A DNA stretch of 64,000 nucleotides from Streptomyces seoulensis (GTDB lineage: Bacteria > Actinomycetota > Actinomycetes > Streptomycetales > Streptomycetaceae): positions 6,262,001-6,326,000 of the forward strand of contig NZ_CP032229.1 of NCBI RefSeq assembly GCF_004328625.1, in the 5' to 3' direction. Each line of letters opens with the position of its first letter. The stretch's first letter is position 1. Made by a program: the position numbers and the translations under genes. This document shows, piece after piece, positions 1 to 64,000 of the stretch. Below the pieces are notes generated by a model. It saw only the letters and a list, made by a program, of their open reading frames with translations. It made no database searches and was not told where the DNA came from.

Positions 1-1
1 C

Positions 2-322
2 GACCTGCGCCGGGGCGTGCCCGCGCCCGTGCTCGCCGCCCGCTTCCACCGGGGTGTCGCCGGAGCCGTGGCCGGACTGTGCCGACGGGCCCGTGAGGCC
101 ACCGGCCTGGCCACCGTGGCCCTGACCGGCGGGGTCTTCGCCAACACCCTGCTGGAGGAGGACAGCACCGCCCGGCTCACCGCCGACGGCTTCACCGTCC
201 TGCGGCACGGCCGGGTACCGCCCAACGACGGCGGCCTCGCGCTCGGCCAGCTCATGGTCGCGGCCCATGTGCCGCTGATCCGCCGACCCGTCCATCAGTA
301 CACCCCAGACGAGACGGAGTGA
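2..322 (+). CDS. hypF: Carbamoyltransferase HypF, C-terminal end only
   Basis: The reading frame is already open at the window edge, so only the last ~106 residues are present. The piece holds the end of the Kae1-like carbamoyltransferase domain, seen as GGVFANTLL and PPNDGGLALGQ, both characteristic of HypF C-termini. HypF activates carbamoyl phosphate and transfers the carbamoyl group to the C-terminal Cys of HypE, the first step in making the cyanide ligands of the [NiFe] active site. The stop lies 3 bp before hypC, and the genes continue as hypC-hypD-hypE, which fixes the identity. The missing N-terminus lies outside the window. Confidence 0.9.
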   Translation, partial: DLRRGVPAPVLAARFHRGVAGAVAGLCRRAREATGLATVALTGGVFANTLLEEDSTARLTADGFTVLRHGRVPPNDGGLALGQLMVAAHVPLIRRPVHQYTPDETE

Positions 323-325
323 CCC

Positions 326-616
326 ATGTGTCTAGCTGTGCCCGGCAAGGTCGTCGCCATCGACGAAGGCACCGACCCGCTCACCGGGCTCGTCGACTTC
401 GGCGGCGTCCAGAAGCAGGCGTGCCTGGAGTATCTGCCCGATGTGCGGGTGGGGGAGTACGTCATCGTGCACGTCGGCTTCGCCCTGCAGAAGCTGGACG
501 AGGAGTCGGCCCGCGCCTCGCTGGAGTTGTTCGAACAACTCGGGCTGCTGGAGGAGGAGTTCGGGGACGCCTGGGAGCAGGCCGAGCGGCAGGGAAGCGG
601 GAGTGAGAACCGGTGA
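326..616 (+). CDS. hypC: Hydrogenase assembly chaperone HypC
   Basis: This 96-aa protein begins [10 protein letters not shown], the defining HypC/HybG start in which Cys2 is the essential residue. The rest has the small OB-like beta fold expected, with [26 protein letters not shown] strands, and an acidic C-terminal helix. HypC pairs with HypD to carry the Fe(CN)2CO unit and delivers it to the hydrogenase large-subunit precursor. It starts 3 bp after hypF and overlaps hypD by 4 bp, so it is translationally coupled in a hypFCDE operon. Length is normal for the family. Confidence 0.96.
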
Positions 617-1758
617 AGTACATCGACGAGTTCAACGACCCCGCGCTGGCGCGCCGTCTGCTGGACGAGATCCGGGCCACCGTCACCCGGCCCTGGGCCC
701 TGATGGAGGTGTGCGGCGGGCAGACCCACTCCATCATCCGGCACGGAATCGACCAACTCCTGCCCGACGAGGTCGAGTTGATCCACGGGCCCGGCTGTCC
801 GGTGTGCGTCACCCCGCTCGACGTCATCGACAAGGCGCTCGCCGTGGCCGCCCGTCCCGACGTGATCTTCTGCTCCTTCGGCGACATGCTCCGGGTGCCC
901 GGCACCGACCGCGACCTGTTCCGGGTCAAGGGCGAGGGCGGCGACGTACGCGTGGTGTACTCCCCGCTCGACGCGCTGGAACTGGCGCACAGACACCCGG
1001 AGAAGCAGGTGGTGTTCTTCGCCATCGGCTTCGAGACCACCGCACCCGCCAACGCCATGGCCGTCCACCAGGCCCGCAGGCTCGGCCTGGACAACTTCAG
1101 CCTGCTGGTCTCGCACGTCCGGGTCCCTCCGGCGATCGAGGCGATCATGACCGCCCCCGAGTGCCGGGTGCGGGGCTTCCTCGCCGCCGGGCACGTGTGC
1201 AGCGTGATGGGCACCGCCGAGTACCCCGAGCTGGCCGAGCGGTTCCGGGTGCCGATGGTGGTCACCGGGTTCGAGCCGCTGGACATCCTGGAGGGCATCC
1301 GCCGCGCCGTGCACCAGCTGGAGCGCGGCGAGCACCGGGTGGAGAACGCCTACCCCCGTGCCGTCCGCGAGGACGGCAACCCGGCCGCCCTGCGCATGCT
1401 CGAGGACGTCTTCGAGGTGGTCGACCGCAACTGGCGCGGCATCGGCCCCATCCCGGCCAGCGGCTGGCGCCTCGCCGAGGCGTACCGCGCCTACGACGCC
1501 GAGCACCGCTTCGACGTCACCGGCATCCGCACCGAGGAACCCGCCGTCTGCCGGGCCGGAGAGGTGCTCCAGGGCCTCATCAAGCCCACCGAGTGCGAGG
1601 CGTTCGGCACCGCCTGCACCCCGCGCACCCCGCTCGGCGCCACCATGGTCTCCAGCGAGGGCGCCTGCGCCGCCTACTACCTGTACCGCCGGATGGAAGA
1701 CGGCATCGCGCCGCTCGGATCGCGCATCCCGCGTAAGGAGATGAACCCCGTTGGCTGA
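613..1758 (+). CDS. hypD: Hydrogenase formation protein HypD
   Basis: This 381-aa protein starts at a GTG that overlaps the hypC stop. HypD is the iron-sulfur scaffold on which Fe(CN)2CO is assembled together with HypC. The expected cysteines are visible: the CGGQTH motif near residue 36, the GPGCPVC motif near residue 62, and a C-terminal cluster of CEAFGTAC and EGACAAYY that binds the [4Fe-4S] cluster. Its length matches the family. The 8-bp overlap with hypE shows tight operon coupling. Confidence 0.97.
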
Positions 1759-2824
1759 CCTCACCGAGGCCCTCGCGACCGACCCCGCCAACTGGACCTG
1801 CCCCGCCCCCCTCCGCGACCAGGGCGTGGTCGTCATGGGCCACGGCGGAGGCGGCGCCCTGTCCGCCGAGCTGATCGACCAGGTCTTCGCCCCCGCCTAC
1901 GGCAACCCCACCCTCGCCGGACTCGCCGACTCCGCCGTGCTCCAACTGGGCGGCGCCCGGCTGGCGTTCTCCACCGACTCCTACGTGGTCCGCCCGCTGT
2001 TCTTCCCCGGCGGCTGCCTCGGCGACCTCGCGGTCAACGGCACGGTGAACGACCTGGCGATGAGCGGAGCGAGGCCCGCCTACCTGTCCACGGCGTTCGT
2101 GCTGGAGGAGGGCGTCGAGATCGCCGTCGTCGACCGCGTCGCCCGCGCGCTCGGCGCCGCCGCCCGCGCCGCGGACGTCACCGTCGCCACCGGCGACACC
2201 AAGGTGGTCGAGTCCGGCCACGGCGACGGCGTCTACGTCACCACCGCCGGCGTCGGCCTCGTCCCCGACGGTGTCGACATCCGCCCCCAGCGCGCCCGGC
2301 CCGGCGACGCCGTCCTCGTCAGCGGGCCGATCGGGCTGCACGGGGTCGCGGTGATGAGCGTGCGGGAGGGGCTGGAGTTCGGCATCGAGATCGCCTCCGA
2401 CACCGCGCCGCTCGCCGGTCTGGTCGCGGCCATGCTCGCCGTCACCAAGGACGTGCACGTCCTGCGCGACCCCACCCGGGGCGGCCTCGGTGCCTCCCTC
2501 AACGAGATCGCCCGCGCCTCCGGCACCGGCGTCCGGATCACCGAGCGGGCGGTGCCGGTGCCGGACGAGGTCGCGAACGCCTGCGGTTTCCTCGGGCTGG
2601 ACCCGCTGTACGTGGCCAACGAGGGCCGGCTCGTCGCCTTCGTACCCCGCGGGCACGCCGACGCCGTGCTCGCCGCGATGCGCGCCCACCCCCAGGGCGC
2701 CGGGGCCGCGCTGATCGGGGAGTGCGTGGCCGAGCACCCCGGCATGGTCACCGTCGCCACCGGGCTCGGCGGCACCCGCGTACTGGACCTGCCGCTCGGT
2801 GAGCAGCTGCCCCGCATCTGCTGA
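1751..2824 (+). CDS. hypE: Hydrogenase expression/formation protein HypE
   Basis: This 357-aa protein of the PurM/AIR-synthetase-like family starts at TTG inside the end of hypD. HypE dehydrates the carbamoyl group on its C-terminal cysteine to a thiocyanate, the donor of the iron cyanide ligands. The protein ends in PRIC, the conserved terminal Cys, so the acceptor residue is present. The N-terminal GHGGGG motif and the STDSYVV strand fit the ATP-binding fold. It is the last gene of the rightward hyp operon and is followed by a strong hairpin. Confidence 0.97.
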
Positions 2825-2829
2825 GCACA

Positions 2830-2868
2830 CGAACCGGCCCCGTCCACACCAGGGACGGGGCCGGTTCG
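2830..2868. terminator. Bidirectional terminator between hypE and hypA
   Basis: A 15-bp perfect inverted repeat (2830-2844 with 2854-2868) closes a 9-nt loop. It sits between the converging ends of hypE and hypA and probably serves both operons. Confidence 0.8.
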
Positions 2869-2880
2869 CGCGTGCGGGGA

Positions 2881-3228
2881 TCAGTGCACCGCCTCCACGG
2901 CGGTGATCTCCAACTCCCGTCCGCCGCGCAGGTCCTGGGACGGCTGGTCGCAGGCGGGGCACCAGAAGAACGGCGGCATGCCCACCGCGAACTCCGCCGC
3001 GCACCCGCCGCACCAGGCCACCGCCGTCACCTGCTCCACCACCAGCTCGGCCGAGGCGAGCGAGGTGCCGTCACGGGCCACCTCGAAGGCGAAGTGCAGC
3101 GCGTCCGGCACCACACCCGCCAGCTCGCCCACCCGTACGGTCACCGAGGTGACGTCCCCGGCGCCGTCCGCGCGGGCGATCTCCCCGGCCTGCTCCACGA
3201 TCGCGGTCGCGATCGACAGCTCGTGCAC
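2881..3228 (-). CDS. hypA: Hydrogenase maturation nickel metallochaperone HypA
   Basis: This 115-aa protein begins MHELSIA, whose His2 and Glu3 are nickel ligands in HypA proteins. The zinc site is formed by two cysteine pairs, CGGC near residue 73 and CPAC near residue 90. HypA hands nickel, with HypB, to the large-subunit precursor after iron insertion. It is the last gene of the leftward hydrogenase operon, 7 bp after the small membrane-protein gene. No hypB is seen here; it probably lies outside the window with the 5' part of hypF. Confidence 0.95.
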   Translation of the reverse strand: MHELSIATAIVEQAGEIARADGAGDVTSVTVRVGELAGVVPDALHFAFEVARDGTSLASAELVVEQVTAVAWCGGCAAEFAVGMPPFFWCPACDQPSQDLRGGRELEITAVEAVH

Positions 3229-3235
3229 CGGTGCC

Positions 3236-3436
3236 TCACGGGTACCGGCGGAGCGCGCGGCGGCCGCCGGTCATCCGGTAGATCTTGATCTCCCGGACCA
3301 TGCCGGGGACCTCCTTCACGAGCAGCAGCAGCGTCAGACCGACGAGCACGGCGGCCTGGGCGACGAGCACCCGCCGCCCCGTCCACAGGGTCCGCTCCGT
3401 CTCCTCGACGGCCCGCGCGGCTTTCTGGATCTTCAT
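3236..3436 (-). CDS. Small single-span membrane protein of the hydrogenase operon
   Basis: This is a 66-aa protein of unknown function. Its N-terminal third is charged (EETERTLWTGRR), one hydrophobic segment follows at about residues 24-42 (VAQAAVLVGLTLLLLV), and the tail is basic. I chose the ATG at 3436 because AGGAAG lies 8-9 bp upstream; an in-frame ATG at 3460 has no ribosome site and would overlap the preceding gene. Its place between the hydrogenase genes and hypA suggests a role in anchoring or maturing the enzyme, since neither hydrogenase subunit has a membrane segment. That role is inference. Confidence 0.7.
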   Translation of the reverse strand: MKIQKAARAVEETERTLWTGRRVLVAQAAVLVGLTLLLLVKEVPGMVREIKIYRMTGGRRALRRYP

Positions 3437-3456
3437 GGCGCTCACTTCCTGCCCTC

Positions 3457-3663
3457 TCATCCCGGTGGAATGTTCGGCATGACGTCGAGGATGGCGTTGT
3501 GCCGCTTTGTACGGACACCCGTGGAGCGGCGCGCGTCGGCGGTGCCGTCCTCGTGATGGCCCGCCTGCTCCTGGTAGGGGCCCTTGTTGCCCTCGTGCAG
3601 ACCCGGCACGTGCGTCGGCGTGTCCGGCTTCACCTGGGGACGGCCCACTCTGATCCTGCCCAT
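3457..3663 (-). CDS. Small hydrophilic protein of the hydrogenase operon, unknown function
   Basis: This 68-aa protein begins MGRIRVGRPQ and is rich in Gly, Pro, His and charged residues, with no cysteine and no membrane segment. A near-perfect ribosome site (GGAGAGGAG) lies 6 bp before the ATG at 3663, so the start is well supported even though the frame stays open much further upstream. I do not recognise a family. It sits 37 bp after the DUF5947 gene and 20 bp before the small membrane-protein gene, and is probably co-transcribed with the hydrogenase genes. Confidence 0.7.
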   Translation of the reverse strand: MGRIRVGRPQVKPDTPTHVPGLHEGNKGPYQEQAGHHEDGTADARRSTGVRTKRHNAILDVMPNIPPG

Positions 3664-3700
3664 GATCGTCTCCTCTCCGGGCTTCACAACCCTCTGGGCT

Positions 3701-4285
3701 TCACGAACGCTCGGTGAGCTCCGCGAAGAACCGTGCGGCGGCCGGCCACACCCGGCCGCCGCCGGACAGCCCCTGCCACTCCGCGCGGACCAGGGCGACC
3801 ATCCGGAAGCAGTCGTCGACGGGCACGATCCAGTGCTCCTCCTGGCCGCGCACCGTGTTGACCAGCAGCGCCTCCACGTCGGGTACCACGGAGGCGAGCG
3901 GCGGACACGCGGCGGCCAGACCCTGCCAGGCACCGGAGTCCACCTCCCACCGCATGGCCCCGGCCGGGCTCGGCCCCTGCGCGGTCACCGTGCCGTCGGC
4001 GCGCGGCACGAAGAACACCAGCCCCACCGGCACGCCCAGCGCCGCCGTGTCGACCGGCGCCAGCCGCACCCGGCGCCGGGGCACCAGCCGGTACCGGCCG
4101 CCGCCCGCGCCCTGTCCGGCGAAGAGCACCGAGCAGGGACCGCAGACACAGCGGATCTCGTCGGCCGCCGTCTCGAACAGATGCGCGTGCTCCTCGGCCA
4201 CCGGCGCGGCACACAGCTCGCACGTCTCGGGCCGCCCGGCCCCGGCCGGACCGGAACGGATCAGCCGGGCCAGCGCCCCGCTCAC
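3701..4285 (-). CDS. DUF5947 family protein
   Basis: This 194-aa protein probably starts at the GTG that overlaps the stop of the NifU-like gene (GTGA). The N-terminal half carries a cysteine set, CELC near residue 24 and CVCGPC near residue 49, which could bind zinc or an Fe-S cluster. The C-terminal half is a mixed alpha/beta region with conserved-looking EEHWIVPVDDCFRMV. Proteins of this type occur in actinobacterial group 1h hydrogenase operons; the biochemical role is not known to me. An assembly or electron-transfer role fits the position. Confidence 0.8.
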   Translation of the reverse strand: MSGALARLIRSGPAGAGRPETCELCAAPVAEEHAHLFETAADEIRCVCGPCSVLFAGQGAGGGRYRLVPRRRVRLAPVDTAALGVPVGLVFFVPRADGTVTAQGPSPAGAMRWEVDSGAWQGLAAACPPLASVVPDVEALLVNTVRGQEEHWIVPVDDCFRMVALVRAEWQGLSGGGRVWPAAARFFAELTERS

Positions 4286-4854
4286 CGCGTCTCCTGCGGA
4301 CGCTCCGCCCGGCGCGTGGTCAGCGTGGCGAGCGGCACGAACGCGGGCGGCCTGGCCCGCTCGGCCGTGACCGCCTCCACCGCGCCCAGCTCCGGGGCCG
4401 CGGCCAGTACGGTCGCCCGCACCACCTCGGTGACGTCCCCGCCACCCCCGCCGCACCCCGACCCGCAGCCACCGCCGCCGGAGTCGACCCGCACCCGGGC
4501 CACCCCGTCCTCGACGCCCAGCCACTGTAGGTCCCCGCCGCGCTCACGCACCGCCGGGCGCAGCCGCTCCACCGCGCGCTCGGCCCGCCGCTCCGGCGGC
4601 TCGGGGTGCAGGGAGTGCAGCACCAGCAGATGCGCCAGCAGCTCGTCGCCGGCCGCCCGGTCCAGCAGGGCGGCGTCCGCGCCGTCGAGCATCCGGGCCA
4701 GCGCCTCCCCGTACACCTCGGTGAGCAGGCCCACCGACTCCAGGGCCTCGGCGGACAGTTGGCCGCTGCCGGACTCCAGCCGCTCCAGCAGTTCGTCCAG
4801 CCGGGCGAGCCGGGCCTCCACCGCCGGGTCGGCGAGCCGGGCGCCGTCAGCCAT
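4282..4854 (-). CDS. NifU-like domain protein of the hydrogenase operon
   Basis: This 190-aa protein starts at an ATG that overlaps the end of the large-subunit gene by 8 bp. The N-terminal ~110 residues are helical (ARLARLDELLERLES). The C-terminal part resembles the NifU/Nfu domain but places its cysteines in a glycine-rich run as CGSGC, that is CX3C, not the CXXC usual in Nfu. It may donate Fe-S clusters to the small subunit. The family assignment is moderately sure, the function inferred from position. Confidence 0.8.
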   Translation of the reverse strand: MADGARLADPAVEARLARLDELLERLESGSGQLSAEALESVGLLTEVYGEALARMLDGADAALLDRAAGDELLAHLLVLHSLHPEPPERRAERAVERLRPAVRERGGDLQWLGVEDGVARVRVDSGGGGCGSGCGGGGGDVTEVVRATVLAAAPELGAVEAVTAERARPPAFVPLATLTTRRAERPQETR

Positions 4855-6640
4855 GGCTGGCGCCGTAGGTGGGGGAGTGCACGACGTCCAGCGTCTTGCC
4901 CTTGCCCATGTACATGTGGACACCGCAGGGCAGACAGGGGTCGAAGCTGCGCACGGTACGCATGATGTCGACGCCCTTGAAGTCGTCCGGCCCGTTCTCC
5001 TCGAAGATGGGCTGGCCCTGGACGGCGTCCTCGTACGGGCCGGGGGTGCCGTAGATGTCGCGGGGGCTCGCGTTCCACGGGGTCGGCGGGTACGGGTGGT
5101 AGTTGGCGATCTTCTTGTCCTTGATCACCAGATGGTGCGAGAGGACCCCGCGCACGGCCTCGTGGAAGCCGCAGCCGATCGCCTCGTCCGGGACCTCGAA
5201 GTCCTGGAACACCTTGGTCTCGCCCGCCCGCACCAGCTCCATGGACTCCTCCAGGAACTGCAGCGCCATCGCGGCCGCGTACGCCACGAAGTACGGCCGG
5301 GCCCGGTCGCGTTCGAGGGTGTTGCTCCACTTCGGGATGGACCACTCCAGGGTGGTCTCCGGGAGCGACTCGCCCTTGGGCAGCTGGATGCGCACCTTGC
5401 CGTCGACGGCCTTGACGTACCGGGTGTCGACCAGGCCGTTCAGCGCGGTGGACCACAGGCGGGCGAGCGGGCCGCCGCCGGTGTCCAGGGCGAGGTGCTT
5501 GTCCGTCTCCTGGTGGTACCAGCGCGGGCTCATCACCCAGCTGTAGTTGCCGTCGAACTCGCGCTTCTGCGGCACCGGGACCGTGGTCTGGTTCCACGGG
5601 TGCCGCATGTCGACCGGGTTGCCGAGCGGGTCGTGGGTGACGAACGGCTGCTCGTTGACCCAGTCGTCGTAGTACGAACTCCCCAGCATGATGCGCATGT
5701 TGAGGTTGATGTCGATCAGGTTGTTGGTGACCAGCTTGCCGTCGACGATGACGCCCGGCGTCACGTACATCGCCTTGCCCCACTCGTTCATCGAGGCGTA
5801 GCGGTAGTCCACGACGGCGGGGTCCTGCCAGGCGCCCCAGCAGCCCAGCAGGATGCGGCGGCGCCCGACCTCCTCGTAGCCCGGCAGGGCCTCGTAGAAG
5901 AAGTCGAAGACGTCGTCGTTCATCGCCACCGCCTTCTTGATGAAGTCGATGATGTGCATCAGCCGGCTGAGGTAGTCGGTGAAGACGCTCGGCTGCGGCA
6001 TGGTGCCGACCCCGCCCGGATACAGCGTGGAGGGGTGCACATGCCGCCCCTCCATCAGGCAGAACATCTCCCGCGTGACCCGGCTGACCCGGAGGGCCTC
6101 CTTGTAGACCTCGCCCTCGAAGGGGTTGAACGCCTTCATGATGTCGGCGATGGTCCTGAAGCCGTGGATCTCCCCACGCGGGGCGTCGGTGCGCTCGGCG
6201 CGGGCCAGCAGCGTCGGGTTGGTCGCCTTGACCATGGCCTCGCAGAAGTCCACGAACACCAGGTTGTCCTGGAAGATCGTGTGGTCGAACATGTACTCGG
6301 CCGCCTCGCCGAGGTTGGTGATGTGCTCGGCCATCGGCGGCGGCTTGATCCCGTACGCCATCTGCTGGGCGTAGTTGGAGCAGGTGGTGTGGTTGTCCCC
6401 GCAGATACCGCAGATGCGCGAGGTGATGAACCCGGCGTCGCGCGGGTCCTTGCCCTTCATGAACACCGAGTAGCCGCGGAACAGCGACGAGGTGCTGTGG
6501 CACTCCGCGACCTCGCGGTTGGCGAAGTCGATCTTCGTGTAGATGCCCAGGTTGCCGATGATCCTGGTGATCGGGTCCCAGGACATGTCCACGAGCTGTG
6601 CGGGTTTGCGCCCCGTGGGCCGGGATTCGGTGGTCGTCAT
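4847..6640 (-). CDS. hhyL: [NiFe]-hydrogenase large subunit, group 1h (actinobacterial type)
   Basis: This 597-aa catalytic subunit binds the Ni-Fe(CN)2CO centre and oxidises H2. The N-terminal motif CGICGDNH (Cys77, Cys80, His84) and the C-terminal motif DPCLPCGVH (Cys569, Cys572, His575) supply the four metal-binding cysteines. After His575 there is a 22-residue tail that a maturation endopeptidase should remove once nickel is inserted; no such protease gene is visible in the window. Length and operon content (HhyS, NifU-like, DUF5947) fit the high-affinity enzymes of Streptomyces and Ralstonia that consume atmospheric H2, classed as group 5 or 1h. Confidence 0.96.
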   Translation of the reverse strand: MTTTESRPTGRKPAQLVDMSWDPITRIIGNLGIYTKIDFANREVAECHSTSSLFRGYSVFMKGKDPRDAGFITSRICGICGDNHTTCSNYAQQMAYGIKPPPMAEHITNLGEAAEYMFDHTIFQDNLVFVDFCEAMVKATNPTLLARAERTDAPRGEIHGFRTIADIMKAFNPFEGEVYKEALRVSRVTREMFCLMEGRHVHPSTLYPGGVGTMPQPSVFTDYLSRLMHIIDFIKKAVAMNDDVFDFFYEALPGYEEVGRRRILLGCWGAWQDPAVVDYRYASMNEWGKAMYVTPGVIVDGKLVTNNLIDINLNMRIMLGSSYYDDWVNEQPFVTHDPLGNPVDMRHPWNQTTVPVPQKREFDGNYSWVMSPRWYHQETDKHLALDTGGGPLARLWSTALNGLVDTRYVKAVDGKVRIQLPKGESLPETTLEWSIPKWSNTLERDRARPYFVAYAAAMALQFLEESMELVRAGETKVFQDFEVPDEAIGCGFHEAVRGVLSHHLVIKDKKIANYHPYPPTPWNASPRDIYGTPGPYEDAVQGQPIFEENGPDDFKGVDIMRTVRSFDPCLPCGVHMYMGKGKTLDVVHSPTYGASHG

Positions 6641-6712
6641 CTGCGGTACTGCCCCTCGCTGTCGGGGTGGTGCGGGTGGGGGTGGGGGTGTGCTGCGGTG
6701 GCCGTACCGGTG

Positions 6713-7804
6713 TCAGGGGCGCCAGTACGGGTCGTAACCGCTGGTGAGCTTGCTCTTCCTGTGCCGCCACTTGGGCTCGTGGTTGACCATCTCGTTGGTC
6801 ACGCCGCGCAGCCGGCGCACGACCGCCCCGTACGGCTTGATGACCAGGGAGGACAGGGCGCCGCCGGGGGGCTCGTCCATGAACGGCATGAACGCGTCCG
6901 GGAAGCCGGGCATGGTGCAGCCGATGCAGATGCCGCCGACGTTCGGGCAGCCGCCGATGCCGGCCATCCACCCGCGCTTGGGCACGTTGCAGTTGACCAC
7001 CGGACCCCAGCAGCCGGTCTTCACCAGGCACTTGGGGGAGTTGTAGTCGAGGCCGAAGTCGCCCTGCTCGTAGTACGAACCCCGGTCGCAGCCCTCGTGG
7101 ACGGTCTTGCCGAACAGCCACTGCGGCCGCAGCATGTGGTCCAGCGGGGGCGGCGGCGCGTCACCGGCGGCGTGCTGGAGCACCCAGACCAGGGTCTCCA
7201 TGAAGTTCTCCGGCTGGATCGGACAGCCCGGGACGTTGACGATGGGCAGTCCGGCCGTCGACTTGTAGTCCCAGCCCAGGTAGTCCCCGAGGCCCATGGA
7301 ACCGGTCGGGTTGCCGGCCATGCCGTGGATGCCGCCGTAGGTCGCGCAGGTGCCGGCCGCGACCACCGCCCACGCCTTCGGGGCGAGCTGGTCGATCCAC
7401 CAGTTGATGGTCTGCGGCTGCCCGGTCGCCGGGTCGTTGCCGAACGAGGTCCAGAAGCCGTCGCCCTCGATGATGTCCTGGTTGGGCACCGAGCCCTCGA
7501 TGACGAGGATGAACGGGGTGTCCAGCTCGCCGCGCGCCGCCGCCCGGTAGGGGGCGAGGAAGTCCTCGCCGCCCAGGCTCGGCGAGAGCACCTTGTTGAC
7601 CAGGTTGACCTTGGGCAGGCCGGGGATCAGGCCGAGCACCACGTCCTCGATGGAGGGCTGCATGGCCGCCGTCAGGGAGACGGTGTCGCCGTCGCAGCTC
7701 ATCCCCTCCGAGATCCAGAGGATGGTGATCTCGTCCATCCCCTCGTGTTCCTCGGATCGTCCGATGCGTTCACGCGCCGCGGTGGTGTGGCTCTCGGTGG
7801 TCAT
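6713..7804 (-). CDS. hhyS: [NiFe]-hydrogenase small subunit, group 1h
   Basis: This 363-aa electron-transfer subunit has no twin-arginine signal and no C-terminal membrane helix, as in group 1h enzymes. The first proximal-cluster motif reads SCDGD, so Asp40 stands where most hydrogenases have the second Cys of a CXXC; the 3Cys-1Asp [4Fe-4S] cluster is known from the Ralstonia actinobacterial-type enzyme. More cluster cysteines follow in GTCATYGG, VPGCPIQPE and the C-terminal CIGCTMP region. The ATG at 7804 has AAGGCAGG upstream; an internal ATG at 7738 is an alternative. It is transcribed 72 bp ahead of hhyL. Confidence 0.95.
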   Translation of the reverse strand: MTTESHTTAARERIGRSEEHEGMDEITILWISEGMSCDGDTVSLTAAMQPSIEDVVLGLIPGLPKVNLVNKVLSPSLGGEDFLAPYRAAARGELDTPFILVIEGSVPNQDIIEGDGFWTSFGNDPATGQPQTINWWIDQLAPKAWAVVAAGTCATYGGIHGMAGNPTGSMGLGDYLGWDYKSTAGLPIVNVPGCPIQPENFMETLVWVLQHAAGDAPPPPLDHMLRPQWLFGKTVHEGCDRGSYYEQGDFGLDYNSPKCLVKTGCWGPVVNCNVPKRGWMAGIGGCPNVGGICIGCTMPGFPDAFMPFMDEPPGGALSSLVIKPYGAVVRRLRGVTNEMVNHEPKWRHRKSKLTSGYDPYWRP

Positions 7805-7889
7805 GTCGCCTGCCTTCGCTGCGGTCGGTCGGCCGCTGGGGAGTGGGTGTCGCCGTCAGGGGCGTCCGGGCTCGGGTCCGGCGGGGGCT

Positions 7890-9356
7890 TCAGGGTCGGG
7901 GCTCGGCGCCGTCCCCGAGGGGCTTGAGTTCGTCGGGCCGGAAGTAGTGGAAACGGCCGTACCAGCCGTGCAGTTCGGCCGCCGGATCGTCGTCGACGGT
8001 CACCGCCAGGTGCATGCTGCCGTCCACGTCGTGGAAGACCGCGGCCACCTCGGCGGTGCGTCCGACCAGGAACATGTCCTGGGCGTCCGCCCCGCGCAGC
8101 CTGGGGTTGAGCCGCACCCGGCTGCCGGTGCCGAGCGGGACGCCGTCCACGGTCACGGTGTCCGTCGTCGGGGACAGCCCGGCGTCGCCGCCCTCCTGCC
8201 ACCACGCGGGCCGCGCCTCGGGCGCTTCCCGCGCCTCCTGGGCCGGGGCCAGCGAGCGGATCGCGCCGTGCAGGTTGGCGAATACCTCGGGCGGCATCGT
8301 GTCGACCCGGTCGAGGATGCGGGCGGCGCGCGGGTCGGTGGCCCGCGCCTCCGCCTTCTCCTCGTCGGTCAGCAGCATCGTGCGCAGCGTCAGGATCTCG
8401 TCGATCTCCGCCGCGTCGTGCAGATCGCCCGGACTCTCCGGCGCCACCTGCGGATGATCCGGCAGGATGATCGGCGCGGAGAGCAGTACGGGCCCGGTGG
8501 CGCCGTCCGCGCTCCGGCCGGCCGGTCCGCCCAGCACGGGGAAGGTGAAGGCGCTGCGGCAGCCGCGCGCCCGGTCCCGCAGCGCGGCCGGCGGGTCGGT
8601 CTGCGACACGAACTCCAGCCCCTCGCCACCCAGCAGGGTGTGCGCCGCGAGCAGCGCCTGCCGCAGCGCCTCGGCGCGCGGGGCACGGGCATCCGGCGCC
8701 TCGCCCGCGTTCTCGGTGCGTACGCACAGCCGGAACAGACCGTCCGCGAGCTGTTCGGCCGCGACCGTGGTGTGCGCCCGTACGTGCTCGCGGCGGCGCA
8801 CCACCCGCCCGGCACCCAGCTCCTCGGTGTCGACGGCCGGCGGCGCGGAGACCTCGGCGGTGCACGGACCGCGCAGCAGCTCCGCGAGCGGCCACGCCAG
8901 GTCCACCTCGTACGGGACCGCCTCGTCGAAGCTCAGCTGGACGGTGCCGTCGTCCCCGCGCAGCGACTCCACGGGCCGGTACCGGCCCTCGTCCAGCGCC
9001 TCGATCTGCTTGCGCTGGAGCTGGAGGTAGCGCACGCGCAGCCGCAGCACCGTGTCCGGAGCCGCCCGCAGAAGGCACTCGGTGCGCTGGTACCAGGAGT
9101 CCGCCGAACCGGAGATGCCCTCGGCGACCGGGCCGTCCGCCTCCACCCAGGTACGGGGGAGCAGCACCCCGAACTGCCAGCGGACCCGGTTCTTCGCCGA
9201 GGAACGCCGGTAGGGGTAGAGCAGATAGCCCTCGTACAGCACGGCGTCCGCGACCGCGCCCACCCGGGCGAACGGATCGGCGGACAGCCCCTCGGGGATG
9301 TCCCGGCCGGGCGCGGCGGCACACGCGGTGCCGACCTCGCCTCCCGTGTCAGCCAT
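7890..9356 (-). CDS. Protein of unknown function at the head of the hydrogenase operon
   Basis: This 488-aa protein starts at an ATG with GGAGG 6 bp upstream. It has no signal peptide or membrane span. The N-terminal ~200 residues are rich in beta-strand and aromatic residues (YEGYLLYPYRR, WQFGVLLPR), the middle includes an acidic helical stretch with DEEKAEARATDP, and the C-terminal ~70 residues (VRLNPRLRGADAQDMFLVGRTAEVAAVF) look like a small separate domain. I believe similar proteins accompany other group 1h hydrogenases, but I cannot name a domain. It lies 85 bp before hhyS on the same strand, which suggests a hydrogenase-specific accessory role. Confidence 0.85.
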   Translation of the reverse strand: MADTGGEVGTACAAAPGRDIPEGLSADPFARVGAVADAVLYEGYLLYPYRRSSAKNRVRWQFGVLLPRTWVEADGPVAEGISGSADSWYQRTECLLRAAPDTVLRLRVRYLQLQRKQIEALDEGRYRPVESLRGDDGTVQLSFDEAVPYEVDLAWPLAELLRGPCTAEVSAPPAVDTEELGAGRVVRRREHVRAHTTVAAEQLADGLFRLCVRTENAGEAPDARAPRAEALRQALLAAHTLLGGEGLEFVSQTDPPAALRDRARGCRSAFTFPVLGGPAGRSADGATGPVLLSAPIILPDHPQVAPESPGDLHDAAEIDEILTLRTMLLTDEEKAEARATDPRAARILDRVDTMPPEVFANLHGAIRSLAPAQEAREAPEARPAWWQEGGDAGLSPTTDTVTVDGVPLGTGSRVRLNPRLRGADAQDMFLVGRTAEVAAVFHDVDGSMHLAVTVDDDPAAELHGWYGRFHYFRPDELKPLGDGAEPRP

Positions 9357-9484
9357 GCCGCCTCCTCGCCGCCGGTGCATGGGGCCATGTCTCCCACCGT
9401 CGTCCACCACCGTCACACCGCACACCCGGCCTCGCCCCTTAGGCGGACCCCGGTTGAGCCGGGCGGGTGACGCGCGAGGGCCGC

Positions 9485-10150
9485 TCAGTCGCCGGTGTCG
9501 CCGGTGCCGCCCGGGTCCTGCTCGCTCCGACGGCGCCGGGAGCGGACCACCTCCACCAGGAGCGGCAGCAGGGAGACCGCGACGACCAGCGCGATCAGCG
9601 GGAGGAGATAGTCGTCGACGTGGTCGACCGAAGCGCCCAGTGCCCACCCGGCCAGGACCAGGCTCTGGGACCACAGGACCCCGCCGACCGTCTGCCAGAT
9701 GGTGAAGACGCGCACCGGCACCCCGAGCGCCCCGGCCGCCGGATGCAGCACGGAGCGCAGCATCGGCACGAACCGGCCGATCACCAGCGCCTTGCGGTAG
9801 CCGTACCGGGCGAGCAGGCGTTCCGCCCGCGCCACGCCCTCCTTGACCCGGCGGCTGGAGGTGCGGGTCAGCAGCGCCCGGCCGCCGTGCCGCCCGATGA
9901 GGAAACCCACCTGGGCCCCCGCCACCGAGCCCACGGCCGCGCACAGCATCACCTGCCACAGCACCAGCCGGGGCGGCTGCCCGCCGTGCTGGACCGCGCA
10001 GAGCACCCCGGCCGGGAACAGCAGTGTGTCGCCCGGCAGGAAGAAGCCGACGACCAGCAGCCCGGACTCGGCGAACGTCACCGCCAGCACACCCAGGGCG
10101 CCGAAGGCGGCCAGCAGGGACGCGCTGTCCGTGGGGTTGACGGCGTTCAC
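9485..10150 (-). CDS. DedA family membrane protein
   Basis: This 221-aa integral membrane protein starts at a GTG with GGGAGG 9 bp upstream; the frame is open further but without a ribosome site. It has the family features: an N-terminal hydrophobic helix, the acidic ESGLLVVGFFLPGDTLLFPAG segment, the GRFVPMLRS motif near residue 130, and C-terminal spanning helices ending in a basic, Ser-rich tail. DedA proteins are lipid scramblases or flippases needed for envelope integrity. It points toward the hydrogenase operon but is 128 bp from it, so it may be a separate unit. Confidence 0.9.
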   Translation of the reverse strand: MNAVNPTDSASLLAAFGALGVLAVTFAESGLLVVGFFLPGDTLLFPAGVLCAVQHGGQPPRLVLWQVMLCAAVGSVAGAQVGFLIGRHGGRALLTRTSSRRVKEGVARAERLLARYGYRKALVIGRFVPMLRSVLHPAAGALGVPVRVFTIWQTVGGVLWSQSLVLAGWALGASVDHVDDYLLPLIALVVAVSLLPLLVEVVRSRRRRSEQDPGGTGDTGD

Positions 10151-10314
10151 CCGCCCATCGCCTCCCGGCCCGCCGATCGGTCGTCCGGCATCCAGTCTCA
10201 CGTGAACCGCGCTCACGCGCCCGCGCATCGTCCGGCACGCACACCCTCTGTCGTGCACTGGACACCCGCCGTAGACTCGACTGGAGCGCGGGGCGGTTGA
10301 CAGGGGGAGCCGAC

Positions 10315-11874
10315 ATGCCGGAAGCGCCGTACGGCCCGCATCAGGGGTTCACCGTTCCGCCGATGCCGTCCGGGCCACCGCCCGCGCCGCCGAACGCGTT
10401 GCGCGCGGCCGCCGTGGCCGTGCTCAACCTGAGCGGCCTCGGCCTCGGCTACGCCCTGCTCCGAAGACGGGGCCCGCTGGCCCTGTGTCTGGCGGCCACC
10501 GTCGTCCTGCTCGTCGTCGCCCTGCCCGCCGACGCCGACGGCCTGCCCACCGGTGTACTGGTCGGCTACCTCGTCGTCCTGCTGCTCGCCGCCGCCCACG
10601 GCGCCCGCCTGGGACTGCGCACCCCGCTGTCCCTCCAAGCCCCCCTCGCCCTGCTGCTGGGCCTGGTGCTGCTCGCCGTACCGGCCGGAGGCGCGCTCTG
10701 GTACGACGGTGCGCGCGCGGAGGCCGAACAGCGGGCGCTGCTCGGCCGGCTGGAGAAGGCCGACGATCTGGTGGCGGTGGCCGGACAACACACCTTCGCC
10801 GCCTCCCGCGCCGACTACCGCTCGGCCCTCGCCGCCTACCGCGACCTCGCGGTGGACCACCCCGGCTCCCGCGCCGCCGACCGCGTCCCCGCCCGGATGC
10901 GCGCCTACTACGCGAGCGTCGGCGCCGCGTACGGCCGTGGCGAGTACTGCGGGGCCGTCGAACCCCTCCGCTTCCTCCGTACGGTGCCGCGCACCATGCC
11001 CGCCGACCGACTCGGCACGCTCACCCACTGGCCCGACGACCGGCTGGCCACCTCGCTCTACGAGTGCGGCAAGGCCGACCTCGGCGACGGCGGGGAGGCG
11101 TGGACCGACCGGTTCCGCGAACTGCTCGCGGACTTCCCCGGCTCACCGGCCGCCGCCAAGGTGGTGCCGGCCGTCGACGCGACCGTCCGGAGCGCGCAGC
11201 AGGGGGTCGGCGGGAAGGCACCCTGCACCGCCGTGGACCGGCTGCACACCCTGGAGACCCGGCTCACCGACCTCGCCGCCTCGGCCGGGAACGCCGCCAC
11301 CGACCTCACGGCGGCCGCCGCCCGTGCCGGGAAGGGCGGGGACGCGGGCGTCTACGAGTGCGGGGTGGACCAGTACAAGGACGGCGACTTCGCGGCCGCC
11401 CGGAAGAGCATGCAGAGCTACGTCTCCGACACCAAGAACGGCGGCAAGCGGGACCGGGCCCGGAAGATCGCCATAGCCGCCGAGGTCGCCCAGACCCTCC
11501 CGGCCGCCGGGAAGAAGCTGCCCACCACCGCCTCCGGCGGGAGCATCTCCGTCACGGTGAAGAACGACAGCCCTCACGACATCACCGTCCTCTACACCGG
11601 CCCGGTCACCGGCAGCTTCACCCTGAAGGCGTGCGGCGGCTGCACGGCGTACTCCCTGACCGAGACCCTCAGACCGGGGTTCAAGCCGTGTTCCGACAGC
11701 GGACGGAACTATCCGCAGCGAACAATCCAACTGCCCACCGGCACCACGTACTTCGTGCACCAGCCGCAGGGCACCGGAGCCGGCGCGCCCGCCTCCGACA
11801 CCGCGAAGATCAGGCCGGGCTATGTGTACACCGAGTGTGCCTACACCACGCGGACGTTCGGGTCCGGCATCTGA
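10315..11874 (+). CDS. Membrane-anchored protein with helical repeat region, unknown function
   Basis: This is a 519-aa protein starting at the ATG preceded by GGGGGAG; a TTG 18 bp upstream is less likely. A Pro-rich cytoplasmic start is followed by three to four hydrophobic segments (about residues 25-130), then a long extracytoplasmic helical region with TPR-like spacing (RADYRSALAAYRDLAVDHPGS) and several Cys pairs (YECG, CGGCTAYSL). The C-terminal ~110 residues form a beta-rich domain. I do not recognise its function. Its 3' end overlaps that of the converging snpR by 34 bp. Confidence 0.85.
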   Translation: MPEAPYGPHQGFTVPPMPSGPPPAPPNALRAAAVAVLNLSGLGLGYALLRRRGPLALCLAATVVLLVVALPADADGLPTGVLVGYLVVLLLAAAHGARLGLRTPLSLQAPLALLLGLVLLAVPAGGALWYDGARAEAEQRALLGRLEKADDLVAVAGQHTFAASRADYRSALAAYRDLAVDHPGSRAADRVPARMRAYYASVGAAYGRGEYCGAVEPLRFLRTVPRTMPADRLGTLTHWPDDRLATSLYECGKADLGDGGEAWTDRFRELLADFPGSPAAAKVVPAVDATVRSAQQGVGGKAPCTAVDRLHTLETRLTDLAASAGNAATDLTAAAARAGKGGDAGVYECGVDQYKDGDFAAARKSMQSYVSDTKNGGKRDRARKIAIAAEVAQTLPAAGKKLPTTASGGSISVTVKNDSPHDITVLYTGPVTGSFTLKACGGCTAYSLTETLRPGFKPCSDSGRNYPQRTIQLPTGTTYFVHQPQGTGAGAPASDTAKIRPGYVYTECAYTTRTFGSGI

Positions 11875-12869
11875 GCGGGTCTCGGCTCCGGGCCCGGCAC
11901 GGTCCGGGTGACGGTGCCGCACAGGGCGGGGTCGCACGGCTCCGGGCCGCGCTCCAGCCAGTCCCGGTAGGCGGGGGCCTGGTGGGCCACCTCCCAGTAG
12001 GCGTCGGCCAGTTCCTCGAAACCCCGGTCGAGGTCGGTCTCGGTACGGGCCGCGAGCAGCAGCCGCACCCCGATCGGGTCGCCGTGCAGCGGGCGGATGG
12101 CCAGGTCGGAGCGGGGGTGCGCGGTGGGCTGGCTGACGGTGACCACCTCGCCGGTGGCGGCCAGCGAGTAGGCGGTGAGGTAGTCGCCGTGCAGCAGGTC
12201 CGGCTCGATCCCGGCCTCGCGCAGCACCCGGCAGATCGCGTCCCACTCGCCGTCCACCGTGGAGTCGACCATCCACCGGTCCTCGGCCAGCTCGGTGAGC
12301 CGCACCTCGCTGCGGGCCGCCGCCGGATGGTCGGCCGCCAGCGAGACGAACTGCGGTTCGCGCTCCACCAGCACCCGTAGCCGCAGCCCCGGCGGTACCC
12401 GCAGCGGACTGCCCTCCACCTCGTGCACGAAGGCCAGCTCCAGCGCGCCGTCGGCGACCTGGCGCAGCAGCGCGTTGGCGGATGCGTCCATCTGGAGCGA
12501 GGGCTCGGCCGCCGGGACACGGGAGCGCAGCCGCCGCAGCCAGCCCGGCAGGGCCCGGCTGGCGGTGGCGCCGATCCGCAGCCGGGGGCCGGCCGAGGCG
12601 CGGGCGGCGGCCGCGCGGGCCTCGGTGACCAGGGCGTCGAGTTCCCCGACCAGCGGGCGGGCTCGGCTGAGCACCAGCCGGCCCAGCGGGGTGACGCGGC
12701 AGCCGGTGTGGCCGCGGGTGAACAGCGGGCCGCCCAGCGCCTTCTCGATCCGGCGCAGCTGGGTGCTCAACGAGGGCTGGGCCAGGCCGAGTTCGCGCGC
12801 CGCCTGATGCAGGCTGCCCGCATCGGCGATGGCGCACAGAACCCGGAAGTGCCTCACCTCTAGCTCCAT
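11841..12869 (-). CDS. snpR: LysR-type regulator of the snapalysin genes (SnpR-like)
   Basis: This 342-aa protein has an N-terminal winged helix (residues 4-63, with the recognition region QAARELGLAQPSLSTQLRRIE) and the LysR effector-binding domain thereafter. In Streptomyces, snapalysin genes are activated by a divergently transcribed LysR gene, snpR; here the same arrangement is seen, with 208 bp between the two starts. The T-N11-A dyad in that gap is its likely binding site. No clear ribosome site precedes the ATG. The C-terminus is longer than usual, ending in a Pro-rich tail. Confidence 0.9.
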   Translation of the reverse strand: MELEVRHFRVLCAIADAGSLHQAARELGLAQPSLSTQLRRIEKALGGPLFTRGHTGCRVTPLGRLVLSRARPLVGELDALVTEARAAAARASAGPRLRIGATASRALPGWLRRLRSRVPAAEPSLQMDASANALLRQVADGALELAFVHEVEGSPLRVPPGLRLRVLVEREPQFVSLAADHPAAARSEVRLTELAEDRWMVDSTVDGEWDAICRVLREAGIEPDLLHGDYLTAYSLAATGEVVTVSQPTAHPRSDLAIRPLHGDPIGVRLLLAARTETDLDRGFEELADAYWEVAHQAPAYRDWLERGPEPCDPALCGTVTRTVPGPEPRPAQMPDPNVRVV

Positions 12870-12943
12870 GACGGGAGCCTAGGGCGGGTTTGCATGCTCA
12901 CGCCAGACGCATAAATCACCCCGCACCGCCACGAGTTGCCGGG

Positions 12944-12960
12944 GATAGCCCGGTGCTATC
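12944..12960. promoter_or_regulatory. Predicted SnpR operator upstream of the first snapalysin gene
   Basis: GATAGC and GCTATC form a perfect 6-bp dyad with a 5-bp centre. It contains the T-N11-A pattern typical of LysR-type binding sites. The same dyad, followed by the same CAACTTGCCAT stretch, recurs before the second snapalysin gene. Confidence 0.75.
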
Positions 12961-13077
12961 GCAACTTGCCATTAGCCGAAGCCTGTTGATCTATCCAAGA
13001 CTCGGATGCAGCCGGTCGTTCACCCCCACTCGAACGGCAGGCCACCCCCACACGCATCGAAAAGAGGAGCACCCCAC

Positions 13078-13746
13078 ATGTCGTCCTCCCGTATGCCCGC
13101 GAAGACCACCAGAATGATCGTCGCCCTCGGCCTCGGCGTGGCCGCCGCCACGTTCGGCGCCGCCGCCCCGGCGTCCGCCCAGCCCGCCCTGCTCGCCGCG
13201 CACGCCGGATACGCCGGCTCGGCCCAGGAGGCGTCGAACAACCAGGCGTTCTTCGACGCGGTCATGAAGTCGGTCGCCGAGAAGCGCGCCGACAACCCGG
13301 GCCTGAAGTCGGTCACCATCACCTACAACCCGTCGGCCGCGCCGACCTTCAGCTCCCAGATATCGAGCGCCGCCTCGATCTGGAACAGCTCGGTCTCCAA
13401 CGTGAAGCTGTCCGCCACCTCCGGCACCGGCGACTTCTCCTACCGCGAGGGCAACGACTCGCGCGGCTCGTACGCCTCCACCGACGGCCACGGCAGCGGC
13501 TACGTCTTCCTCGACTACGCCCAGAACCAGGAGTACGACTCGGTCCGCGTCGTCACCCACGAGACCGGCCACGTGCTCGGTCTGCCGGACCACTACGAGG
13601 GTCCGTGCAGCGAGCTGATGTCCGGCGGCGGCCCCGGCCCGTCCTGCACCAACTCCAGCCCGGACGCCAACGAGCGCGCCCAGGTCGACCAGCTCTGGGC
13701 CAACGGCTTCGCCAAGGCGCTGGCCAAGGTCAACCAGGCCCGCTGA
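13078..13746 (+). CDS. snpA: Snapalysin (small neutral metalloprotease), first copy
   Basis: This 222-aa secreted metalloendopeptidase (peptidase family M7) has a Sec signal peptide ending ASA near residue 34, a propeptide of about 50 residues and a mature catalytic domain of about 135 residues. The zinc site is the [11 protein letters not shown] motif, that is HEXXHXXGXXD with His161, Glu162, His165 and Asp171. Two cysteines (CSELMSGG and SCTN) probably form the known disulfide. The ATG has AAAGAGGAG upstream; an in-frame earlier start would disrupt the signal. Snapalysins cleave milk proteins with a preference for aromatic residues. Confidence 0.96.
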
Positions 13747-13774
13747 CCCCCGAGCACGCCCCGTACTAGCCCCC

Positions 13775-13812
13775 GACCGCGGACCGTCGCCCCCACGCGA
13801 CGCTCCGCGGTC
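13775..13812 (+). terminator. Terminator after the first snapalysin gene
   Basis: A 16-bp inverted repeat with one mismatch (13775-13790 with 13797-13812) closes a 6-nt loop 28 bp after the stop codon. It separates the two snapalysin transcription units. Confidence 0.7.
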
Positions 13813-13845
13813 CGTCGCGTTCCCGGGCCGGCACGCGGCGGAGCC

Positions 13846-13862
13846 GATAGCTCGCCGCTATC
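13846..13862. promoter_or_regulatory. Predicted SnpR operator upstream of the second snapalysin gene
   Basis: GATAGC-N5-GCTATC again fits T-N11-A and is followed by CAACTTGCCATCATCCG, almost identical to the sequence after the first dyad. The second gene therefore has its own copy of the SnpR control region, 108 bp before its start. Confidence 0.75.
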
Positions 13863-13969
13863 CCAACTTGCCATCATCCGGACGTCCTTGACCTGCCCGA
13901 GACTCAAGGGCAACCGGCCGTTCACCCCCATACGGACGGCCCTCCCCACGTACGAAACGAGGACCCCAC

Positions 13970-14641
13970 ATGACGTCGTCCCGTACGTCCTCCAAGACCG
14001 TCAGATCCCTCCTCGCCCTCGGTCTCGGCGTGGCCGCCGCCGCGTTCGGCGCCGCCGCCCCCGCCTCCGCCCAGCCCGAGCCCGTCGCCGCCCCGCACGC
14101 CGGGTACACCGGCTCGGCCAGGGAGGCCGCCGACAGCAAGGCGTTCTTCGACGCGGTGCTGAAGTCGGTCGCCGAGCAGCGGGCCGAGAACCCGAGCCTC
14201 AAGGCCGTCACCGTCTACTACAACGCCAGCCAGGCGCCGAGCTTCCGCTCGCAGATATCGAGCTCCACGTCCATCTGGAACAGCTCGGTCTCCAACGTCA
14301 AGCTCGCCTCGACCACCGGCACCGGCAACTTCTCCTACCGCGAGGGCAACGACTCGCGCGGCTCGTACGCCTCCACCGACGGCCACGGCCGGGGCTACGT
14401 CTTCCTCGACTACGCGCAGAACCAGCAGTACGACTCGGTCCGGGTCACCGCGCACGAGACCGGCCACGTGCTGGGCCTGCCCGACCACTACAGCGGCCCG
14501 TGCAGCGAGCTGATGTCCGGCGGCGGCCCCGGCACCTCCTGCACCAACCGCTACCCGAACGCGACCGAGCGCTCCCGCGTCAACCAGCTGTGGGCCAACG
14601 GGCTCGCCAAGGCGCTGGCCAAGGTGAACCAGGACCGCTGA
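13970..14641 (+). CDS. Snapalysin, second (tandem) copy
   Basis: This 223-aa protein is a close paralogue of the first snapalysin: the same signal-peptide core ([20 protein letters not shown]), the same [14 protein letters not shown] block and the same [13 protein letters not shown] zinc motif. Differences cluster in the propeptide and in the mature N-terminus. Its own promoter region and operator copy and its own ribosome site (AACGAGGA) show that the duplication included the control region. Both copies keep all catalytic residues, so both should be active, perhaps with different cleavage preferences. Confidence 0.95.
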
Positions 14642-14660
14642 GGGTCCCCCTGAAACGTGC

Positions 14661-14691
14661 GGGCCGTCGTCCACCCGGTGGACGGCGGCCC
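14661..14691. terminator. Bidirectional terminator
   Basis: A nearly perfect inverted repeat (one G-T pair) of about 14 bp lies between the converging second snapalysin gene and the transporter gene. Confidence 0.7.
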
Positions 14692-14705
14692 GTCCGCGTA
14701 CGGGC

Positions 14706-15575
14706 TCAGTCGTCCGAGCCGGGCGGCGGGCGCTCGATGAGGTTCTGCACGGCCCGGCTAAGCACCAGCACCCCGCCGACGATGAACAGTGCCCCGAGCG
14801 CCTCCGGCACCAGCCACCAGCCGGTGCGGATGCGCTCATGGAAGAGGAAGATCCCCAGGGCGAGGCTGACCACCGCGTCCCCGATGGTCAGCGCCGGCTG
14901 GGCGGCGGCCAGCGGACCCGCCTGGAGGGCGTTCTCCAGCAGCAGCACCGCGGCCGTACCGGCCAGCGCGAACCCGTACGTCTGCCAGGCGGTGATGAAC
15001 GCGAGGAACCCGTCGTCCGCGAAGGCGCCCGTGGCCGACTTCAGCAGAGCGGCCGTCAGCGCGTTGGCGATCGCGGAGCCCGAGGCCAGCAGGGCGGCGC
15101 GGCCGGCGGCCGGACGCTCGTGCCGGGACAGCAGCGTGACCACCACGACCGCGCCCACGCACAGCACCAGCGCCGGGACCCAGCGGGTCAGCGGCGCCTG
15201 GTCGCCCGCCCCGTGCGGTGCGGCCGCCGCGAGCAGTACGGCCAGGCCCGCCACCACCGCGCCGACCCCCCACCAGCCGTAGCGGGGGAGGTGCCGGTGC
15301 AGCAGCGGGCCCACGATCAGCAGCGCGAACGGCAGCTCCAGGATGAACAGCGGCTGCACCAGCGCCAGCGGGCCGTTGACCAGCGCCAGGCTCTGGAACA
15401 CCGCGGCGCCGATCACCCCGGCCATGCCCAGCACCCACGCCGGGCGGCGCACCAGCTCCGCCAGCAGCTTCAAGCCGCCGTGTTCGCTGGTGGAGGCCGC
15501 CTTGCGCTGGAACGCCGTACCCATGGCGTTGCTCGCGGCACCCGCGACGGCGAAGGCCGCGGCCAGTTCGATCAC
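14706..15575 (-). CDS. DMT-family (EamA/NIPA-like) membrane transporter
   Basis: This 289-aa protein starts at a GTG with GGGAGA upstream and has nine to ten predicted membrane segments. The repeat structure fits the drug/metabolite transporter superfamily: ASNAMGTAFQRKAA in the first helix and a ...QPLFILELPFALLI segment in the fourth. Similar Streptomyces proteins are annotated as DMT-family transporters, and some relatives (NIPA) move magnesium. The substrate cannot be told. It is monocistronic. Confidence 0.85.
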   Translation of the reverse strand: MIELAAAFAVAGAASNAMGTAFQRKAASTSEHGGLKLLAELVRRPAWVLGMAGVIGAAVFQSLALVNGPLALVQPLFILELPFALLIVGPLLHRHLPRYGWWGVGAVVAGLAVLLAAAAPHGAGDQAPLTRWVPALVLCVGAVVVVTLLSRHERPAAGRAALLASGSAIANALTAALLKSATGAFADDGFLAFITAWQTYGFALAGTAAVLLLENALQAGPLAAAQPALTIGDAVVSLALGIFLFHERIRTGWWLVPEALGALFIVGGVLVLSRAVQNLIERPPPGSDD

Positions 15576-15773
15576 TGATGTCTCCCGCCTGCGTAAAGCC
15601 TATGAAAAGCCTACGAAAGCCCTGCCCGGCCCGCCGCCGGACCGCCGCCGCGCACACCCGTCCGCGCCGGATACCGGCCGAAGCTGCGGCCCGTATTCAC
15701 TCGTTCGGGTTCTTTCTGTGCGGATGTCCGGGTCTGGGGGCATGGCGCGTCGCTGGACGGAGAAGAAACGGGC

Positions 15774-16538
15774 ATGCACGAACCGAATCCGGGCAGCCCC
15801 CTCCCCGGTCCGCGGTCCGCCGCCGCTTCCGACGTGGTGTTCACCGCCGACTTCACGTCCGAACGGCAGTGGGTGGCGGGCCGCTCCTGGGCCTATCCCA
15901 ACGGCGGCCCGGTCAATCCGGGCGACGACAAACTCGACTATCTGGTGACCGACCCCGCCTACAGCCGCTCGGGCGTCTTCCGGGCCAGACGCAGACCGGA
16001 CGGCCGGTGGAACACCGGCCTGCTCACCACCGAGGGCAGCGCGGACGGCTTCGAGGTCCGTACCGGCGACATCCTGGAGGCGCGCGTCCGGCTCCCCCGG
16101 GAGATCGGCGCCTGGCCCGCCATCTGGACCTGGCGGGACGGCGGTCAGGAGGTCGACGTCTTCGAGTACCACCCCGACAACCCCGACCTGCTGGAGTTCA
16201 CCAACCACGTACGCGGCAGCAACCGCTACTTCCGCGACGACATGATCAGCCCCGGCGCCTGGGTCGACCTGCGCACCGAGTTCGGCTCCCGCTCGGTCGT
16301 CTGGTGGGCCAACGGCAGACGGGTCTTCGCCGACCAGCGCGGGACCGGCCGCAACTGGCACGCCTACCTCATCGTCAACCTCTCCGTGTGCGGCGGGCGC
16401 TACCACCCACCGCCCCGCCGCGAGACGACAGAAATGTCCTACCAGGTCAGCAGACTCGTCGTCCGCCGCCCGAACACCACCGGCCTCACCACGGCCCAGA
16501 CTCAGGACGCCACCGCCGAGGAAGGAGCCGAGAGGTAG
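15774..16538 (+). CDS. GH16-like beta-glucanase-type protein without a signal peptide
   Basis: This 254-aa protein has the concanavalin-type jelly roll of glycoside hydrolase family 16. The catalytic signature EXDXXE is present as EVDVFE near residue 126, preceded by AWPAIWTWRD, which matches the usual WPA-W box. No N-terminal signal sequence is visible: the start is MHEPNPGSPLPG, and the open frame has no earlier start. It could be cytoplasmic, exported by another route, or a family member with a changed role. It is monocistronic, between an inverted gene and an AlkZ-like gene. Confidence 0.85.
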   Translation: MHEPNPGSPLPGPRSAAASDVVFTADFTSERQWVAGRSWAYPNGGPVNPGDDKLDYLVTDPAYSRSGVFRARRRPDGRWNTGLLTTEGSADGFEVRTGDILEARVRLPREIGAWPAIWTWRDGGQEVDVFEYHPDNPDLLEFTNHVRGSNRYFRDDMISPGAWVDLRTEFGSRSVVWWANGRRVFADQRGTGRNWHAYLIVNLSVCGGRYHPPPRRETTEMSYQVSRLVVRRPNTTGLTTAQTQDATAEEGAER

Positions 16539-16634
16539 CGGACCCGCGTCCGCGGGGGTGGTCCGACTCGTTCCTCGCGCAGATGCGGACTGGGAAGTCA
16601 GTCCCGGCAGGGGCGGGGCGTATTCTGCGCCGTT

Positions 16635-17765
16635 ATGATCACCGCGCGTGAACTCAACCGGGCTTCACTCAGCCGCCAGTTGCTGCTGGAGCGCGAGCGA
16701 CTGACCGTCCCCGACGCGATCCGGCGCGTGGTCGCGCTGCAGGCGCAGCATCCGGCCTCGCCCTACCTGGCGCTCTGGAACCGGGTCACGGATTTCGCTC
16801 CGGCCGAACTCGACGCCGCCTTCATCGGGCGTGCGGTGGTCAAGGCGACCCTGATGCGGATCACCCTGCACGCCGTGCATGCCGAGGACTATCCGGTCCT
16901 GCGCACGGCGATGCAGCCCACTCTGTACGCCTCCCGGCTCGGTTTCCGCTTCGCCGAGGCGGGGCTGACCCCGGCGGACGCCGACGAACTGGTGCCGGAA
17001 CTGCTGGCCTTCGCCCGCCGGCCGCGGACATCGGCCGAGATGCAGGCGTGGGTCGAGGAGCGGCTCGGTGCCGAGAGGAAGGACGGGGCGTGGTGGGGAC
17101 TGAAGGCGTATGCGCCGCTGCACCACGCCCCGACGGGCGGGCCGTGGTCATTCGGTTTCCGGCCGTCCTTCGTCGCGGCCGGGACCGGGCCCGTCCCCGA
17201 GGGGCGAGCGGTGGACTCACATGCGTTGCGAACCCTGATTCTCCGCTACCTGGCAGGCTTCGGGCCCGCGTCGGTGGCGGACGTGGCGCAGTTCGCCATG
17301 GTGCGGCGGGGGCCCGTTCGCGAGGCCCTGCGTGCTCTGGACGGCGCTGTCGAACAGTTCCAAGGCCCGGACGGCGGCACGCTGTTCGACCTTCCGGCCG
17401 GCCCCCGTCCGCCGGAGGACACTCCCGCACCACCTCGGCTCATGGCGATGTGGGACAGCATCCTGCTGGCCTACGCCGACCGCAGCCGGGTGATACCCCC
17501 CGCCTACCGCCCCCTGGTGATCCGCAGGAACGGAGACGTACTGCCCACCCTGCTCGTGGACGGCTACGTCGCCGGTGTCTGGCGCCCAGTGGACGGAGGT
17601 ATCGCAGCCACGGCCTTCCACCCCCTGCCACCCGCCGCCTGGGACGGACTCGCCGCAGAAGCCCATTCCCTGCGCGCGCTCCTCGACGACCGCGACGTGA
17701 AGGTCTACAGCCGTCACCACCACTGGTGGGCGAAGCTTCCCGAGGCCGAGGTGCGGACACTGTGA
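16635..17765 (+). CDS. AlkZ-like DNA glycosylase (winged-helix HTH_42 family)
   Basis: This 376-aa protein belongs to the winged-helix AlkZ/YcaQ family. The catalytic Gln-X-Gln motif of AlkZ is seen as QAQH with Gln36 and Gln38, almost the same positions as in Streptomyces sahachiroi AlkZ. Further marks are YLALWNRV, the LMRITLHAVHAEDY block and the C-terminal DGYVAGVWR strand. AlkZ itself unhooks azinomycin crosslinks; relatives outside antibiotic clusters probably repair other alkylated bases. No toxin cluster is near, so a general repair role is more likely. The ribosome site is weak. Confidence 0.85.
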   Translation: MITARELNRASLSRQLLLERERLTVPDAIRRVVALQAQHPASPYLALWNRVTDFAPAELDAAFIGRAVVKATLMRITLHAVHAEDYPVLRTAMQPTLYASRLGFRFAEAGLTPADADELVPELLAFARRPRTSAEMQAWVEERLGAERKDGAWWGLKAYAPLHHAPTGGPWSFGFRPSFVAAGTGPVPEGRAVDSHALRTLILRYLAGFGPASVADVAQFAMVRRGPVREALRALDGAVEQFQGPDGGTLFDLPAGPRPPEDTPAPPRLMAMWDSILLAYADRSRVIPPAYRPLVIRRNGDVLPTLLVDGYVAGVWRPVDGGIAATAFHPLPPAAWDGLAAEAHSLRALLDDRDVKVYSRHHHWWAKLPEAEVRTL

Positions 17766-17860
17766 CCAGCTGAGCTGACGCGCGAACTTCAGCGGCCCCG
17801 CGCAGGCGGGGATGGTCCGGGGTGCGGCCGGGGCGGTGGCCCGGCCGGGGCCCTGGCGCG

Positions 17861-18556
<696 letters not shown>

Positions 18557-18628
18557 GGGAATTCCCCCGTGAGGTTGGTGCGTGCCGTCGTACTGACGCC
18601 CGACTCCGGTCCGCCTCTCCCGCCCCCC

Positions 18629-20107
18629 TCAGTCCACCGGCCAGGTGTGCACCGGGGCGTTCAGGTGCATGTAGTCGATGTAGAGCTCCGTCATCCGGCG
18701 CAGCGCCTCGTGGCGGCCGGTGCGTGTGGTCTCTTCCAGTCTGTGCACCATCTCCTTCTGCCACACCGCGCCGTTGCGGGCCGTGACGCACCGCTGCTCG
18801 ATGATGCCGAGCAGCGGCTCCCGCCAGGCCGCGTCCATGCCGGAGAGCTCCAGACCCCGGTGCGCCAGCGGCAGCAGCCGCCGCAGGACCAGTTCCGGGA
18901 CCGGCACCTCGCCCATGCCGGGCCAGTACAGCAGCGCCTCGATGCCGTGCCGGGCGGCGGTGTGCAGGTTCTCCTCCGCCGCCGAGAACGACATCCGCGA
19001 CCACACCGGCCGGTCCTCCTCCACCAGGGCCCGCGTCAGCCCGTAGTAGAAGGCGCCGTTGGCGAGGGTGTCCGCGACCGTCGGGCCCGCCGGCAGCACC
19101 CGGTTCTCCACCCGGACGTGCGGCCGGCCGTCCGCGACCGCGTACACCGGGCGGTTCCAGCGGTAGATCGTGCCGTTGTGCAGGGTCAGCTCGGCCAGCT
19201 CCGGGATGTCGCCGCGGTCCAGCGTCTCCGCCGGGTCCTGCTCGTCGCACAGCGGCAGCAGGGCCGGGAAGTAGCGCAGGTTCTCCTCGAACAGGTCGAA
19301 GACGCTGGTGATCCACCGCTCCCCGAACCAGACCCTGGGCCGTACCCCCTGCACCTTGATCTCCTCGGGCCGGGTGTCCGTCGCCTGCTCGAACAACGGG
19401 ATTCGGGTCTCGTGCCACAGCTCCTTGCCGAACAGGAACGGCGAGTTCGCCGCCAGCGCCACCTGCACCCCCGCGATGGCCTGCGCCGCGTTCCAGTAGC
19501 CCGCGAAGTCCTCCGGGGAGACCTGGAGATGGAACTGGGTGCTGGTGCAGGCCGCCTCCGGGGTGATCGTGTCCGCGTAGGTGCGCAGCCGGTCCACGCC
19601 GTCCACCTCGATGCGCAGATCCTCGCCCCGGGCCGCGAACACCTGGTCGTTGAGCAGCCGGTAGCGCGGGTTCTCCGACAGCGCGGCCACCCCGATGTCG
19701 GCCTGGCGCAGCGTGGGCAGGATGCCGACCGTCACCAGCCGCGCCCCGACCGTACGGGCCCGGTCCTCGGCGTGGTTGAGCGCCGCCCGGATCTCGCCCT
19801 CCCAGGCGTCCGGGCCGCCCGCCGTCAGCCGGCGCGGGGGCACGTTGATCTCCAGGTTGAACCGGCCCAGCTCGGTCGACCAGGACGGGTCCGCGATGGC
19901 CTCCAGCACGTCGTTGTTGCGCATCGCGGGCTCGGCGTCGGCGTCCACGAGGTTCAGCTCGATCTCCAGCCCGACCCGCGGCCGGTCGCTGTCGAACCGC
20001 GACTCGCGCAGCATCTGGGCGAACGCGTCGAGGCACTTCTGCATCTTGAAGCGGTACCGGCGGCGGTCCTCGCGGGTGAAGACGAGCGCCGGGACGTCCC
20101 GTCCCAT
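18629..20107 (-). CDS. Glutamate-cysteine ligase-like (GCS2 family) protein
   Basis: This 492-aa protein shows the ligase fold of the carboxylate-amine ligases: RVGLEIELNLVD near residue 45, LGRFNLEINVPPR near residue 80, and a STQFHLQV strand near residue 190. The start at 20107 is backed by AGGGAGGG; the frame remains open upstream but runs into the phosphatase gene. It is longer than EgtA or YbdK. The substrate pair is not clear, though formation of a gamma-glutamyl or other amide bond is expected. It follows the SpoIIE phosphatase gene by 88 bp on the same strand. Confidence 0.85.
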   Translation of the reverse strand: MGRDVPALVFTREDRRRYRFKMQKCLDAFAQMLRESRFDSDRPRVGLEIELNLVDADAEPAMRNNDVLEAIADPSWSTELGRFNLEINVPPRRLTAGGPDAWEGEIRAALNHAEDRARTVGARLVTVGILPTLRQADIGVAALSENPRYRLLNDQVFAARGEDLRIEVDGVDRLRTYADTITPEAACTSTQFHLQVSPEDFAGYWNAAQAIAGVQVALAANSPFLFGKELWHETRIPLFEQATDTRPEEIKVQGVRPRVWFGERWITSVFDLFEENLRYFPALLPLCDEQDPAETLDRGDIPELAELTLHNGTIYRWNRPVYAVADGRPHVRVENRVLPAGPTVADTLANGAFYYGLTRALVEEDRPVWSRMSFSAAEENLHTAARHGIEALLYWPGMGEVPVPELVLRRLLPLAHRGLELSGMDAAWREPLLGIIEQRCVTARNGAVWQKEMVHRLEETTRTGRHEALRRMTELYIDYMHLNAPVHTWPVD

Positions 20108-20195
20108 CGGCCCTCCCTGCCCTCCTGGATTCCGTCCTCCCACACCTGTGCACTCCAGCGTCGCACCACCCACCGGACCCCACCACGCGGCGGCG

Positions 20196-22268
20196 CTACG
20201 GATGGTCCACCACCCGTGCGAGCAGCAGGGCCACGTCGTCGTGGTCGTCGGCATGGCGCAGGCCGTGCACCAGCCGGTCGCAGACCGCCTCCAGCGAGGC
20301 GCCGGGTTCGCCCAGCAGGGACAGCAGTGTGTCCAGCCGGTCGTCGATGGCGTGCTGCCGTGTCTCCACCAGCCCGTCGGTGTACAGCACCAGCAGATCG
20401 CCCGGCTCCATCGGGACGGTGACCGCCTCGAACGGCACCCCGCCCACCCCGAGCGGCGCGGCGGTCGGCAGGTCCAGGAACACCGGGGGCCGGCCAGGCC
20501 GGGCCAGGGCGGGCGGCACATGCCCGGCGTTGGCGACCGTGCAGCTGTTGGTGGCCGGGTCGTACACCGCGTACAGACAGGTGACGATGTAGTGCTCCAG
20601 GTCGCAGGTGATCTTGTCCAGGTGGCGCAGCACCGCCTCCGGGGCCAGGTCCAGGTCGGCGTAGGCGCAGGTCGCGGTGCGCAGCCGGCCCATGGTGGCG
20701 GCCGCGTCGATGCCGTTGCCCATCACGTCGCCGACCACCAGGGCCGTGCGGTCGCCGTCCAGCGGGATCACGTCGTACCAGTCGCCGCCCACCTCGCTGG
20801 TGGCCTGCGCTGGCTCGTAACGGGAGGCCACCTCCAGGCCGGTGTGGCGGGGGGAGTGGTCGGGCAGCAGGCTGCGCTGGAGGGTGAGCGCGGTGTTGCG
20901 CACGCTCTGGAACCAGCGCGCGTTGTCGATCGCCACCCCGGCCCGGCCCGCTATCTCGGCCGCCAGCACCACGTCGTCCTCGTCGAACGGCAGCGGGTTG
21001 CGGGTCCGCTTCAGGTCCAGCGCGCCCAGCACCTCTCCGTGCGCGATCAGCGGCACCGCCAGGTACGAGTGCACGCCCGCCTCCGCCAGCAGCGCCTCGC
21101 CGTCCGCGTCCCGGGCGATCCGCGGCAGGTCGGCGGGCTGCACATGCGGGATCAGCACCGGACGCCCGGTGTGCACGCACAGCGTCACCAGCCGGTCCCC
21201 GTCATAGGCGGCCAGGTCGCCCGGCGGGTCGGCGGCGCGCGTCGCCACGGTCGGATGCGCCGCCTTCAGGGCGAGCGCCCGGAACAGCTCGGGCCCGTGG
21301 TCCGGGCTGCTCATCCGGCGGCAGGCCAGCGCCGAGTCCAGGACGTCCACCGCGACCACGTCCGCCAGCACCGGCGCCGCCACCTCGGCCAGCTCGCGCG
21401 CCGTGCGCTCCACCTCCAGGGTGGTGCCGATCCGCGCGGAGGCGTCCGCGATGACCGCCAGCCGTCTGCGCGCCCGGTCCGCCTCCCCGGCCGCCTGGTG
21501 CCGCTCCGTCACGTCCACGACGGAGACGGCCGCCCCCAGCACCCGGCCGCTCGCGTCCTCCAACCGGTAGAACGACAGCGACCAGGCATGCTGCCGTCCG
21601 GGATCGTTGCGGGGCTGCCCCACGTGGTACTGGTCCAGCAGCGGGGTGCCGGTGGTGAGGACCTGGCGCAGTGCCGACTCCACGGTCTCGATGTCCGTCA
21701 GCGGCAGCGTCTCGCGCAGACTCCGGCCCACGTGCTCGGCGGCCGGCATGCCGTCGATCCGCTCCAGTGCCGGGTTGACCAGCAGGAACTTCAGGTCGGG
21801 GTCGAGCAGGGCGAGCCCGATGGGGGACTGGTAGATCAGCCGCTCGCACAGCGCGAGGTCGGTCTCCACGCGCTGGAGCAGGTTCCGGTCCGCGGCGATG
21901 CCGAGCGCGTACACCTCCCCCTCGTCGTCGAGCAACCGCATGGTGCGGAACTCGGTCAGCCGGCTGGAGCCGTCCTTGCGCCGCACCGGGAAGGCGCCCG
22001 CCCAGCCCTGGCCGGTGGCCAGCACCTCGCTGAACAGCCGTACCGCCGACTCCATCCGGCCCGGTGACACCAGCAGTCGGCCGGCTTCCGCGCCGAGTGC
22101 CTCCTCGGAGGTGTAGCCGAAGAGATCCTCCGCCTGCGGGGTCCAGAAGACGATGCGCCCGCGGGTGTCCAGGACCACCGCGGCCACGCTCAGCAGATCC
22201 AGCAGCCCCGTCGGCCGGGGGTCCCCGGCGTCGTGCTCCTCGTCCGACTGGTAGGAGTCCACTGCCAT
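20196..22268 (-). CDS. PAS-PAS-GAF-SpoIIE (PP2C) phosphatase
   Basis: This 690-aa protein has two PAS domains (about residues 20-130 and 145-265), a GAF domain (about 275-440) and a C-terminal SpoIIE/PP2C phosphatase (about 470-690). Metal-binding motifs are seen as SEVGGDWYDV and VVGDVMGNGIDAA. Such proteins dephosphorylate anti-anti-sigma factors of the SpoIIAA/RsbV type and so release stress sigma factors of the SigB class; the PAS and GAF domains sense a signal. No HATPase anti-sigma domain is fused here. The start ATG at 22268 has GGAGGT 6-7 bp upstream. Confidence 0.93.
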   Translation of the reverse strand: MAVDSYQSDEEHDAGDPRPTGLLDLLSVAAVVLDTRGRIVFWTPQAEDLFGYTSEEALGAEAGRLLVSPGRMESAVRLFSEVLATGQGWAGAFPVRRKDGSSRLTEFRTMRLLDDEGEVYALGIAADRNLLQRVETDLALCERLIYQSPIGLALLDPDLKFLLVNPALERIDGMPAAEHVGRSLRETLPLTDIETVESALRQVLTTGTPLLDQYHVGQPRNDPGRQHAWSLSFYRLEDASGRVLGAAVSVVDVTERHQAAGEADRARRRLAVIADASARIGTTLEVERTARELAEVAAPVLADVVAVDVLDSALACRRMSSPDHGPELFRALALKAAHPTVATRAADPPGDLAAYDGDRLVTLCVHTGRPVLIPHVQPADLPRIARDADGEALLAEAGVHSYLAVPLIAHGEVLGALDLKRTRNPLPFDEDDVVLAAEIAGRAGVAIDNARWFQSVRNTALTLQRSLLPDHSPRHTGLEVASRYEPAQATSEVGGDWYDVIPLDGDRTALVVGDVMGNGIDAAATMGRLRTATCAYADLDLAPEAVLRHLDKITCDLEHYIVTCLYAVYDPATNSCTVANAGHVPPALARPGRPPVFLDLPTAAPLGVGGVPFEAVTVPMEPGDLLVLYTDGLVETRQHAIDDRLDTLLSLLGEPGASLEAVCDRLVHGLRHADDHDDVALLLARVVDHP

Positions 22269-22359
22269 CCCGCCACCTCCACCCAACCGGTACGGGCGTC
22301 GCCCGACAGCTCGGGACCGTTACCCCTCCATGCTGCCCCCGCCGCCCGCTCCCGCCCAC

Positions 22360-23181
22360 TCAGCCGCCGTCCTCGCGCCCCTCCGGCTCCTCGTCGTCGT
22401 GGGACGGCACCCAGTGGTGCTCGGTGAACCAGCGGCCGAACAGCGCGCCCCCGTACACCACGAACCCCACGCCGATCAGCCAGGACGACACGACCAGCAC
22501 GGTGCCGACCGCCCCGTAGCTCAGCGCGTTGGTCACGATCAGCGGGGTGAAGACCAGGGTGGAGAAGGCGCGCAGCCCCACCAGCCCGAGCAGACTGGCG
22601 AGAGCGCCCGGCAGCAGAACACGCCAGCGGACCTGGCCGCCCAGCAGGAACCACGGCCCCCACCAGAAGAAGAGGACCGTGGTCAGCGTGGTGAGGAAGA
22701 CCCGGGAGAATCCGTGCATCGTGGTGCCCGTCTGCACCTCCTGGTACAGGTACGCCATCAGCACCAGCAGCCAGGTCGCCTGCCGCCACACCCGGTGCCA
22801 GCGCCCGGCGGGCAGCCCCCAGATGCGCTCGAACCCGTTCTGCACGCTCCCGCCGAAGGACACCCCGAACACCGCGAGCATCAGGATGCTCCACGCGCTG
22901 GTGGTGCCGATGACCTCGCGCGGCGGGCTGAAGACCTCGTTGAGCACCTTCGCGGAGCGGCCCGACAGCCCCATGCCGTCCGACAGCCAGGACGGGAAGC
23001 CGCCGCGCACCAGTGGGTCGGCGGCGGCGACGACGATCAGCAGCGGGGCCAGGGTCACCAGCGCGAGGGTGGCGAAGCCCATGGCCCGGTGCAGCAGTTC
23101 CAGCTCCTGGCCGCGCCGGATCAGCTTGCGAAGGGCGAGCCACTCCCAGGCGCGCTCCAGCCGGCCTCCGCGCCGGCTCAC
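22360..23181 (-). CDS. YihY/BrkB-like membrane protein
   Basis: This 273-aa protein has about six membrane segments and ends in a hydrophilic, acidic tail (HDDEEPEGRED). It starts at the GTG overlapping the DUF488 stop, which implies translational coupling. The pattern fits the YihY/UPF0761 superfamily, once misnamed ribonuclease BN, whose role is unknown. A second, more typical YihY protein is coded at 37476-38372, and the two share only overall topology. Confidence 0.8.
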   Translation of the reverse strand: MSRRGGRLERAWEWLALRKLIRRGQELELLHRAMGFATLALVTLAPLLIVVAAADPLVRGGFPSWLSDGMGLSGRSAKVLNEVFSPPREVIGTTSAWSILMLAVFGVSFGGSVQNGFERIWGLPAGRWHRVWRQATWLLVLMAYLYQEVQTGTTMHGFSRVFLTTLTTVLFFWWGPWFLLGGQVRWRVLLPGALASLLGLVGLRAFSTLVFTPLIVTNALSYGAVGTVLVVSSWLIGVGFVVYGGALFGRWFTEHHWVPSHDDEEPEGREDGG

Positions 23182-23726
23182 GGTTCCTCCCCGGCGGGAC
23201 CCGTGGGCGGCGGGTAGGTGAGACGCCCGTCCTCGACGCGCGCGTTCTCGTTCAGCGACGCCGGCTTCGTGCTCGTCGCCGACATGATGTGGTCCACGTC
23301 CGCGCCCGCCGTGAGCAGCGCGTCGGTGATGAGCCTGCGGTGGCAGCGCCAGGGCACCGCCTCGCTGCACATGATGGCGGGCCGGCCGTGCTCGGCCAGC
23401 TCCAGCAGTTCGCCGAGGCCCTCCTGGAACTCGTCCGTGGCCATGTGGTCGGCGTAGTCCCGGAACGCCTTGACCCGCCAGACGCCGTTGGGACTCGGCA
23501 CGTCCTTGGGCGTGTGCCGCCGCCCGCCCAGCTGCGGAATCCAGCGGTACTCGATGTCGGGCGGCAGCGCCTCCTCGATGGCCTGCCGGTTCCACTGCGG
23601 GAACTTCCGCGAGGAGGGGAACGAGCGCACATCGACCAGATGGGTGATGCCGTTGTTCCGCAGCATCGTCACCAGCTCGTCGAAGTCACGCGTGGAGTGC
23701 CCCACCGTGCGGATACGGTTCGTCAT
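23178..23726 (-). CDS. DUF488 family protein
   Basis: This 182-aa protein shows the family features: the start TVGHSTRDFDELV, the LVDVRSFPSSRKFPQWN segment and the late CSEAVPWRCHRRLI motif with two conserved cysteines. DUF488 proteins are of unknown function, with suggestions of nucleic-acid or redox roles. It overlaps the YihY-like gene by 4 bp and follows the Rieske gene by 29 bp, so the three may form one operon. Confidence 0.92.
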   Translation of the reverse strand: MTNRIRTVGHSTRDFDELVTMLRNNGITHLVDVRSFPSSRKFPQWNRQAIEEALPPDIEYRWIPQLGGRRHTPKDVPSPNGVWRVKAFRDYADHMATDEFQEGLGELLELAEHGRPAIMCSEAVPWRCHRRLITDALLTAGADVDHIMSATSTKPASLNENARVEDGRLTYPPPTGPAGEEP

Positions 23727-23755
23727 CCCGGCGCCGCCTCACCCGACCGGCCGGT

Positions 23756-24616
23756 TCAGGCGTTCGCGGCCCGCACCAGCACCCGCTCCTGGGAGATCTT
23801 CACGTCCCAGTCCGGCTGCGGCACCGTCGCCGGACCCCGCGTCACCTCGCCGTCGGAGAGCCGGAACGCGCTGCCGTGCCAGGGGCAGTGCAGGCAGCCG
23901 TCCGCGTCCACCGTGCCCTCGTCCAGCGGGCCGCCGGCGTGCGTGCAGGTGGCCGAGAGGGCGTTCACCGTGCTGCCGTGCCGCACCAGCACCACCGGGA
24001 CACCGGCCGCGTCGACCCGCAGCGGCTTGTCCTCCTCCAGCGCGGTCAGCGCCGCCACGTCCGTCCACTTGCCGTTCGGCTCCTCGAACGCCGTGTGATT
24101 GACGCCGATGCCGTTCACGTACGACAGGTGGCCGCCCAGGTAGGCCGAGGCGCCGGTCAGTCCGAGGCCCACCCCGCTCAGCACCACACCGGCGCGCCGG
24201 CGGCCGGCCAGCCGGGCCACCCAGGACGCGGTTTGGAGCACGGTCGCCGCACTGTTGAGCATCCCGTGGACCAGGCCGACCCGCTGCGGGCCGCCGATGG
24301 TGTCCGCCCAGTCGGAGGCGCCGCTCGCGGCCGTCGGCACCACGGCGAGCAGACCGAAGCCGACGAGTTTGCGGGCCGCCACGGCGCCGCGCTCGCCCGC
24401 CGTCAGGTCCAGCACCGTGGCCATGCCCCAGGCGCCGATGGGCACATCTGTCAGCACCGGGTGCAGCGCGTGGCCCAGCCAGGTGCCGGAGAGCGCGTTC
24501 TTGACGGCGGTCGGCTGCGTCACCTTGTTCACCAGCTTGGCCGCCGGACCGGTGAGGGCGTCGAGCGAGGTGCGGCCCTCGATGTCCCGGATGACGTGCT
24601 CGATCTGCTTGGGCAT
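23756..24616 (-). CDS. DUF2231-Rieske [2Fe-2S] fusion protein
   Basis: This 286-aa protein joins an N-terminal DUF2231 membrane domain (about residues 40-170, four hydrophobic helices with HPVLTDVPIGAW) to a C-terminal Rieske domain. The cluster ligands are in CTHAGGPL and CPWHGSAF, giving the expected Cys-X-His and Cys-X2-His. It should be a membrane-attached one-electron carrier. Rieske proteins accompany some high-affinity hydrogenases, but this one is 14 kb from the hydrogenase operon and a link is not shown. Confidence 0.92.
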   Translation of the reverse strand: MPKQIEHVIRDIEGRTSLDALTGPAAKLVNKVTQPTAVKNALSGTWLGHALHPVLTDVPIGAWGMATVLDLTAGERGAVAARKLVGFGLLAVVPTAASGASDWADTIGGPQRVGLVHGMLNSAATVLQTASWVARLAGRRRAGVVLSGVGLGLTGASAYLGGHLSYVNGIGVNHTAFEEPNGKWTDVAALTALEEDKPLRVDAAGVPVVLVRHGSTVNALSATCTHAGGPLDEGTVDADGCLHCPWHGSAFRLSDGEVTRGPATVPQPDWDVKISQERVLVRAANA

Positions 24617-24769
24617 GACACTCGCTCCTCATAGCGTTCGGACCTGGCGGGCCGGTGTCCGTCACGGTGCTCCGGCTCGCGCTCTCATCTGGGCCAGGCT
24701 GTCCTTGCCCGAGCATCCCGGGCCGCCGGTACGGCAGTTCGCCGCCGGTGGCTGGCCGGGTTCCCCTCT

Positions 24770-24994
24770 TCAGCGGGGCCACTCCCGCGGGCCCGCGCCC
24801 CGCCATTCGATCCACCCCGCGCCGACCACGTCCGTCTCCTCGATCGACGCCAGGACCTCGGGGCCGGCCCGGCGCAGGAACTCCACGACGTCCAGCACGG
24901 TGTAGGCCATGCCGACGAACCGGTCCCCGATACGCACCCGCCTGCCGCCGTCCGGGGCGGGCGGGTAGATCACGACGGGGATGTCCGCAGCCAT
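24770..24994 (-). CDS. Small hypothetical protein
   Basis: This 74-aa acidic protein has no signal or membrane span. It begins MAADIPVVIYPP and contains GGRRVRIGDRFVGMAY, and ends WIEWRGAGPREWPR. I recall similar short proteins in other streptomycetes but cannot assign a function. The ribosome site is weak. It is followed by 153 bp before the Rieske start in which I see nothing definite. Confidence 0.65.
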   Translation of the reverse strand: MAADIPVVIYPPAPDGGRRVRIGDRFVGMAYTVLDVVEFLRRAGPEVLASIEETDVVGAGWIEWRGAGPREWPR

Positions 24995-25056
24995 GTCCCG
25001 AGCGTGGCCCAGGACCGCGGTCCCCGCATGCCGGAGTGCTCCGTGACGGGGGGGGG

Positions 25057-25299
25057 CTACTCGACCGCGGGGTCCTCGTGGCTGTGCCGTACCGCTTCCT
25101 GGACCGACCGCTCCAGCGCGCCGCGGTCCTCACCGGTCTCCGCCGACCGGTCGGCGATGGCCGCGCACACGGCGTCGTACGCCGTGCGCCAGCGGCGCCG
25201 CTGGGCGTCGTACTCGCTCCCGGTGAGACCGGCCAGCTTGGCCCGCTCCACCTCGGCGGACCGTTCCAGGGCGATGAGGCTGTCGGGAATCTCTGCCAC
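25057..25299 (-). CDS. Small helical protein, predicted SigK target
   Basis: This 80-aa protein probably starts at the GTG at 25299. It is mostly helical and charged (SLIALERSAEVERAKLAGLTG followed by EYDAQRRRWR), with no cysteine or membrane segment, and looks like short soluble proteins common in streptomycetes. Function is unknown. A promoter-like site identical in plan to those of sigK and the fasciclin gene lies about 75 bp upstream and points into it, which suggests it belongs to the same regulon. No strong ribosome site is visible. Confidence 0.7.
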   Translation of the reverse strand: MAEIPDSLIALERSAEVERAKLAGLTGSEYDAQRRRWRTAYDAVCAAIADRSAETGEDRGALERSVQEAVRHSHEDPAVE

Positions 25300-25374
25300 G
25301 TGGGGATCGTAAGCGCGGCGGCCTGGGGGCGCCTCCCGGGTCCCGGAGGCGGGGTCTGGGGACGGGCGGCGATA

Positions 25375-25403
25375 GATCCGGTGCCGGAGGGCCGGCGGAT
25401 TGG
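25375..25403 (-). promoter_or_regulatory. Predicted SigK-type promoter of the 80-aa gene
   Basis: Read on the minus strand this is CCAATCC (25403-25397), 15 bp, then CCGGATC (25381-25375). The boxes and spacing equal those before sigK and the fasciclin gene except for the last base of the -10 box. It is back to back with the fasciclin promoter, 34 bp away. Confidence 0.7.
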
Positions 25404-25437
25404 TTTCGATCTTTCTTTCACCTGATCGGGGGAGTGA

Positions 25438-25466
25438 CCAATCCGCTTCGGCGGCAGGTCCGGATT
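25438..25466 (+). promoter_or_regulatory. Predicted SigK-type promoter of the fasciclin gene
   Basis: CCAATCC (25438-25444), a 15-bp spacer and CCGGATT (25460-25466) match the site before sigK in both boxes, the spacer length and the flanking GTGA. The predicted transcript would have a leader of about 220 nt. The rest of the gap 25300-25693 shows no gene; a 4-codon open frame at 25683 directly precedes the start. Confidence 0.75.
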
Positions 25467-25693
25467 CCCTGTGTGAGGGATGAAGAGCGGTACCAACGGT
25501 CGCCGGCCGCCCCGGCGCGCTTCGCACTGGGCGCGCCGCGCGGACCGCTCTTCGGAGGAGTCGGGGCGCCGACTGCCACGAGCCGCCCCGACTCCACCGG
25601 CGCCGCCCGCCTCCCCTCCGCCCCGGCTCAGTTTCACCCGTGACGACCATCGGCGCGGCATCCGTCGCGCCCCCATCAGGAGATGACGTACAG

Positions 25694-26344
25694 ATGATGA
25701 CCACCACCCGCACCCGCCGTGCCGCCGTCACCCTCGCCGCCGCCGCGGTGCTGCCCCTCGCGCTGAGCGCCTGCTCCTCCAGCGACTCCAAGGACAGCGG
25801 GAAGTCCGACTCCTCCGCGGCCGCCTCCTCGCCCATGGCGAGTCAGAGCATGGGTGCCGGCTCCATGGACCAGCCGTTCGGCCCGGCGTGTTCCTCGGTG
25901 CCGAAGAACGGTGCGGGTTCCTTCGACGGCATGTCCAAGGACCCGGTGGCCACCGCCGCCTCCAACAACCCGGCCCTGTCCACGCTGGTCGCGGCCGTGA
26001 AGAAGGCCGGTCTGGTCGACACGCTCAACAACGCCCAGAACATCACGGTGTTCGCGCCGACCAACGACGCCTTCAACAAGATCCCGAAGGCCACCCTGGA
26101 CAAGGTGCTCAACGACAAGGCCCAGCTCACCAAGATCCTGACCTACCACGTCGTCGGCAAGAAGCTGGCGCCGAAGGACCTGGAGAACGGCTCCTTCGAC
26201 ACCCTGGAGAAGTCGAAGGTCATGACCTCCGGCTCGGGCGAGTCGTACACCGTGAACGACTCCGCCAAGGTCGTCTGCGGCAACGTCAAGACCTCCAACG
26301 CCAACGTGTACATCATCGACACCGTCCTGATGCCCAAGAGCTGA
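25694..26344 (+). CDS. Fasciclin-domain lipoprotein (MPT70/MPT83-like)
   Basis: This 216-aa protein has a lipoprotein signal (LPLALSAC, lipid Cys27), a Ser/Met-rich linker and one fasciclin (FAS1) domain from about residue 75 to the end, with the H1-like ITVFAPTNDAFNKIP box and the later YHVVGKKL box. MPT70 and MPT83 of Mycobacterium tuberculosis have the same plan and are the chief targets of SigK. Here the gene is preceded by a SigK-type promoter and followed by a fatty-acid operon. It probably acts at the cell surface in adhesion or envelope protection. Confidence 0.93.
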   Translation: MMTTTRTRRAAVTLAAAAVLPLALSACSSSDSKDSGKSDSSAAASSPMASQSMGAGSMDQPFGPACSSVPKNGAGSFDGMSKDPVATAASNNPALSTLVAAVKKAGLVDTLNNAQNITVFAPTNDAFNKIPKATLDKVLNDKAQLTKILTYHVVGKKLAPKDLENGSFDTLEKSKVMTSGSGESYTVNDSAKVVCGNVKTSNANVYIIDTVLMPKS

Positions 26345-26357
26345 CCCCACCCCGGCA

Positions 26358-26395
26358 GCGCCCGCCCGCTCCGGGTCCCCGGAGCGGGCGGGCGC
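26358..26395 (+). terminator. Strong hairpin after the fasciclin gene
   Basis: A perfect 17-bp GC-rich inverted repeat (26358-26374 with 26379-26395) with a 4-nt loop starts 14 bp after the stop. It lies between the fasciclin gene and the FAD oxidoreductase gene. Confidence 0.8.
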
Positions 26396-26442
26396 GCAGC
26401 CCTTTCCACCCCTGACGCCCACTTTCTCGAAGGGAAAGCACG

Positions 26443-27699
26443 ATGCGCCGAACCGCCGTCGTGGGCAGCGGAGTCGCCGGACTCACCGCCGCCCATGTGC
26501 TGCGCCGGGCCCACCACGTCACCCTGTACGAGGCGGACGACCGCCTCGGCGGCCACGCCCACACGCACGACCTCATAGCCCCGGACGGCCGCATCCACCG
26601 GGTCGACTCCGGATTCATCGTGCACAACCGGCGCACCTACCCGAACCTGCTCCGCCTCTTCCGTGAACTCGGCGTCGCCACGCAGGAGTCGGAGATGAGC
26701 ATGTCGGTGCGGTGCGAGGGCTGCGGCCTGGAGTACGCCGGCGCGCGCGGCGCCCGCGGCCTGCTCGCCCAGCCCCGCAACCTGCTGCGCGGCTCCTACC
26801 TGCGCATGCTCGCCGAGGTGACCGCCTTCCACCGGGCCGCCCGCGCCCTGCTGGAGCACGGCGGCCACTCCACGATGACCCTGGGCGAGTTCATGGACCG
26901 GTCGGGCTTCTCCCCGTACTTCCGGGCCCACTTCATGACCCCGCTGGTCTCCTGCGTCTGGTCCTGCGACGCCGAGACCGCGCAGCACTACCCGGCCGCC
27001 TATCTCTTCCGGTTCCTCGACCACCACGGGATGCTCTCCGTCACCGGCTCACCCGTGTGGCGCACCGTGACCGGCGGCTCACGCAGCTATGTCGACCGGG
27101 TCGCCGCCGAGGTGCAGGACGTCCGCACCAGCACCCCGGTCCGCACCGTGCTGCGCCACGCCGACGGGGTCGACATCACCACGCGGGACGGCGTCACCGA
27201 GTCCTACGACCACGTCGTCGTCGCCGTCCACCCCGACCAGGCGCTCCGGCTGCTCGGTGACGCCTCCGCCGAGGAGAAGGAGGTGCTGGGCGCCTTCCGC
27301 TACTCCCGGAACACCACCCTGCTGCACACCGACGCCGCCCTGCTGCCCCGGGCCGCCGGCGCCCGCGCCTCCTGGAACTACCTCATGCCGAGTTGTTCGG
27401 CGGGCTCGGACCGGGTACGCGTCACCTACGACATGAACAGGCTCCAGCGTCTCGACGCCTCCCAGCGCTACCTCGTCACCCTCGGCGGCGAGGACCGCGT
27501 CGATCCCTCGCGCGTCCTCGCCCGGATGCGCTACGAACACCCCGTCTACACCCCCGAGTCGGTCGCGGCCCAGCAGCGGCTGCCCGCACTCGCCACCTCC
27601 GTCACCGCGTTCGCCGGCGCCTACCACGGCTGGGGGTTCCACGAGGACGGCTGCCGCAGCGGGGTCGCGGCCGCGAAGGCGCTGGGGGTGACCTGGTGA
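26443..27699 (+). CDS. FAD-dependent amine-oxidase-type oxidoreductase (Rv0449c-like)
   Basis: This 418-aa protein begins with a dinucleotide-binding motif (VVGSGVAGLTAA) followed by LYEADDRLGGHAHT, the usual flavin amine-oxidase start. Its neighbours are those of Rv0449c of M. tuberculosis. In related clusters, such flavoproteins act with a CFA-type methyltransferase to reduce a methylene lipid to a 10-methyl fatty acid or to make furan fatty acids. It is the first gene of a five-gene operon whose members all overlap by 4 bp. The ribosome site is AAGGGA. Confidence 0.9.
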   Translation: MRRTAVVGSGVAGLTAAHVLRRAHHVTLYEADDRLGGHAHTHDLIAPDGRIHRVDSGFIVHNRRTYPNLLRLFRELGVATQESEMSMSVRCEGCGLEYAGARGARGLLAQPRNLLRGSYLRMLAEVTAFHRAARALLEHGGHSTMTLGEFMDRSGFSPYFRAHFMTPLVSCVWSCDAETAQHYPAAYLFRFLDHHGMLSVTGSPVWRTVTGGSRSYVDRVAAEVQDVRTSTPVRTVLRHADGVDITTRDGVTESYDHVVVAVHPDQALRLLGDASAEEKEVLGAFRYSRNTTLLHTDAALLPRAAGARASWNYLMPSCSAGSDRVRVTYDMNRLQRLDASQRYLVTLGGEDRVDPSRVLARMRYEHPVYTPESVAAQQRLPALATSVTAFAGAYHGWGFHEDGCRSGVAAAKALGVTW

Positions 27700-28424
27700 G
27701 CACGGCCGCCCTGTATCCGTGCGTGGTCCGGCACACCCGCCGGGCCCCCGTCCACCACGCCCTGCGCCACCGCACCTACATGTGGCTCGTCGACACCGAC
27801 CACATACCCGAACTGCCGCTGCCGCTGCGCCCGTTGGCCCGCTTCCGGGCCCGCGACCACTTCACCGGCCGTGCCCCCTCGATCCGGGCCGCGCTCGACG
27901 GTTTCCTCGCCGAGCACGGCATCGACCTCGAAGGGGGCCGCGTCATGATGCTCACGCACGCGCGGGTCCTCGGTCACGTCTTCAACCCCCTCACCCTGTA
28001 CTGGTGCCACGACCCCGACGGCCGGCCCCGCTGCGTGGTGGCCGAGGTGCACAACACCTACGGCGGCCGCCACGCCTACCTGCTGCACACCGACCCGGCC
28101 GGCAGGGCGGACGTGGACAAGGAGTTCTACGTCTCGCCGTTCTATCCGGTGGACGGCCGCTACCACATGCGGCTCCCGCTGCCCGGCGACCGCCTCCAGC
28201 TCTCCCTGCGCCTGGACCGCCCCGGCAGCCCGCCCTTCACCGCGACCGTCCACGGCACCCGCCGCCCCGCCACGACGGGCGCGCTGCTGCGGCTCTCCCT
28301 GCGTCACCCCTGGTCGACCCTCGCGGTGTCGGCCGCCATCCGTTTCCACGGCATCCGCCTTTTCCTCAGGGGCCTGCCGGTGCAGCCGCGCCAGGTCCGC
28401 CACGACCCGGAGAACGCCACATGA
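27696..28424 (+). CDS. DUF1365 family protein (Rv0448c-like)
   Basis: This 242-aa protein starts at a GTG that overlaps the previous stop (GTGA). Family marks are YPCVVRHTRRAPVHHALRHR at the start, the HARVLGHVFNPLTLYWCHD block near residue 90 and the KEFYVSPFYPVDGRY block near residue 145. DUF1365 proteins occur almost always beside a flavin oxidoreductase and a cyclopropane-synthase-like methyltransferase, as here. The reaction is not known to me. Confidence 0.92.
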   Translation: MSTAALYPCVVRHTRRAPVHHALRHRTYMWLVDTDHIPELPLPLRPLARFRARDHFTGRAPSIRAALDGFLAEHGIDLEGGRVMMLTHARVLGHVFNPLTLYWCHDPDGRPRCVVAEVHNTYGGRHAYLLHTDPAGRADVDKEFYVSPFYPVDGRYHMRLPLPGDRLQLSLRLDRPGSPPFTATVHGTRRPATTGALLRLSLRHPWSTLAVSAAIRFHGIRLFLRGLPVQPRQVRHDPENAT

Positions 28425-29701
28425 CCACAGCCCACCCCCGCCCCACGACCAGGACCGCCGCGGCGGCGGTCCCGGCCCCGGTGGACGCCGGCCGCTGGCC
28501 CGACGTGGCCGCCGTGCCCAAGGCGTCCCGGCCGGTGCGTACCGTCGCCGCCGCCGTCGTACGGCACGCCCTGGGCCGGCTGCCGCTGTGGGTACGGTTC
28601 CCCGACGGCACCATCCTGGGCCAGGGCGGACCGCTCATAGAGGTGCGGGACCCGGACGCCTTCCACGCCCGCATCGGCACCACGGGCCTGATCGGCTTCG
28701 GCGAGTCGTACATGGCGGGGGAGTGGGACGCCCCCGACCTGGTCGGCGCGCTCACCGTGCTCGCCTCCCACGCCGCCGAACTCGTCCCCGCCCCGCTGCA
28801 ACGGCTGCGCCGCCTGTGGGCGCTGCGCCAGCCCGCCGCCCAACGGAACACCGCGACCGGCGCCCGCGACAACATCAGCCGCCACTACGACCTGTCCAAC
28901 GACCTCTTCGCGCTCTTCCTGGACGACACCCTCACCTACTCCTCCGCCGTCTTCCGCGGCTTCCCCGCCGAGCACGCCCTGCTTCCCGCCGCCCAGCACC
29001 GCAAGATCGACCGGCTGCTGGACCTCGCGGAGGTGGGCGAGGGCACCCGGCTGCTGGAGATCGGCACCGGCTGGGGCGAACTCGCGCTGCGCGCCGCCGC
29101 CCGGGGCGCCCACGTCACCTCGCTGACCCTCTCCCGCGAACAGCGCGACCTCGCCCGGCGCCGCGTCGCCGAGGCCGGCCTCGCCGACCGGGTCGCCATC
29201 GAACTGTGCGACTACCGCGAGGCCGAGGGCACCTACGACGCCATCGTCAGCGTGGAGATGATCGAGGCGGTCGGCGCCGAGTTCTGGCCCGTGTACTTCC
29301 GCACCCTCGACGAGCGCCTCGCCCCCGGCGGCCGCGTCGCCCTCCAGGCCATCACGATGCCGCACGACCGGATGCTCGCCTCCCGGGACACCCACACCTG
29401 GATCCAGAAGTACATCTTCCCCGGCGGCCTGCTGCCCTCCGTCGAGGCCGTCGACCAGACCGTGCGGGAGCACACCGGCCTCGCCGTCACCCGGCGCGAC
29501 GCCTTCGGCGCGCACTACGCCGAGACCCTCAGGCTGTGGCGCGAACGGTTCGCCGAGCGCGCCGAGGAGGTCGACGACCTCGGCTTCGACCACGTCTTCC
29601 GCCGCCTGTGGACCTTCTACCTCGCCTACTCCGAGGCCGGGTTCCGCTCCGGCTACCTCGATGTCCAGCAGTACCTGCTCACCAAGGAGCCCACTCGATG
29701 A
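28421..29701 (+). CDS. Cyclopropane-fatty-acid-synthase-type methyltransferase, first copy (UfaA1-like)
   Basis: This 426-aa protein is a SAM-dependent methyltransferase acting on phospholipid acyl chains. The SAM-binding motif is LEIGTGWGEL near residue 212, preceded by NISRHYDLSNDLFALFLDD, the lipid-site signature of CFA synthases. Mycobacterial UfaA1 (Rv0447c) sits in the same context. The start ATG overlaps the DUF1365 stop and its stop overlaps the next start. The product could be cyclopropane, 10-methyl or furan acids; the associated FAD enzyme favours the latter two. Confidence 0.93.
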   Translation: MTTAHPRPTTRTAAAAVPAPVDAGRWPDVAAVPKASRPVRTVAAAVVRHALGRLPLWVRFPDGTILGQGGPLIEVRDPDAFHARIGTTGLIGFGESYMAGEWDAPDLVGALTVLASHAAELVPAPLQRLRRLWALRQPAAQRNTATGARDNISRHYDLSNDLFALFLDDTLTYSSAVFRGFPAEHALLPAAQHRKIDRLLDLAEVGEGTRLLEIGTGWGELALRAAARGAHVTSLTLSREQRDLARRRVAEAGLADRVAIELCDYREAEGTYDAIVSVEMIEAVGAEFWPVYFRTLDERLAPGGRVALQAITMPHDRMLASRDTHTWIQKYIFPGGLLPSVEAVDQTVREHTGLAVTRRDAFGAHYAETLRLWRERFAERAEEVDDLGFDHVFRRLWTFYLAYSEAGFRSGYLDVQQYLLTKEPTR

Positions 29702-31011
29702 CCGACCTCCGCACCCCCGTCCGCACCGGCGCCGCGCACCGGCTGGCCGCGCTCGTCGAAGACGCGCTCGGGGTCCCGCTGCCGGTCCGGCTGCGCGCGT
29801 GGGACGGCAGCGAGACCGGCCCGTCGGGCACCCCCGTCGTCGTACTGCGCTCCCGCCGGGCGCTGCGCCGGCTGCTCTGGCAGCCCGGTGAACTCGGCCT
29901 CGCCCAGGCGTACATCACCGGCGAGCTGGACGTGGAGGGCGACCTCGCCGAGGGGCTGCGCACCGTCTGGGCCGCCGGCCGCGAACGCGGCGCCCACGCA
30001 CCGCGCCTGACCCTGGCCGACCGGGCCCGCGCGGTCGGGGAGGCCGCACGGCTCGGCGCGATCGGCCCCCGCCCGCCGGTGCCCGCCTCCCAGGCCCGGC
30101 TGCGCGGCGGCCGGCACACCAAGGCCCGCGACCGGGCCGCGATCAGCCACCACTACGACCTCTCCAACGACTTCTACCGCCTCCTCCTCGACGACACCAT
30201 GGCCTACTCCTGCGGCTACTGGACCGCCGAGGCCGGCGAGAACGCCGATCCCGCCGACGCCCAGCGGGCCAAGCTCGAGCTGATCTGCCGCAAGCTCGGC
30301 CTCACCGCCGGCTCCCGGCTGCTGGACATCGGCTGCGGCTGGGGCTCGCTCACGCTGTACGCCGCCGAACAGCACAAGGTCGAGGTCACCGCCGTCACCT
30401 TGGCCCGCGAGCAGGCCGCGCACGTCCGTGAGCAGGTCCGTGAACGCGGCCTGGAGGACCGGGTGGAGGTGGTCTGCCAGGACTACCGCGACATCAGCGG
30501 CTCCGGCTACGACGCGGTGTCCACCATCGAGATGGGCGAGCACGTCGGCGACGACGAGTACCCCGCCTTCGCCGCCGCCCTGCACCGCATGGTCCGCCCC
30601 GGCGGCCGGGTGATGGTCCAGCAGATGTCCCGGGGCGCCAACGCGCCCGGCGGCGGCGCGTTCATCGAGGCGTACATCGCGCCCGACATGCACATGCGGC
30701 CCCTCGGCGACACCGTCAACCTCCTGGAGGCGGCCGGTCTGGAGGTGCGGTCCACGGAGTCGATGCGCGAGCACTACGTACGCACCGTCGCCGCCTGGCA
30801 CGAGACCCTGGAGCGCCGCTGGGACGACGTCGTCGCCCTGGTCGGCACCGAGACCGCCCGCGTGTGGCGGCTGTACCTGGTCGGCGGGGCGCTCGCCTTC
30901 GAGGAGGGCCGGATGGGCGTCGACCAGATCCTCTCCGTGCGCAGGGACGGCGCGGGCGGCAGCGGGCTGGACCTCTCCGAGGCCGCCGACTGGTACCGGG
31001 ACCTGGTGTGA
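29698..31011 (+). CDS. Cyclopropane-fatty-acid-synthase-type methyltransferase, second copy
   Basis: This 437-aa protein is a second methyltransferase, only moderately similar to the one before it: the lipid signature is AISHHYDLSNDFYRLLLDD and the SAM motif LDIGCGWGSL, the latter closer to classical CFA synthases. M. tuberculosis has only one such gene in the corresponding operon, so this is an extra activity. The two might work on different bonds or successive steps. Both overlaps (4 bp) show strict co-translation. Confidence 0.93.
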   Translation: MTDLRTPVRTGAAHRLAALVEDALGVPLPVRLRAWDGSETGPSGTPVVVLRSRRALRRLLWQPGELGLAQAYITGELDVEGDLAEGLRTVWAAGRERGAHAPRLTLADRARAVGEAARLGAIGPRPPVPASQARLRGGRHTKARDRAAISHHYDLSNDFYRLLLDDTMAYSCGYWTAEAGENADPADAQRAKLELICRKLGLTAGSRLLDIGCGWGSLTLYAAEQHKVEVTAVTLAREQAAHVREQVRERGLEDRVEVVCQDYRDISGSGYDAVSTIEMGEHVGDDEYPAFAAALHRMVRPGGRVMVQQMSRGANAPGGGAFIEAYIAPDMHMRPLGDTVNLLEAAGLEVRSTESMREHYVRTVAAWHETLERRWDDVVALVGTETARVWRLYLVGGALAFEEGRMGVDQILSVRRDGAGGSGLDLSEAADWYRDLV

Positions 31012-31811
31012 GCGGCTTCGCCTGGGGCGCCTTCGCCGCCAACCTCGGCTGGGCGGCGCTCACCGCGCTCGGCGTCATGGTGATCACCTTCGCCGTCGCC
31101 GTGCGCAAGGGCATGCACCGGATCGTGGACATCGCCTGGGGCGCCGCGTTCGCCGCGGTCGCCCTGGCCACGTTCGGCGCGTCGGCGGGCGAGGGAGACC
31201 TCGCCCGCCGGGCCCTCGTCACCGCCCTCACCGTCGTCTGGGGTCTCCGGCTCGCCGTCCACATCGGGCGGCGCGGCCGGGGCCACGGCGAGGACCCGCG
31301 CTACGAGGACATGCTCGGCAAGGCGTCCGGCAACCGGAACCTGTACGCCTTCCGCATGATCTACCTGCTCCAGGGCGCCCTGGTCTGGCTGGTCTCGCTG
31401 CCGGTCCAGGCCGCCCAGTACGCGGGCGGACCCGTCTCGGTGCTCGCCTGGCTGGGGACGGCCCTGTGGGCGGTCGGCATCTTCTTCGAGGCCGTCGGCG
31501 ACGCCCAGAAGGCCCGCTTCAAGGCGGACCCGGCCAACAAGGGCCGCATCATGGACCGGGGCCTGTGGCGCTACACCCGGCACCCCAACTACTTCGGCGA
31601 CTTCTGCGTCTGGTGGGGCCTGTTCCTCATCGCCTGCGACGGCGGAGCCGCACCCGCCCTCGTCTCCTTCGTCTCGCCGCTGGTGATGAGCTATCTGCTG
31701 ATCAACGGCAGCGGCAAGCGGCTGCTGGAGCGCCGGATGTCCGGCCGCCCCGGCTGGGCGGAGTACGCCTCCCGCACCAGCGGCTTCTTCCCGCTGCCCC
31801 CGCGCGGCTGA
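31008..31811 (+). CDS. DUF1295 membrane protein (Rv0446c-like)
   Basis: This 267-aa protein has six or seven membrane segments and the C-terminal motif of the steroid-reductase/isoprenylcysteine-methyltransferase-like superfamily, RYTRHPNYFGDFCVWWG, followed by ERRMSGRPGWAEYASRTSGFFP. It starts at a GTG overlapping the methyltransferase stop and ends the operon at a strong terminator. A reductase acting on membrane lipids is a reasonable guess. Confidence 0.92.
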   Translation: MSGFAWGAFAANLGWAALTALGVMVITFAVAVRKGMHRIVDIAWGAAFAAVALATFGASAGEGDLARRALVTALTVVWGLRLAVHIGRRGRGHGEDPRYEDMLGKASGNRNLYAFRMIYLLQGALVWLVSLPVQAAQYAGGPVSVLAWLGTALWAVGIFFEAVGDAQKARFKADPANKGRIMDRGLWRYTRHPNYFGDFCVWWGLFLIACDGGAAPALVSFVSPLVMSYLLINGSGKRLLERRMSGRPGWAEYASRTSGFFPLPPRG

Positions 31812-31826
31812 CGCCGGACCACGAAA

Positions 31827-31860
31827 GGAGGGGAGCCCCGGACCACCGGGGCTCCCCTCC
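31827..31860. terminator. Bidirectional terminator
   Basis: A perfect 15-bp inverted repeat (31827-31841 with 31846-31860) with a 4-nt loop lies between the converging fatty-acid operon and the rskA gene. Confidence 0.85.
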
Positions 31861-31876
31861 TCTCGTGTCACTCCGC

Positions 31877-32620
31877 CTACGACGGCATGCTCAGCACCGT
31901 CACAGGGGCGCTGGTCGGCCTGGCCGAGCCGCCCGCCGGCTCCACCGTCACCCCGACCCCCGAGGCACCGTCCACCGTGCCCTTCATCAGCACCGACTGG
32001 CTCGCGCGTGCCGGGTCCATCAGGCCGGCGTCGCGCATCGTGCCGCCGTCGTCGAACCAGAGCTGGTACACCTTGCCCTTGGGCGGCTCGGGCATCCTCG
32101 ACGACACGAACACCGCCCGGTCCCGCTGAGCGGAGACCACCACCGTGCCGGTACCGCCCGCCACTCTCACCGTGCGGGACTTGGCGTCCGGCGCGGCCAG
32201 CACCCCGGCCAGGTCGGACGCCTGTCGCTCGGCCTGCGCCGCCCGCTGCTGGGCGTCCTGCGCGCGCTCCCACTGCCACGCCGCCGTACCGCCGAACACG
32301 GCGGCCGCCGCGACGCACGCGGCCAGCGCCCAGCGGGCCGGGGCCGTGCCCCTGCTGCGGCGCACCCGCTCCACCGGGGTGGTGCCGGGCGTCAGCTGGC
32401 GCACCGAGCCGACGCGGTGCAGCACCTCCTCCCGCATCGCCGGGCGCACCGGCACGGACGCGGCCAGCGCCAGCCGGGCCGCGGCCGCCTCGAACTCCGC
32501 CACCTCGCGGGCGCAGGACGGGCAGCCGGAGAGGTGACGCTCGAAGTCGGCACGCTCGTCGTCGGGCAGCGCGTGCAGCGCGTAGGCACCCGTCAGCGTG
32601 TGCGGATCGGTCATGGTCAC
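31877..32620 (-). CDS. rskA: Anti-sigma-K factor RskA
   Basis: This 247-aa membrane protein has a cytoplasmic zinc anti-sigma domain with HLSGCPSC (His29, Cys33, Cys36), one membrane span near residues 93-113 (WALAACVAAAAVFGGTAAW) and an extracytoplasmic RskA domain (about 120-247, with VYQLWFDDGGTMRDAGLM). RskA holds SigK inactive until it is cut by regulated proteolysis. The GTG at 32620 overlaps the sigK stop; an ATG two codons later is equally possible. The topology is the standard one for the family. Confidence 0.95.
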   Translation of the reverse strand: MTMTDPHTLTGAYALHALPDDERADFERHLSGCPSCAREVAEFEAAAARLALAASVPVRPAMREEVLHRVGSVRQLTPGTTPVERVRRSRGTAPARWALAACVAAAAVFGGTAAWQWERAQDAQQRAAQAERQASDLAGVLAAPDAKSRTVRVAGGTGTVVVSAQRDRAVFVSSRMPEPPKGKVYQLWFDDGGTMRDAGLMDPARASQSVLMKGTVDGASGVGVTVEPAGGSARPTSAPVTVLSMPS

Positions 32621-33201
32621 GCGGTCACCCCCAGGCAGTCGCGCAGCCGGATGAGGCCGTCGCGCAGTCGAGTCTTGACGGTGCCGAGCGGCAGGGCGAG
32701 CGCCTCCGCGACTTCCCGGTAGGTCAGCCCCCGGTAGTAGGCGAGCGTCACCGACTGCCGCTGGAGGTCGGTCAGCGTGCGCAGACAGCGCCGCACCTGC
32801 TCCTGCTCCAGCCGGGACTCCACCTGTTCGGTCACCTCGTCGTACTCCGGCGTACGGTCCAGCAGCGCCGCCTTGGTGTCACGGGCGGCGGCCGCCTCCA
32901 CCGAGCGGACGCGGTCCACCGCGCGCCGGTGCGCGAGCGTCAGAATCCAGTTGATCGCGGTACCCCGGTCGGCCCGGTAGCGCGGAGCGGTGCGCCAGAC
33001 CTCCACCAGGACGTCCTGGGCCACCTCCTCCGACTGGGCGACGTCGCGCAGCACCGCCCGGACGACCCCGAGCACCGGACCGGCCACGGTGTCGTAGACC
33101 GAGGCGAACGCCTCCTGATCACCGAGGGCCACCTCGTGCAGCAACTGCTGCAAGTCCGGTTCCGCTGCCGGGTTCCTGCCGATGTAGACGGCTTCCTTCA
33201 C
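32617..33201 (-). CDS. sigK: ECF sigma factor SigK
   Basis: This 194-aa ECF sigma factor has region 2 (about residues 25-95, with SEEVAQDVLVEVWRTAPRY) and region 4 (about 130-185, with LAYYRGLTYREVAEALALPLGTVKTRLRDGL). I chose the GTG at 33201 because GGAGAGGA lies 7-8 bp upstream; an in-frame ATG at 33243 has no ribosome site. The gene is followed directly by rskA, as in mycobacteria. Its own promoter carries the same boxes as two other sites in the window, which implies autoregulation. Confidence 0.95.
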   Translation of the reverse strand: MKEAVYIGRNPAAEPDLQQLLHEVALGDQEAFASVYDTVAGPVLGVVRAVLRDVAQSEEVAQDVLVEVWRTAPRYRADRGTAINWILTLAHRRAVDRVRSVEAAAARDTKAALLDRTPEYDEVTEQVESRLEQEQVRRCLRTLTDLQRQSVTLAYYRGLTYREVAEALALPLGTVKTRLRDGLIRLRDCLGVTA

Positions 33202-33268
33202 AACTGTCCTCTCCAACGTTGCGCCGGGACGGGGCTCCCGCATGGTGTCGTGGGAGCCGTCCCCGCGT

Positions 33269-33297
33269 AATCCGGGGCCACGGCGGCCGCGGATTGG
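33269..33297 (-). promoter_or_regulatory. Predicted autoregulated SigK promoter
   Basis: On the minus strand: GTGA, CCAATCC (33297-33291), 15-bp spacer, CCGGATT (33275-33269). A start of transcription about 7 bp further on would leave about 60 nt before the chosen GTG start. The boxes resemble the mycobacterial SigK pattern CCATCC-N17-CCGAAT. Confidence 0.75.
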
Positions 33298-33331
33298 TCA
33301 CCCGGACGAACAACGACGCCAGCTACCGGTA

Positions 33332-33682
33332 TCAGACCAGCCCGGTGACGGTCACGGTGACCTTCGGCGCCTCCTGACCGGGCAGCAGCCCGGCCAGCCG
33401 TACCTGCACGGCCCGCACGACGTCACGGGCCACGTCCAGCGTGCGGACCTGCCCGCGCGCCACGACATGGATCTCCACCCGCCACGGCCCGGCCTCGTCC
33501 GGGCGGCTCAGCCGCACCCCGGAGGGCACCGCCCGGCCGCCGTTCGCCGCGCCCGCGCCGCGCGGCAGCGCCGAGCGCAGCCGCCCGCCGAGGCCCGGCC
33601 GCAGGAACGCCACCCCCGGCACCGACCCGACGGCCGAGGCGATCTCCTCGGTGAGCGTGGTGCGCAGCGCGCGGTCAGTCAT
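33332..33682 (-). CDS. Small Asp23/Gls24-related protein
   Basis: This 116-aa protein starts at an ATG that overlaps the end of the larger Asp23-type gene by 8 bp. The C-terminal half (WRVEIHVVARGQVRTLDVARDVVRAVQ) follows the strand-helix pattern of the Asp23/Gls24 domain, preceded by a basic loop (RSALPRGAGAANGGRAV). It is the third gene of the leftward sigma operon. A role in envelope stress is inferred from family and position. Confidence 0.8.
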   Translation of the reverse strand: MTDRALRTTLTEEIASAVGSVPGVAFLRPGLGGRLRSALPRGAGAANGGRAVPSGVRLSRPDEAGPWRVEIHVVARGQVRTLDVARDVVRAVQVRLAGLLPGQEAPKVTVTVTGLV

Positions 33683-34301
33683 CGCCCGGCCCTTCCTCGA
33701 ATCCGGCCGGATCGTCCACCAGGTCGACGATCCGGATGTCCACCGACGCGGGCCGCAGCCCCAGCCGCAGCCGGGCCGCACCGGCCACCCGGTGCCGCAC
33801 CTCCTCGGCCACCTCCTCCAGCGGCACGCCCAGCGGGGCGTGCACCTCCAGGCGTACCGTCACCTCGCCCCGGCCCGCGTCCGGCGGGGTGACCCGGCAG
33901 GAACCCGCGCGGACCCCGGCGACCGTCTCGGCGGCGGCCCGCAGGGTGCGCGCGGCGACCGCCTCCATCACCCACAGATCCTCGTCGTCGTCCCCGAGCG
34001 GCACCGGGCGGCCGGGCCGCAGCTCCATCCGGACCACGTCCATCACGCGCCGGGTCAGCGCCGAGGGGTCGTAGCCGGCCTCCGCCGGATCGGTCTCCTC
34101 GCGCAGCTCCCGTACGGTCGACTCCAGCAGCGTCAGTTCCCGTACCGCGTCCTTGCAGTACGGGCAGGTGGCCCGGTGCGGGTCGGGGTCGGCCTGCTCC
34201 CAGCCGTCCCAGACCCCGGACAGCAGCCGCCCGCAGGCGAGGCGCTCGTCGTCGCCGTCGGGCCCGGTGTACCGGTCGGGCGGGTCGGTGTGCGTGGTCA
34301 T
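33675..34301 (-). CDS. Zinc anti-sigma-motif protein fused to an Asp23/Gls24-type domain
   Basis: This 208-aa protein starts at an ATG overlapping the ECF sigma stop. The N-terminal ~60 residues hold HRATCPYC (His42, Cys46, Cys49), the HX3CX2C zinc anti-sigma motif, with Cys23 as a possible fourth ligand. The C-terminal ~120 residues are Asp23/Gls24-like (GEVTVRLEVHAPLGVPLEEVAEEVR). There is no membrane span. Translational coupling to a sigma gene plus this motif suggests it binds and controls that sigma factor; automated annotation would probably call it only Asp23. Confidence 0.85.
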   Translation of the reverse strand: MTTHTDPPDRYTGPDGDDERLACGRLLSGVWDGWEQADPDPHRATCPYCKDAVRELTLLESTVRELREETDPAEAGYDPSALTRRVMDVVRMELRPGRPVPLGDDDEDLWVMEAVAARTLRAAAETVAGVRAGSCRVTPPDAGRGEVTVRLEVHAPLGVPLEEVAEEVRHRVAGAARLRLGLRPASVDIRIVDLVDDPAGFEEGPGDD

Positions 34302-34909
34302 CGCCAGGCCCCCAGTGCTCGTGTCAGACAGCGTCGTGCGCGGAAGACGCGGGCGCGCACCGCCTCCTGGCTGATGCCGACCGTATCCGCGATGAACTCG
34401 TAGGAATGTCCGTCCAGTTCGCGCAGCACCCAGCAGGCCCGCTGCTCCGCCGAAAGGTCGTCCAGCGCCCGGCGCATCCCGCGCACCGCGTCCCGCGCCT
34501 CGGTGACCCGCTCGGGGGAGTCGTGCTCCGGTGCCGCGAACTCCCCGGCCGCCTCCAGCGACGTCACCGGCCGGCGGGCCCTCAGGACGTTCAGGCAGCG
34601 GTTGGTGACGATGCGGTACATCCAGGTGCCGAAGGACGACTGGCGCCGGAACTCCGGCAGCCGGCGCCAGGCGCTGATGAAGGCGTCCTGCACCGCGTCC
34701 TCCGCCTCGGCGCTGTCGCCCAGCAGCCGGGTGGCGAGGCCGACCAGCGCCGGGGCGTGCTCGCGCACCAGCACGGCGAACGCCTCCTCGTCGCCCTCGG
34801 CCGCGCGCACGGACAGCAGGCCGTCGTCCGGGGGCGCCGGTCGTGGCGGACTGTCGTCGGGCGCGCGTTCCGCTTCCGGATACGCGAACTGTCTGCGGAC
34901 CCCCGGCAC
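34298..34909 (-). CDS. ECF sigma factor of the Asp23 locus
   Basis: This 203-aa sigma-70 family protein starts at a GTG with GGAGAGGAG 6-7 bp upstream. Region 2 lies at about residues 45-110 (AEDAVQDAFISAWRRLPEF, GTWMYRIVTNRCLN) and region 4 at about 140-195 (CWVLRELDGHSYEFIADTVGISQEAVRARVFRAR). It heads a three-gene operon with two Asp23-type genes and lies divergent to a second Asp23 operon. A GGAAT-N18-CGTC sequence upstream may be its own target promoter. Confidence 0.92.
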   Translation of the reverse strand: MPGVRRQFAYPEAERAPDDSPPRPAPPDDGLLSVRAAEGDEEAFAVLVREHAPALVGLATRLLGDSAEAEDAVQDAFISAWRRLPEFRRQSSFGTWMYRIVTNRCLNVLRARRPVTSLEAAGEFAAPEHDSPERVTEARDAVRGMRRALDDLSAEQRACWVLRELDGHSYEFIADTVGISQEAVRARVFRARRCLTRALGAWR

Positions 34910-34964
34910 CGGGCGGCTCCTCTCCGTCGTCCTGCCCCCTTCGACACCTCGGAGGGGGCTGTGT

Positions 34965-34991
34965 GACGCGGAATCCGCCGCGTCCCATTCC
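34965..34991 (-). promoter_or_regulatory. Candidate ECF promoter of the Asp23-locus sigma gene
   Basis: On the minus strand GGAAT (34991-34987), 18 bp, then CGTC (34968-34965), the general pattern of ECF promoters. It would give a leader of about 50 nt. The 263-bp gap to the divergent asp23 gene (34910-35172) contains no gene; I find no equally good site for the plus strand. Confidence 0.5.
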
Positions 34992-35172
34992 TGCCGTGCC
35001 CCCCATCGGCTACTTCAGGCGCGAAAACCCAGGTGGATGCAGGTCGCGGGGCGCGTCAGCCGGGGCCGGAGAGGCTTCAGCGGAGAAAATCCGGGAATCC
35101 GCGTCACATTCGTGGACCGGCCGGGTCCAACGGAACGACAACAGCAGTACGGCCCATCGAGAGGACCTGGTC

Positions 35173-35676
35173 ATGAGCGTCCAGAACGCGTCCGACACCG
35201 GTATCGCCCCCACGGCCCCCACCACCAAGCAGCCCCCGGCCACCACGGCCCTCGCGGGCGGCACCAGCGGAGCCGGTGAGCCCGCCGCCACGCGCGGCCG
35301 GACCTCCATCGCCGATGTCGTCGTCGTCAAGGTCGCCGGAGTGGCCGCGCGCGAGATCCCCGGGGTGCACGCCATGGGCGGTGGCCTCTCCCGCACCATC
35401 GGCGCCGTCCGCGACCGCGTCCCCGGCGGCCGCTCCAACGTCGGCCGGGGCGTCAAGGTCGAGGTGGGCGAGCGGCAGACCGCCATCGACCTCGACCTCG
35501 TCGTGGAGTACGGCGTCCCGATCGCCGACCTCGCCCGCGACGTCCGGGAGAACGTCATCGACGCGGTCGAGCGGATCACCGGCCTGGAGGTCGTCGAGGT
35601 CAACGTCACCATCAACGACGTCCACCTGCCCGACGACGAGGACAGCGCCCCGGAGACCACCTCCCGCGTCGCCTGA
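35173..35676 (+). CDS. Asp23/Gls24 family envelope stress protein
   Basis: This 167-aa protein has a low-complexity start of about 40 residues (Ala, Thr, Pro) and then a full Asp23 domain: IADVVVVKVAGVAAREIPGVHAM, the VKVEVGERQTAIDLDLVVEYG strand pair and VIDAVERITGLEVVEVNV. Staphylococcus Asp23 is tethered to the membrane by AmaP; here AmaP-like genes follow. The ribosome site GAGAGGAC supports the ATG. It leads a five-gene rightward run. Confidence 0.93.
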   Translation: MSVQNASDTGIAPTAPTTKQPPATTALAGGTSGAGEPAATRGRTSIADVVVVKVAGVAAREIPGVHAMGGGLSRTIGAVRDRVPGGRSNVGRGVKVEVGERQTAIDLDLVVEYGVPIADLARDVRENVIDAVERITGLEVVEVNVTINDVHLPDDEDSAPETTSRVA

Positions 35677-35775
35677 CACCGGGGGGCGGCCCGCCGCGTG
35701 CGGGAGCCGTGCGGCGGGGCCGTGCGGCGGAGCAGGAAAAAGCAGGAAAGACGCAGGGAAGAAGGGGACGGAGAG

Positions 35776-35961
35776 ATGGACAGAGCGCTGGTAGGGCTCA
35801 TCGCCGGCATCGCGCTGGCGTTCGCCGGCTGGTTCGGCGGTTTCGGTGCGTTCCTGCTCGTGGCCGCGCTCGGCGCGGTGGGCTACGCGGTCGGGTACTG
35901 GTTCGACCGGGGCGGGCGTCCCGAGGACCTGCGGCACGCCTTCGATCGGGGCCGCCGATGA
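35776..35961 (+). CDS. Small membrane protein of the Asp23 operon
   Basis: This 61-aa protein has two hydrophobic stretches (residues 5-19 and 22-42, rich in Gly and Ala) and a polar tail with FDRGGRPEDLRHAFDRG. GGAGAG lies 5 bp before the ATG. Similar tiny proteins follow asp23 genes in other actinomycetes. It overlaps the next gene by 4 bp. Confidence 0.85.
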   Translation: MDRALVGLIAGIALAFAGWFGGFGAFLLVAALGAVGYAVGYWFDRGGRPEDLRHAFDRGRR

Positions 35962-36914
35962 CCACCCCCGAACGGCGCGGCACCACCACGGTCTCCGACC
36001 GTGCCGTCCGCCGGATCGCGGGCCGCGCTGTCATCGAGGCGCTGCCCGACGGCGCCGCGCGGGCGACCGGCTCCTCGGCCGCCGTGCGCGGCGGCCGGGC
36101 CGAGGTCGCCGTCGACGTCGCCCTGCCCTACCCGGCGCCGCTCACCCCCACCGTGCGCCGCGTCCAGGACCATGTCACCGCCCGCACCGGCGAGCTGACC
36201 GGCCTGGACGTCCGCACGGCCCGCGTCGGCGTCACCGCGCTCACCCCGGCCCGCACACCGGAACCGGAGGGGGCCACGGAAACCACCCCCGCGCCCTCCC
36301 GCACCCGCGTCCCGCGCCGCTGGTGGTCCCAGCGCCGGCTGCCCCTCGGCGTGCTCACCCTGCTCGCCACCCTGACCTGCGGCGCCCTCGCCACCGACCT
36401 GATCCTGGTGCACACCGGCCACCGCCCGGCCGCCCTCTGGCGCACCGGCGCCCTGCACTGGCTCTATGTGCACGGCCCCGGCGAACCCCCGGTCACCGCC
36501 GCCGCCCTCGGCTGCGCCCTGCTCGGCGTCTGGCTGATCGTCCTCTCCGTCACCCCCGGCCGGCGCGGCCTGCTCACCGCCCACTCCCCGGCGCCGGCCA
36601 CCCGGGTCGCCGTCGACCGTGGGGCCGTCGCCGCGCTTCTGCGGGACACGGCCGCCGGGACCGAGGGCGTCGACACCGTGGCCGTACGGGTCCGGCGCCG
36701 CCGCGCCACCGTCCGCGCCGCCCTCGCCTTCGGGGACCGCGCCGCCGCCCGGGACCAGATCACCGACGCCGCGCGCCGCGCCCTCGCCGAGTGCGGACTG
36801 CGCCGCCCGCTGCGGCTGCGGGTCGCCGTACGCCCCCTGCCGGTGTGGACCCCGCCCCCGGCCGAGACCGCACCGGTGCCCCTCGGGGCCGTGGCACCCG
36901 CCGGAGGGAGCTGA
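35958..36914 (+). CDS. Asp23/Gls24 and DUF6286-type membrane protein
   Basis: This 318-aa protein combines an N-terminal Asp23-like domain (about residues 10-95, AEVAVDVALPYPAPLTPTVRRVQDH), a membrane segment near 130-150 (LGVLTLLATLTCGALATDL), a second near 180-200, and a C-terminal strand-helix domain of the DUF6286 type. It could be both a tether and a partner for the soluble Asp23 proteins. The family name is from memory. Confidence 0.8.
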   Translation: MTTPERRGTTTVSDRAVRRIAGRAVIEALPDGAARATGSSAAVRGGRAEVAVDVALPYPAPLTPTVRRVQDHVTARTGELTGLDVRTARVGVTALTPARTPEPEGATETTPAPSRTRVPRRWWSQRRLPLGVLTLLATLTCGALATDLILVHTGHRPAALWRTGALHWLYVHGPGEPPVTAAALGCALLGVWLIVLSVTPGRRGLLTAHSPAPATRVAVDRGAVAALLRDTAAGTEGVDTVAVRVRRRRATVRAALAFGDRAAARDQITDAARRALAECGLRRPLRLRVAVRPLPVWTPPPAETAPVPLGAVAPAGGS

Positions 36915-37486
36915 TGCGCACCGCACTCAACCGCTGCGTCCTCGCCGCCACCGGGCTCGCCCTGCTGGCCGCCGGCACCTGGCTGGCCACCGCCGACCCC
37001 GCCCTCGGCACCCGGATGCCCGCCTGGTGGCCGGAACTCCCCGGCGACGTCACCTTCCTGAGCCCCGCCCGCGTCCTCGACCTGCGCAGCCGGGCCTGGT
37101 GGACGCCCACCGTGCTGGCCGCCTCCGTCGCCGCCACCGCGCTCGGTGCCCTGTGGTGCGCCCGCCAGTTCCACGGCGGCGGACGCTCCCTGATCGCCCT
37201 CCCCGCACCCGGCTCCACCGTGCGCGCCCGCGCCCTGGAAGAGGCGGTCGCCCGGGACGCGGCCGCCCTGGACGGCGTCGCCCGCTGCCGCGCCCGCGTC
37301 CTCCCCCGACGCGGCCGGATCACCGTACGATTGCACCTCTGGCTCCAGCCCGACACCACCCCCGACGCCGTGCTGCCCGGCGTCACCCGGCTCCTCGGCC
37401 GGGCCGAATCGGCCGCCGCCCCCTGTCCCGTCCACGGCCGGGTGCGTCTGAGCGCCCGACCCCACCAGGTACCGCATGTCCGCTGA
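36914..37486 (+). CDS. amaP: AmaP-like alkaline-shock membrane-anchor protein
   Basis: This 190-aa protein has two membrane segments (residues 7-27 and about 70-90), typical of AmaP, which anchors Asp23 in the membrane. The cytoplasmic C-terminal half has the Asp23-like helix-strand pattern (LEEAVARDAAALDGVARC). Its ATG overlaps the stop of the previous gene by one base, and its 3' end overlaps the yihY start by 11 bp. Confidence 0.8.
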   Translation: MRTALNRCVLAATGLALLAAGTWLATADPALGTRMPAWWPELPGDVTFLSPARVLDLRSRAWWTPTVLAASVAATALGALWCARQFHGGGRSLIALPAPGSTVRARALEEAVARDAAALDGVARCRARVLPRRGRITVRLHLWLQPDTTPDAVLPGVTRLLGRAESAAAPCPVHGRVRLSARPHQVPHVR

Positions 37487-38372
37487 ACCACACGTCCCCG
37501 CCGCCACCCGGCCGCCCACGCCCCGTCCCGCCGACTGGGGCCCGGCGCTGCGCCGCACGCCGCTGTCCATGTGGCGCGACGACGTCTCCGACGACGCCGC
37601 CGCCCTCACCTACTACTCCATCCTCACCGTGCTGCCCGCCCTCCTGGTCACCGTCATCGCCTTCGCGCTGATCAGCCCCGGCACGGCGGAACGGTTCATC
37701 ACCCAGGTCACCGCCTACGCCCCGGCCGAGTCCGGCGGCGAACTCCACGACGTACTGGCCCGCATGCTGCGCCCCGGCGCCGCGATCTGGCCGCTGCTGG
37801 TCGCCGGGACGGCCAGCGCGATCTGGTCCGCCTCCAGCTATCTCGCGGTCTTCCGCCGCTCTCTGCACCGCATGCACCGCGTCGAGGACCACCGCTCGCC
37901 GCTGCGCAAGGCCCACCGGATCGTGCTCACCGCGCTGGGACTGCTCGGCCTGCTGGTGGTCAGCGCCCTGGTGCTGCTGCTCACCGGGCCGGTCGCCGAG
38001 GCCGCCGGACGCTTCTTCGGCCTGGATGCCACCGTCGCCTGGGTGTGGCGCCTGCTGCGGTGGCCCCTGCTGCTGGGCCTCGCGGTCGTGCTGATCGTGG
38101 TCGTCTTCCGCACCGGCCCGGCGCAGGCCAAGCGGCGAGGTCACAGCCTGCCCGGCGGGGTGCTCGCCGCCACCCTGTGGATCATGGTCTCGGGCGGCTT
38201 CGCGCTCTACACCTCGGTGCTCGGCGGCTACAGCAGGCTCTACGGATCGCTCGCGGGCTCGGTCGTCTTCCTGATCTGGCTCTGGCTGTCCAACCTCGCG
38301 CTGCTCACCGGCGCGCAGTTCACCGCCGAGCTGACCGGGAAGCCGGCCGAACCGCGCCCGCCGGCCCGCTGA
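37476..38372 (+). CDS. YihY/virulence factor BrkB family membrane protein
   Basis: This 298-aa protein has six membrane segments and the family motifs DDAAALTYYSILTVLPALLV near residue 40, AIWSASSYLAVFRRSLHRMH near 110 and the C-terminal YGSLAGSVVFLIWLWLSNLALLTGAQ. Its function is unknown; envelope or lipid roles have been suggested. It ends the Asp23 operon. Its 3' end is followed within ~20 bp by the truncated antiporter frame on the other strand. Confidence 0.92.
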   Translation: MSAEPHVPAATRPPTPRPADWGPALRRTPLSMWRDDVSDDAAALTYYSILTVLPALLVTVIAFALISPGTAERFITQVTAYAPAESGGELHDVLARMLRPGAAIWPLLVAGTASAIWSASSYLAVFRRSLHRMHRVEDHRSPLRKAHRIVLTALGLLGLLVVSALVLLLTGPVAEAAGRFFGLDATVAWVWRLLRWPLLLGLAVVLIVVVFRTGPAQAKRRGHSLPGGVLAATLWIMVSGGFALYTSVLGGYSRLYGSLAGSVVFLIWLWLSNLALLTGAQFTAELTGKPAEPRPPAR

Positions 38373-38389
38373 GCGGGGGCGGGCCGGGT

Positions 38390-38687
38390 CCAGGAGCTGG
38401 GCCGCGATCCCGCTGAGCACCAGGCCCGTGGCGATCAGCTGGAGGTCGTCCAGCTTGAACTCCAGGCCCGGGTAGAACAGCAGCAGCACCAGCCCCAGCG
38501 CGGAGAGCATCTCGAAGTCGTGCGGGTCCGAGACCAGCACCAGACCGGTGGTGTGCGGGCCGAGCAGCAGACCGGCCAGCATGAACAGCGGGATCGTCGG
38601 CACCCCGAAACGGGCGCCCAGCCGGGCGAGGAAGGCGGCGGCCAGGAAGGCGCCGCCCATGGCGAGCAGCGTGTCGGCATGTCCCAC
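38390..38687 (-). pseudogene. Truncated cation:proton antiporter (CPA2) remnant
   Basis: About 95 codons of a CPA2 antiporter N-terminus are intact: GTG start with GAAGGTGG upstream, ADTLLAMGGAFLAAAFLARLG, then VPTIPLFMLAGLLLGPHTTG and LGLVLLLFYPGLEFKLDDL. After a further ~15 residues homology seems to end and the frame runs on as the antisense of the YihY gene. Full proteins have about 400 residues. The rest of the gene is absent from the window, so a deletion or rearrangement removed it. Because the start and ribosome site survive, a fragment might still be made. Confidence 0.7.
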
Positions 38688-38993
38688 GGGCCACCTTCGC
38701 CTTCGTATGAGGACGCGCGAAGGGCCATGGCACCGGAGAAGCGGGTCCGGGCGGCCCCGTGCCGTCGGCGGTCTCGGTCCGGATCGCGGGGGCCCTGACA
38801 CCCTCGCATGCGCCGCCCCCGCGCCACCATCGGTGCTGACCCCCGTACCGGGAGGGGTCCGACACCCACGCACGGCCGGGCGCCCGGTACGGCGAACGCA
38901 CCGCGACGAATTGCCGACCTCCGCCGGCCGTGTTTCGTTGGGTGCTGAGCCGTCCCCGCCCCGGTGGCGGCGCCCTGGCCGGCTGGAGGAACC
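38688..38993. other. Gene-free gap of 306 bp
   Basis: No supported gene is present between the antiporter remnant and the 102-aa gene. The gap should hold the promoter of the latter. I see no repeat or operator that recurs elsewhere. Confidence 0.6.
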
Positions 38994-39302
38994 GTGGCCG
39001 AGAAGTTCGTGCAGATCATCGCCTTCGAGACCGACCGCATCGACGAGATGCGCACTCTGGCGATGGACATCGACCGGCGCTTCGGGGGCATGCAGCACGG
39101 CCCCACCTACCAGGCCGTCCTCAAGGACAAGAGCAAGGACGACCGCTACTACGAGGTGCTGGAGTTCGCCTCCCTGGAGGCGGCCGGACGCAGCCGCCAC
39201 GACCCCGAGGCCCGTGCCTTCGCCGAGCGCATGGCGGCCCTGTGCACCAGCCCGCCCAGCTTCATCGAGTGCGACCTGCTGGAGTCGTCCCGGCCGAGCT
39301 GA
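38994..39302 (+). CDS. Small protein, ferredoxin-fold type, unknown function
   Basis: This 102-aa soluble protein starts at a GTG with GGAGGA 5-6 bp upstream. The pattern of strands and helices (KFVQIIAFETDRIDEMRTLAMDIDR, YEVLEFASLEAAGRSRHDPEA) resembles dimeric alpha-beta barrel or ABM-type proteins. No catalytic residues can be named. It converges on the GH127 gene with a 19-bp gap. Confidence 0.75.
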   Translation: MAEKFVQIIAFETDRIDEMRTLAMDIDRRFGGMQHGPTYQAVLKDKSKDDRYYEVLEFASLEAAGRSRHDPEARAFAERMAALCTSPPSFIECDLLESSRPS

Positions 39303-39321
39303 CCGGGACGACCCGGATCGG

Positions 39322-41706
39322 TCAGCCGATCCGCCACAGGTGATCGTCGGTGCCGTTGTCCGCGAACTGCACGACCTGCGCGCTGTTCGCCGTGGACATC
39401 CGGTCCACGCCGAGCACCTTGCCGCTGTGCTTGTTCTGGAGCCGGAACCAGCCGTCACCGCTGTCCAGACGGCGCCAGAGATGGTCGTCCGTGCCGTTGT
39501 CCTCGTACTGGACGACCAGCGCGCTGTCGGCCGTCGACATGCCGTCCACGCCCAGCACCTTGCCGCTGTGACCGTTGCGGACCAGGAACCAGCCGTCCCC
39601 CCGGTCGAGCAGCTGCCAGGCGTGGTCGCCGGTCGGCGTGTCGTCGTACTGCACCACCCGGGCGCTGTTGGCCGTGGACATGTTGTCCACGGCGAGCACC
39701 TTGCCGCTGTTCCTGTTCCGTATCCGCCGGAACGGCGGCTCCGGAATCCACGGGCGGCCGTCCGGCGCGGCGGTCGGGAAGCTGCTGATCCGCAGCCGCG
39801 CCGCCCCCATCGGGACCAGCGTCACCGTCTCGACGGGGGCGGTGGACCGGGCCGGGCTCGGCTGGAGCGGGGCGACCACGTGCTCGTCGTCCGCGACCCA
39901 CTCGGGGATACGACGGGCCCGCGCCGTCAGCCGTACGGGCGTGCCCTCCAGGGTGAACGGGTTGGCCGGGACCGCGCCCCCCGCCCGGACGAACTCCGGC
40001 ACCGCGCCCGGCACCAGCCCGTAGTTCCACGGGGTGGTGGCGTGCACTTCGTACTCGGGAAAGGTGTCGTCGCCCGCGTACCGGACGTACTGCTCACCGA
40101 TCTTGAGCGCGTACGTCAGGGGGCCGTGCGCCACGCTGACCGCGTTCCTGCCGCCCGTCCAGGTGCGGATCGTCGTGCGCTGGGGGAGCCTCAGGGCGAC
40201 GACGTCGCCGTTCGCCCAGGTGCGGTCCATGGTGACGAAGGCGGGGCCCGGACGCGCGGCCACCGCCTGGCCGTTCACCGTGAGGACCGGGTCCGCGCAC
40301 CAGCCCGGCACCCGCAGGCGCAGCGGGAAGCGGACCGGGCGGGGCGTGGAGAGTGTGAGCCGGACCGTCTCGCCGAAGGGGTAGTCGGTCTCCTCGGTGA
40401 CGGTGACCTTCGTGCCCCCGGCCACGGTGGCCGTCACCCGGCAGGGCGCGTAGAGGGCGGCCGCCAGACCCTGGTCCGGGGTGGCGAGCCACAGCTCCTC
40501 GGTGAAGTTGGGCCAGCCCATGCCGTAGTTGTGCGGACAGCACCGGTACTGGTCGACGCCGGGCTGGAACGACTGCATGGCGAAGCCGTTCTGGAACTGC
40601 CCCTGCGTCTTCACCGCGTCGTCCAGGTCGACGCTGTTCGCGCTGGTGATGTAGTGCACCGCCCTGCCCTGCGGGTCGAGCGCGGCGGGGAGCATGTTGA
40701 ACGCCAGCTCCTCGCAGCGGTCCGCCCACACCGGGTCCCCGGTGACCCGGGTGAGCAACTCGTGGCTGGCCATGAACTCGACGATCCCGCACGTCTCGAA
40801 CCCCTGCCGGGGATCACCGAACCCGGGCCGCAGATTCTCGTCCCCGGCGAACCCGCCACCGGGGAACTGCCCGTAGGTACCGAGCACTTGGTCGTACGTC
40901 CGGTACGTGGCACCCGTGTCCGAGGCCGACCCGGAACGCCGGGCGTACTGGGCCGGTTCCCGGAAGCCCTGGGCGATGTTGACGTTGTGCGGGGTGGGCA
41001 GCGGGCCGGTCCAGTCGGCGCCCCAGGTGTGCATCTTGTCGGCGAGGTCCAGCAGGAAGGCGTCGCCGGTACGGTCGTGCAGCCACAGCGCGACATCGAG
41101 ACCGTCGCCCCAGCGGGTGGCGATCCAGCTGTGGTCGAAGGCACCCTTGCCCTGGGCGTTCATGAAGGTCAGGAAGCGGGTCAGGAACGGGATGATCCGC
41201 TGGTCGCCCGCGTACTCCTGCCAGGTGCGCAGCGCCATCAGCAGTGGCAGGAACGGCCAGAAGTCGGGGCCGCCGTCCAGCGAGGTGCGCAAGGAGCGTG
41301 GGCCGAAGAACCCGTCGGACTGCTGGGTGGCCAGCACCGCGTCGATCCAGCGGCGGGCTCTGGCCAGCGCGTCGGTGTCCCCGGTGGCGATGGCGAGCGG
41401 GACGAAACCTCTCAGCCAGTACGGCAGTTCCTCCCAGCCGGGCTTCTCGGGGTGCACCCAGCCGGAGGTGTCGAAGTCCAGGAAGTGCGAGCGCTGGTCG
41501 TAGCGCCCGCACAACCCGTCGAGCTGAAGCCTGAGTTGGCCGGCCAGCCAGCCGCGTGCGGTGATGCTGCCCGGCGTGAGCCGGGTGAAGGCGGCCGGGG
41601 CGAGCGAACGGGCGGCCGGGGCGGCGTAGGCCAGGGGGCCGGAGAGGGCGGCCGCACCCAGCGCCAGCGCGCCGCCGGCCAGGAAATGACGTCGGTCGAG
41701 GGACAT
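39322..41706 (-). CDS. Secreted GH127-type beta-L-arabinofuranosidase with ricin-type lectin domain
   Basis: This 794-aa protein has a twin-arginine signal (LDRRHFLAGGALALG), a catalytic (alpha/alpha)6 region of the GH127/DUF1680 type (about residues 40-420) with CGIVEFMASHELL and QYRCCPHNYGMGWPNF, then beta-sandwich domains and a ricin-like lectin domain (about 655-794) with three repeats of NSGKVLGVD...W. GH127 enzymes cleave beta-L-arabinofuranosides and use a cysteine nucleophile; a C-C-P-H segment is present. The start has AGGAG upstream. It follows the GH2 gene by 77 bp with a terminator between. Confidence 0.9.
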   Translation of the reverse strand: MSLDRRHFLAGGALALGAAALSGPLAYAAPAARSLAPAAFTRLTPGSITARGWLAGQLRLQLDGLCGRYDQRSHFLDFDTSGWVHPEKPGWEELPYWLRGFVPLAIATGDTDALARARRWIDAVLATQQSDGFFGPRSLRTSLDGGPDFWPFLPLLMALRTWQEYAGDQRIIPFLTRFLTFMNAQGKGAFDHSWIATRWGDGLDVALWLHDRTGDAFLLDLADKMHTWGADWTGPLPTPHNVNIAQGFREPAQYARRSGSASDTGATYRTYDQVLGTYGQFPGGGFAGDENLRPGFGDPRQGFETCGIVEFMASHELLTRVTGDPVWADRCEELAFNMLPAALDPQGRAVHYITSANSVDLDDAVKTQGQFQNGFAMQSFQPGVDQYRCCPHNYGMGWPNFTEELWLATPDQGLAAALYAPCRVTATVAGGTKVTVTEETDYPFGETVRLTLSTPRPVRFPLRLRVPGWCADPVLTVNGQAVAARPGPAFVTMDRTWANGDVVALRLPQRTTIRTWTGGRNAVSVAHGPLTYALKIGEQYVRYAGDDTFPEYEVHATTPWNYGLVPGAVPEFVRAGGAVPANPFTLEGTPVRLTARARRIPEWVADDEHVVAPLQPSPARSTAPVETVTLVPMGAARLRISSFPTAAPDGRPWIPEPPFRRIRNRNSGKVLAVDNMSTANSARVVQYDDTPTGDHAWQLLDRGDGWFLVRNGHSGKVLGVDGMSTADSALVVQYEDNGTDDHLWRRLDSGDGWFRLQNKHSGKVLGVDRMSTANSAQVVQFADNGTDDHLWRIG

Positions 41707-41743
41707 GCGGGCGCTCCTGGGGGTGAGTCCGGCATGGGGACAC

Positions 41744-41774
41744 GCGGCCCGCTCCCGGCGGGGGAGCGGGCCGC
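41744..41774 (-). terminator. Terminator between the GH2 and GH127 genes
   Basis: A perfect 13-bp inverted repeat (41744-41756 with 41762-41774) lies just after the GH2 stop. The GH127 gene downstream would need read-through or its own promoter; the 37 bp left are too short for much control DNA. Confidence 0.75.
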
Positions 41775-41783
41775 GCGGTGATT

Positions 41784-44432
41784 TCAGGAGGTGCAGGTGA
41801 GCGTGCCGTTCTCGGCGCCCTTGATCAGCGCCTCGTGCGCGGCGTGCAGCCGCTTGGTGTCGGCCTTGAGGACCTTGCGGTCGTAGGTGAGCAGGCCGTT
41901 CAACTCGCCCTCGACGTCCGTGATCTGGGTGTACACGGCGCCGTTGCTGCCCTTGCAGGCGGCGAGCTGCTCGACCTCCTTCAGGCGGTCGAGGTAGACG
42001 TCGGTGTAAGTCTCCGGGGTCACGCCGACATACGTCATCTGGACCGGGAAGGCGTGTCCGGGGACGCCCAGACCGAGACCGCCGTACTCGCCGCTGACCA
42101 GGGCCCTGCGGCCGTCGGCCTGCGGTACCTGGGGGCTCGGGTAGCCGTGGGCGTCGGCGATGTCGCCGTTGCCGCCGTCCACCGCGCCGCAGCAGTTCAG
42201 GCCGCTCATGTTGTTGACCAGCCGGGTCGGGTCGAGGGACTTGGCGTAGTCCGCGATCCGCGCCTGGTCGTACTGGCCCCAGCCCTCGTTGAAGGTGACC
42301 CACATGACCACCGAGGGGTGGCTGTCGTGCTGGAGGATCATCTGCTTCAGCTCGTGCTCGTACTCGGTACGGGCCGCCGCCGAGGGGTTGACCGTGTTCA
42401 TCGCCGGCATGTCCTGCCAGACCATGAGGCCCAGCTTGTCCGCCCAGTAGTACCAGCGGTCCGGCTCCACCTTGATGTGCTTGCGCACCGAGTTGTAGCC
42501 GAGCTGCTTGTGCACCTTCAGGTCGTAGGCGAGCGCGTCGTCGGTCGGCGCGGTGTGCAGGCCGTCGGGCCAGAAGCCCTGGTCGAGCGTGGCCATCAGG
42601 AACTCCGGCTTGCCGTTCAGCAGGACGCGCTGCCTGCCGTCGACCGTCTTGACCTCGACCGAGCGCATACCGAAGTAACTGCCCACCCGGTCCGTGTCGT
42701 TGCCCCGGCCGACGGTGACCTTGAGCTGGTACAGGTGCGGGTCGTCCGGGGTCCACAGGTGCGGGCGGGGGACCGGCACCGAGAACGCCTTGCCGCCGGT
42801 GCCGCTCGCCCGGCCGACCTCACGCCTGCCGTCGTAGGCGACGGCCGTGACCGGCACGCCGTCCCGCACCCCGCGCACGTTCACCGAGACCGAGCGGTTC
42901 GCGAGGTCCGGGGTGGTCTTCACGTCCTCGGCGCGGTCCCGGCCGACCGGCTCCATCCACACCGTCTGCCAGATGCCGGAGCTGGGCGTGTACCAGATGC
43001 CGCTGGGGTCGAGGCGCTGCTTGCCCATCGGCGGGTTCTCGCCGTTCGCCGAGTCGGTCGGGTCGTAGACGCCGACGATCAGCTCCTGGAGGCCGCCGTT
43101 CTTCCTGAGCGCGTCGGTGACGTCCAGGCTGAACCGGTCGTAACCGCCCTTGTGTTCACCGACCTTCTTGCCGTTGACGTACACCACGGCCTGCCAGTCC
43201 ACGGCGTCGAAGTTGAGCTGGAGCCGCCGCGTGCCGTGCACCTGCCAGTCGGCGGGCACGGTGAAGGTCCGCTTGTACCACATGCGGTCCTCGTGCCGTT
43301 CGATCCCGGAGAGCTGGGACTCGACGGGGTAGGGCACCAGGATCTTCTCGCCCAGCTTCTTCTTGCCGGTGGGCGGCTGCTCGCCGGCCTTGGCGCCCGC
43401 GAACTCCCAGGTGCCGTTGAGGTTCTTCCACTTGTCGCGGGTCAACTGCGGACGCGGGTACTCCGGATGGGCGTTGGCGGGGCTCACCTTGTCGGCCCAG
43501 GGGGTGCGGAGCTGGTACGTGGAGTGGTTGCTGCCCGTGCTCCAGAAGTCGGAGACCGCCACGCCGTCGGTGCCGGTCAGGCCGCCCTTGCCGTCGTAGC
43601 GCAGGTCCGCGTAGCCGCCGTGGCCGCCGACCACCGGCTCCTTCAGCGGGACGATCAGCCGGCTCGGGTCGGACGGGTCGAGCTTGGCGGTGCCGCGCGG
43701 CCAGGCGGAGCCGCCGACATCGATGTCGAGATGGTCGTCGAACCCGGCCGGGGGAGCCTTGAGCTGCTGGGCGAAGTCCAGCACCAGGGTCTTGCCGTCC
43801 GGCTGGATCGCCGAGTCCAGCGGGCCGTTGTAGGTGAACCCGTCCGGCAGGCTGAACGCCGACTGCGGGATCGCCTCCTTGGCACCGCCGGGCGGCGTCC
43901 AGCGCACATGCAGGTTGGAGCCGCCGTAGTGCTCGAAGTACTCCACCTTGATGTCGTAGGCGTGACCCGCCTCAAGGGTGACGGGCGCCGAGTTCTGCTC
44001 ACGGTCCCAGTCGTCCACCCAGTGGTCGATGACCTCCTTGCCGTCGACCCACAGCCTGAAGCCGTTGTCGCCGGTGATCGAGAAGGTGTGCGCGCCGGAC
44101 TTCTCCGGGGTGAGCCGGCCGGTCCAGCGCACGCTCACGTCGTCCTGCTGCCCGGTGCGGGCCTGCAGACGGGGTTCGAGGTCGGGGAAGTCCAGCGAGG
44201 GGTCGAAGGCGGTCGCCTTCAGCGTGGCGAAGTCGAAGGCTCCGGACGCCGACTGGGTGTAGTACTCACCCTTGAGACCGTGGGCCTCGGCCGGGCCGTC
44301 GGCCTTCGGTGCGGCCGGTGACGCCGGGGACGCCTGGGAGGCGGCGGCGCCCGAGACCACGAGCGTCAGGGCGGTGAACGCGGAGGCCAGCCAGCGGTGC
44401 GGGCGGGACCTGCGGAGAGGGGATGGTGGCAC
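41784..44432 (-). CDS. Secreted PA14-GH2 glycoside hydrolase (galactosidase/galactofuranosidase type)
   Basis: This 882-aa protein starts at a GTG preceded by GGAGG, has a Sec signal ending near residue 35 (GAAASQASP), a PA14 domain (about 45-185, LKGEYYTQSASG, VRWTGRLTPEKSG), and then the GH2 sugar-binding, immunoglobulin-like and TIM-barrel domains. The acid/base Glu is in VTFNEGWGQ, and the nucleophile is probably the Glu in LVSGEYGG. Some Streptomyces GH2 enzymes of this kind are beta-D-galactofuranosidases. An operator-like site lies 60 bp upstream, shared with the divergent lacI-type gene. Confidence 0.9.
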   Translation of the reverse strand: MPPSPLRRSRPHRWLASAFTALTLVVSGAAASQASPASPAAPKADGPAEAHGLKGEYYTQSASGAFDFATLKATAFDPSLDFPDLEPRLQARTGQQDDVSVRWTGRLTPEKSGAHTFSITGDNGFRLWVDGKEVIDHWVDDWDREQNSAPVTLEAGHAYDIKVEYFEHYGGSNLHVRWTPPGGAKEAIPQSAFSLPDGFTYNGPLDSAIQPDGKTLVLDFAQQLKAPPAGFDDHLDIDVGGSAWPRGTAKLDPSDPSRLIVPLKEPVVGGHGGYADLRYDGKGGLTGTDGVAVSDFWSTGSNHSTYQLRTPWADKVSPANAHPEYPRPQLTRDKWKNLNGTWEFAGAKAGEQPPTGKKKLGEKILVPYPVESQLSGIERHEDRMWYKRTFTVPADWQVHGTRRLQLNFDAVDWQAVVYVNGKKVGEHKGGYDRFSLDVTDALRKNGGLQELIVGVYDPTDSANGENPPMGKQRLDPSGIWYTPSSGIWQTVWMEPVGRDRAEDVKTTPDLANRSVSVNVRGVRDGVPVTAVAYDGRREVGRASGTGGKAFSVPVPRPHLWTPDDPHLYQLKVTVGRGNDTDRVGSYFGMRSVEVKTVDGRQRVLLNGKPEFLMATLDQGFWPDGLHTAPTDDALAYDLKVHKQLGYNSVRKHIKVEPDRWYYWADKLGLMVWQDMPAMNTVNPSAAARTEYEHELKQMILQHDSHPSVVMWVTFNEGWGQYDQARIADYAKSLDPTRLVNNMSGLNCCGAVDGGNGDIADAHGYPSPQVPQADGRRALVSGEYGGLGLGVPGHAFPVQMTYVGVTPETYTDVYLDRLKEVEQLAACKGSNGAVYTQITDVEGELNGLLTYDRKVLKADTKRLHAAHEALIKGAENGTLTCTS

Positions 44433-44491
44433 GAGTACCTCCGGGGGGAACGGAGTTGCGGGTGCGTGCTCTGCCCGTGCTCCAGCACATC

Positions 44492-44511
44492 TTGTATAAC
44501 GTTGGAAACAA
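44492..44511. promoter_or_regulatory. Predicted LacI-type operator between GH2 and its regulator
   Basis: AACGTT (44498-44503) lies within TATAACGTTGGAAA in the 151-bp gap between the divergent GH2 and regulator genes. Related AACGTT or AACGAT centres precede the transporter, GH76 and GH31 genes. Confidence 0.65.
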
Positions 44512-44583
44512 GGGCAGTTGGCATGAGAACACGCCTCCTGCGCTCTGTCCAGGTGTCTGACACGAGGCGTGGGAGGACTGAGG

Positions 44584-45621
44584 ATGCGCGTGAGTCTGAA
44601 GGACGTGGCCGAACGTGCGGGGGTCTCCGTGAAGACCGTCTCGAACGTGGTCAACGACTATCCGCACGTCACCCCGGCCATGCGGGCCCGTGTCCAGTCG
44701 GCCATCGACGAGCTGGGCTACCGGCCGAATCTGACCGCTCGTCACCTTCGCAAGGGCCGCACCGGGATCATCGGTCTGGCCGTACCGGAACTCGGCAACT
44801 CCTATTTCGCGGAGCTGGCCGGCGCCGTCATCGACGCCGCCGCCCAGCACGAGTACACCGTGCTGCTCGACCACACACAGGGCCAGCGCGAACAGGAGAT
44901 CCTGGTCTGCCAGGGCTTCCGCGCCCGGGTCATGGACGGCCTGATCCTCAGCCCGCTGGAGCTGGAGACCGAGGACCTCGCCGCCCGCCGCGACGACGCC
45001 CCCCTGGTCCTGCTCGGCGAGCGGCGCTACGACCTGCCCTACGACCACATCGTGATCGACAACATCGCCGCCGCCCGCGCCGCCGTACGCCATCTGCTCG
45101 CCCTCGGCCGGCGCCGGATCGCCTTCCTCGGCGCCCGCCGGGACCACTCGCACCAGCCCGCTCACCTGCGGTTCATCGGCTGGCAGGCCGAACTCGCCGC
45201 CTCCGGCGTGGCGGTGGACGACCGATTGGTCGCCACCACCAGCGGCTGGGGCCACGAGGACGGCGCCCGCGCCATGGCCGAACTGCTGGACTCCGGCGAG
45301 CGCCCCGACGGGGTCTTCGCCTACAACGACCTGGTCGCGCTGGGCGCGATGCGGGTGATGTTCGAGCGGGGCCTGAGGGTGCCCGAGGACATCGCGGTGG
45401 TGGGCTTCGACGACGTCACCGAGTCCCGGTACGCCGCCGTCACCCTGACCACCGTCTCGCCCGACAAGGAGGCCATCGCCCGGCTCGCCGTCGAGTCCGT
45501 CGTCGGCCGGCTCAAGGGCGACCAGAACCATGAGGCTCCCCGGGCCGCCCGGCTGCTCCAGCCCGGCTTCACCCTGGTGGAGCGCGAGAGCACCCTCGGA
45601 CGGCGCCCGCACTCGTTCTGA
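44584..45621 (+). CDS. LacI-family regulator of the furanose-glycan locus
   Basis: This 345-aa repressor has the LacI helix-turn-helix at residues 5-55 (SLKDVAERAGVSVKTVSNVVNDYP, with the hinge YRPNLTARHLRKGRTG) and a periplasmic-binding-protein-like effector domain to the end. I chose the ATG at 44584 (GGGAGGACTGAGG upstream); a GTG two codons later is possible. It lies between the divergent GH2 gene and the transporter operon, and is the obvious reader of the AACGTT sites. The inducer is probably a sugar taken up by the neighbouring transporter. Confidence 0.93.
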   Translation: MRVSLKDVAERAGVSVKTVSNVVNDYPHVTPAMRARVQSAIDELGYRPNLTARHLRKGRTGIIGLAVPELGNSYFAELAGAVIDAAAQHEYTVLLDHTQGQREQEILVCQGFRARVMDGLILSPLELETEDLAARRDDAPLVLLGERRYDLPYDHIVIDNIAAARAAVRHLLALGRRRIAFLGARRDHSHQPAHLRFIGWQAELAASGVAVDDRLVATTSGWGHEDGARAMAELLDSGERPDGVFAYNDLVALGAMRVMFERGLRVPEDIAVVGFDDVTESRYAAVTLTTVSPDKEAIARLAVESVVGRLKGDQNHEAPRAARLLQPGFTLVERESTLGRRPHSF

Positions 45622-45702
45622 CCAGCGCAAATCCCGTAATACAAAGCCCATTTGGGGCTGGTATCGGTTCGGTGTCGCCCGGCACAAGGTGTTTACACGG
45701 CA

Positions 45703-45720
45703 CTTCCAACGATGTAAAAA
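45703..45720. promoter_or_regulatory. Predicted LacI-type operator before the ABC transporter operon
   Basis: TTCCAACGATGTAAAA is centred at 45710/45711, about 70 bp before the binding-protein start. One half matches the other sites fully; the other has AT for TT. Confidence 0.55.
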
Positions 45721-45779
45721 GCATCCTGATCTGGTCACGGCCGGACGGCCTTCCGCAGTCCCGAAGTGGGGTAATCCGT

Positions 45780-46865
45780 ATGAAGCCGCACTCCCGCACC
45801 ACCACCAGAAACATCCTCGCCATGGGGCTCGTCGCCGGGCTGGCGCTCGTCACCGGCTGCACCAAGTCCGAGAGCGACAACTCCGCGCCCACGCGGTCCT
45901 CCAGCGCGGGCGACGACGCGGGCAAGCAGGTCGCCGAGAGCGGCGGCGGCAAGACCTGCGCGATCGGCGACTACGGCGCCGACAAGCTCGACCTGAAGAA
46001 CGCCGTGGTCGGCTTCTCCCAGTCGGAGAAGGAGGCCAACCCGTTCCGCATCGCGGAGACGGCCTCCATCAAGGCCGAGGCGTCCAAGCGCGGCATCAAG
46101 CTGCTCACCGCCAACGCGCAGTCGCAGTTCTCCAAGCAGATCAGCGATGTGCAGGACCTCATCGCCAAGGGCGCCAAGCTCCTCGTCATCGCCCCGCTGA
46201 ACTCCGACGGCTGGGAGCCGGTGCTCCGGTCCGCCCAGGCCAAGAAGATCCCGATCATCACCATCGACCGGCAGATCAACGCGGCCCCCTGCAAGGACTA
46301 CGTCAGCTTCATCGGCTCCGACTTCGTCGCCCAGGGGCGCCGCGCGGCCGACCAGCTGATCGCGGCCACCGGCGGCAAGGGCGAGATCGCCATCCTGCTC
46401 GGCGCGGCCGGCAACAACGTCACCACCGAGCGGACCAAGGGCTTCGAGGAGCGCGTCAAGGCCAAGGCCCCCGGACTCAAGATCGTCTTCAAGCAGACCG
46501 GCGAGTTCACCCGCGAGAAGGGCCAGTCGGTCACCGAGCAGCTCATCCAGTCCAAGCCCGGCATCAAGGCGATCTACGCCGAGAACGACGAGATGGGCCT
46601 CGGCGCGGTCAACGCCCTCAAGGGCGCCGGCAAGAAGCCCGGCGCCGTGAAGATCGTGACCATCGACGGCACCCGCAACGCCGTGCAGGGCATCGCGGAC
46701 GGCTGGATCAGCGCCGTCATCGAGTCCAACCCGCGCTTCGGGCCGCTGGCCTTCGCCACCCTGGACTCCTTCACCCAGGGCAAGCCGGTCGGCGAGGACA
46801 TCGTCATCCAGGACAGCCAGTACACCGAGGCGAACGCCAAGGCCGACCTCGACAAGGCTTTCTGA
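45780..46865 (+). CDS. YtfQ-like furanose-binding lipoprotein of an ABC transporter
   Basis: This 361-aa lipoprotein (LALVTGC, lipid site near residue 23) is a type I periplasmic-binding protein. Its segments VVGFSQSEKEANPFR, IAPLNSDGWEPVL and PIITIDRQIN follow the galactofuranose-binding YtfQ of E. coli closely (GFSQ, IAPV..GWEPVL, P..LDR). It should capture a hexose, probably in the furanose form. The ATG has only a weak ribosome site. A hairpin follows and probably keeps the binding protein more abundant than the membrane parts. Confidence 0.9.
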   Translation: MKPHSRTTTRNILAMGLVAGLALVTGCTKSESDNSAPTRSSSAGDDAGKQVAESGGGKTCAIGDYGADKLDLKNAVVGFSQSEKEANPFRIAETASIKAEASKRGIKLLTANAQSQFSKQISDVQDLIAKGAKLLVIAPLNSDGWEPVLRSAQAKKIPIITIDRQINAAPCKDYVSFIGSDFVAQGRRAADQLIAATGGKGEIAILLGAAGNNVTTERTKGFEERVKAKAPGLKIVFKQTGEFTREKGQSVTEQLIQSKPGIKAIYAENDEMGLGAVNALKGAGKKPGAVKIVTIDGTRNAVQGIADGWISAVIESNPRFGPLAFATLDSFTQGKPVGEDIVIQDSQYTEANAKADLDKAF

Positions 46866-46880
46866 GCGCCCACTTCGACC

Positions 46881-46914
46881 GGGCGCCGAGAGCCCTCCCC
46901 GGTTCTCGGCGCCC
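46881..46914 (+). terminator. Intra-operon hairpin after the binding-protein gene
   Basis: A perfect 11-bp inverted repeat (46881-46891 with 46904-46914) lies 15 bp after the stop. It probably stabilises the upstream message or reduces read-through. Confidence 0.6.
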
Positions 46915-46953
46915 CGAGCAGGCACGTCGCCCATGACCCCATGGAGAGCAGCC

Positions 46954-48498
46954 GTGACCGCACCACCCGACGAAGTCCTCGCCGTCACCGGCCTGACCAA
47001 GCGCTTCCCCGGTGTACTGGCCCTGGACGACGTGACGTTCACCCTGCGGGCGGGCCAGACCCACGCCCTGGTCGGTGAGAACGGCGCGGGCAAGTCCACC
47101 CTGATCAAGGTACTCACCGGGGTGTACCGCCCCGACGAGGGCGAACTGCGCCACCAGGGCGAGGCGGTGGCCTTCCCGACCCCGCTCGCCGCGCAGCACG
47201 CCGGGATCTCCACGATCTACCAGGAGGTCAACCTCATCCCCCTGATGAGCGTGGCCCGCAACCTCTTCCTCGGCCGCGAGCCCCGCACCCGCCTCGGTCT
47301 GATCGACTTCGCCCGTATGCACCGCGAGGCGCAGGAGACCATGGCCGAGTACGGCGTCCATGTCGACGTACGCCGTCCCTTGCGCGAACTCGGCGTCGGC
47401 GCCCAGCAGATGGTCGCCCTCGCCCGTGCCGTCTCGGTCGACGCCCGCGTGGTCGTCATGGACGAGCCCACCTCCTCGCTCGAACCCCGCGAGGTGGAGA
47501 CCCTGTTCGGCGTCATCCGACGGCTGCGCGAACAGGGCATCGCCGTGCTGTACGTCAGCCACCGCATGGACGAGCTGTACGCCATCTGCGACACGGTCAC
47601 CGTGCTCCGCGACGGACGCCTGGTGCACACCGGCCCGCTCGCCGAGACCGGACGCCTCCAGCTGGTCTCCCTGATGCTGGGCCGCGAGACCAGCGAGGTC
47701 CGCGCCGAGGGCGTCACCAAGTTCACCGGCGGCCACGACGCGGGGTCCCAACCCGTTCTGAGCGCCCGTCACTTGGACCGGCGTCACCAGCTGCACGACG
47801 TCTCGCTCGACATCCGCCCCGGTGAGGTCGTCGGCCTCGGCGGGCTGCTCGGCTCCGGGCGTACCGAGACCGCCAAGGCCATCGCCGGCGCCCTTCCGGT
47901 CGGCGGGGGAGAGGTCACCGTGGACGGGCGCCCGGTGCGCACCGGGTCGGCGGCCGCCGCGATCCGGGCCGGGATCAGCCTGCTGCCCGAGGACCGCAAG
48001 TCCGAGGGGATCGTGCCGGGCCTCTCCGTACGGGAGAACATCGCGCTGGCCGCGCTGCCCCGCATGTCCCGCTTCGGGCTCGTCTCCGAGGCCAAGGTCG
48101 ACGCCGTGGTCGACACCTTCATGAAGCGGCTGCGGATCAAGGCCGCGAGCCCGCACCAGAAGGTCGGCGAACTCTCCGGCGGCAACCAGCAGAAGGTGCT
48201 GCTGGCCCGCTGGCTGGCCATGCACCCCAAGGTGCTGCTGCTCGACGAGCCGACGCGCGGCATCGACATCGGCGCCAAGGCCGAGGTGCAGAAACTGATC
48301 GACGAACTCGCCGAGAACGGCCTCGGCGTGCTGCTGATCTCCTCCGACGTGGAGGAACTCATCGAAGGGTCCGACCGGGTGGTGGTGCTCCGGGACGGCT
48401 CGGTCGTCGGCGAGCTGACCGGGGACGAGGTCGGCGCCGACCAGCTCCTGCGGGCCATCGCCGAGGCCGCCGAGGAGGAGGCGCCCCGCCATGACTGA
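46954..48498 (+). CDS. YtfR-like sugar ABC transporter ATP-binding protein
   Basis: This 514-aa protein carries two ABC domains. Walker A of the first is VGENGAGKST, Walker B VVVMDEPTS; the second has GLLGSGRTE in place of a full Walker A, a signature ELSGGNQQKV and Walker B LLLDEPTRG, the usual asymmetry of the ribose/galactose family. I prefer the GTG at 46954 (GGAGAGCAG upstream) to the ATG at 46933, which has no ribosome site. It overlaps the next gene by 8 bp. Confidence 0.94.
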   Translation: MTAPPDEVLAVTGLTKRFPGVLALDDVTFTLRAGQTHALVGENGAGKSTLIKVLTGVYRPDEGELRHQGEAVAFPTPLAAQHAGISTIYQEVNLIPLMSVARNLFLGREPRTRLGLIDFARMHREAQETMAEYGVHVDVRRPLRELGVGAQQMVALARAVSVDARVVVMDEPTSSLEPREVETLFGVIRRLREQGIAVLYVSHRMDELYAICDTVTVLRDGRLVHTGPLAETGRLQLVSLMLGRETSEVRAEGVTKFTGGHDAGSQPVLSARHLDRRHQLHDVSLDIRPGEVVGLGGLLGSGRTETAKAIAGALPVGGGEVTVDGRPVRTGSAAAAIRAGISLLPEDRKSEGIVPGLSVRENIALAALPRMSRFGLVSEAKVDAVVDTFMKRLRIKAASPHQKVGELSGGNQQKVLLARWLAMHPKVLLLDEPTRGIDIGAKAEVQKLIDELAENGLGVLLISSDVEELIEGSDRVVVLRDGSVVGELTGDEVGADQLLRAIAEAAEEEAPRHD

Positions 48499-49456
48499 AC
48501 TCGCCCTGGACAAAAGGACGCTGCCCGACCGGTCCACGGTCGTCGGCTGGCTCCAGAACTACGGCGTCTACCTCGGCCTCGCCGTCCTGCTGCTGTTCAA
48601 CGTGTTCTTCACTGACCACTTCGTCTCCGGCGAGAACTTCCGCACCCAGGCCGTCCAGGTCTCCCCGGTGCTGATCGTCGCCCTCGGCATGGCGCTGGCC
48701 ATCGGCACCGAGGGCATCGACCTCTCCGTGGGCGCCGTGATGGCCCTGGCCACCTCCATCACCTCCCTCTACCTCGGCTACGGACCCTGGCTCGCCCTGG
48801 TGGCCGCGCTGGTCGGCGGCGCCGTCATCGGCCTGGCGGGCGGCTCGCTCATCGCGTTCGTCGGGGTCCAGCCCATCGTCGCCACCCTCGCGCTCATGGT
48901 CGGCGGCCGGGGCATCGCCCTGGTGCTGCTGCCCCAGCTCAAGGACGTACGCGACCCCGCCATGGCCACCCTCGGCTCCGGCAGCGTGGCGGGCGTCCCC
49001 TACCTCGCGCTGATCGCGGCCACCCTCGCCCTGATCGTCGGCTTCGTGGTCCGCCGGACCACCTTCGGCCGCCGCCTCCTCGCCATCGGCGACAGCCGCC
49101 CCGCCGCCCAGCTCGCCGGGCTGCCCGTGCACCGGGTCCTGATCACGGTCTACGTCTGCTCGGGCGTGCTCGCCGCCGTCGCCGGGTTCCTCGCCACGGC
49201 CCGGCTCCAGGCCAGCGACCCCAGCTCGCTGGGCAACCTGATGGAACTGTCCGCCATCACCGCCGTCGTCGTCGGCGGCACCCCGCTCACCGGCGGACGC
49301 GTACGCATCGGCGGCACGGTGGCCGGCGCCGTCCTCATCCAGCTCCTGACGGCCACCCTCATCAAACACGACCTGCCCTCGTCCTGGACCCAGATCGCCC
49401 AGGCCGTGGTGATCGTGCTCGCGGTGTACGCGGCACGGGAGAGGGGGAAGCGGTGA
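48491..49456 (+). CDS. YtfT-like sugar ABC transporter permease
   Basis: This 321-aa permease of the ribose/RbsC family has 8-10 membrane segments, with the family motif IGTEGIDLSVGAVMALA near residue 75 and VVVGGTPLTGGRVRIGGTVAGA near residue 265. Together with the next gene it forms the two-permease set seen in YtfT-YjfF. Overlap with both neighbours indicates one operon. Confidence 0.94.
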   Translation: MTELALDKRTLPDRSTVVGWLQNYGVYLGLAVLLLFNVFFTDHFVSGENFRTQAVQVSPVLIVALGMALAIGTEGIDLSVGAVMALATSITSLYLGYGPWLALVAALVGGAVIGLAGGSLIAFVGVQPIVATLALMVGGRGIALVLLPQLKDVRDPAMATLGSGSVAGVPYLALIAATLALIVGFVVRRTTFGRRLLAIGDSRPAAQLAGLPVHRVLITVYVCSGVLAAVAGFLATARLQASDPSSLGNLMELSAITAVVVGGTPLTGGRVRIGGTVAGAVLIQLLTATLIKHDLPSSWTQIAQAVVIVLAVYAARERGKR

Positions 49457-50478
49457 TGCCCAGCACCAAGGAACACCCCGCGGCCGCCGGACGGACCGCG
49501 CCCGCCCCCGGCGACCCCGCCCGGCGCGGGGACCGGGTGGCAGCGCTCGCCCAGCGGCACGGCGCCCTGGCCGCGCTCGTCGTCCTCGCCGCCGTGGCCT
49601 CGCTGTCCTTCGACTCCTTCGCCACCGGCGACAACCTCGGCAACATCGCCATCTCCTCGTCGTTCCTCGCCACCGTCGCCCTCGGCATGACCTTCGTCAT
49701 CGTCAGCGGCGGCATCGACCTCTCCGTCGGCTCCGTCTTCGTCCTCGGCGGCGTCCTCGCCGCCTGGGGCTCCCAGTACGGCACGGTCGTCGCGCTGCTG
49801 CTGCCGCTGGTGGTGTGCGCGGCGATCGGGCTGGTCAACGGGCTGCTGGTGGCCCGTACCGGGCTCGCACCGTTCATCGTCACCCTCGCCTCGATGCTGG
49901 CGGCGCGCGGGCTCATGCTCGCCATCACCGACGAGGGCGCCGACACCTTCCTCGTCAACCCCGACTCGGTCTTCGCCTCGCTCGGCCAGGGCAAGCTGCT
50001 CGGCATCGGAACTCCCGTGTGGATCACGGCGGTTCTGTTCGTCGGCGGTGCCGTGCTGCTGCGGAGCACCCGGTTCGGGCAGCGGGTGTACGCCGTCGGG
50101 GGCAACGAACAGGCGGCGGCGCTGATGGGCGCCCCGGTCGCCCGCACCAAGGTCAGCGTGTACACCCTGTCCGGGCTGCTGGCCGGCCTCGCCGGGGCGC
50201 TGAACGCGGCCTACCTCGCCTCCGGTGTCACCATCCTCGGCTACGGCATGGAGCTGGACGCCATCGCCGCCGTCGTCATCGGCGGCACCCTCCTCACCGG
50301 CGGCCTCGGCTACGTCAGCGGCTCCCTCGTCGGCGTGCTGCTGCTGAAGGTCATCCAGAACGTCATCAACCAGATCGGCTCCCTCGACTCCGCCTACCAA
50401 CAGGTGGTCAGCGGGGCGTTCCTCGTCCTGGTCGTCGTCGCCCAGACCTGGCTGGCCAGGCGGCGCCGGGTCGGCTGA
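49453..50478 (+). CDS. YjfF-like sugar ABC transporter permease
   Basis: This is a 341-aa second permease, starting at GTG 49453 or the adjacent ATG 49456 with GAGGGGGAAG upstream. The motif VSGGIDLSVGSVFVLGG is near residue 85 and VVIGGTLLTGGLGYVSGSLVG near residue 275. A pair of unlike permeases is characteristic of the galactofuranose system. The 3' end meets the converging GH76 gene 16 bp away. Confidence 0.94.
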   Translation: MMPSTKEHPAAAGRTAPAPGDPARRGDRVAALAQRHGALAALVVLAAVASLSFDSFATGDNLGNIAISSSFLATVALGMTFVIVSGGIDLSVGSVFVLGGVLAAWGSQYGTVVALLLPLVVCAAIGLVNGLLVARTGLAPFIVTLASMLAARGLMLAITDEGADTFLVNPDSVFASLGQGKLLGIGTPVWITAVLFVGGAVLLRSTRFGQRVYAVGGNEQAAALMGAPVARTKVSVYTLSGLLAGLAGALNAAYLASGVTILGYGMELDAIAAVVIGGTLLTGGLGYVSGSLVGVLLLKVIQNVINQIGSLDSAYQQVVSGAFLVLVVVAQTWLARRRRVG

Positions 50479-50494
50479 ACGCCCCGCCGCCCGC

Positions 50495-52339
50495 TCACCC
50501 GGCCGAGGTCAGCGCCGCCAGCGCGCTCGCCTGGGTCCGCCAGTCCACCTGGTTCGGACTCCCGCCGGCCCAGCGCTCGCCGAGCCGGTTCAGCGGGTCC
50601 CGGTCCTTGGCCCACACCGAGTCGGCCTGCCGCACCAGATACGCGCGGTAGGCCGACGAACCGGTGGCGGACGCCAGATCGGCCAGCTGACGGACGAACA
50701 CGCCCTTGAACTGCTTCTGGTTGTCGTCACAGCTCGCGCCGCCCACGTCGCACGACTCGGTCAGCACCCCGTCCCGGGTCAGCGCGGACGAGGACAGCGC
50801 CGCGTCCGCCAGCCGCTTCGCGGCGTCCAGATAGCGGGTGTTCCCGGTCGAGCGCCACAGTTCGGTGAAGCCGCCGATCGCCAGTCCCTGGTTGTAACTC
50901 CACACCGTCTGACCGTTGTTGGCACACCCCGAGGTCAGCCCGTCGTTCACCAGCCCCGAGCCGTTGATCAGCCCGCTGCCCAGGTACCAGTCCCCGGCCG
51001 TCACCGCCCGCGCACCCCACACCGTGTCCCCGCTGAGCCGCTGGTGCAGCGCCGAGGTCAGCCACAGGTACAGGCCGCTGGTCACCGCGTTCTTGTACGT
51101 GCGCTCCCGGTTCCACCACACCCCGCCCCCGCAGCTGCCCGTGTCCCAGAACCCGCGCACATAGTCGGTGATGGTCACCGCCTCGTCCAGATACCGCCGC
51201 TCGTGCGTGAGGTCGTACGCCGCCACCCACGCGACCCCCCACCACGCCGCGTCGTCCACCGCCCGGCTGATGAAATGCCCCTCCACCGGGTCCGAACTGC
51301 GCCCGCCCGCCGGGAACACCCCCTGGTTCTGCTCGAAGGTACGTGCCACCGCCCAGTCGTAGTCGTGCGTCCCGGTGGCCCGCGCGAAGTCGACGACCGA
51401 GGTCAGCGCCACCGCCGAGTTCCACCAACTGCTGCGCCACCAGCCCTCGTCGGTCCGGTACGACGCCATCAGCGCGTCCGCCGCGCCCCGCGCCCTCGTC
51501 GGCGCCGGACGCGCCCAAGCGGTGCAACTCCCGTCCTGGTGCGCGGACTCACGGCCGCAGGCGCGCACGGCACCGCCGTACAGCAGCCCGCGCGGGTCCC
51601 GGGTGGCGAACATCGCCGTACGCGTCGAGGACGACCCCGACGGCACGCTGGTCCGGCCGAGCGAGGAGCCCTCCGGCCAGCTCGCGCCCTCGTCCCAGGA
51701 GCGGTCCAGCCAGACCTCGTCGCCCGCGCCGCCGTTCTCCACCACGCCCCAGGCCAGGCCGTTCGCCTGGTCCATGTGCAGGCTGACGGTGCGCCCGTAC
51801 AGGGTGGTCGCCGGCACCGGGCGCTCGTCGCGGGCCGCCGTGGCCGGGTCGGCGCCGTCGCAGGAGGTGCCGTCGCACACCCGGGGGCGGAACCAGTCCG
51901 TGCAGGTCACCCCGACCGCGTCCGCGCAGGCCCGGACCCAGCCGCGCCGGTGGCCCACCGGATCGGTGACGTTGTACATCAGCGTCCGGGTGCCGGTCCA
52001 CGAGGCGGGGATGCTCGCCTTCCCCAACAGCCCGTCCCAGCTCGCGCCCCGGTCCCAGGAGCGGTCCAGCCACACCGCGTCGCCCTGCTTGCCCTGGTCG
52101 ACGCTGGCCCAGGCCATGCTGTCCGGCTCGGAGACATGCAGCCTGAGGAGACGGCCGTTGACGGTACGGTCCGGCACCGGGAACGACTCCTGGCGCGCCT
52201 TGGAGGGATCGAGGGTGTCGCAGGAGAGCGCGCACACGGCCGACGCGGCAGGGGCGGGGGAGGGGAGCGCGAGCACTCCGCCGAGCGCGAGAGCGAGGGC
52301 CAGCAGCGCGCCGAGGAAGCGGGGTCTGTGAACCGGCAT
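50495..52339 (-). CDS. Secreted GH76 alpha-1,6-mannanase-type enzyme with duplicated N-terminal module
   Basis: This 614-aa protein has a Sec signal ending near residue 33. Two copies of a ~120-residue module follow, each with AW-V--G--GD-VWLDRSWD-GASW and a C-x-D terminal part, then the GH76 (alpha/alpha)6 catalytic domain from about residue 290. The GH76 catalytic pair is Asp362-Asp363 in SRAVDDAAWWG. GH76 enzymes cut alpha-1,6-mannan backbones of fungal walls. An AACGTT site lies over the ribosome-binding region (GGAGGA), which would allow tight repression. Confidence 0.93.
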   Translation of the reverse strand: MPVHRPRFLGALLALALALGGVLALPSPAPAASAVCALSCDTLDPSKARQESFPVPDRTVNGRLLRLHVSEPDSMAWASVDQGKQGDAVWLDRSWDRGASWDGLLGKASIPASWTGTRTLMYNVTDPVGHRRGWVRACADAVGVTCTDWFRPRVCDGTSCDGADPATAARDERPVPATTLYGRTVSLHMDQANGLAWGVVENGGAGDEVWLDRSWDEGASWPEGSSLGRTSVPSGSSSTRTAMFATRDPRGLLYGGAVRACGRESAHQDGSCTAWARPAPTRARGAADALMASYRTDEGWWRSSWWNSAVALTSVVDFARATGTHDYDWAVARTFEQNQGVFPAGGRSSDPVEGHFISRAVDDAAWWGVAWVAAYDLTHERRYLDEAVTITDYVRGFWDTGSCGGGVWWNRERTYKNAVTSGLYLWLTSALHQRLSGDTVWGARAVTAGDWYLGSGLINGSGLVNDGLTSGCANNGQTVWSYNQGLAIGGFTELWRSTGNTRYLDAAKRLADAALSSSALTRDGVLTESCDVGGASCDDNQKQFKGVFVRQLADLASATGSSAYRAYLVRQADSVWAKDRDPLNRLGERWAGGSPNQVDWRTQASALAALTSAG

Positions 52340-52346
52340 GGCAAGT

Positions 52347-52360
52347 CCTCCAACGTTGAA
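52347..52360. promoter_or_regulatory. Predicted LacI-type operator before GH76
   Basis: CTCCAACGTTGAA has AACGTT at 52352-52357. On the minus strand it overlaps the GGAGGA ribosome site of the GH76 gene. An imperfect similar dyad, GACAACGCTGTC, lies at 52475-52486. Confidence 0.6.
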
Positions 52361-52543
52361 CAGGCCCGGTCAGTTGCACGACAGCACCGTGGGGAAGGGC
52401 TGTACAGCATCAAAAACAGCCACAGGCGGAACCGGACGGAACATCTGTCGCGCGCGCTTCACGCCAACTACCCTGACAACGCTGTCCGTTCCGGATCTGG
52501 ACACCGGAAAGCGGAGCGTGGTCTCATGCCGGGGAGCCATTTT

Positions 52544-52555
52544 TACAACGTTGTA
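52544..52555. promoter_or_regulatory. Predicted LacI-type operator before GH31
   Basis: TACAACGTTGTA is a perfect 12-bp palindrome with AACGTT at 52547-52552, 84 bp before the GH31 start. The whole 300-bp gap 52340-52639 is a divergent control region and holds no gene. Confidence 0.7.
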
Positions 52556-52639
52556 CCGCTGTATCGCACCTGTGCTGCACCCGTCGTCTCCGCATGTCCG
52601 TCGCGCTCGCGAGAGCGCCACCGCCCCCTGGAGCGTGCC

Positions 52640-55600
52640 GTGCGACCACCCTTCCCCCGTACCCTCCGCCCGCCGCGCGGACCGGTCATCGCCCTCGTCC
52701 TGGCCTGCGCGGGCGTCGCGCTCGCACCCGTCGGCGCCGACGCCGCCACCCCGGCCGCCAAGGCCCGCTCGGCCACCGTGACCGTGCCCGGCGCCCGGTT
52801 CCAGGTGCTGTCCCCGACCCTGATCCGTACCGAGTACGCCGGGGACGACAGATTCGAGGACAGCGCCACCTTCAACGCCATCGGCCGGGGCGGCTTCACC
52901 CCGCCCGCCTACACCTCCGCCGTCAAGGACGGCGTCCTCACCGTCACCACCAGCGCCCTGACCCTGCGCTACAAGGTGGGCTCCGGACCCTTCACCGCCG
53001 ACAACCTGACCGTGCGCCTGAAGGCCGGGCAGAAACAGGTGCAGGCGAGCCCCTGGCAGCGCCCCGACTGCGCGGTGGGCACCCTCTGCGAGGCCGAGGG
53101 CCAGCTCCACGACGGCCCCGGCGTCGCCGTCGACCACGCCGGCTACACCGGCAAGGGCTTCCTCGCGGGCTTCGATGTCACGAACAACTCCCTGACCACG
53201 GAAGTGCGTTCACCCGAAGCCGGCACCTACGACTACGCCGTCCGCTACGCCAACGCGGTGGGCTCGGACGGCCGCCGCGAGACCCGTACGCTCAGCCTCA
53301 GCGTGGACGGCGGCGCGACCCGGACCCTCAGCCTCCCGGCCACCGCCGACTGGAACACCTGGGGCGTGGCCCGGCTGCCCCTGACCCTCGGCGCCGGCCC
53401 CCACACCGTACGGCTCCAGCGCGGCGCCACCGACTCCGGCAACGTCAACATCGACAGCGCGGCCCTGCTGAAGCCCGGCGCCGACTACCCGGCGCGGGAC
53501 CGCACCGCCGTCCCCGCCTGCGCGTTCGGCACGAGCTGCGAGGCCGAGGACGGTCTCCTCGCGGGCTCCGCCGTCATCGCCACCGACCACCGGGGGAACT
53601 CCGGCGACGGCTTCGCCGCCGAGCTGAACAAGGACGCCTCCCTCACCCGCCGCGTCGTGGACGTCCCGCGCGACGGCACCTACCGCCTCCACCTGCGCTA
53701 CGCCAACGGCACCGGGGGCGACGGCCGCCACGAGAAGCGCACCGTGCAGGTCCGCACCGGCACCGGCACCCCGGCGACCCTCACCCTCGATCCCACCGAC
53801 AACTGGGACACCTGGCAGACCGCCTCCACCACCGTCGACCTGAAGGCCGGCGCCAACGACGTCACCCTCGCCTGCCCCGACGCCACGAGCTGCCACGTCA
53901 ACGTCGACACCCTGGGCGTCACCGCCACGGCCGACCCCGCCCCCGAGCCGCACCTCGCGCTCGGCGGCTACCGCCGCAGCCTCGACGGACTCGACGGCGA
54001 CAACGACCCCAGCCCCCGCACCACCCCCGGCCTGCTGCACCGCGACGGCTGGCACCTGCTGGACGACACCCCCTCCGCCGTCTACGACGCCCGCACGGGC
54101 AAGGCCACCCCGCGCGCCGGACACGCCGGGAAGCCCTACCAGGACGGCTACCTCTTCGGCTTCGGCCACGACTACAAGCAGGGTCTGACCGACCTCGCCA
54201 CCCTGACCGGGCCGCCCGCACTGCTGCCCCGCTGGGCCTACGGCGTCTGGTACTCCGAGTACATCGACCGGACCGCCAAGGACTACCAGGACACCATCCT
54301 GCCCGCCTTCCGCGCGGCCGGGGTCCCGCTGGACGTGCTCGTCACCGACACCGACTTCAAGTCGCCCAACACCTGGAGCGGCTGGAACTTCGACCCGGCC
54401 AAGTACCCCGACCCCAAGGGCTTCTTCGACTGGTCCACCGCGCAGGGACTGCACAACACCCTGAACGTGCACCCCAGCATCCTGGAGTCCGACCCGCAGT
54501 ACGCGAAGGCCCAGGAGACCGCCAAGGGCAAGCTGAGCAAGGGCGGTTGCGCGGGGTCGGCCGGCTCGACGTGCCGTACGTTCGACTTCGGCGACCCCGA
54601 CCAGCTGAAGGCGTACCTCGATCTGCACCGGCCCTTCGACCGCGCCGGGAACGACTTCTGGTGGCTGGACTGGTGCTGCGACGCCTCCCGCTCCTCGCAG
54701 GCCGGTGTCACCCCGGACGCCTGGATCAACCAGAAGTACGCCGGCCTCAACGCCGAGACCGCCGAACGGCCCTTCGTCCTCTCCCGCGCCTACGGCTCCC
54801 TCCAGGCGGGCGGCTACAGCGGCGGCGTCGGCCTGCCCACCGGGCCCTGGGCCGACAAGCGCTCCACGCTGCACTTCTCCGGCGACACCGCCTCCACCTG
54901 GGGCACCCTGAGCGCCGAGGTCGGCTACACCCCGGGTGAGTCCGCCGCCACCGGCATGGCCGCCATCAGCCACGACATCGGCGGCCACAACGACGGACAC
55001 GGCATCCCCGGCGCCGAGACCTACACCACCGACGACGGCCGCACCCACCGCACCACCAAGCTGCCCGACGACCTGTACGCCCGCTGGGTGCAGTTCGGCA
55101 CCTTCCAGCCCATCGACCGCCTGCACAGCAACCACAGCGACCGGCTGCCCTGGCAGTACGGCGACGCGGCCCGCGACTCCGCCGCCAAGTTCCTCCGGCT
55201 GCGCGAGTCCCTCGTCCCGTACACGTACACCCTCGCCCAGCAGGCCGCCACCACCGGCGTCCCCCTCGTCCGCCCGCTCTACCTGGACCACCCCGAGGAC
55301 GAGGCCGCCTACACCAGGGCGGGCAGCGAGTACCTGTACGGGCCCGACATGCTGGTGGCCCCGGTCACCACTCCCGGTACCAGCACCACCACCTCCGTGT
55401 GGTTCCCCGAGGGCACCTGGACCGACTACTTCACCGGCCGCACCTACACGGCGGGCAGCGGCGGCACCTCGTACGACGTGACGACCACCCTGGACACCAT
55501 GCCGGTGTTCGTCCGCGCGGGCGGCATCATCGCCACCCGCGCCGGAGACGCCGCACACGACTCCGGGACCCCGCTGGACCGGGTCGGCCTCACCGTGGCC

Positions 55601-55921
55601 ACCGGAGCGCCGGGCGCCTTCACCCTCTACGAGGACGACGGCGTCAGCACCCCGGCTCGCCACCGCTCGGCCACCACCCGCACCAGCTACACCGGGCACA
55701 CCCTGCGCATCGCCCCCACCCGGGGCACCTACAAGGGGCTGCCCAGCCGCCGTACTTGGACGGTCACCTTCCAGGGCCTCACCGAGCCCCCGGCCCACGT
55801 CACCTCCAACGGCACCACACTCGCCCCCTCCGCCTGGCAGTGGGACGCCACGGCACACACCCTGAAGATCACCACCCCGAGGACCAGCGTCCGTCAACCG
55901 GTGACCGTGAGCTTCAACTAG
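52640..55921 (+). CDS. Secreted GH31 glycoside hydrolase with two inserted carbohydrate-binding modules
   Basis: This 1093-aa protein probably starts at a GTG with GGAG upstream; the Sec signal ends near residue 36 (VGADAAT). After the N-terminal GH31 beta domain come two CBM35/CBM6-like modules of ~130 residues, each starting C-x-x-GT-CEAE (about residues 155-290 and 295-430), then the GH31 barrel. The nucleophile is Asp677 in WWLDWC and the acid/base Asp749 in HFSGDTASTW. GH31 covers alpha-glucosidases, xylosidases and galactosidases; the target bond here is not certain. The frame is open far upstream, but that part is antisense to GH76. Confidence 0.92.
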   Translation: MRPPFPRTLRPPRGPVIALVLACAGVALAPVGADAATPAAKARSATVTVPGARFQVLSPTLIRTEYAGDDRFEDSATFNAIGRGGFTPPAYTSAVKDGVLTVTTSALTLRYKVGSGPFTADNLTVRLKAGQKQVQASPWQRPDCAVGTLCEAEGQLHDGPGVAVDHAGYTGKGFLAGFDVTNNSLTTEVRSPEAGTYDYAVRYANAVGSDGRRETRTLSLSVDGGATRTLSLPATADWNTWGVARLPLTLGAGPHTVRLQRGATDSGNVNIDSAALLKPGADYPARDRTAVPACAFGTSCEAEDGLLAGSAVIATDHRGNSGDGFAAELNKDASLTRRVVDVPRDGTYRLHLRYANGTGGDGRHEKRTVQVRTGTGTPATLTLDPTDNWDTWQTASTTVDLKAGANDVTLACPDATSCHVNVDTLGVTATADPAPEPHLALGGYRRSLDGLDGDNDPSPRTTPGLLHRDGWHLLDDTPSAVYDARTGKATPRAGHAGKPYQDGYLFGFGHDYKQGLTDLATLTGPPALLPRWAYGVWYSEYIDRTAKDYQDTILPAFRAAGVPLDVLVTDTDFKSPNTWSGWNFDPAKYPDPKGFFDWSTAQGLHNTLNVHPSILESDPQYAKAQETAKGKLSKGGCAGSAGSTCRTFDFGDPDQLKAYLDLHRPFDRAGNDFWWLDWCCDASRSSQAGVTPDAWINQKYAGLNAETAERPFVLSRAYGSLQAGGYSGGVGLPTGPWADKRSTLHFSGDTASTWGTLSAEVGYTPGESAATGMAAISHDIGGHNDGHGIPGAETYTTDDGRTHRTTKLPDDLYARWVQFGTFQPIDRLHSNHSDRLPWQYGDAARDSAAKFLRLRESLVPYTYTLAQQAATTGVPLVRPLYLDHPEDEAAYTRAGSEYLYGPDMLVAPVTTPGTSTTTSVWFPEGTWTDYFTGRTYTAGSGGTSYDVTTTLDTMPVFVRAGGIIATRAGDAAHDSGTPLDRVGLTVATGAPGAFTLYEDDGVSTPARHRSATTRTSYTGHTLRIAPTRGTYKGLPSRRTWTVTFQGLTEPPAHVTSNGTTLAPSAWQWDATAHTLKITTPRTSVRQPVTVSFN

Positions 55922-55937
55922 CCGTACCCGAAAGGCA

Positions 55938-55970
55938 GGAGGGCCCGCGCGACGTCCGCGCGGGCCCTCC
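55938..55970 (+). terminator. Terminator after GH31
   Basis: A perfect 14-bp inverted repeat (55938-55951 with 55957-55970) with a 5-nt loop lies 17 bp after the stop codon. Confidence 0.85.
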
Positions 55971-56010
55971 ACTACGCTCGGACCGAACGACGCCGACCGA
56001 GGGGAAGACC

Positions 56011-56289
56011 GTGACCGACTACCGGGACGGCGTGGTCGTCTACTGGCGGCCGCTGTGCCCGTTCTGCATCAAGCTCCGGCTCCGGCTGCGGCTCGCCCGG
56101 CTGCCGCGTACCGAGGTCAACATCTGGCGCGATCCCGACGCGGCCGCGTACGTCCGGCTGGTGGCGGACGGCAACGAGACGGTCCCGACGGTGACCGTGG
56201 CGGGGAACGCGATGGTCAACCCGTCGATGGGGCAGATCCGCGAGGCCGTACGCCGGGACGCCCCGCATCTGCTCAAGCGGGCGCGCTGA
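56011..56289 (+). CDS. Glutaredoxin-like (mycoredoxin-type) protein
   Basis: This 92-aa protein has a thioredoxin fold with the redox motif CPFC at residues 16-19 (YWRPLCPFCIKLR), the cis-proline segment TVPTVTV and a C-terminal helix. The length and motif fit actinobacterial mycoredoxin-like proteins, which reduce mycothiol-mixed disulfides. The GTG has GAGGGGAAG upstream. Its last 17 bp overlap the end of the converging lacI-type gene. Confidence 0.9.
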   Translation: MTDYRDGVVVYWRPLCPFCIKLRLRLRLARLPRTEVNIWRDPDAAAYVRLVADGNETVPTVTVAGNAMVNPSMGQIREAVRRDAPHLLKRAR

Positions 56290-57298
56290 CCCGCTGTTCG
56301 CCCGACCCCCGCACGATCAGCCGGGTCGGCACGGTGACCGTACGGGCGCGGGAGCGGTCGCCGTCGAGGCGGGCCAGGGCCGTGGTGGCCGCCGTACGGC
56401 CGATCTCCTCCGGGTTCTGGGCCACCACCGTCAGCGCCGGCTCCAGCGCCTCCGCGAGCGCCACGTCGTCGAACGCGACCACCGCCACGTCCTTGCGGCC
56501 GCTGCGGGCCAGCTCCGCGACCACACCGAGGGCCACGATGTTGTTGCCCGCGAACAGCGCGGTCGGCGGATCGGGCAGGGCCAGCAGCCGGGCTGTCGCC
56601 TCGCCCGCGTCGTGCTGGTCGTGGGCGCTGGCGACCAGCGGCCGGTCGTCGGGCAGACCCGCGTCCCGCAGCGCCTCCCGGTAGCCGGCCAGCCGCTCCC
56701 GGCGGGTGTAGAGCCGCGTCGGCAGGTCACCGACGAACCCGATCCGGCGATGCCCGTACCCGACCAGATGCGTCACCCCGGCACGGGCGCCCTCGCGGTT
56801 GGAGCTGACCACGCAGTCCGTCACCAGCCCCGCCCCCGGCCGGTCCACGAACACCACCGGCAGCCCCACCGCCCGGTGCTGCCGCAGATGCGCGTGGTCG
56901 GCGCCCACCGACGGCACCACCATCAGGATGCTGACCCGGCGCGCCAGGAACTTGTCCGTCAACGCCCGCTCCCGGCCCGGGTCGTCGGCGGAGGACCCCA
57001 TCAGCAGCGTCAGCCCCCGCTCGCGCACCCGGTCCTCGATGCTGCCCGCCACCGCGCCGAAGAACGGGTTGCCGAGGTCCGGCACGACCAGCCCGATCGT
57101 GGTGTCCGGGCCCCCCACCCGGATGTTGCGGGCCATCAGGTTCGGCTGGAAGCCGAGCCGCGCCACGGCCGCGAGCACCTGCTCCCGGGTTTGCGCCGAG
57201 GCGGGCCCGTCCTCGTTGAGGACACGGGAGACCGTCTTGGCGCTCACCCCGACCTCGCGGGCGACATCGGCCAGGGTGGGGCGGCGGTTCGCGGCCAT
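56273..57298 (-). CDS. LacI-family regulator of the fructan locus
   Basis: This 341-aa protein has a LacI helix-turn-helix at residues 7-55 (TLADVAREVGVSAKTVSRVLN) and a sugar-binding effector domain. I chose the ATG at 57298 with AGGAGA 11 bp upstream; a GTG three codons earlier has it only 2 bp away. It follows the FrcA-like ABC gene by 57 bp on the same strand and may be the last gene of the transporter operon. Its likely sites are the four GTCAWCGWTGAC dyads at 60384-60616. Confidence 0.92.
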   Translation of the reverse strand: MAANRRPTLADVAREVGVSAKTVSRVLNEDGPASAQTREQVLAAVARLGFQPNLMARNIRVGGPDTTIGLVVPDLGNPFFGAVAGSIEDRVRERGLTLLMGSSADDPGRERALTDKFLARRVSILMVVPSVGADHAHLRQHRAVGLPVVFVDRPGAGLVTDCVVSSNREGARAGVTHLVGYGHRRIGFVGDLPTRLYTRRERLAGYREALRDAGLPDDRPLVASAHDQHDAGEATARLLALPDPPTALFAGNNIVALGVVAELARSGRKDVAVVAFDDVALAEALEPALTVVAQNPEEIGRTAATTALARLDGDRSRARTVTVPTRLIVRGSGEQRVSAPA

Positions 57299-57355
57299 GC
57301 GGGACACGTCTCCTGTGCTCGTCGGCTCCGGCCGGGAACCCCCGGGCCGTGGAAG

Positions 57356-58188
<833 letters not shown>

Positions 58189-58192
<4 letters not shown>

Positions 58193-59184
58193 CGGGCCCT
58201 CTTCCGGGAGATCTGGTCGACGGTCACCGCGAGGATCACCAGGACCCCGGTGATCAGTGTCTGGTAGATGGACGCGACCCCCATCAACTGGAGGCCGTTG
58301 CGGAACACCCCGACGATGAGCACACCGATGAACGTGCCCAGCACCGAACCGCGCCCGCCGAACAGGGAGGTCCCGCCGATGACCACGGCGGTGATGCTGT
58401 CCAGGTTGTCCGTCTGCCCCGCCTGCGGATCACCGACGCCGGTACGGGAGACGAGCAGCAGCGCGGCCACCCCGTAGAGCAGCCCGGCGACCGTGTACAC
58501 GCCGATGGTGAGCCGGGAGGTGCGGACGCCGTTCAGCCGGGCCGCCTCCACGCTGTTGCCGAGCGCGTACACGTGCCGGCCCCAGCCGGTGCCGCTCAGC
58601 GCGTAGGCGAACAGCAGGAACAGGGCGATGGTGACCAGCGACCCGTAGGTGATGTCGGTGTGGCCGAGCGGGAAGGTGCCGCCGAGCGCGGTGAGCGGTC
58701 CGGGCAGCTCGGTGACCGTCTGCTCCTTGGAGTAGATGTGGGTCAGCGCGAACGCCACGTTCAGCATGCCGAGGGTGACGATGAACGGCGGCAGCGGGAT
58801 CTTCTCCGTCAACACCCCGTTCAGCAGCCCGAATCCGGCGCACACCAGCAGCCCCAGGCCGATGGCGAGCAGCGGCGGCAGCGTACCCTCGGCCGCCATC
58901 CGCGCCATCATGATGCTGCCGAACGCCATCACCGCCCCGCACGACAGGTCGATCCCCGCCGTCAGGATGATCAGGGTCTGCCCGATGGCGAGCGTCCCCA
59001 CGACCATGACCTGCTGCACGATCAGCGAGAAGTTCCCGCCGGTGAGGAACTGGTCGGTGGAGAAGGAGAAGAAGACACAGGCGATCAGGAGGGCGGCCAG
59101 GGGACCGGCGGTGGGTGCCGTGAGCAGTCGGCGCGCCGTGCTCGGCGCCGTGAGCCCGGCGTACGGCGTGGTCGTGGCGGTCAT
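58189..59184 (-). CDS. FrcC-like sugar ABC transporter permease
   Basis: This 331-aa permease of the RbsC family has 8-10 hydrophobic segments, with the motif LTAGIDLSCGAVMAFGSIMMA near residue 75 and VVIGGTSLFGGRGSVLGT near residue 285. Only one permease gene is present, so a homodimer is expected, as in FrcBCA. It is followed by the ATPase gene with a 4-bp overlap and preceded by a hairpin. Confidence 0.93.
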
Positions 59185-59241
59185 ACGACGTCCTTGTCGA
59201 AGGGCTTGACGGAGGTCGGGGGACTCGAAGGGGAGGAGCGG

Positions 59242-59282
59242 GGGCGGCCGGACCGGCGGGGGAGTGGCCGGGCCGGCCGCCC
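59242..59282 (-). terminator. Intra-operon hairpin between binding protein and permease
   Basis: A perfect 10-bp inverted repeat (59242-59251 with 59273-59282) lies after the binding-protein gene. The same arrangement is seen in the other sugar ABC operon at 46881-46914. Confidence 0.55.
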
Positions 59283-59301
59283 GGTGGAGGGAGCCGGAGG
59301 C

Positions 59302-60324
59302 TCAGCCCCAGCAGTTGTCCAGGCCGTACGCGGTGTCCTTCGCGTCCACCCCGGACTGCGCCTTGTCGGTGATCAGGGTGACGCCGGTGTCGGTGTAACC
59401 GGACGCCTTCTTCCCGTCCTTGGCGTACGACACCACAGCCTTCACGCCCTCGGCGGCCATCTTGAGCGGGTACTGCTGCGAAGTCGCCGCGATCTTCCCG
59501 TCCTTGACCGCCTTGGTGCCGGTGCAGCCGCCGTCCACGGAGACGATCAGTACGTCCTTCTCGCGGCCCTTGGCCTTCAGCGCGGTGTAAGCGCCCAGCG
59601 CCGCGGGCTCGTTGATCGTGTAGACGACGTTGATGCCCGGTTCCTTCTGGAGGCAGTTCTCCATCGCCGTCTGCCCCTTGGTCTGGTCACCGGCGGTGTC
59701 CTGGGAGCAGACCACGGAGGGGTCCTTGGCGCCGACCCCGAAGCCCTTGAGGAACCCGTCGTGCCGCTGCACGCCCACCGAGACGCCCGGCGCCAGGTCC
59801 AGCGTGGCGATCTTCGCCTTCTTGCCCTTCATCGCCGCCTTGGCGTACTCACCGATCAGCTCGCCCGCCTTCAGGTTGTCCGTGGCGAACAGCGCGTCCA
59901 CCGCGCTCTGCGGCTCGGTCGGGGTGTCCAGCGCGATCACCAGCACGCCCTTGGCGCGGGCCTTGGCCAGCGCGGGCACGATCGCTTTGGAGTCGCTCGG
60001 CGTGATCAGGATGCCCTTCACCCCGGACGCCACCATGTTCTCGATCGCGGTCACCTGACCGGCGTTGTCCCCGTCGAACTTGCCTGCCGCCGTGAGGAGT
60101 TGGGCGCCGTTCTCCTTGGCCGACCGCTCCGCGCCCTCCTTCATCTTCACGAAGAACGGGTTGGTGTCGGTCTTGGTGATCAGCCCGACCTTGACCCCGC
60201 CCGAACCGGACTTGGACGACCCCGCGCCGGAGCCGGAGCCGCACGCCGTGAGGGCCAGGGCCAGGGCGCCCGTACACGCGGCGACTCTCAGCAGGGACAG
60301 GTGCGGACGAGGATTGCGAGACAT
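59302..60324 (-). CDS. FrcB-like sugar-binding lipoprotein
   Basis: This 340-aa lipoprotein (LALALTAC, lipid site near residue 28) has a Gly/Ser linker and a type I periplasmic-binding domain ([48 protein letters not shown]). These segments match the fructose-binding FrcB group. It leads the leftward operon; the ribosome site GCAGGAG supports the ATG. Two operator dyads lie 60-89 bp upstream. Confidence 0.92.
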
Positions 60325-60383
60325 GAACGACTCCTGCGGGATTGCGAGCGGCGCGGCCGGCATCGGAGCATGCCGTCCCGAGG

Positions 60384-60413
60384 TGTCATCGTTGACTTAT
60401 GTCATCGTTGACA
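60384..60413. promoter_or_regulatory. Paired operators before the fructose-type ABC operon
   Basis: GTCATCGTTGAC occurs twice (60385-60396 and 60401-60412) with centres 16 bp apart, so two LacI-type dimers could bind on nearly the same helix face. Confidence 0.75.
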
Positions 60414-60586
60414 CGGCATGGCGAGGACTATGGACGGCCCCTCGGGGCGCCGTCAATGCCCTGGGCCTGTCACAAATCGGCAACGCAAACGGCTTCTGCC
60501 CTACGTCGTGAATCGGCCAACGGACGCCTGCGCGCGAACCGTTGACGCGCCCCTGTCCCTGCCGCATCATCGACGCACCCGCTCGC

Positions 60587-60616
60587 TGTCATCGATGACA
60601 TGAGTCAACGATGACA
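60587..60616. promoter_or_regulatory. Paired operators before the GH32 gene
   Basis: TGTCATCGATGACA (60587-60600), a perfect 14-bp palindrome, is followed by GTCAACGATGACA (60604-60616). The pair mirrors that before the ABC operon 200 bp away. The divergent gap 60325-60729 holds no gene. Confidence 0.78.
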
Positions 60617-60729
60617 TCTCCCGCCGACGCCAGGGACGACGGCACCGGCGGCCTGCCCACTCCTTCCCGGACCCGTGCGCCCCGCGCGTCACGCTCCGCC
60701 GCGGGGCCGACCGCAGCACAGGAGATGTC

Positions 60730-63279
60730 ATGAGCTCCGTACGTGGAGCGCGGCACGCCCGCGCCTGGCTGATCGCGGCGTCACTGGCCGCCTGCGCCCT
60801 GGCGGCCACTTCGCTCACCCCGCCGGCGGCCGCCGCCGACACACCGCCGTACACCGAGACCTACCGGCCGCAATTCCACTTCACCCCCGAGAAGAACTGG
60901 ATGAACGACCCCAACGGTCTCGTGTACTACCAGGGTGAATACCACCTCTTCTACCAGTACAACCCGAACGGCAGCTCCTGGGGCGACATGTCCTGGGGCC
61001 ACGCGGTGAGCACCGACCTCGTGCACTGGAAGCAGCTCCCGCTCGCGCTGTCCCACGACGACAAGGAGATGGTGTTCTCCGGCAGCGCGGTGGTCGACCG
61101 GAACAACACCAGCGGCTTCGGCACCCCGGGCAATCCGCCGATGGTCGCCGCGTACACCAGCGCCTACAAGAGCGGCGGCAAGCAGGCCCAGTCCCTCGCC
61201 TACAGCACCGACCGCGGCCGCACCTGGACCAAGTACCAGGGCAACCCCGTACTGGACATCGGCTCCACCGAGTTCCGCGACCCCAAGGTCCAGTGGTACG
61301 CGCCCACCAAGAGCTGGCTGATGACGGTCGCGCTGCCCACCGAGCACAAGGTCCGCTTCTACACCTCCAAGAACCTCAAGGACTGGAAGCTGCTGAGCGA
61401 CTTCGGCCCGGCGGGCGCGACCGGCGGCGTCTGGGAATGCCCGGACCTCTTCCCCCTCGCCGTCGACGGTACCCCGGGCAAGGTCAAATGGGTGCTGGTC
61501 ACCAACGTCAACCCCGGTGCGGTGGCGGGCGGTTCGGGCACCCAGTACTTCACCGGCGACTTCGACGGCACCCGGTTCACCCCGGACGACGACGGCAGCT
61601 ACACCCCGCCGTCCGGCACGCCGGTCCAGGACTTCGAGGGGGCCGGCTTCGGCGACTGGAGCGCCACCGGCACCGCCTTCGGTGCCGGCCCCGCGTCCGG
61701 CGCGGTGGACGGCCAGCAGACGGTCACCGGGTTCGACGGCAAGGGCCTCGCCAACAGCTTCCACGGCGGCGACCCGAGCACCGGCACCCTTACCTCACCC
61801 GGCTTCACGGTGAGCACCCCGTACCTCAACTTCAAGGTCGGCGGCGGCCGACACCCGCACCGACCCGGCACCTCCGTGGACCGGGGCCCCACCCCCGAGG
61901 GCACCCTCGTCGCCGACTTCGAGGGCGGCACGTACGGCGGCTGGACCGCGACCGGCGACGCCTTCGGCACCGCACCGGCCACCGGCACCCTCCCCGACCA
62001 GCAGCAGGTCTCCGGCTGGCTCGGCGACGGCCTGGTCAACACCTACCTCGGCGGCGACACCGCCACCGGTACGCTCACCTCACCCGAGTTCACCCTCGAC
62101 AAGGACTACCTCGACTTCCTCGTGGGCGGCGGCAACCACCCCGCCACCTCGGCGAACCGCACCGCCGTCGAACTCCTCGTGGACGGCCGCACCGTCCGCA
62201 CCACCACCGGCCGCGACGCCGAGGCGCTCGACTGGGCCTCCTGGGACGTGCGCGACCTCAGAGGAAAGCGGGCCCGCGTCCGGATCACCGACGACAACAC
62301 CGGCCGCTGGGGCCACCTCAACGTCGACCACCTCGTCCTCTCCGACACCCGCGCCCAGGGCCCCACCGACGAGACGGCGGTGAACCTCCTGGTCGACGGA
62401 CAGGTGGTCCGCAGCGTCACCGGCTCCGACAGCGAGGCGATGGACTGGGCCTCCTTCGACCTGCGCCCCTACCAGGGCCGAACCGCCCGCATCCAGCTGG
62501 TCGACCGCAACACCGGCGGCTGGGGCCACATCATGGCCGACAGCTTCACGGCGGCCCAGGCCCCCGCCCGCTCCGCCGTCGACCGCGCCTCCTGGGTCGA
62601 CTACGGCAAGGACCACTACGCGGCCGTGACCTGGAACGACGCCCCCGACGGCCAGCGGTACATGATCGGCTGGATGGCCGGCCTCGACTACGCGGGCACC
62701 ACCCCCACCACCCCCTGGCGCAGCGCCCAGACCGTCCCCCGCCGCCTCACCCTGCGCACCGTCGACGGCCGCGCCCGCCTGATCAGCGAGCCGGTACCCG
62801 CGCTCTCCACCCTGTGGCGGCAGCCCACCACGACGACGGGCCTCACCGTCACCAGCACCTCCCGCTCCCTGGCCGCCAAGGGCAAGGCCCTCGACATCGA
62901 CGCCACGTTCTCCGTCCGCGACGCCACCCGCTTCGGCCTCAAGGTCCGCACGGGCAGCGGGGGAGAGGAGACGGTCGTCGGCTACGACCGCACGACCGGC
63001 GAGATGTACGTCGACCGCACCCGCTCCGGGTTGACGGACTTCAGCCCGTCGTTCCCCGGAGTACAGCGCGCCCCGCTGAAGCCCCGCGACGGCAAGATCC
63101 GGCTCCGGATACTCATCGACTGGTCCTCGGTCGAGGTGTACGGCGGCGACGGCGAGGCGACCATCACCGACCTGGTGTTCCCCGACCCCGCATCCGACGG
63201 GGTCCAGGCGTTCGCCGAGGAGGGCTCCGTGAAGCTGGACCGGGTGACGGTACGGCAGATGGGCTCGTACCGGCAGTGA
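60730..63279 (+). CDS. Secreted GH32 levanase/inulinase-type fructan hydrolase with inserted repeats
   Basis: This 849-aa protein has a Sec signal ending near residue 36 and a GH32 five-blade propeller. The catalytic triad is visible: Asp60 in WMNDPNG, Asp184 in FRDPKV and Glu236 in WECPDLF. An insert of about 320 residues (297-615) splits the propeller and contains four repeat-like parts; a final propeller strand set (WVDYGKDHYAAVTWND) and the C-terminal beta-sandwich follow. It should release fructose from levan or inulin for the adjacent transporter. The ATG has GGAG 6 bp upstream. Confidence 0.95.
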   Translation: MSSVRGARHARAWLIAASLAACALAATSLTPPAAAADTPPYTETYRPQFHFTPEKNWMNDPNGLVYYQGEYHLFYQYNPNGSSWGDMSWGHAVSTDLVHWKQLPLALSHDDKEMVFSGSAVVDRNNTSGFGTPGNPPMVAAYTSAYKSGGKQAQSLAYSTDRGRTWTKYQGNPVLDIGSTEFRDPKVQWYAPTKSWLMTVALPTEHKVRFYTSKNLKDWKLLSDFGPAGATGGVWECPDLFPLAVDGTPGKVKWVLVTNVNPGAVAGGSGTQYFTGDFDGTRFTPDDDGSYTPPSGTPVQDFEGAGFGDWSATGTAFGAGPASGAVDGQQTVTGFDGKGLANSFHGGDPSTGTLTSPGFTVSTPYLNFKVGGGRHPHRPGTSVDRGPTPEGTLVADFEGGTYGGWTATGDAFGTAPATGTLPDQQQVSGWLGDGLVNTYLGGDTATGTLTSPEFTLDKDYLDFLVGGGNHPATSANRTAVELLVDGRTVRTTTGRDAEALDWASWDVRDLRGKRARVRITDDNTGRWGHLNVDHLVLSDTRAQGPTDETAVNLLVDGQVVRSVTGSDSEAMDWASFDLRPYQGRTARIQLVDRNTGGWGHIMADSFTAAQAPARSAVDRASWVDYGKDHYAAVTWNDAPDGQRYMIGWMAGLDYAGTTPTTPWRSAQTVPRRLTLRTVDGRARLISEPVPALSTLWRQPTTTTGLTVTSTSRSLAAKGKALDIDATFSVRDATRFGLKVRTGSGGEETVVGYDRTTGEMYVDRTRSGLTDFSPSFPGVQRAPLKPRDGKIRLRILIDWSSVEVYGGDGEATITDLVFPDPASDGVQAFAEEGSVKLDRVTVRQMGSYRQ

Positions 63280-63286
63280 GGCTGTG

Positions 63287-63316
63287 CGGCCGGGCACTCC
63301 TGAGGGTGCCCGGCCG
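63287..63316 (+). terminator. Terminator after GH32
   Basis: An 11-bp perfect stem (63287-63297 with 63306-63316) closes an 8-nt loop, 7 bp after the stop codon. The 96-bp gap to the next gene holds nothing else clear. Confidence 0.75.
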
Positions 63317-63375
63317 GGCGGCTCGCTACAGGTACGGCCGGGCACCCCCAAGGGGGACGTCGCAAGGCGCGGGCC

Positions 63376-63933
63376 TCACTGGCCCACCCTCCCGTCAATA
63401 CGCTCCCGCAGCAGATCGGCGTGGCCGCAGTGCCGTGCGTACTCCTCGACGCGGTGCACCATCAACTCCCGCACGGCGATCTCCTCCCGGCCGATACGTG
63501 CCCCGAGGTCGGCAGAGTGCCCGACCAACACAGCATCGGTCGCGGCCTGTTCACGCTCCAGGTCAAGGAACGCCCGCTCGACTGCGTCCTGTTCGCCGAC
63601 GGCATCCTCGAAGTCCGCGTCCCGCACCCCGTACAGCTTCGGCAGCGGCTCACCCTCGCTGATCCAGTTCCGCCAGTCCCGCTCCACCTCGGCGAGATGC
63701 CGGACGAGTCCGAGGAGCGACATGGTCGAGGGGGGTACCGACCGGAGCGCGAGCTGCGCCGGGTCCAGGCCCTCGCACTTCATCCGGAGGGTGAGGCGGT
63801 AATTGGTCAGGTAGTCCATCAGGGTGGCCAACTCACCCTCCGGACTGGGCCCTTCACGCGGGTCGACATCCGGATCGGACCACATGTCGGGGTAGACGGT
63901 CGCCTCGGTCCATCGCGCGGGCTGCTCAGTCAT
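63376..63933 (-). CDS. DinB-family (DUF664) protein
   Basis: This 185-aa protein has the four-helix DinB fold of the DUF664 group: LMDYLTNYRLTLRMKCEGLDPAQLALRSVPPSTMSLLGLVRHLAEVERDW-type segments at about residues 35-90 and a late HRVEEYARHCGHADLLRERIDG, which places metal-binding histidines as expected. Such enzymes are often mycothiol-dependent transferases. The ATG at 63933 gives the shortest likely form; in-frame starts at 63942 and 63984 lack better ribosome sites. Confidence 0.88.
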   Translation of the reverse strand: MTEQPARWTEATVYPDMWSDPDVDPREGPSPEGELATLMDYLTNYRLTLRMKCEGLDPAQLALRSVPPSTMSLLGLVRHLAEVERDWRNWISEGEPLPKLYGVRDADFEDAVGEQDAVERAFLDLEREQAATDAVLVGHSADLGARIGREEIAVRELMVHRVEEYARHCGHADLLRERIDGRVGQ

Positions 63934-64000
63934 GGCCCGCATGCTCGCGGATGACCGTCCTTCGGCGCCACCGAGTATCGGCACCCCTCCGGCTGGCAGG

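Follow-up and report, generated by a model that had tools for sequence, protein, structure and literature searches.

Our analysis of a 64,000-nucleotide stretch of Streptomyces seoulensis DNA (hereafter the window) identified a locus that very probably represents the Streptomyces branch of the actinobacterial SigK-RskA (ECF19) regulon. This reading follows from an exact triple of promoter sites, a sharp peak at a 15-bp spacer (N15) between the -35 and -10 boxes, the gene families found behind such sites, a start-codon ruler in one target class, and the published targets of SigK. At the level of sequence, we regard promoter conservation, gene content, the ruler and a gene remnant as established, and the core of an earlier sequence-only reading, namely that a SigK/RskA pair goes with similar promoters ahead of sigK and of a fasciclin gene, is borne out by the retention of pair and promoters in relatives.

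In the proposed mechanism, RskA, a membrane anti-sigma factor, would hold SigK, which would be freed on a signal that is presumably envelope- or redox-related. SigK and RNA polymerase would then start transcription at CCMATCC-N15-NCGRAY promoters, probably about 7-8 nt after the -10 box, so that SigK would amplify itself and switch on a fasciclin lipoprotein, a fatty-acid-modifying operon and a divergent 80-aa gene. In relatives, promoters of this kind also precede genes for a sulfite-oxidase-like molybdoenzyme and a DipZ-like protein, and in some cases the gene of a further ECF sigma factor.

Genes of the sigK-rskA locus

The features of the locus are collected in Table 1. By its sequence, the window sigma factor is SigK of the ECF19 type, with RskA adjoining. 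Its product passes the NCBIfam SigK model NF007228 (283.5 bits; cut-off 226), and its best PDB match is 4nqw (1.4e-44). Both redox cysteines of SigK, given as C133/C183 for M. tuberculosis in a passage of PMC7509140, align with cysteines of 4nqw and are present in the window and in most relatives listed. The sigK start codon is uncertain, and conservation in relatives starts near residue 15. RskA carries HTLTGAYALHAL and PDDERADFERHL, which match the AS19-1 helix motifs taken for comparison from PMC7406223.

Table 1. Features of the SigK-RskA locus (window coordinates).
Feature	Position	Strand	Basis
SigK-type promoter of sigK-rskA	33270..33297	-	Exact CCAATCC-N15-CCGGAT
SigK-type promoter of the fasciclin gene and probably of the lipid operon	25438..25465	+	Exact match
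SigK-type promoter facing the 80-aa gene	25376..25403	-	Exact match
Gap between the two divergent -35 boxes, 34 bp	25404..25437		Conserved gap length
Conserved element TTCACCTGATCGGGGGA	25417..25433	+	GATC at 25424-25427, 10 bp before the fasciclin-side -35 box
Decayed sulfite-oxidase-like remnant in the fasciclin leader	25473..25643	+	GTG 7 nt after the -10 box
80-aa gene	25057..25299	-	ORF, found in 4 relatives besides the window
Fasciclin-domain lipoprotein, MPT70-like	25694..26344	+	PF02469 1.7e-35, lipobox LSAC
Lipid operon (FAD amine oxidase, DUF1365, two CMAS methyltransferases, DUF1295)	26443..31811	+	Pfam
rskA, anti-sigma factor	31877..32620	-	PF10099 2e-30, PF22618 3.9e-9
sigK, ECF sigma factor	32617..33243	-	NCBIfam SigK model, PDB 4nqw

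The fasciclin protein matches MPT70 (1nyo) at 1.2e-35 and human TGFBI better, at 3e-39. The genes of the lipid operon overlap one after another, and the operon is probably co-transcribed from the fasciclin promoter. Presumably the same gene order occurs in M. tuberculosis Rv0449c-Rv0444c, and two other loci (L160 and L172) hold such a lipid operon with sigK.

Pfam and NCBIfam searches returned no match for the 80-aa gene, which has no known link to SigK, a point that counts against the SigK-RskA regulon reading. Directly 5' of its GTG (about 25300-25316, minus strand), GCTTACGATCCCCAC is kept or nearly so in all five relatives shown, and is possibly a second, leaderless promoter.

Near sigK lies another ECF sigma gene (34298-34909, minus strand), and no SigK site was found upstream of it in the window. 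In other Streptomyces, relatives of this gene (11 rows at 72-80% identity, of which two represent one locus) follow the divergent partner of the SigK-type sulfite-oxidase promoter, which suggests a sigma cascade.

Promoter boxes and their relation to SigK clades

A pattern search on both strands recovered three exact CCAATCC-N15-CCGGAT sites, as the sequence-only reading had described them before sigK, the fasciclin gene and the 80-aa gene. The GTGA that it had noticed as shared by two of the three is present 5' of the -35 box at the fasciclin and sigK sites, with GAAA at the 80-aa gene site; the base 3' of CCGGAT is T, T and C, respectively.

These boxes had also been proposed to be a lineage-specific version of the mycobacterial ones. 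This stood for one -10 base and for the preference for A at the third -35 base, and fell for the 15-bp spacing, which is not lineage-specific because it is also kept in loci outside Streptomyces. Regions were fetched round 40 of the SigK-like places listed, 35 outside Streptomyces and 5 within the genus. The 35 outside loci gave 32 sites at N15, 5 at N16 and 0-4 at other spacings, an N15 site being present in 23 of them and absent from 12. In one locus (L175), SigK matches M. tuberculosis SigK (4nqw) at 1.5e-76, and CCCATCC-N15-CCGAAT precedes the operon. A lineage-specific spacing is ruled out by these 32 sites and by L175.

The N15 sites outside Streptomyces read NCGAA[TC] 31 times and NCGGA[TC] once, and NCGAA[TC] occurs 7 times in the five more distant Streptomyces loci. 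The window has CCGGAT in place of the CCGAAT box of other genera. Sorted by locus, the -10 type was G-only in 70, A-only in 34 and mixed in 6, with 20 lacking a site, and the third -35 base was A or C in a ratio of 137:11 in G-type loci and 23:24 in A-type loci. On the sequences compared, CGGAT is thus the box of one clade of Streptomyces SigKs, and CGAAT/C that of other genera and of the remaining Streptomyces SigKs. In a sigma tree built after thinning 129 sigma rows to 101, of which 25 are without a single -10 type, two changes of the -10 base suffice, the tree being weakly resolved (13 of 98 inner branches starred). At SigK residue 98, Asn occurs in 69 of the 70 G-type loci and in 3 of the 34 A-type loci; a role of this residue as the determinant of the -10 G is not supported, with only 1-2 independent pairs in this weakly resolved tree.

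The genome contains three SigK-like genes, located in the window, at 1.157 Mb (66% identical) and at 5.82 Mb (50% identical), and the 5.82-Mb locus has its own RskA and promoters that combine CCAATCC with ACGGAT and with CCGGAT. The sites could therefore be real but read mainly or jointly by one of these other factors. We consider this unlikely, as the site before sigK and the sites of its neighbours are exact at the window and the -10 base follows the SigK clade in the proportions given above. We infer instead that the window SigK recognizes the sites.

The 5.82-Mb locus (L182, G000:C1 5814000-5832000) is a second SigK/RskA locus, with a sulfite-oxidase-like gene and a fasciclin gene behind a divergent pair. 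This sulfite-oxidase-like/fasciclin unit is intact, and its fasciclin is 84% identical to that of the window. The locus has two N15 sites and one N16 site, contrary to the earlier suggestion that the three window promoters define the regulon; judged by sequence, they are part of a larger one. The third SigK-like factor (L181, G000:C1 1148000-1166000), that of 66% identity, has an RskA-like neighbour, and its stretch holds no generalized promoter site. Elsewhere, CCAATCC-N15-CCGAAT (L183 5654-5681, minus strand; G000:C1:5679653-5679680) lies 104 nt before the gene of a 217-aa zf-HC2 (anti-sigma-like) protein.

A divergent promoter pair with a GATC element

Across 30 divergent pairs of SigK-type sites, the -35 boxes lay 34 bp apart in 22 cases and 35 bp apart in 4, with gaps of 23, 41, 47 and 56 bp found once each; no convergent pairs were found within 120 bp. 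In addition, a TTCAYYYGATC-like element stands at a fixed place just upstream of 38 of 263 sites. Among G-type promoters, it accompanies those of sulfite-oxidase (27/44), fasciclin (8/14), lipid-operon (2/24) and ECF (0/69) genes, and it was found in 0 of 41 A-type promoters. At four fasciclin promoters (L039, L044, L047 and L192) the element is kept and the partner box is not recognizable. The genome itself has 11 near-matches to the element, 2 of them at SigK promoters, and 1 match to the reversed control, which is biased since CTAG is rare. The arms are only slightly dyad-symmetric (score 3.29; 200 shuffles gave a mean of 2.96 and a maximum of 3.27), and the sites are related by descent.

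The GATC element may serve as an operator or as an upstream contact for polymerase. It resembles half of a PhoP box, but no second direct repeat of that box was seen at the element, and we do not identify it with a known box. Tentatively, a second regulator might bind the dyad round TTCAYYYGATCNGGTGA at Streptomyces fasciclin and sulfite-oxidase promoters, coupling the two divergent SigK promoters. With similar reserve, the dyad of such a regulator would be placed 10-11 bp upstream of the SigK -35 box, inside the fixed 34-bp divergent pair.

A further alternative is that the divergent pair is run chiefly by a regulator at the GATC element, with SigK as one of its polymerases, or that the element is an upstream RNA-polymerase contact. 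The fixed place of the element, the fixed 34-bp pair and the retention at four promoters without a recognizable partner box would fit this alternative, which we nevertheless hold to be distinctly improbable: the G-type ECF and A-type promoters show that SigK promoters exist without the element, and arm symmetry is barely above that of shuffled partners among related sites. The fixed divergent pair and the GATC element turn co-regulation into a concrete, testable question.

Conservation and spacing of the promoters

The expected number of chance occurrences in the window was 0.01, even with N13-N19 allowed (100 shuffles, 0 with at least three). A scan of the 6.43-Mb genome (two contigs), as had been called for, showed no chance-frequency spread of the pattern: the exact copies number 3, all inside the window, and one mismatch gave 5 sites. 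With up to two mismatches there were 119 matches and 32 for the reversed pattern; this control is biased, as it holds TAG, which is rare in high-GC coding DNA, and the spacing scan is therefore the fair control. CCMATCC-N15-NCGRAY had 8 matches (3 in the window, 2 at the 5.82-Mb SigK locus and 3 elsewhere), its reversed control 1.

We then compared the window with a conservation set of 80 SigK loci, nearly all from Streptomyces. Upstream of sigK, a site with at most one mismatch was found in 61 of 81 regions (60 at N15, 1 at N14), a level reached by 0.25% of shuffled regions; the other 20 had no close match. A site is present upstream of the lipid operon in 18 of 34 relatives and directly upstream of the fasciclin gene in 7 of 45, many relatives' fasciclin genes sitting instead behind a sulfite-oxidase-like gene. 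Upstream of the 80-aa gene, 2 of 5 relatives have an exact site, and the other 3 have two mismatches but keep N15. Internal operon genes, used as control, gave 1 site in 225 at the same threshold of one mismatch (rskA 0/81, DUF1365 0/35, cmas1 1/36, cmas2 0/30, DUF1295 0/43). In the spacing scan (8-24, generalized boxes), the 80 loci gave 150 sites at N15, 8 at N16 and 0-4 at each other spacing. Despite the abundance of two-mismatch matches in the genome, the probability that the three sites are a coincidence is negligible: shuffles and spacing scan rule out a chance origin, the N15 peak is sharp within and outside Streptomyces, and in relatives the spacers diverge and the boxes are held.

Exact CCAATCC-N15-CCGGAT occurs in only 25 of 121 Streptomyces genomes (48 sites), partly since TCGGAT or ACGGAT stands in many sigK promoters. 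This low share weighs against the SigK-RskA reading, as do the sigK regions without a close match, the outside loci that lack an N15 site and the two further SigK-like factors of the genome. Some loci are present twice, each time under another id (L074/L198; L077 and part of G095). Identical stretches were counted once for sites, pairs, gene content and elements, and duplicates were kept in the upstream counts (61/81 and the like). One Streptomyces genome (G059, L185-L191) has nine exact sites over several contigs, which precede fasciclin, lipid-operon and DipZ-like genes, an enlarged regulon.

Regulon content and the remnant of a gene

The deduplicated sites numbered 264, of which 234 had an ORF behind them and 30 had none. 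The genes behind the 234 comprised SigK (80), sulfite-oxidase-like (57 rows), lipid-operon (28) and fasciclin (20) genes, and another ECF factor (7), the rest falling into smaller groups that include a DipZ-like protein of 601 aa (DsbD and thioredoxin-like domains). The sulfite-oxidase-like protein has PF00174 in the one tested. In 51 of the 57 rows, including CGAAT-type genera, the start codon of its gene lies exactly 7 nt past the -10 box; of the others, three are second matches before the same gene and three lie at 6 or 8 nt. This ruler is best read as the mark of a leaderless mRNA, and would predict the start point, in agreement with the distance of about 7 bp given in the sequence-only reading.

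The fasciclin leader of the window contains 56 codons that resemble the sulfite-oxidase-like protein, first its start and further on a later part of it (blastp against 51 such proteins, 1.1e-6, low-complexity filter and composition correction off). Other fasciclin leaders match the start (L095, L034 and L035; 2.7e-5 to 7.3e-10) or match the later part best (L031, L039 and L047; 8.7e-7, 9.1e-10 and 6.7e-5), and those of L044 and L192 gave nothing significant by blastp against the sulfite-oxidase-like proteins. The window fasciclin promoter appears to descend from a sulfite-oxidase/fasciclin unit in which the first gene has decayed. Inverted repeats are visible by eye in the fasciclin leader (25482-25600).

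Comparison with known SigK systems

Passages of PMC9861118 and PMC5547695 name mpt83, dipZ, mpt70 and rv0449c as mycobacterial SigK targets, and a passage of PMC7509140 describes SigK sites as conserved and cross-recognized in Actinobacteria; passages of all three cite Veyrier et al. (2008) for the mycobacterial SigK-RskA regulon. As far as these passages go, the Streptomyces system shares the SigK/RskA pair and a target list with fasciclin, DipZ and a lipid locus (rv0449c), and its N15 promoters are also seen in the mycobacterium-like locus L175. It differs in CCGGAT versus CCGAAT, in a window sigK-rskA that is convergent to the lipid operon rather than inside it, and in the Streptomyces sulfite-oxidase-like gene, GATC element and fixed 34-bp divergent pair. 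The SigK-RskA system is of a kind already known; what our sequence comparison adds is the promoter layout and a further conserved DNA element.

According to passages of PMC5547695 and PMC9861118, both the signal and the role of mycobacterial SigK regulons are still obscure. A harmless Streptomyces that shares the sigma/anti-sigma pair and the fasciclin and lipid genes would be a safe organism in which to seek both; its promoters follow a sharp rule (N15, with the start codon 7 nt past the -10 box), and its list of targets is wider. Among the literature matches listed, no paper dealt with a SigK-RskA regulon in Streptomyces and none described the promoter architecture. In Streptomyces, SigK is already the name of a SigB-type factor, SCO6520, which is not an ECF factor according to passages of PMC8346170 and PMC9205884; on that account, S. 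coelicolor SigK and the window SigK have only the name in common. Finally, a passage of PMC7509140 places an mpt83-sigK-rskA cassette even in Yersinia, which, as described there, likewise has a fasciclin gene with a SigK site beside sigK-rskA, in a different gene order.
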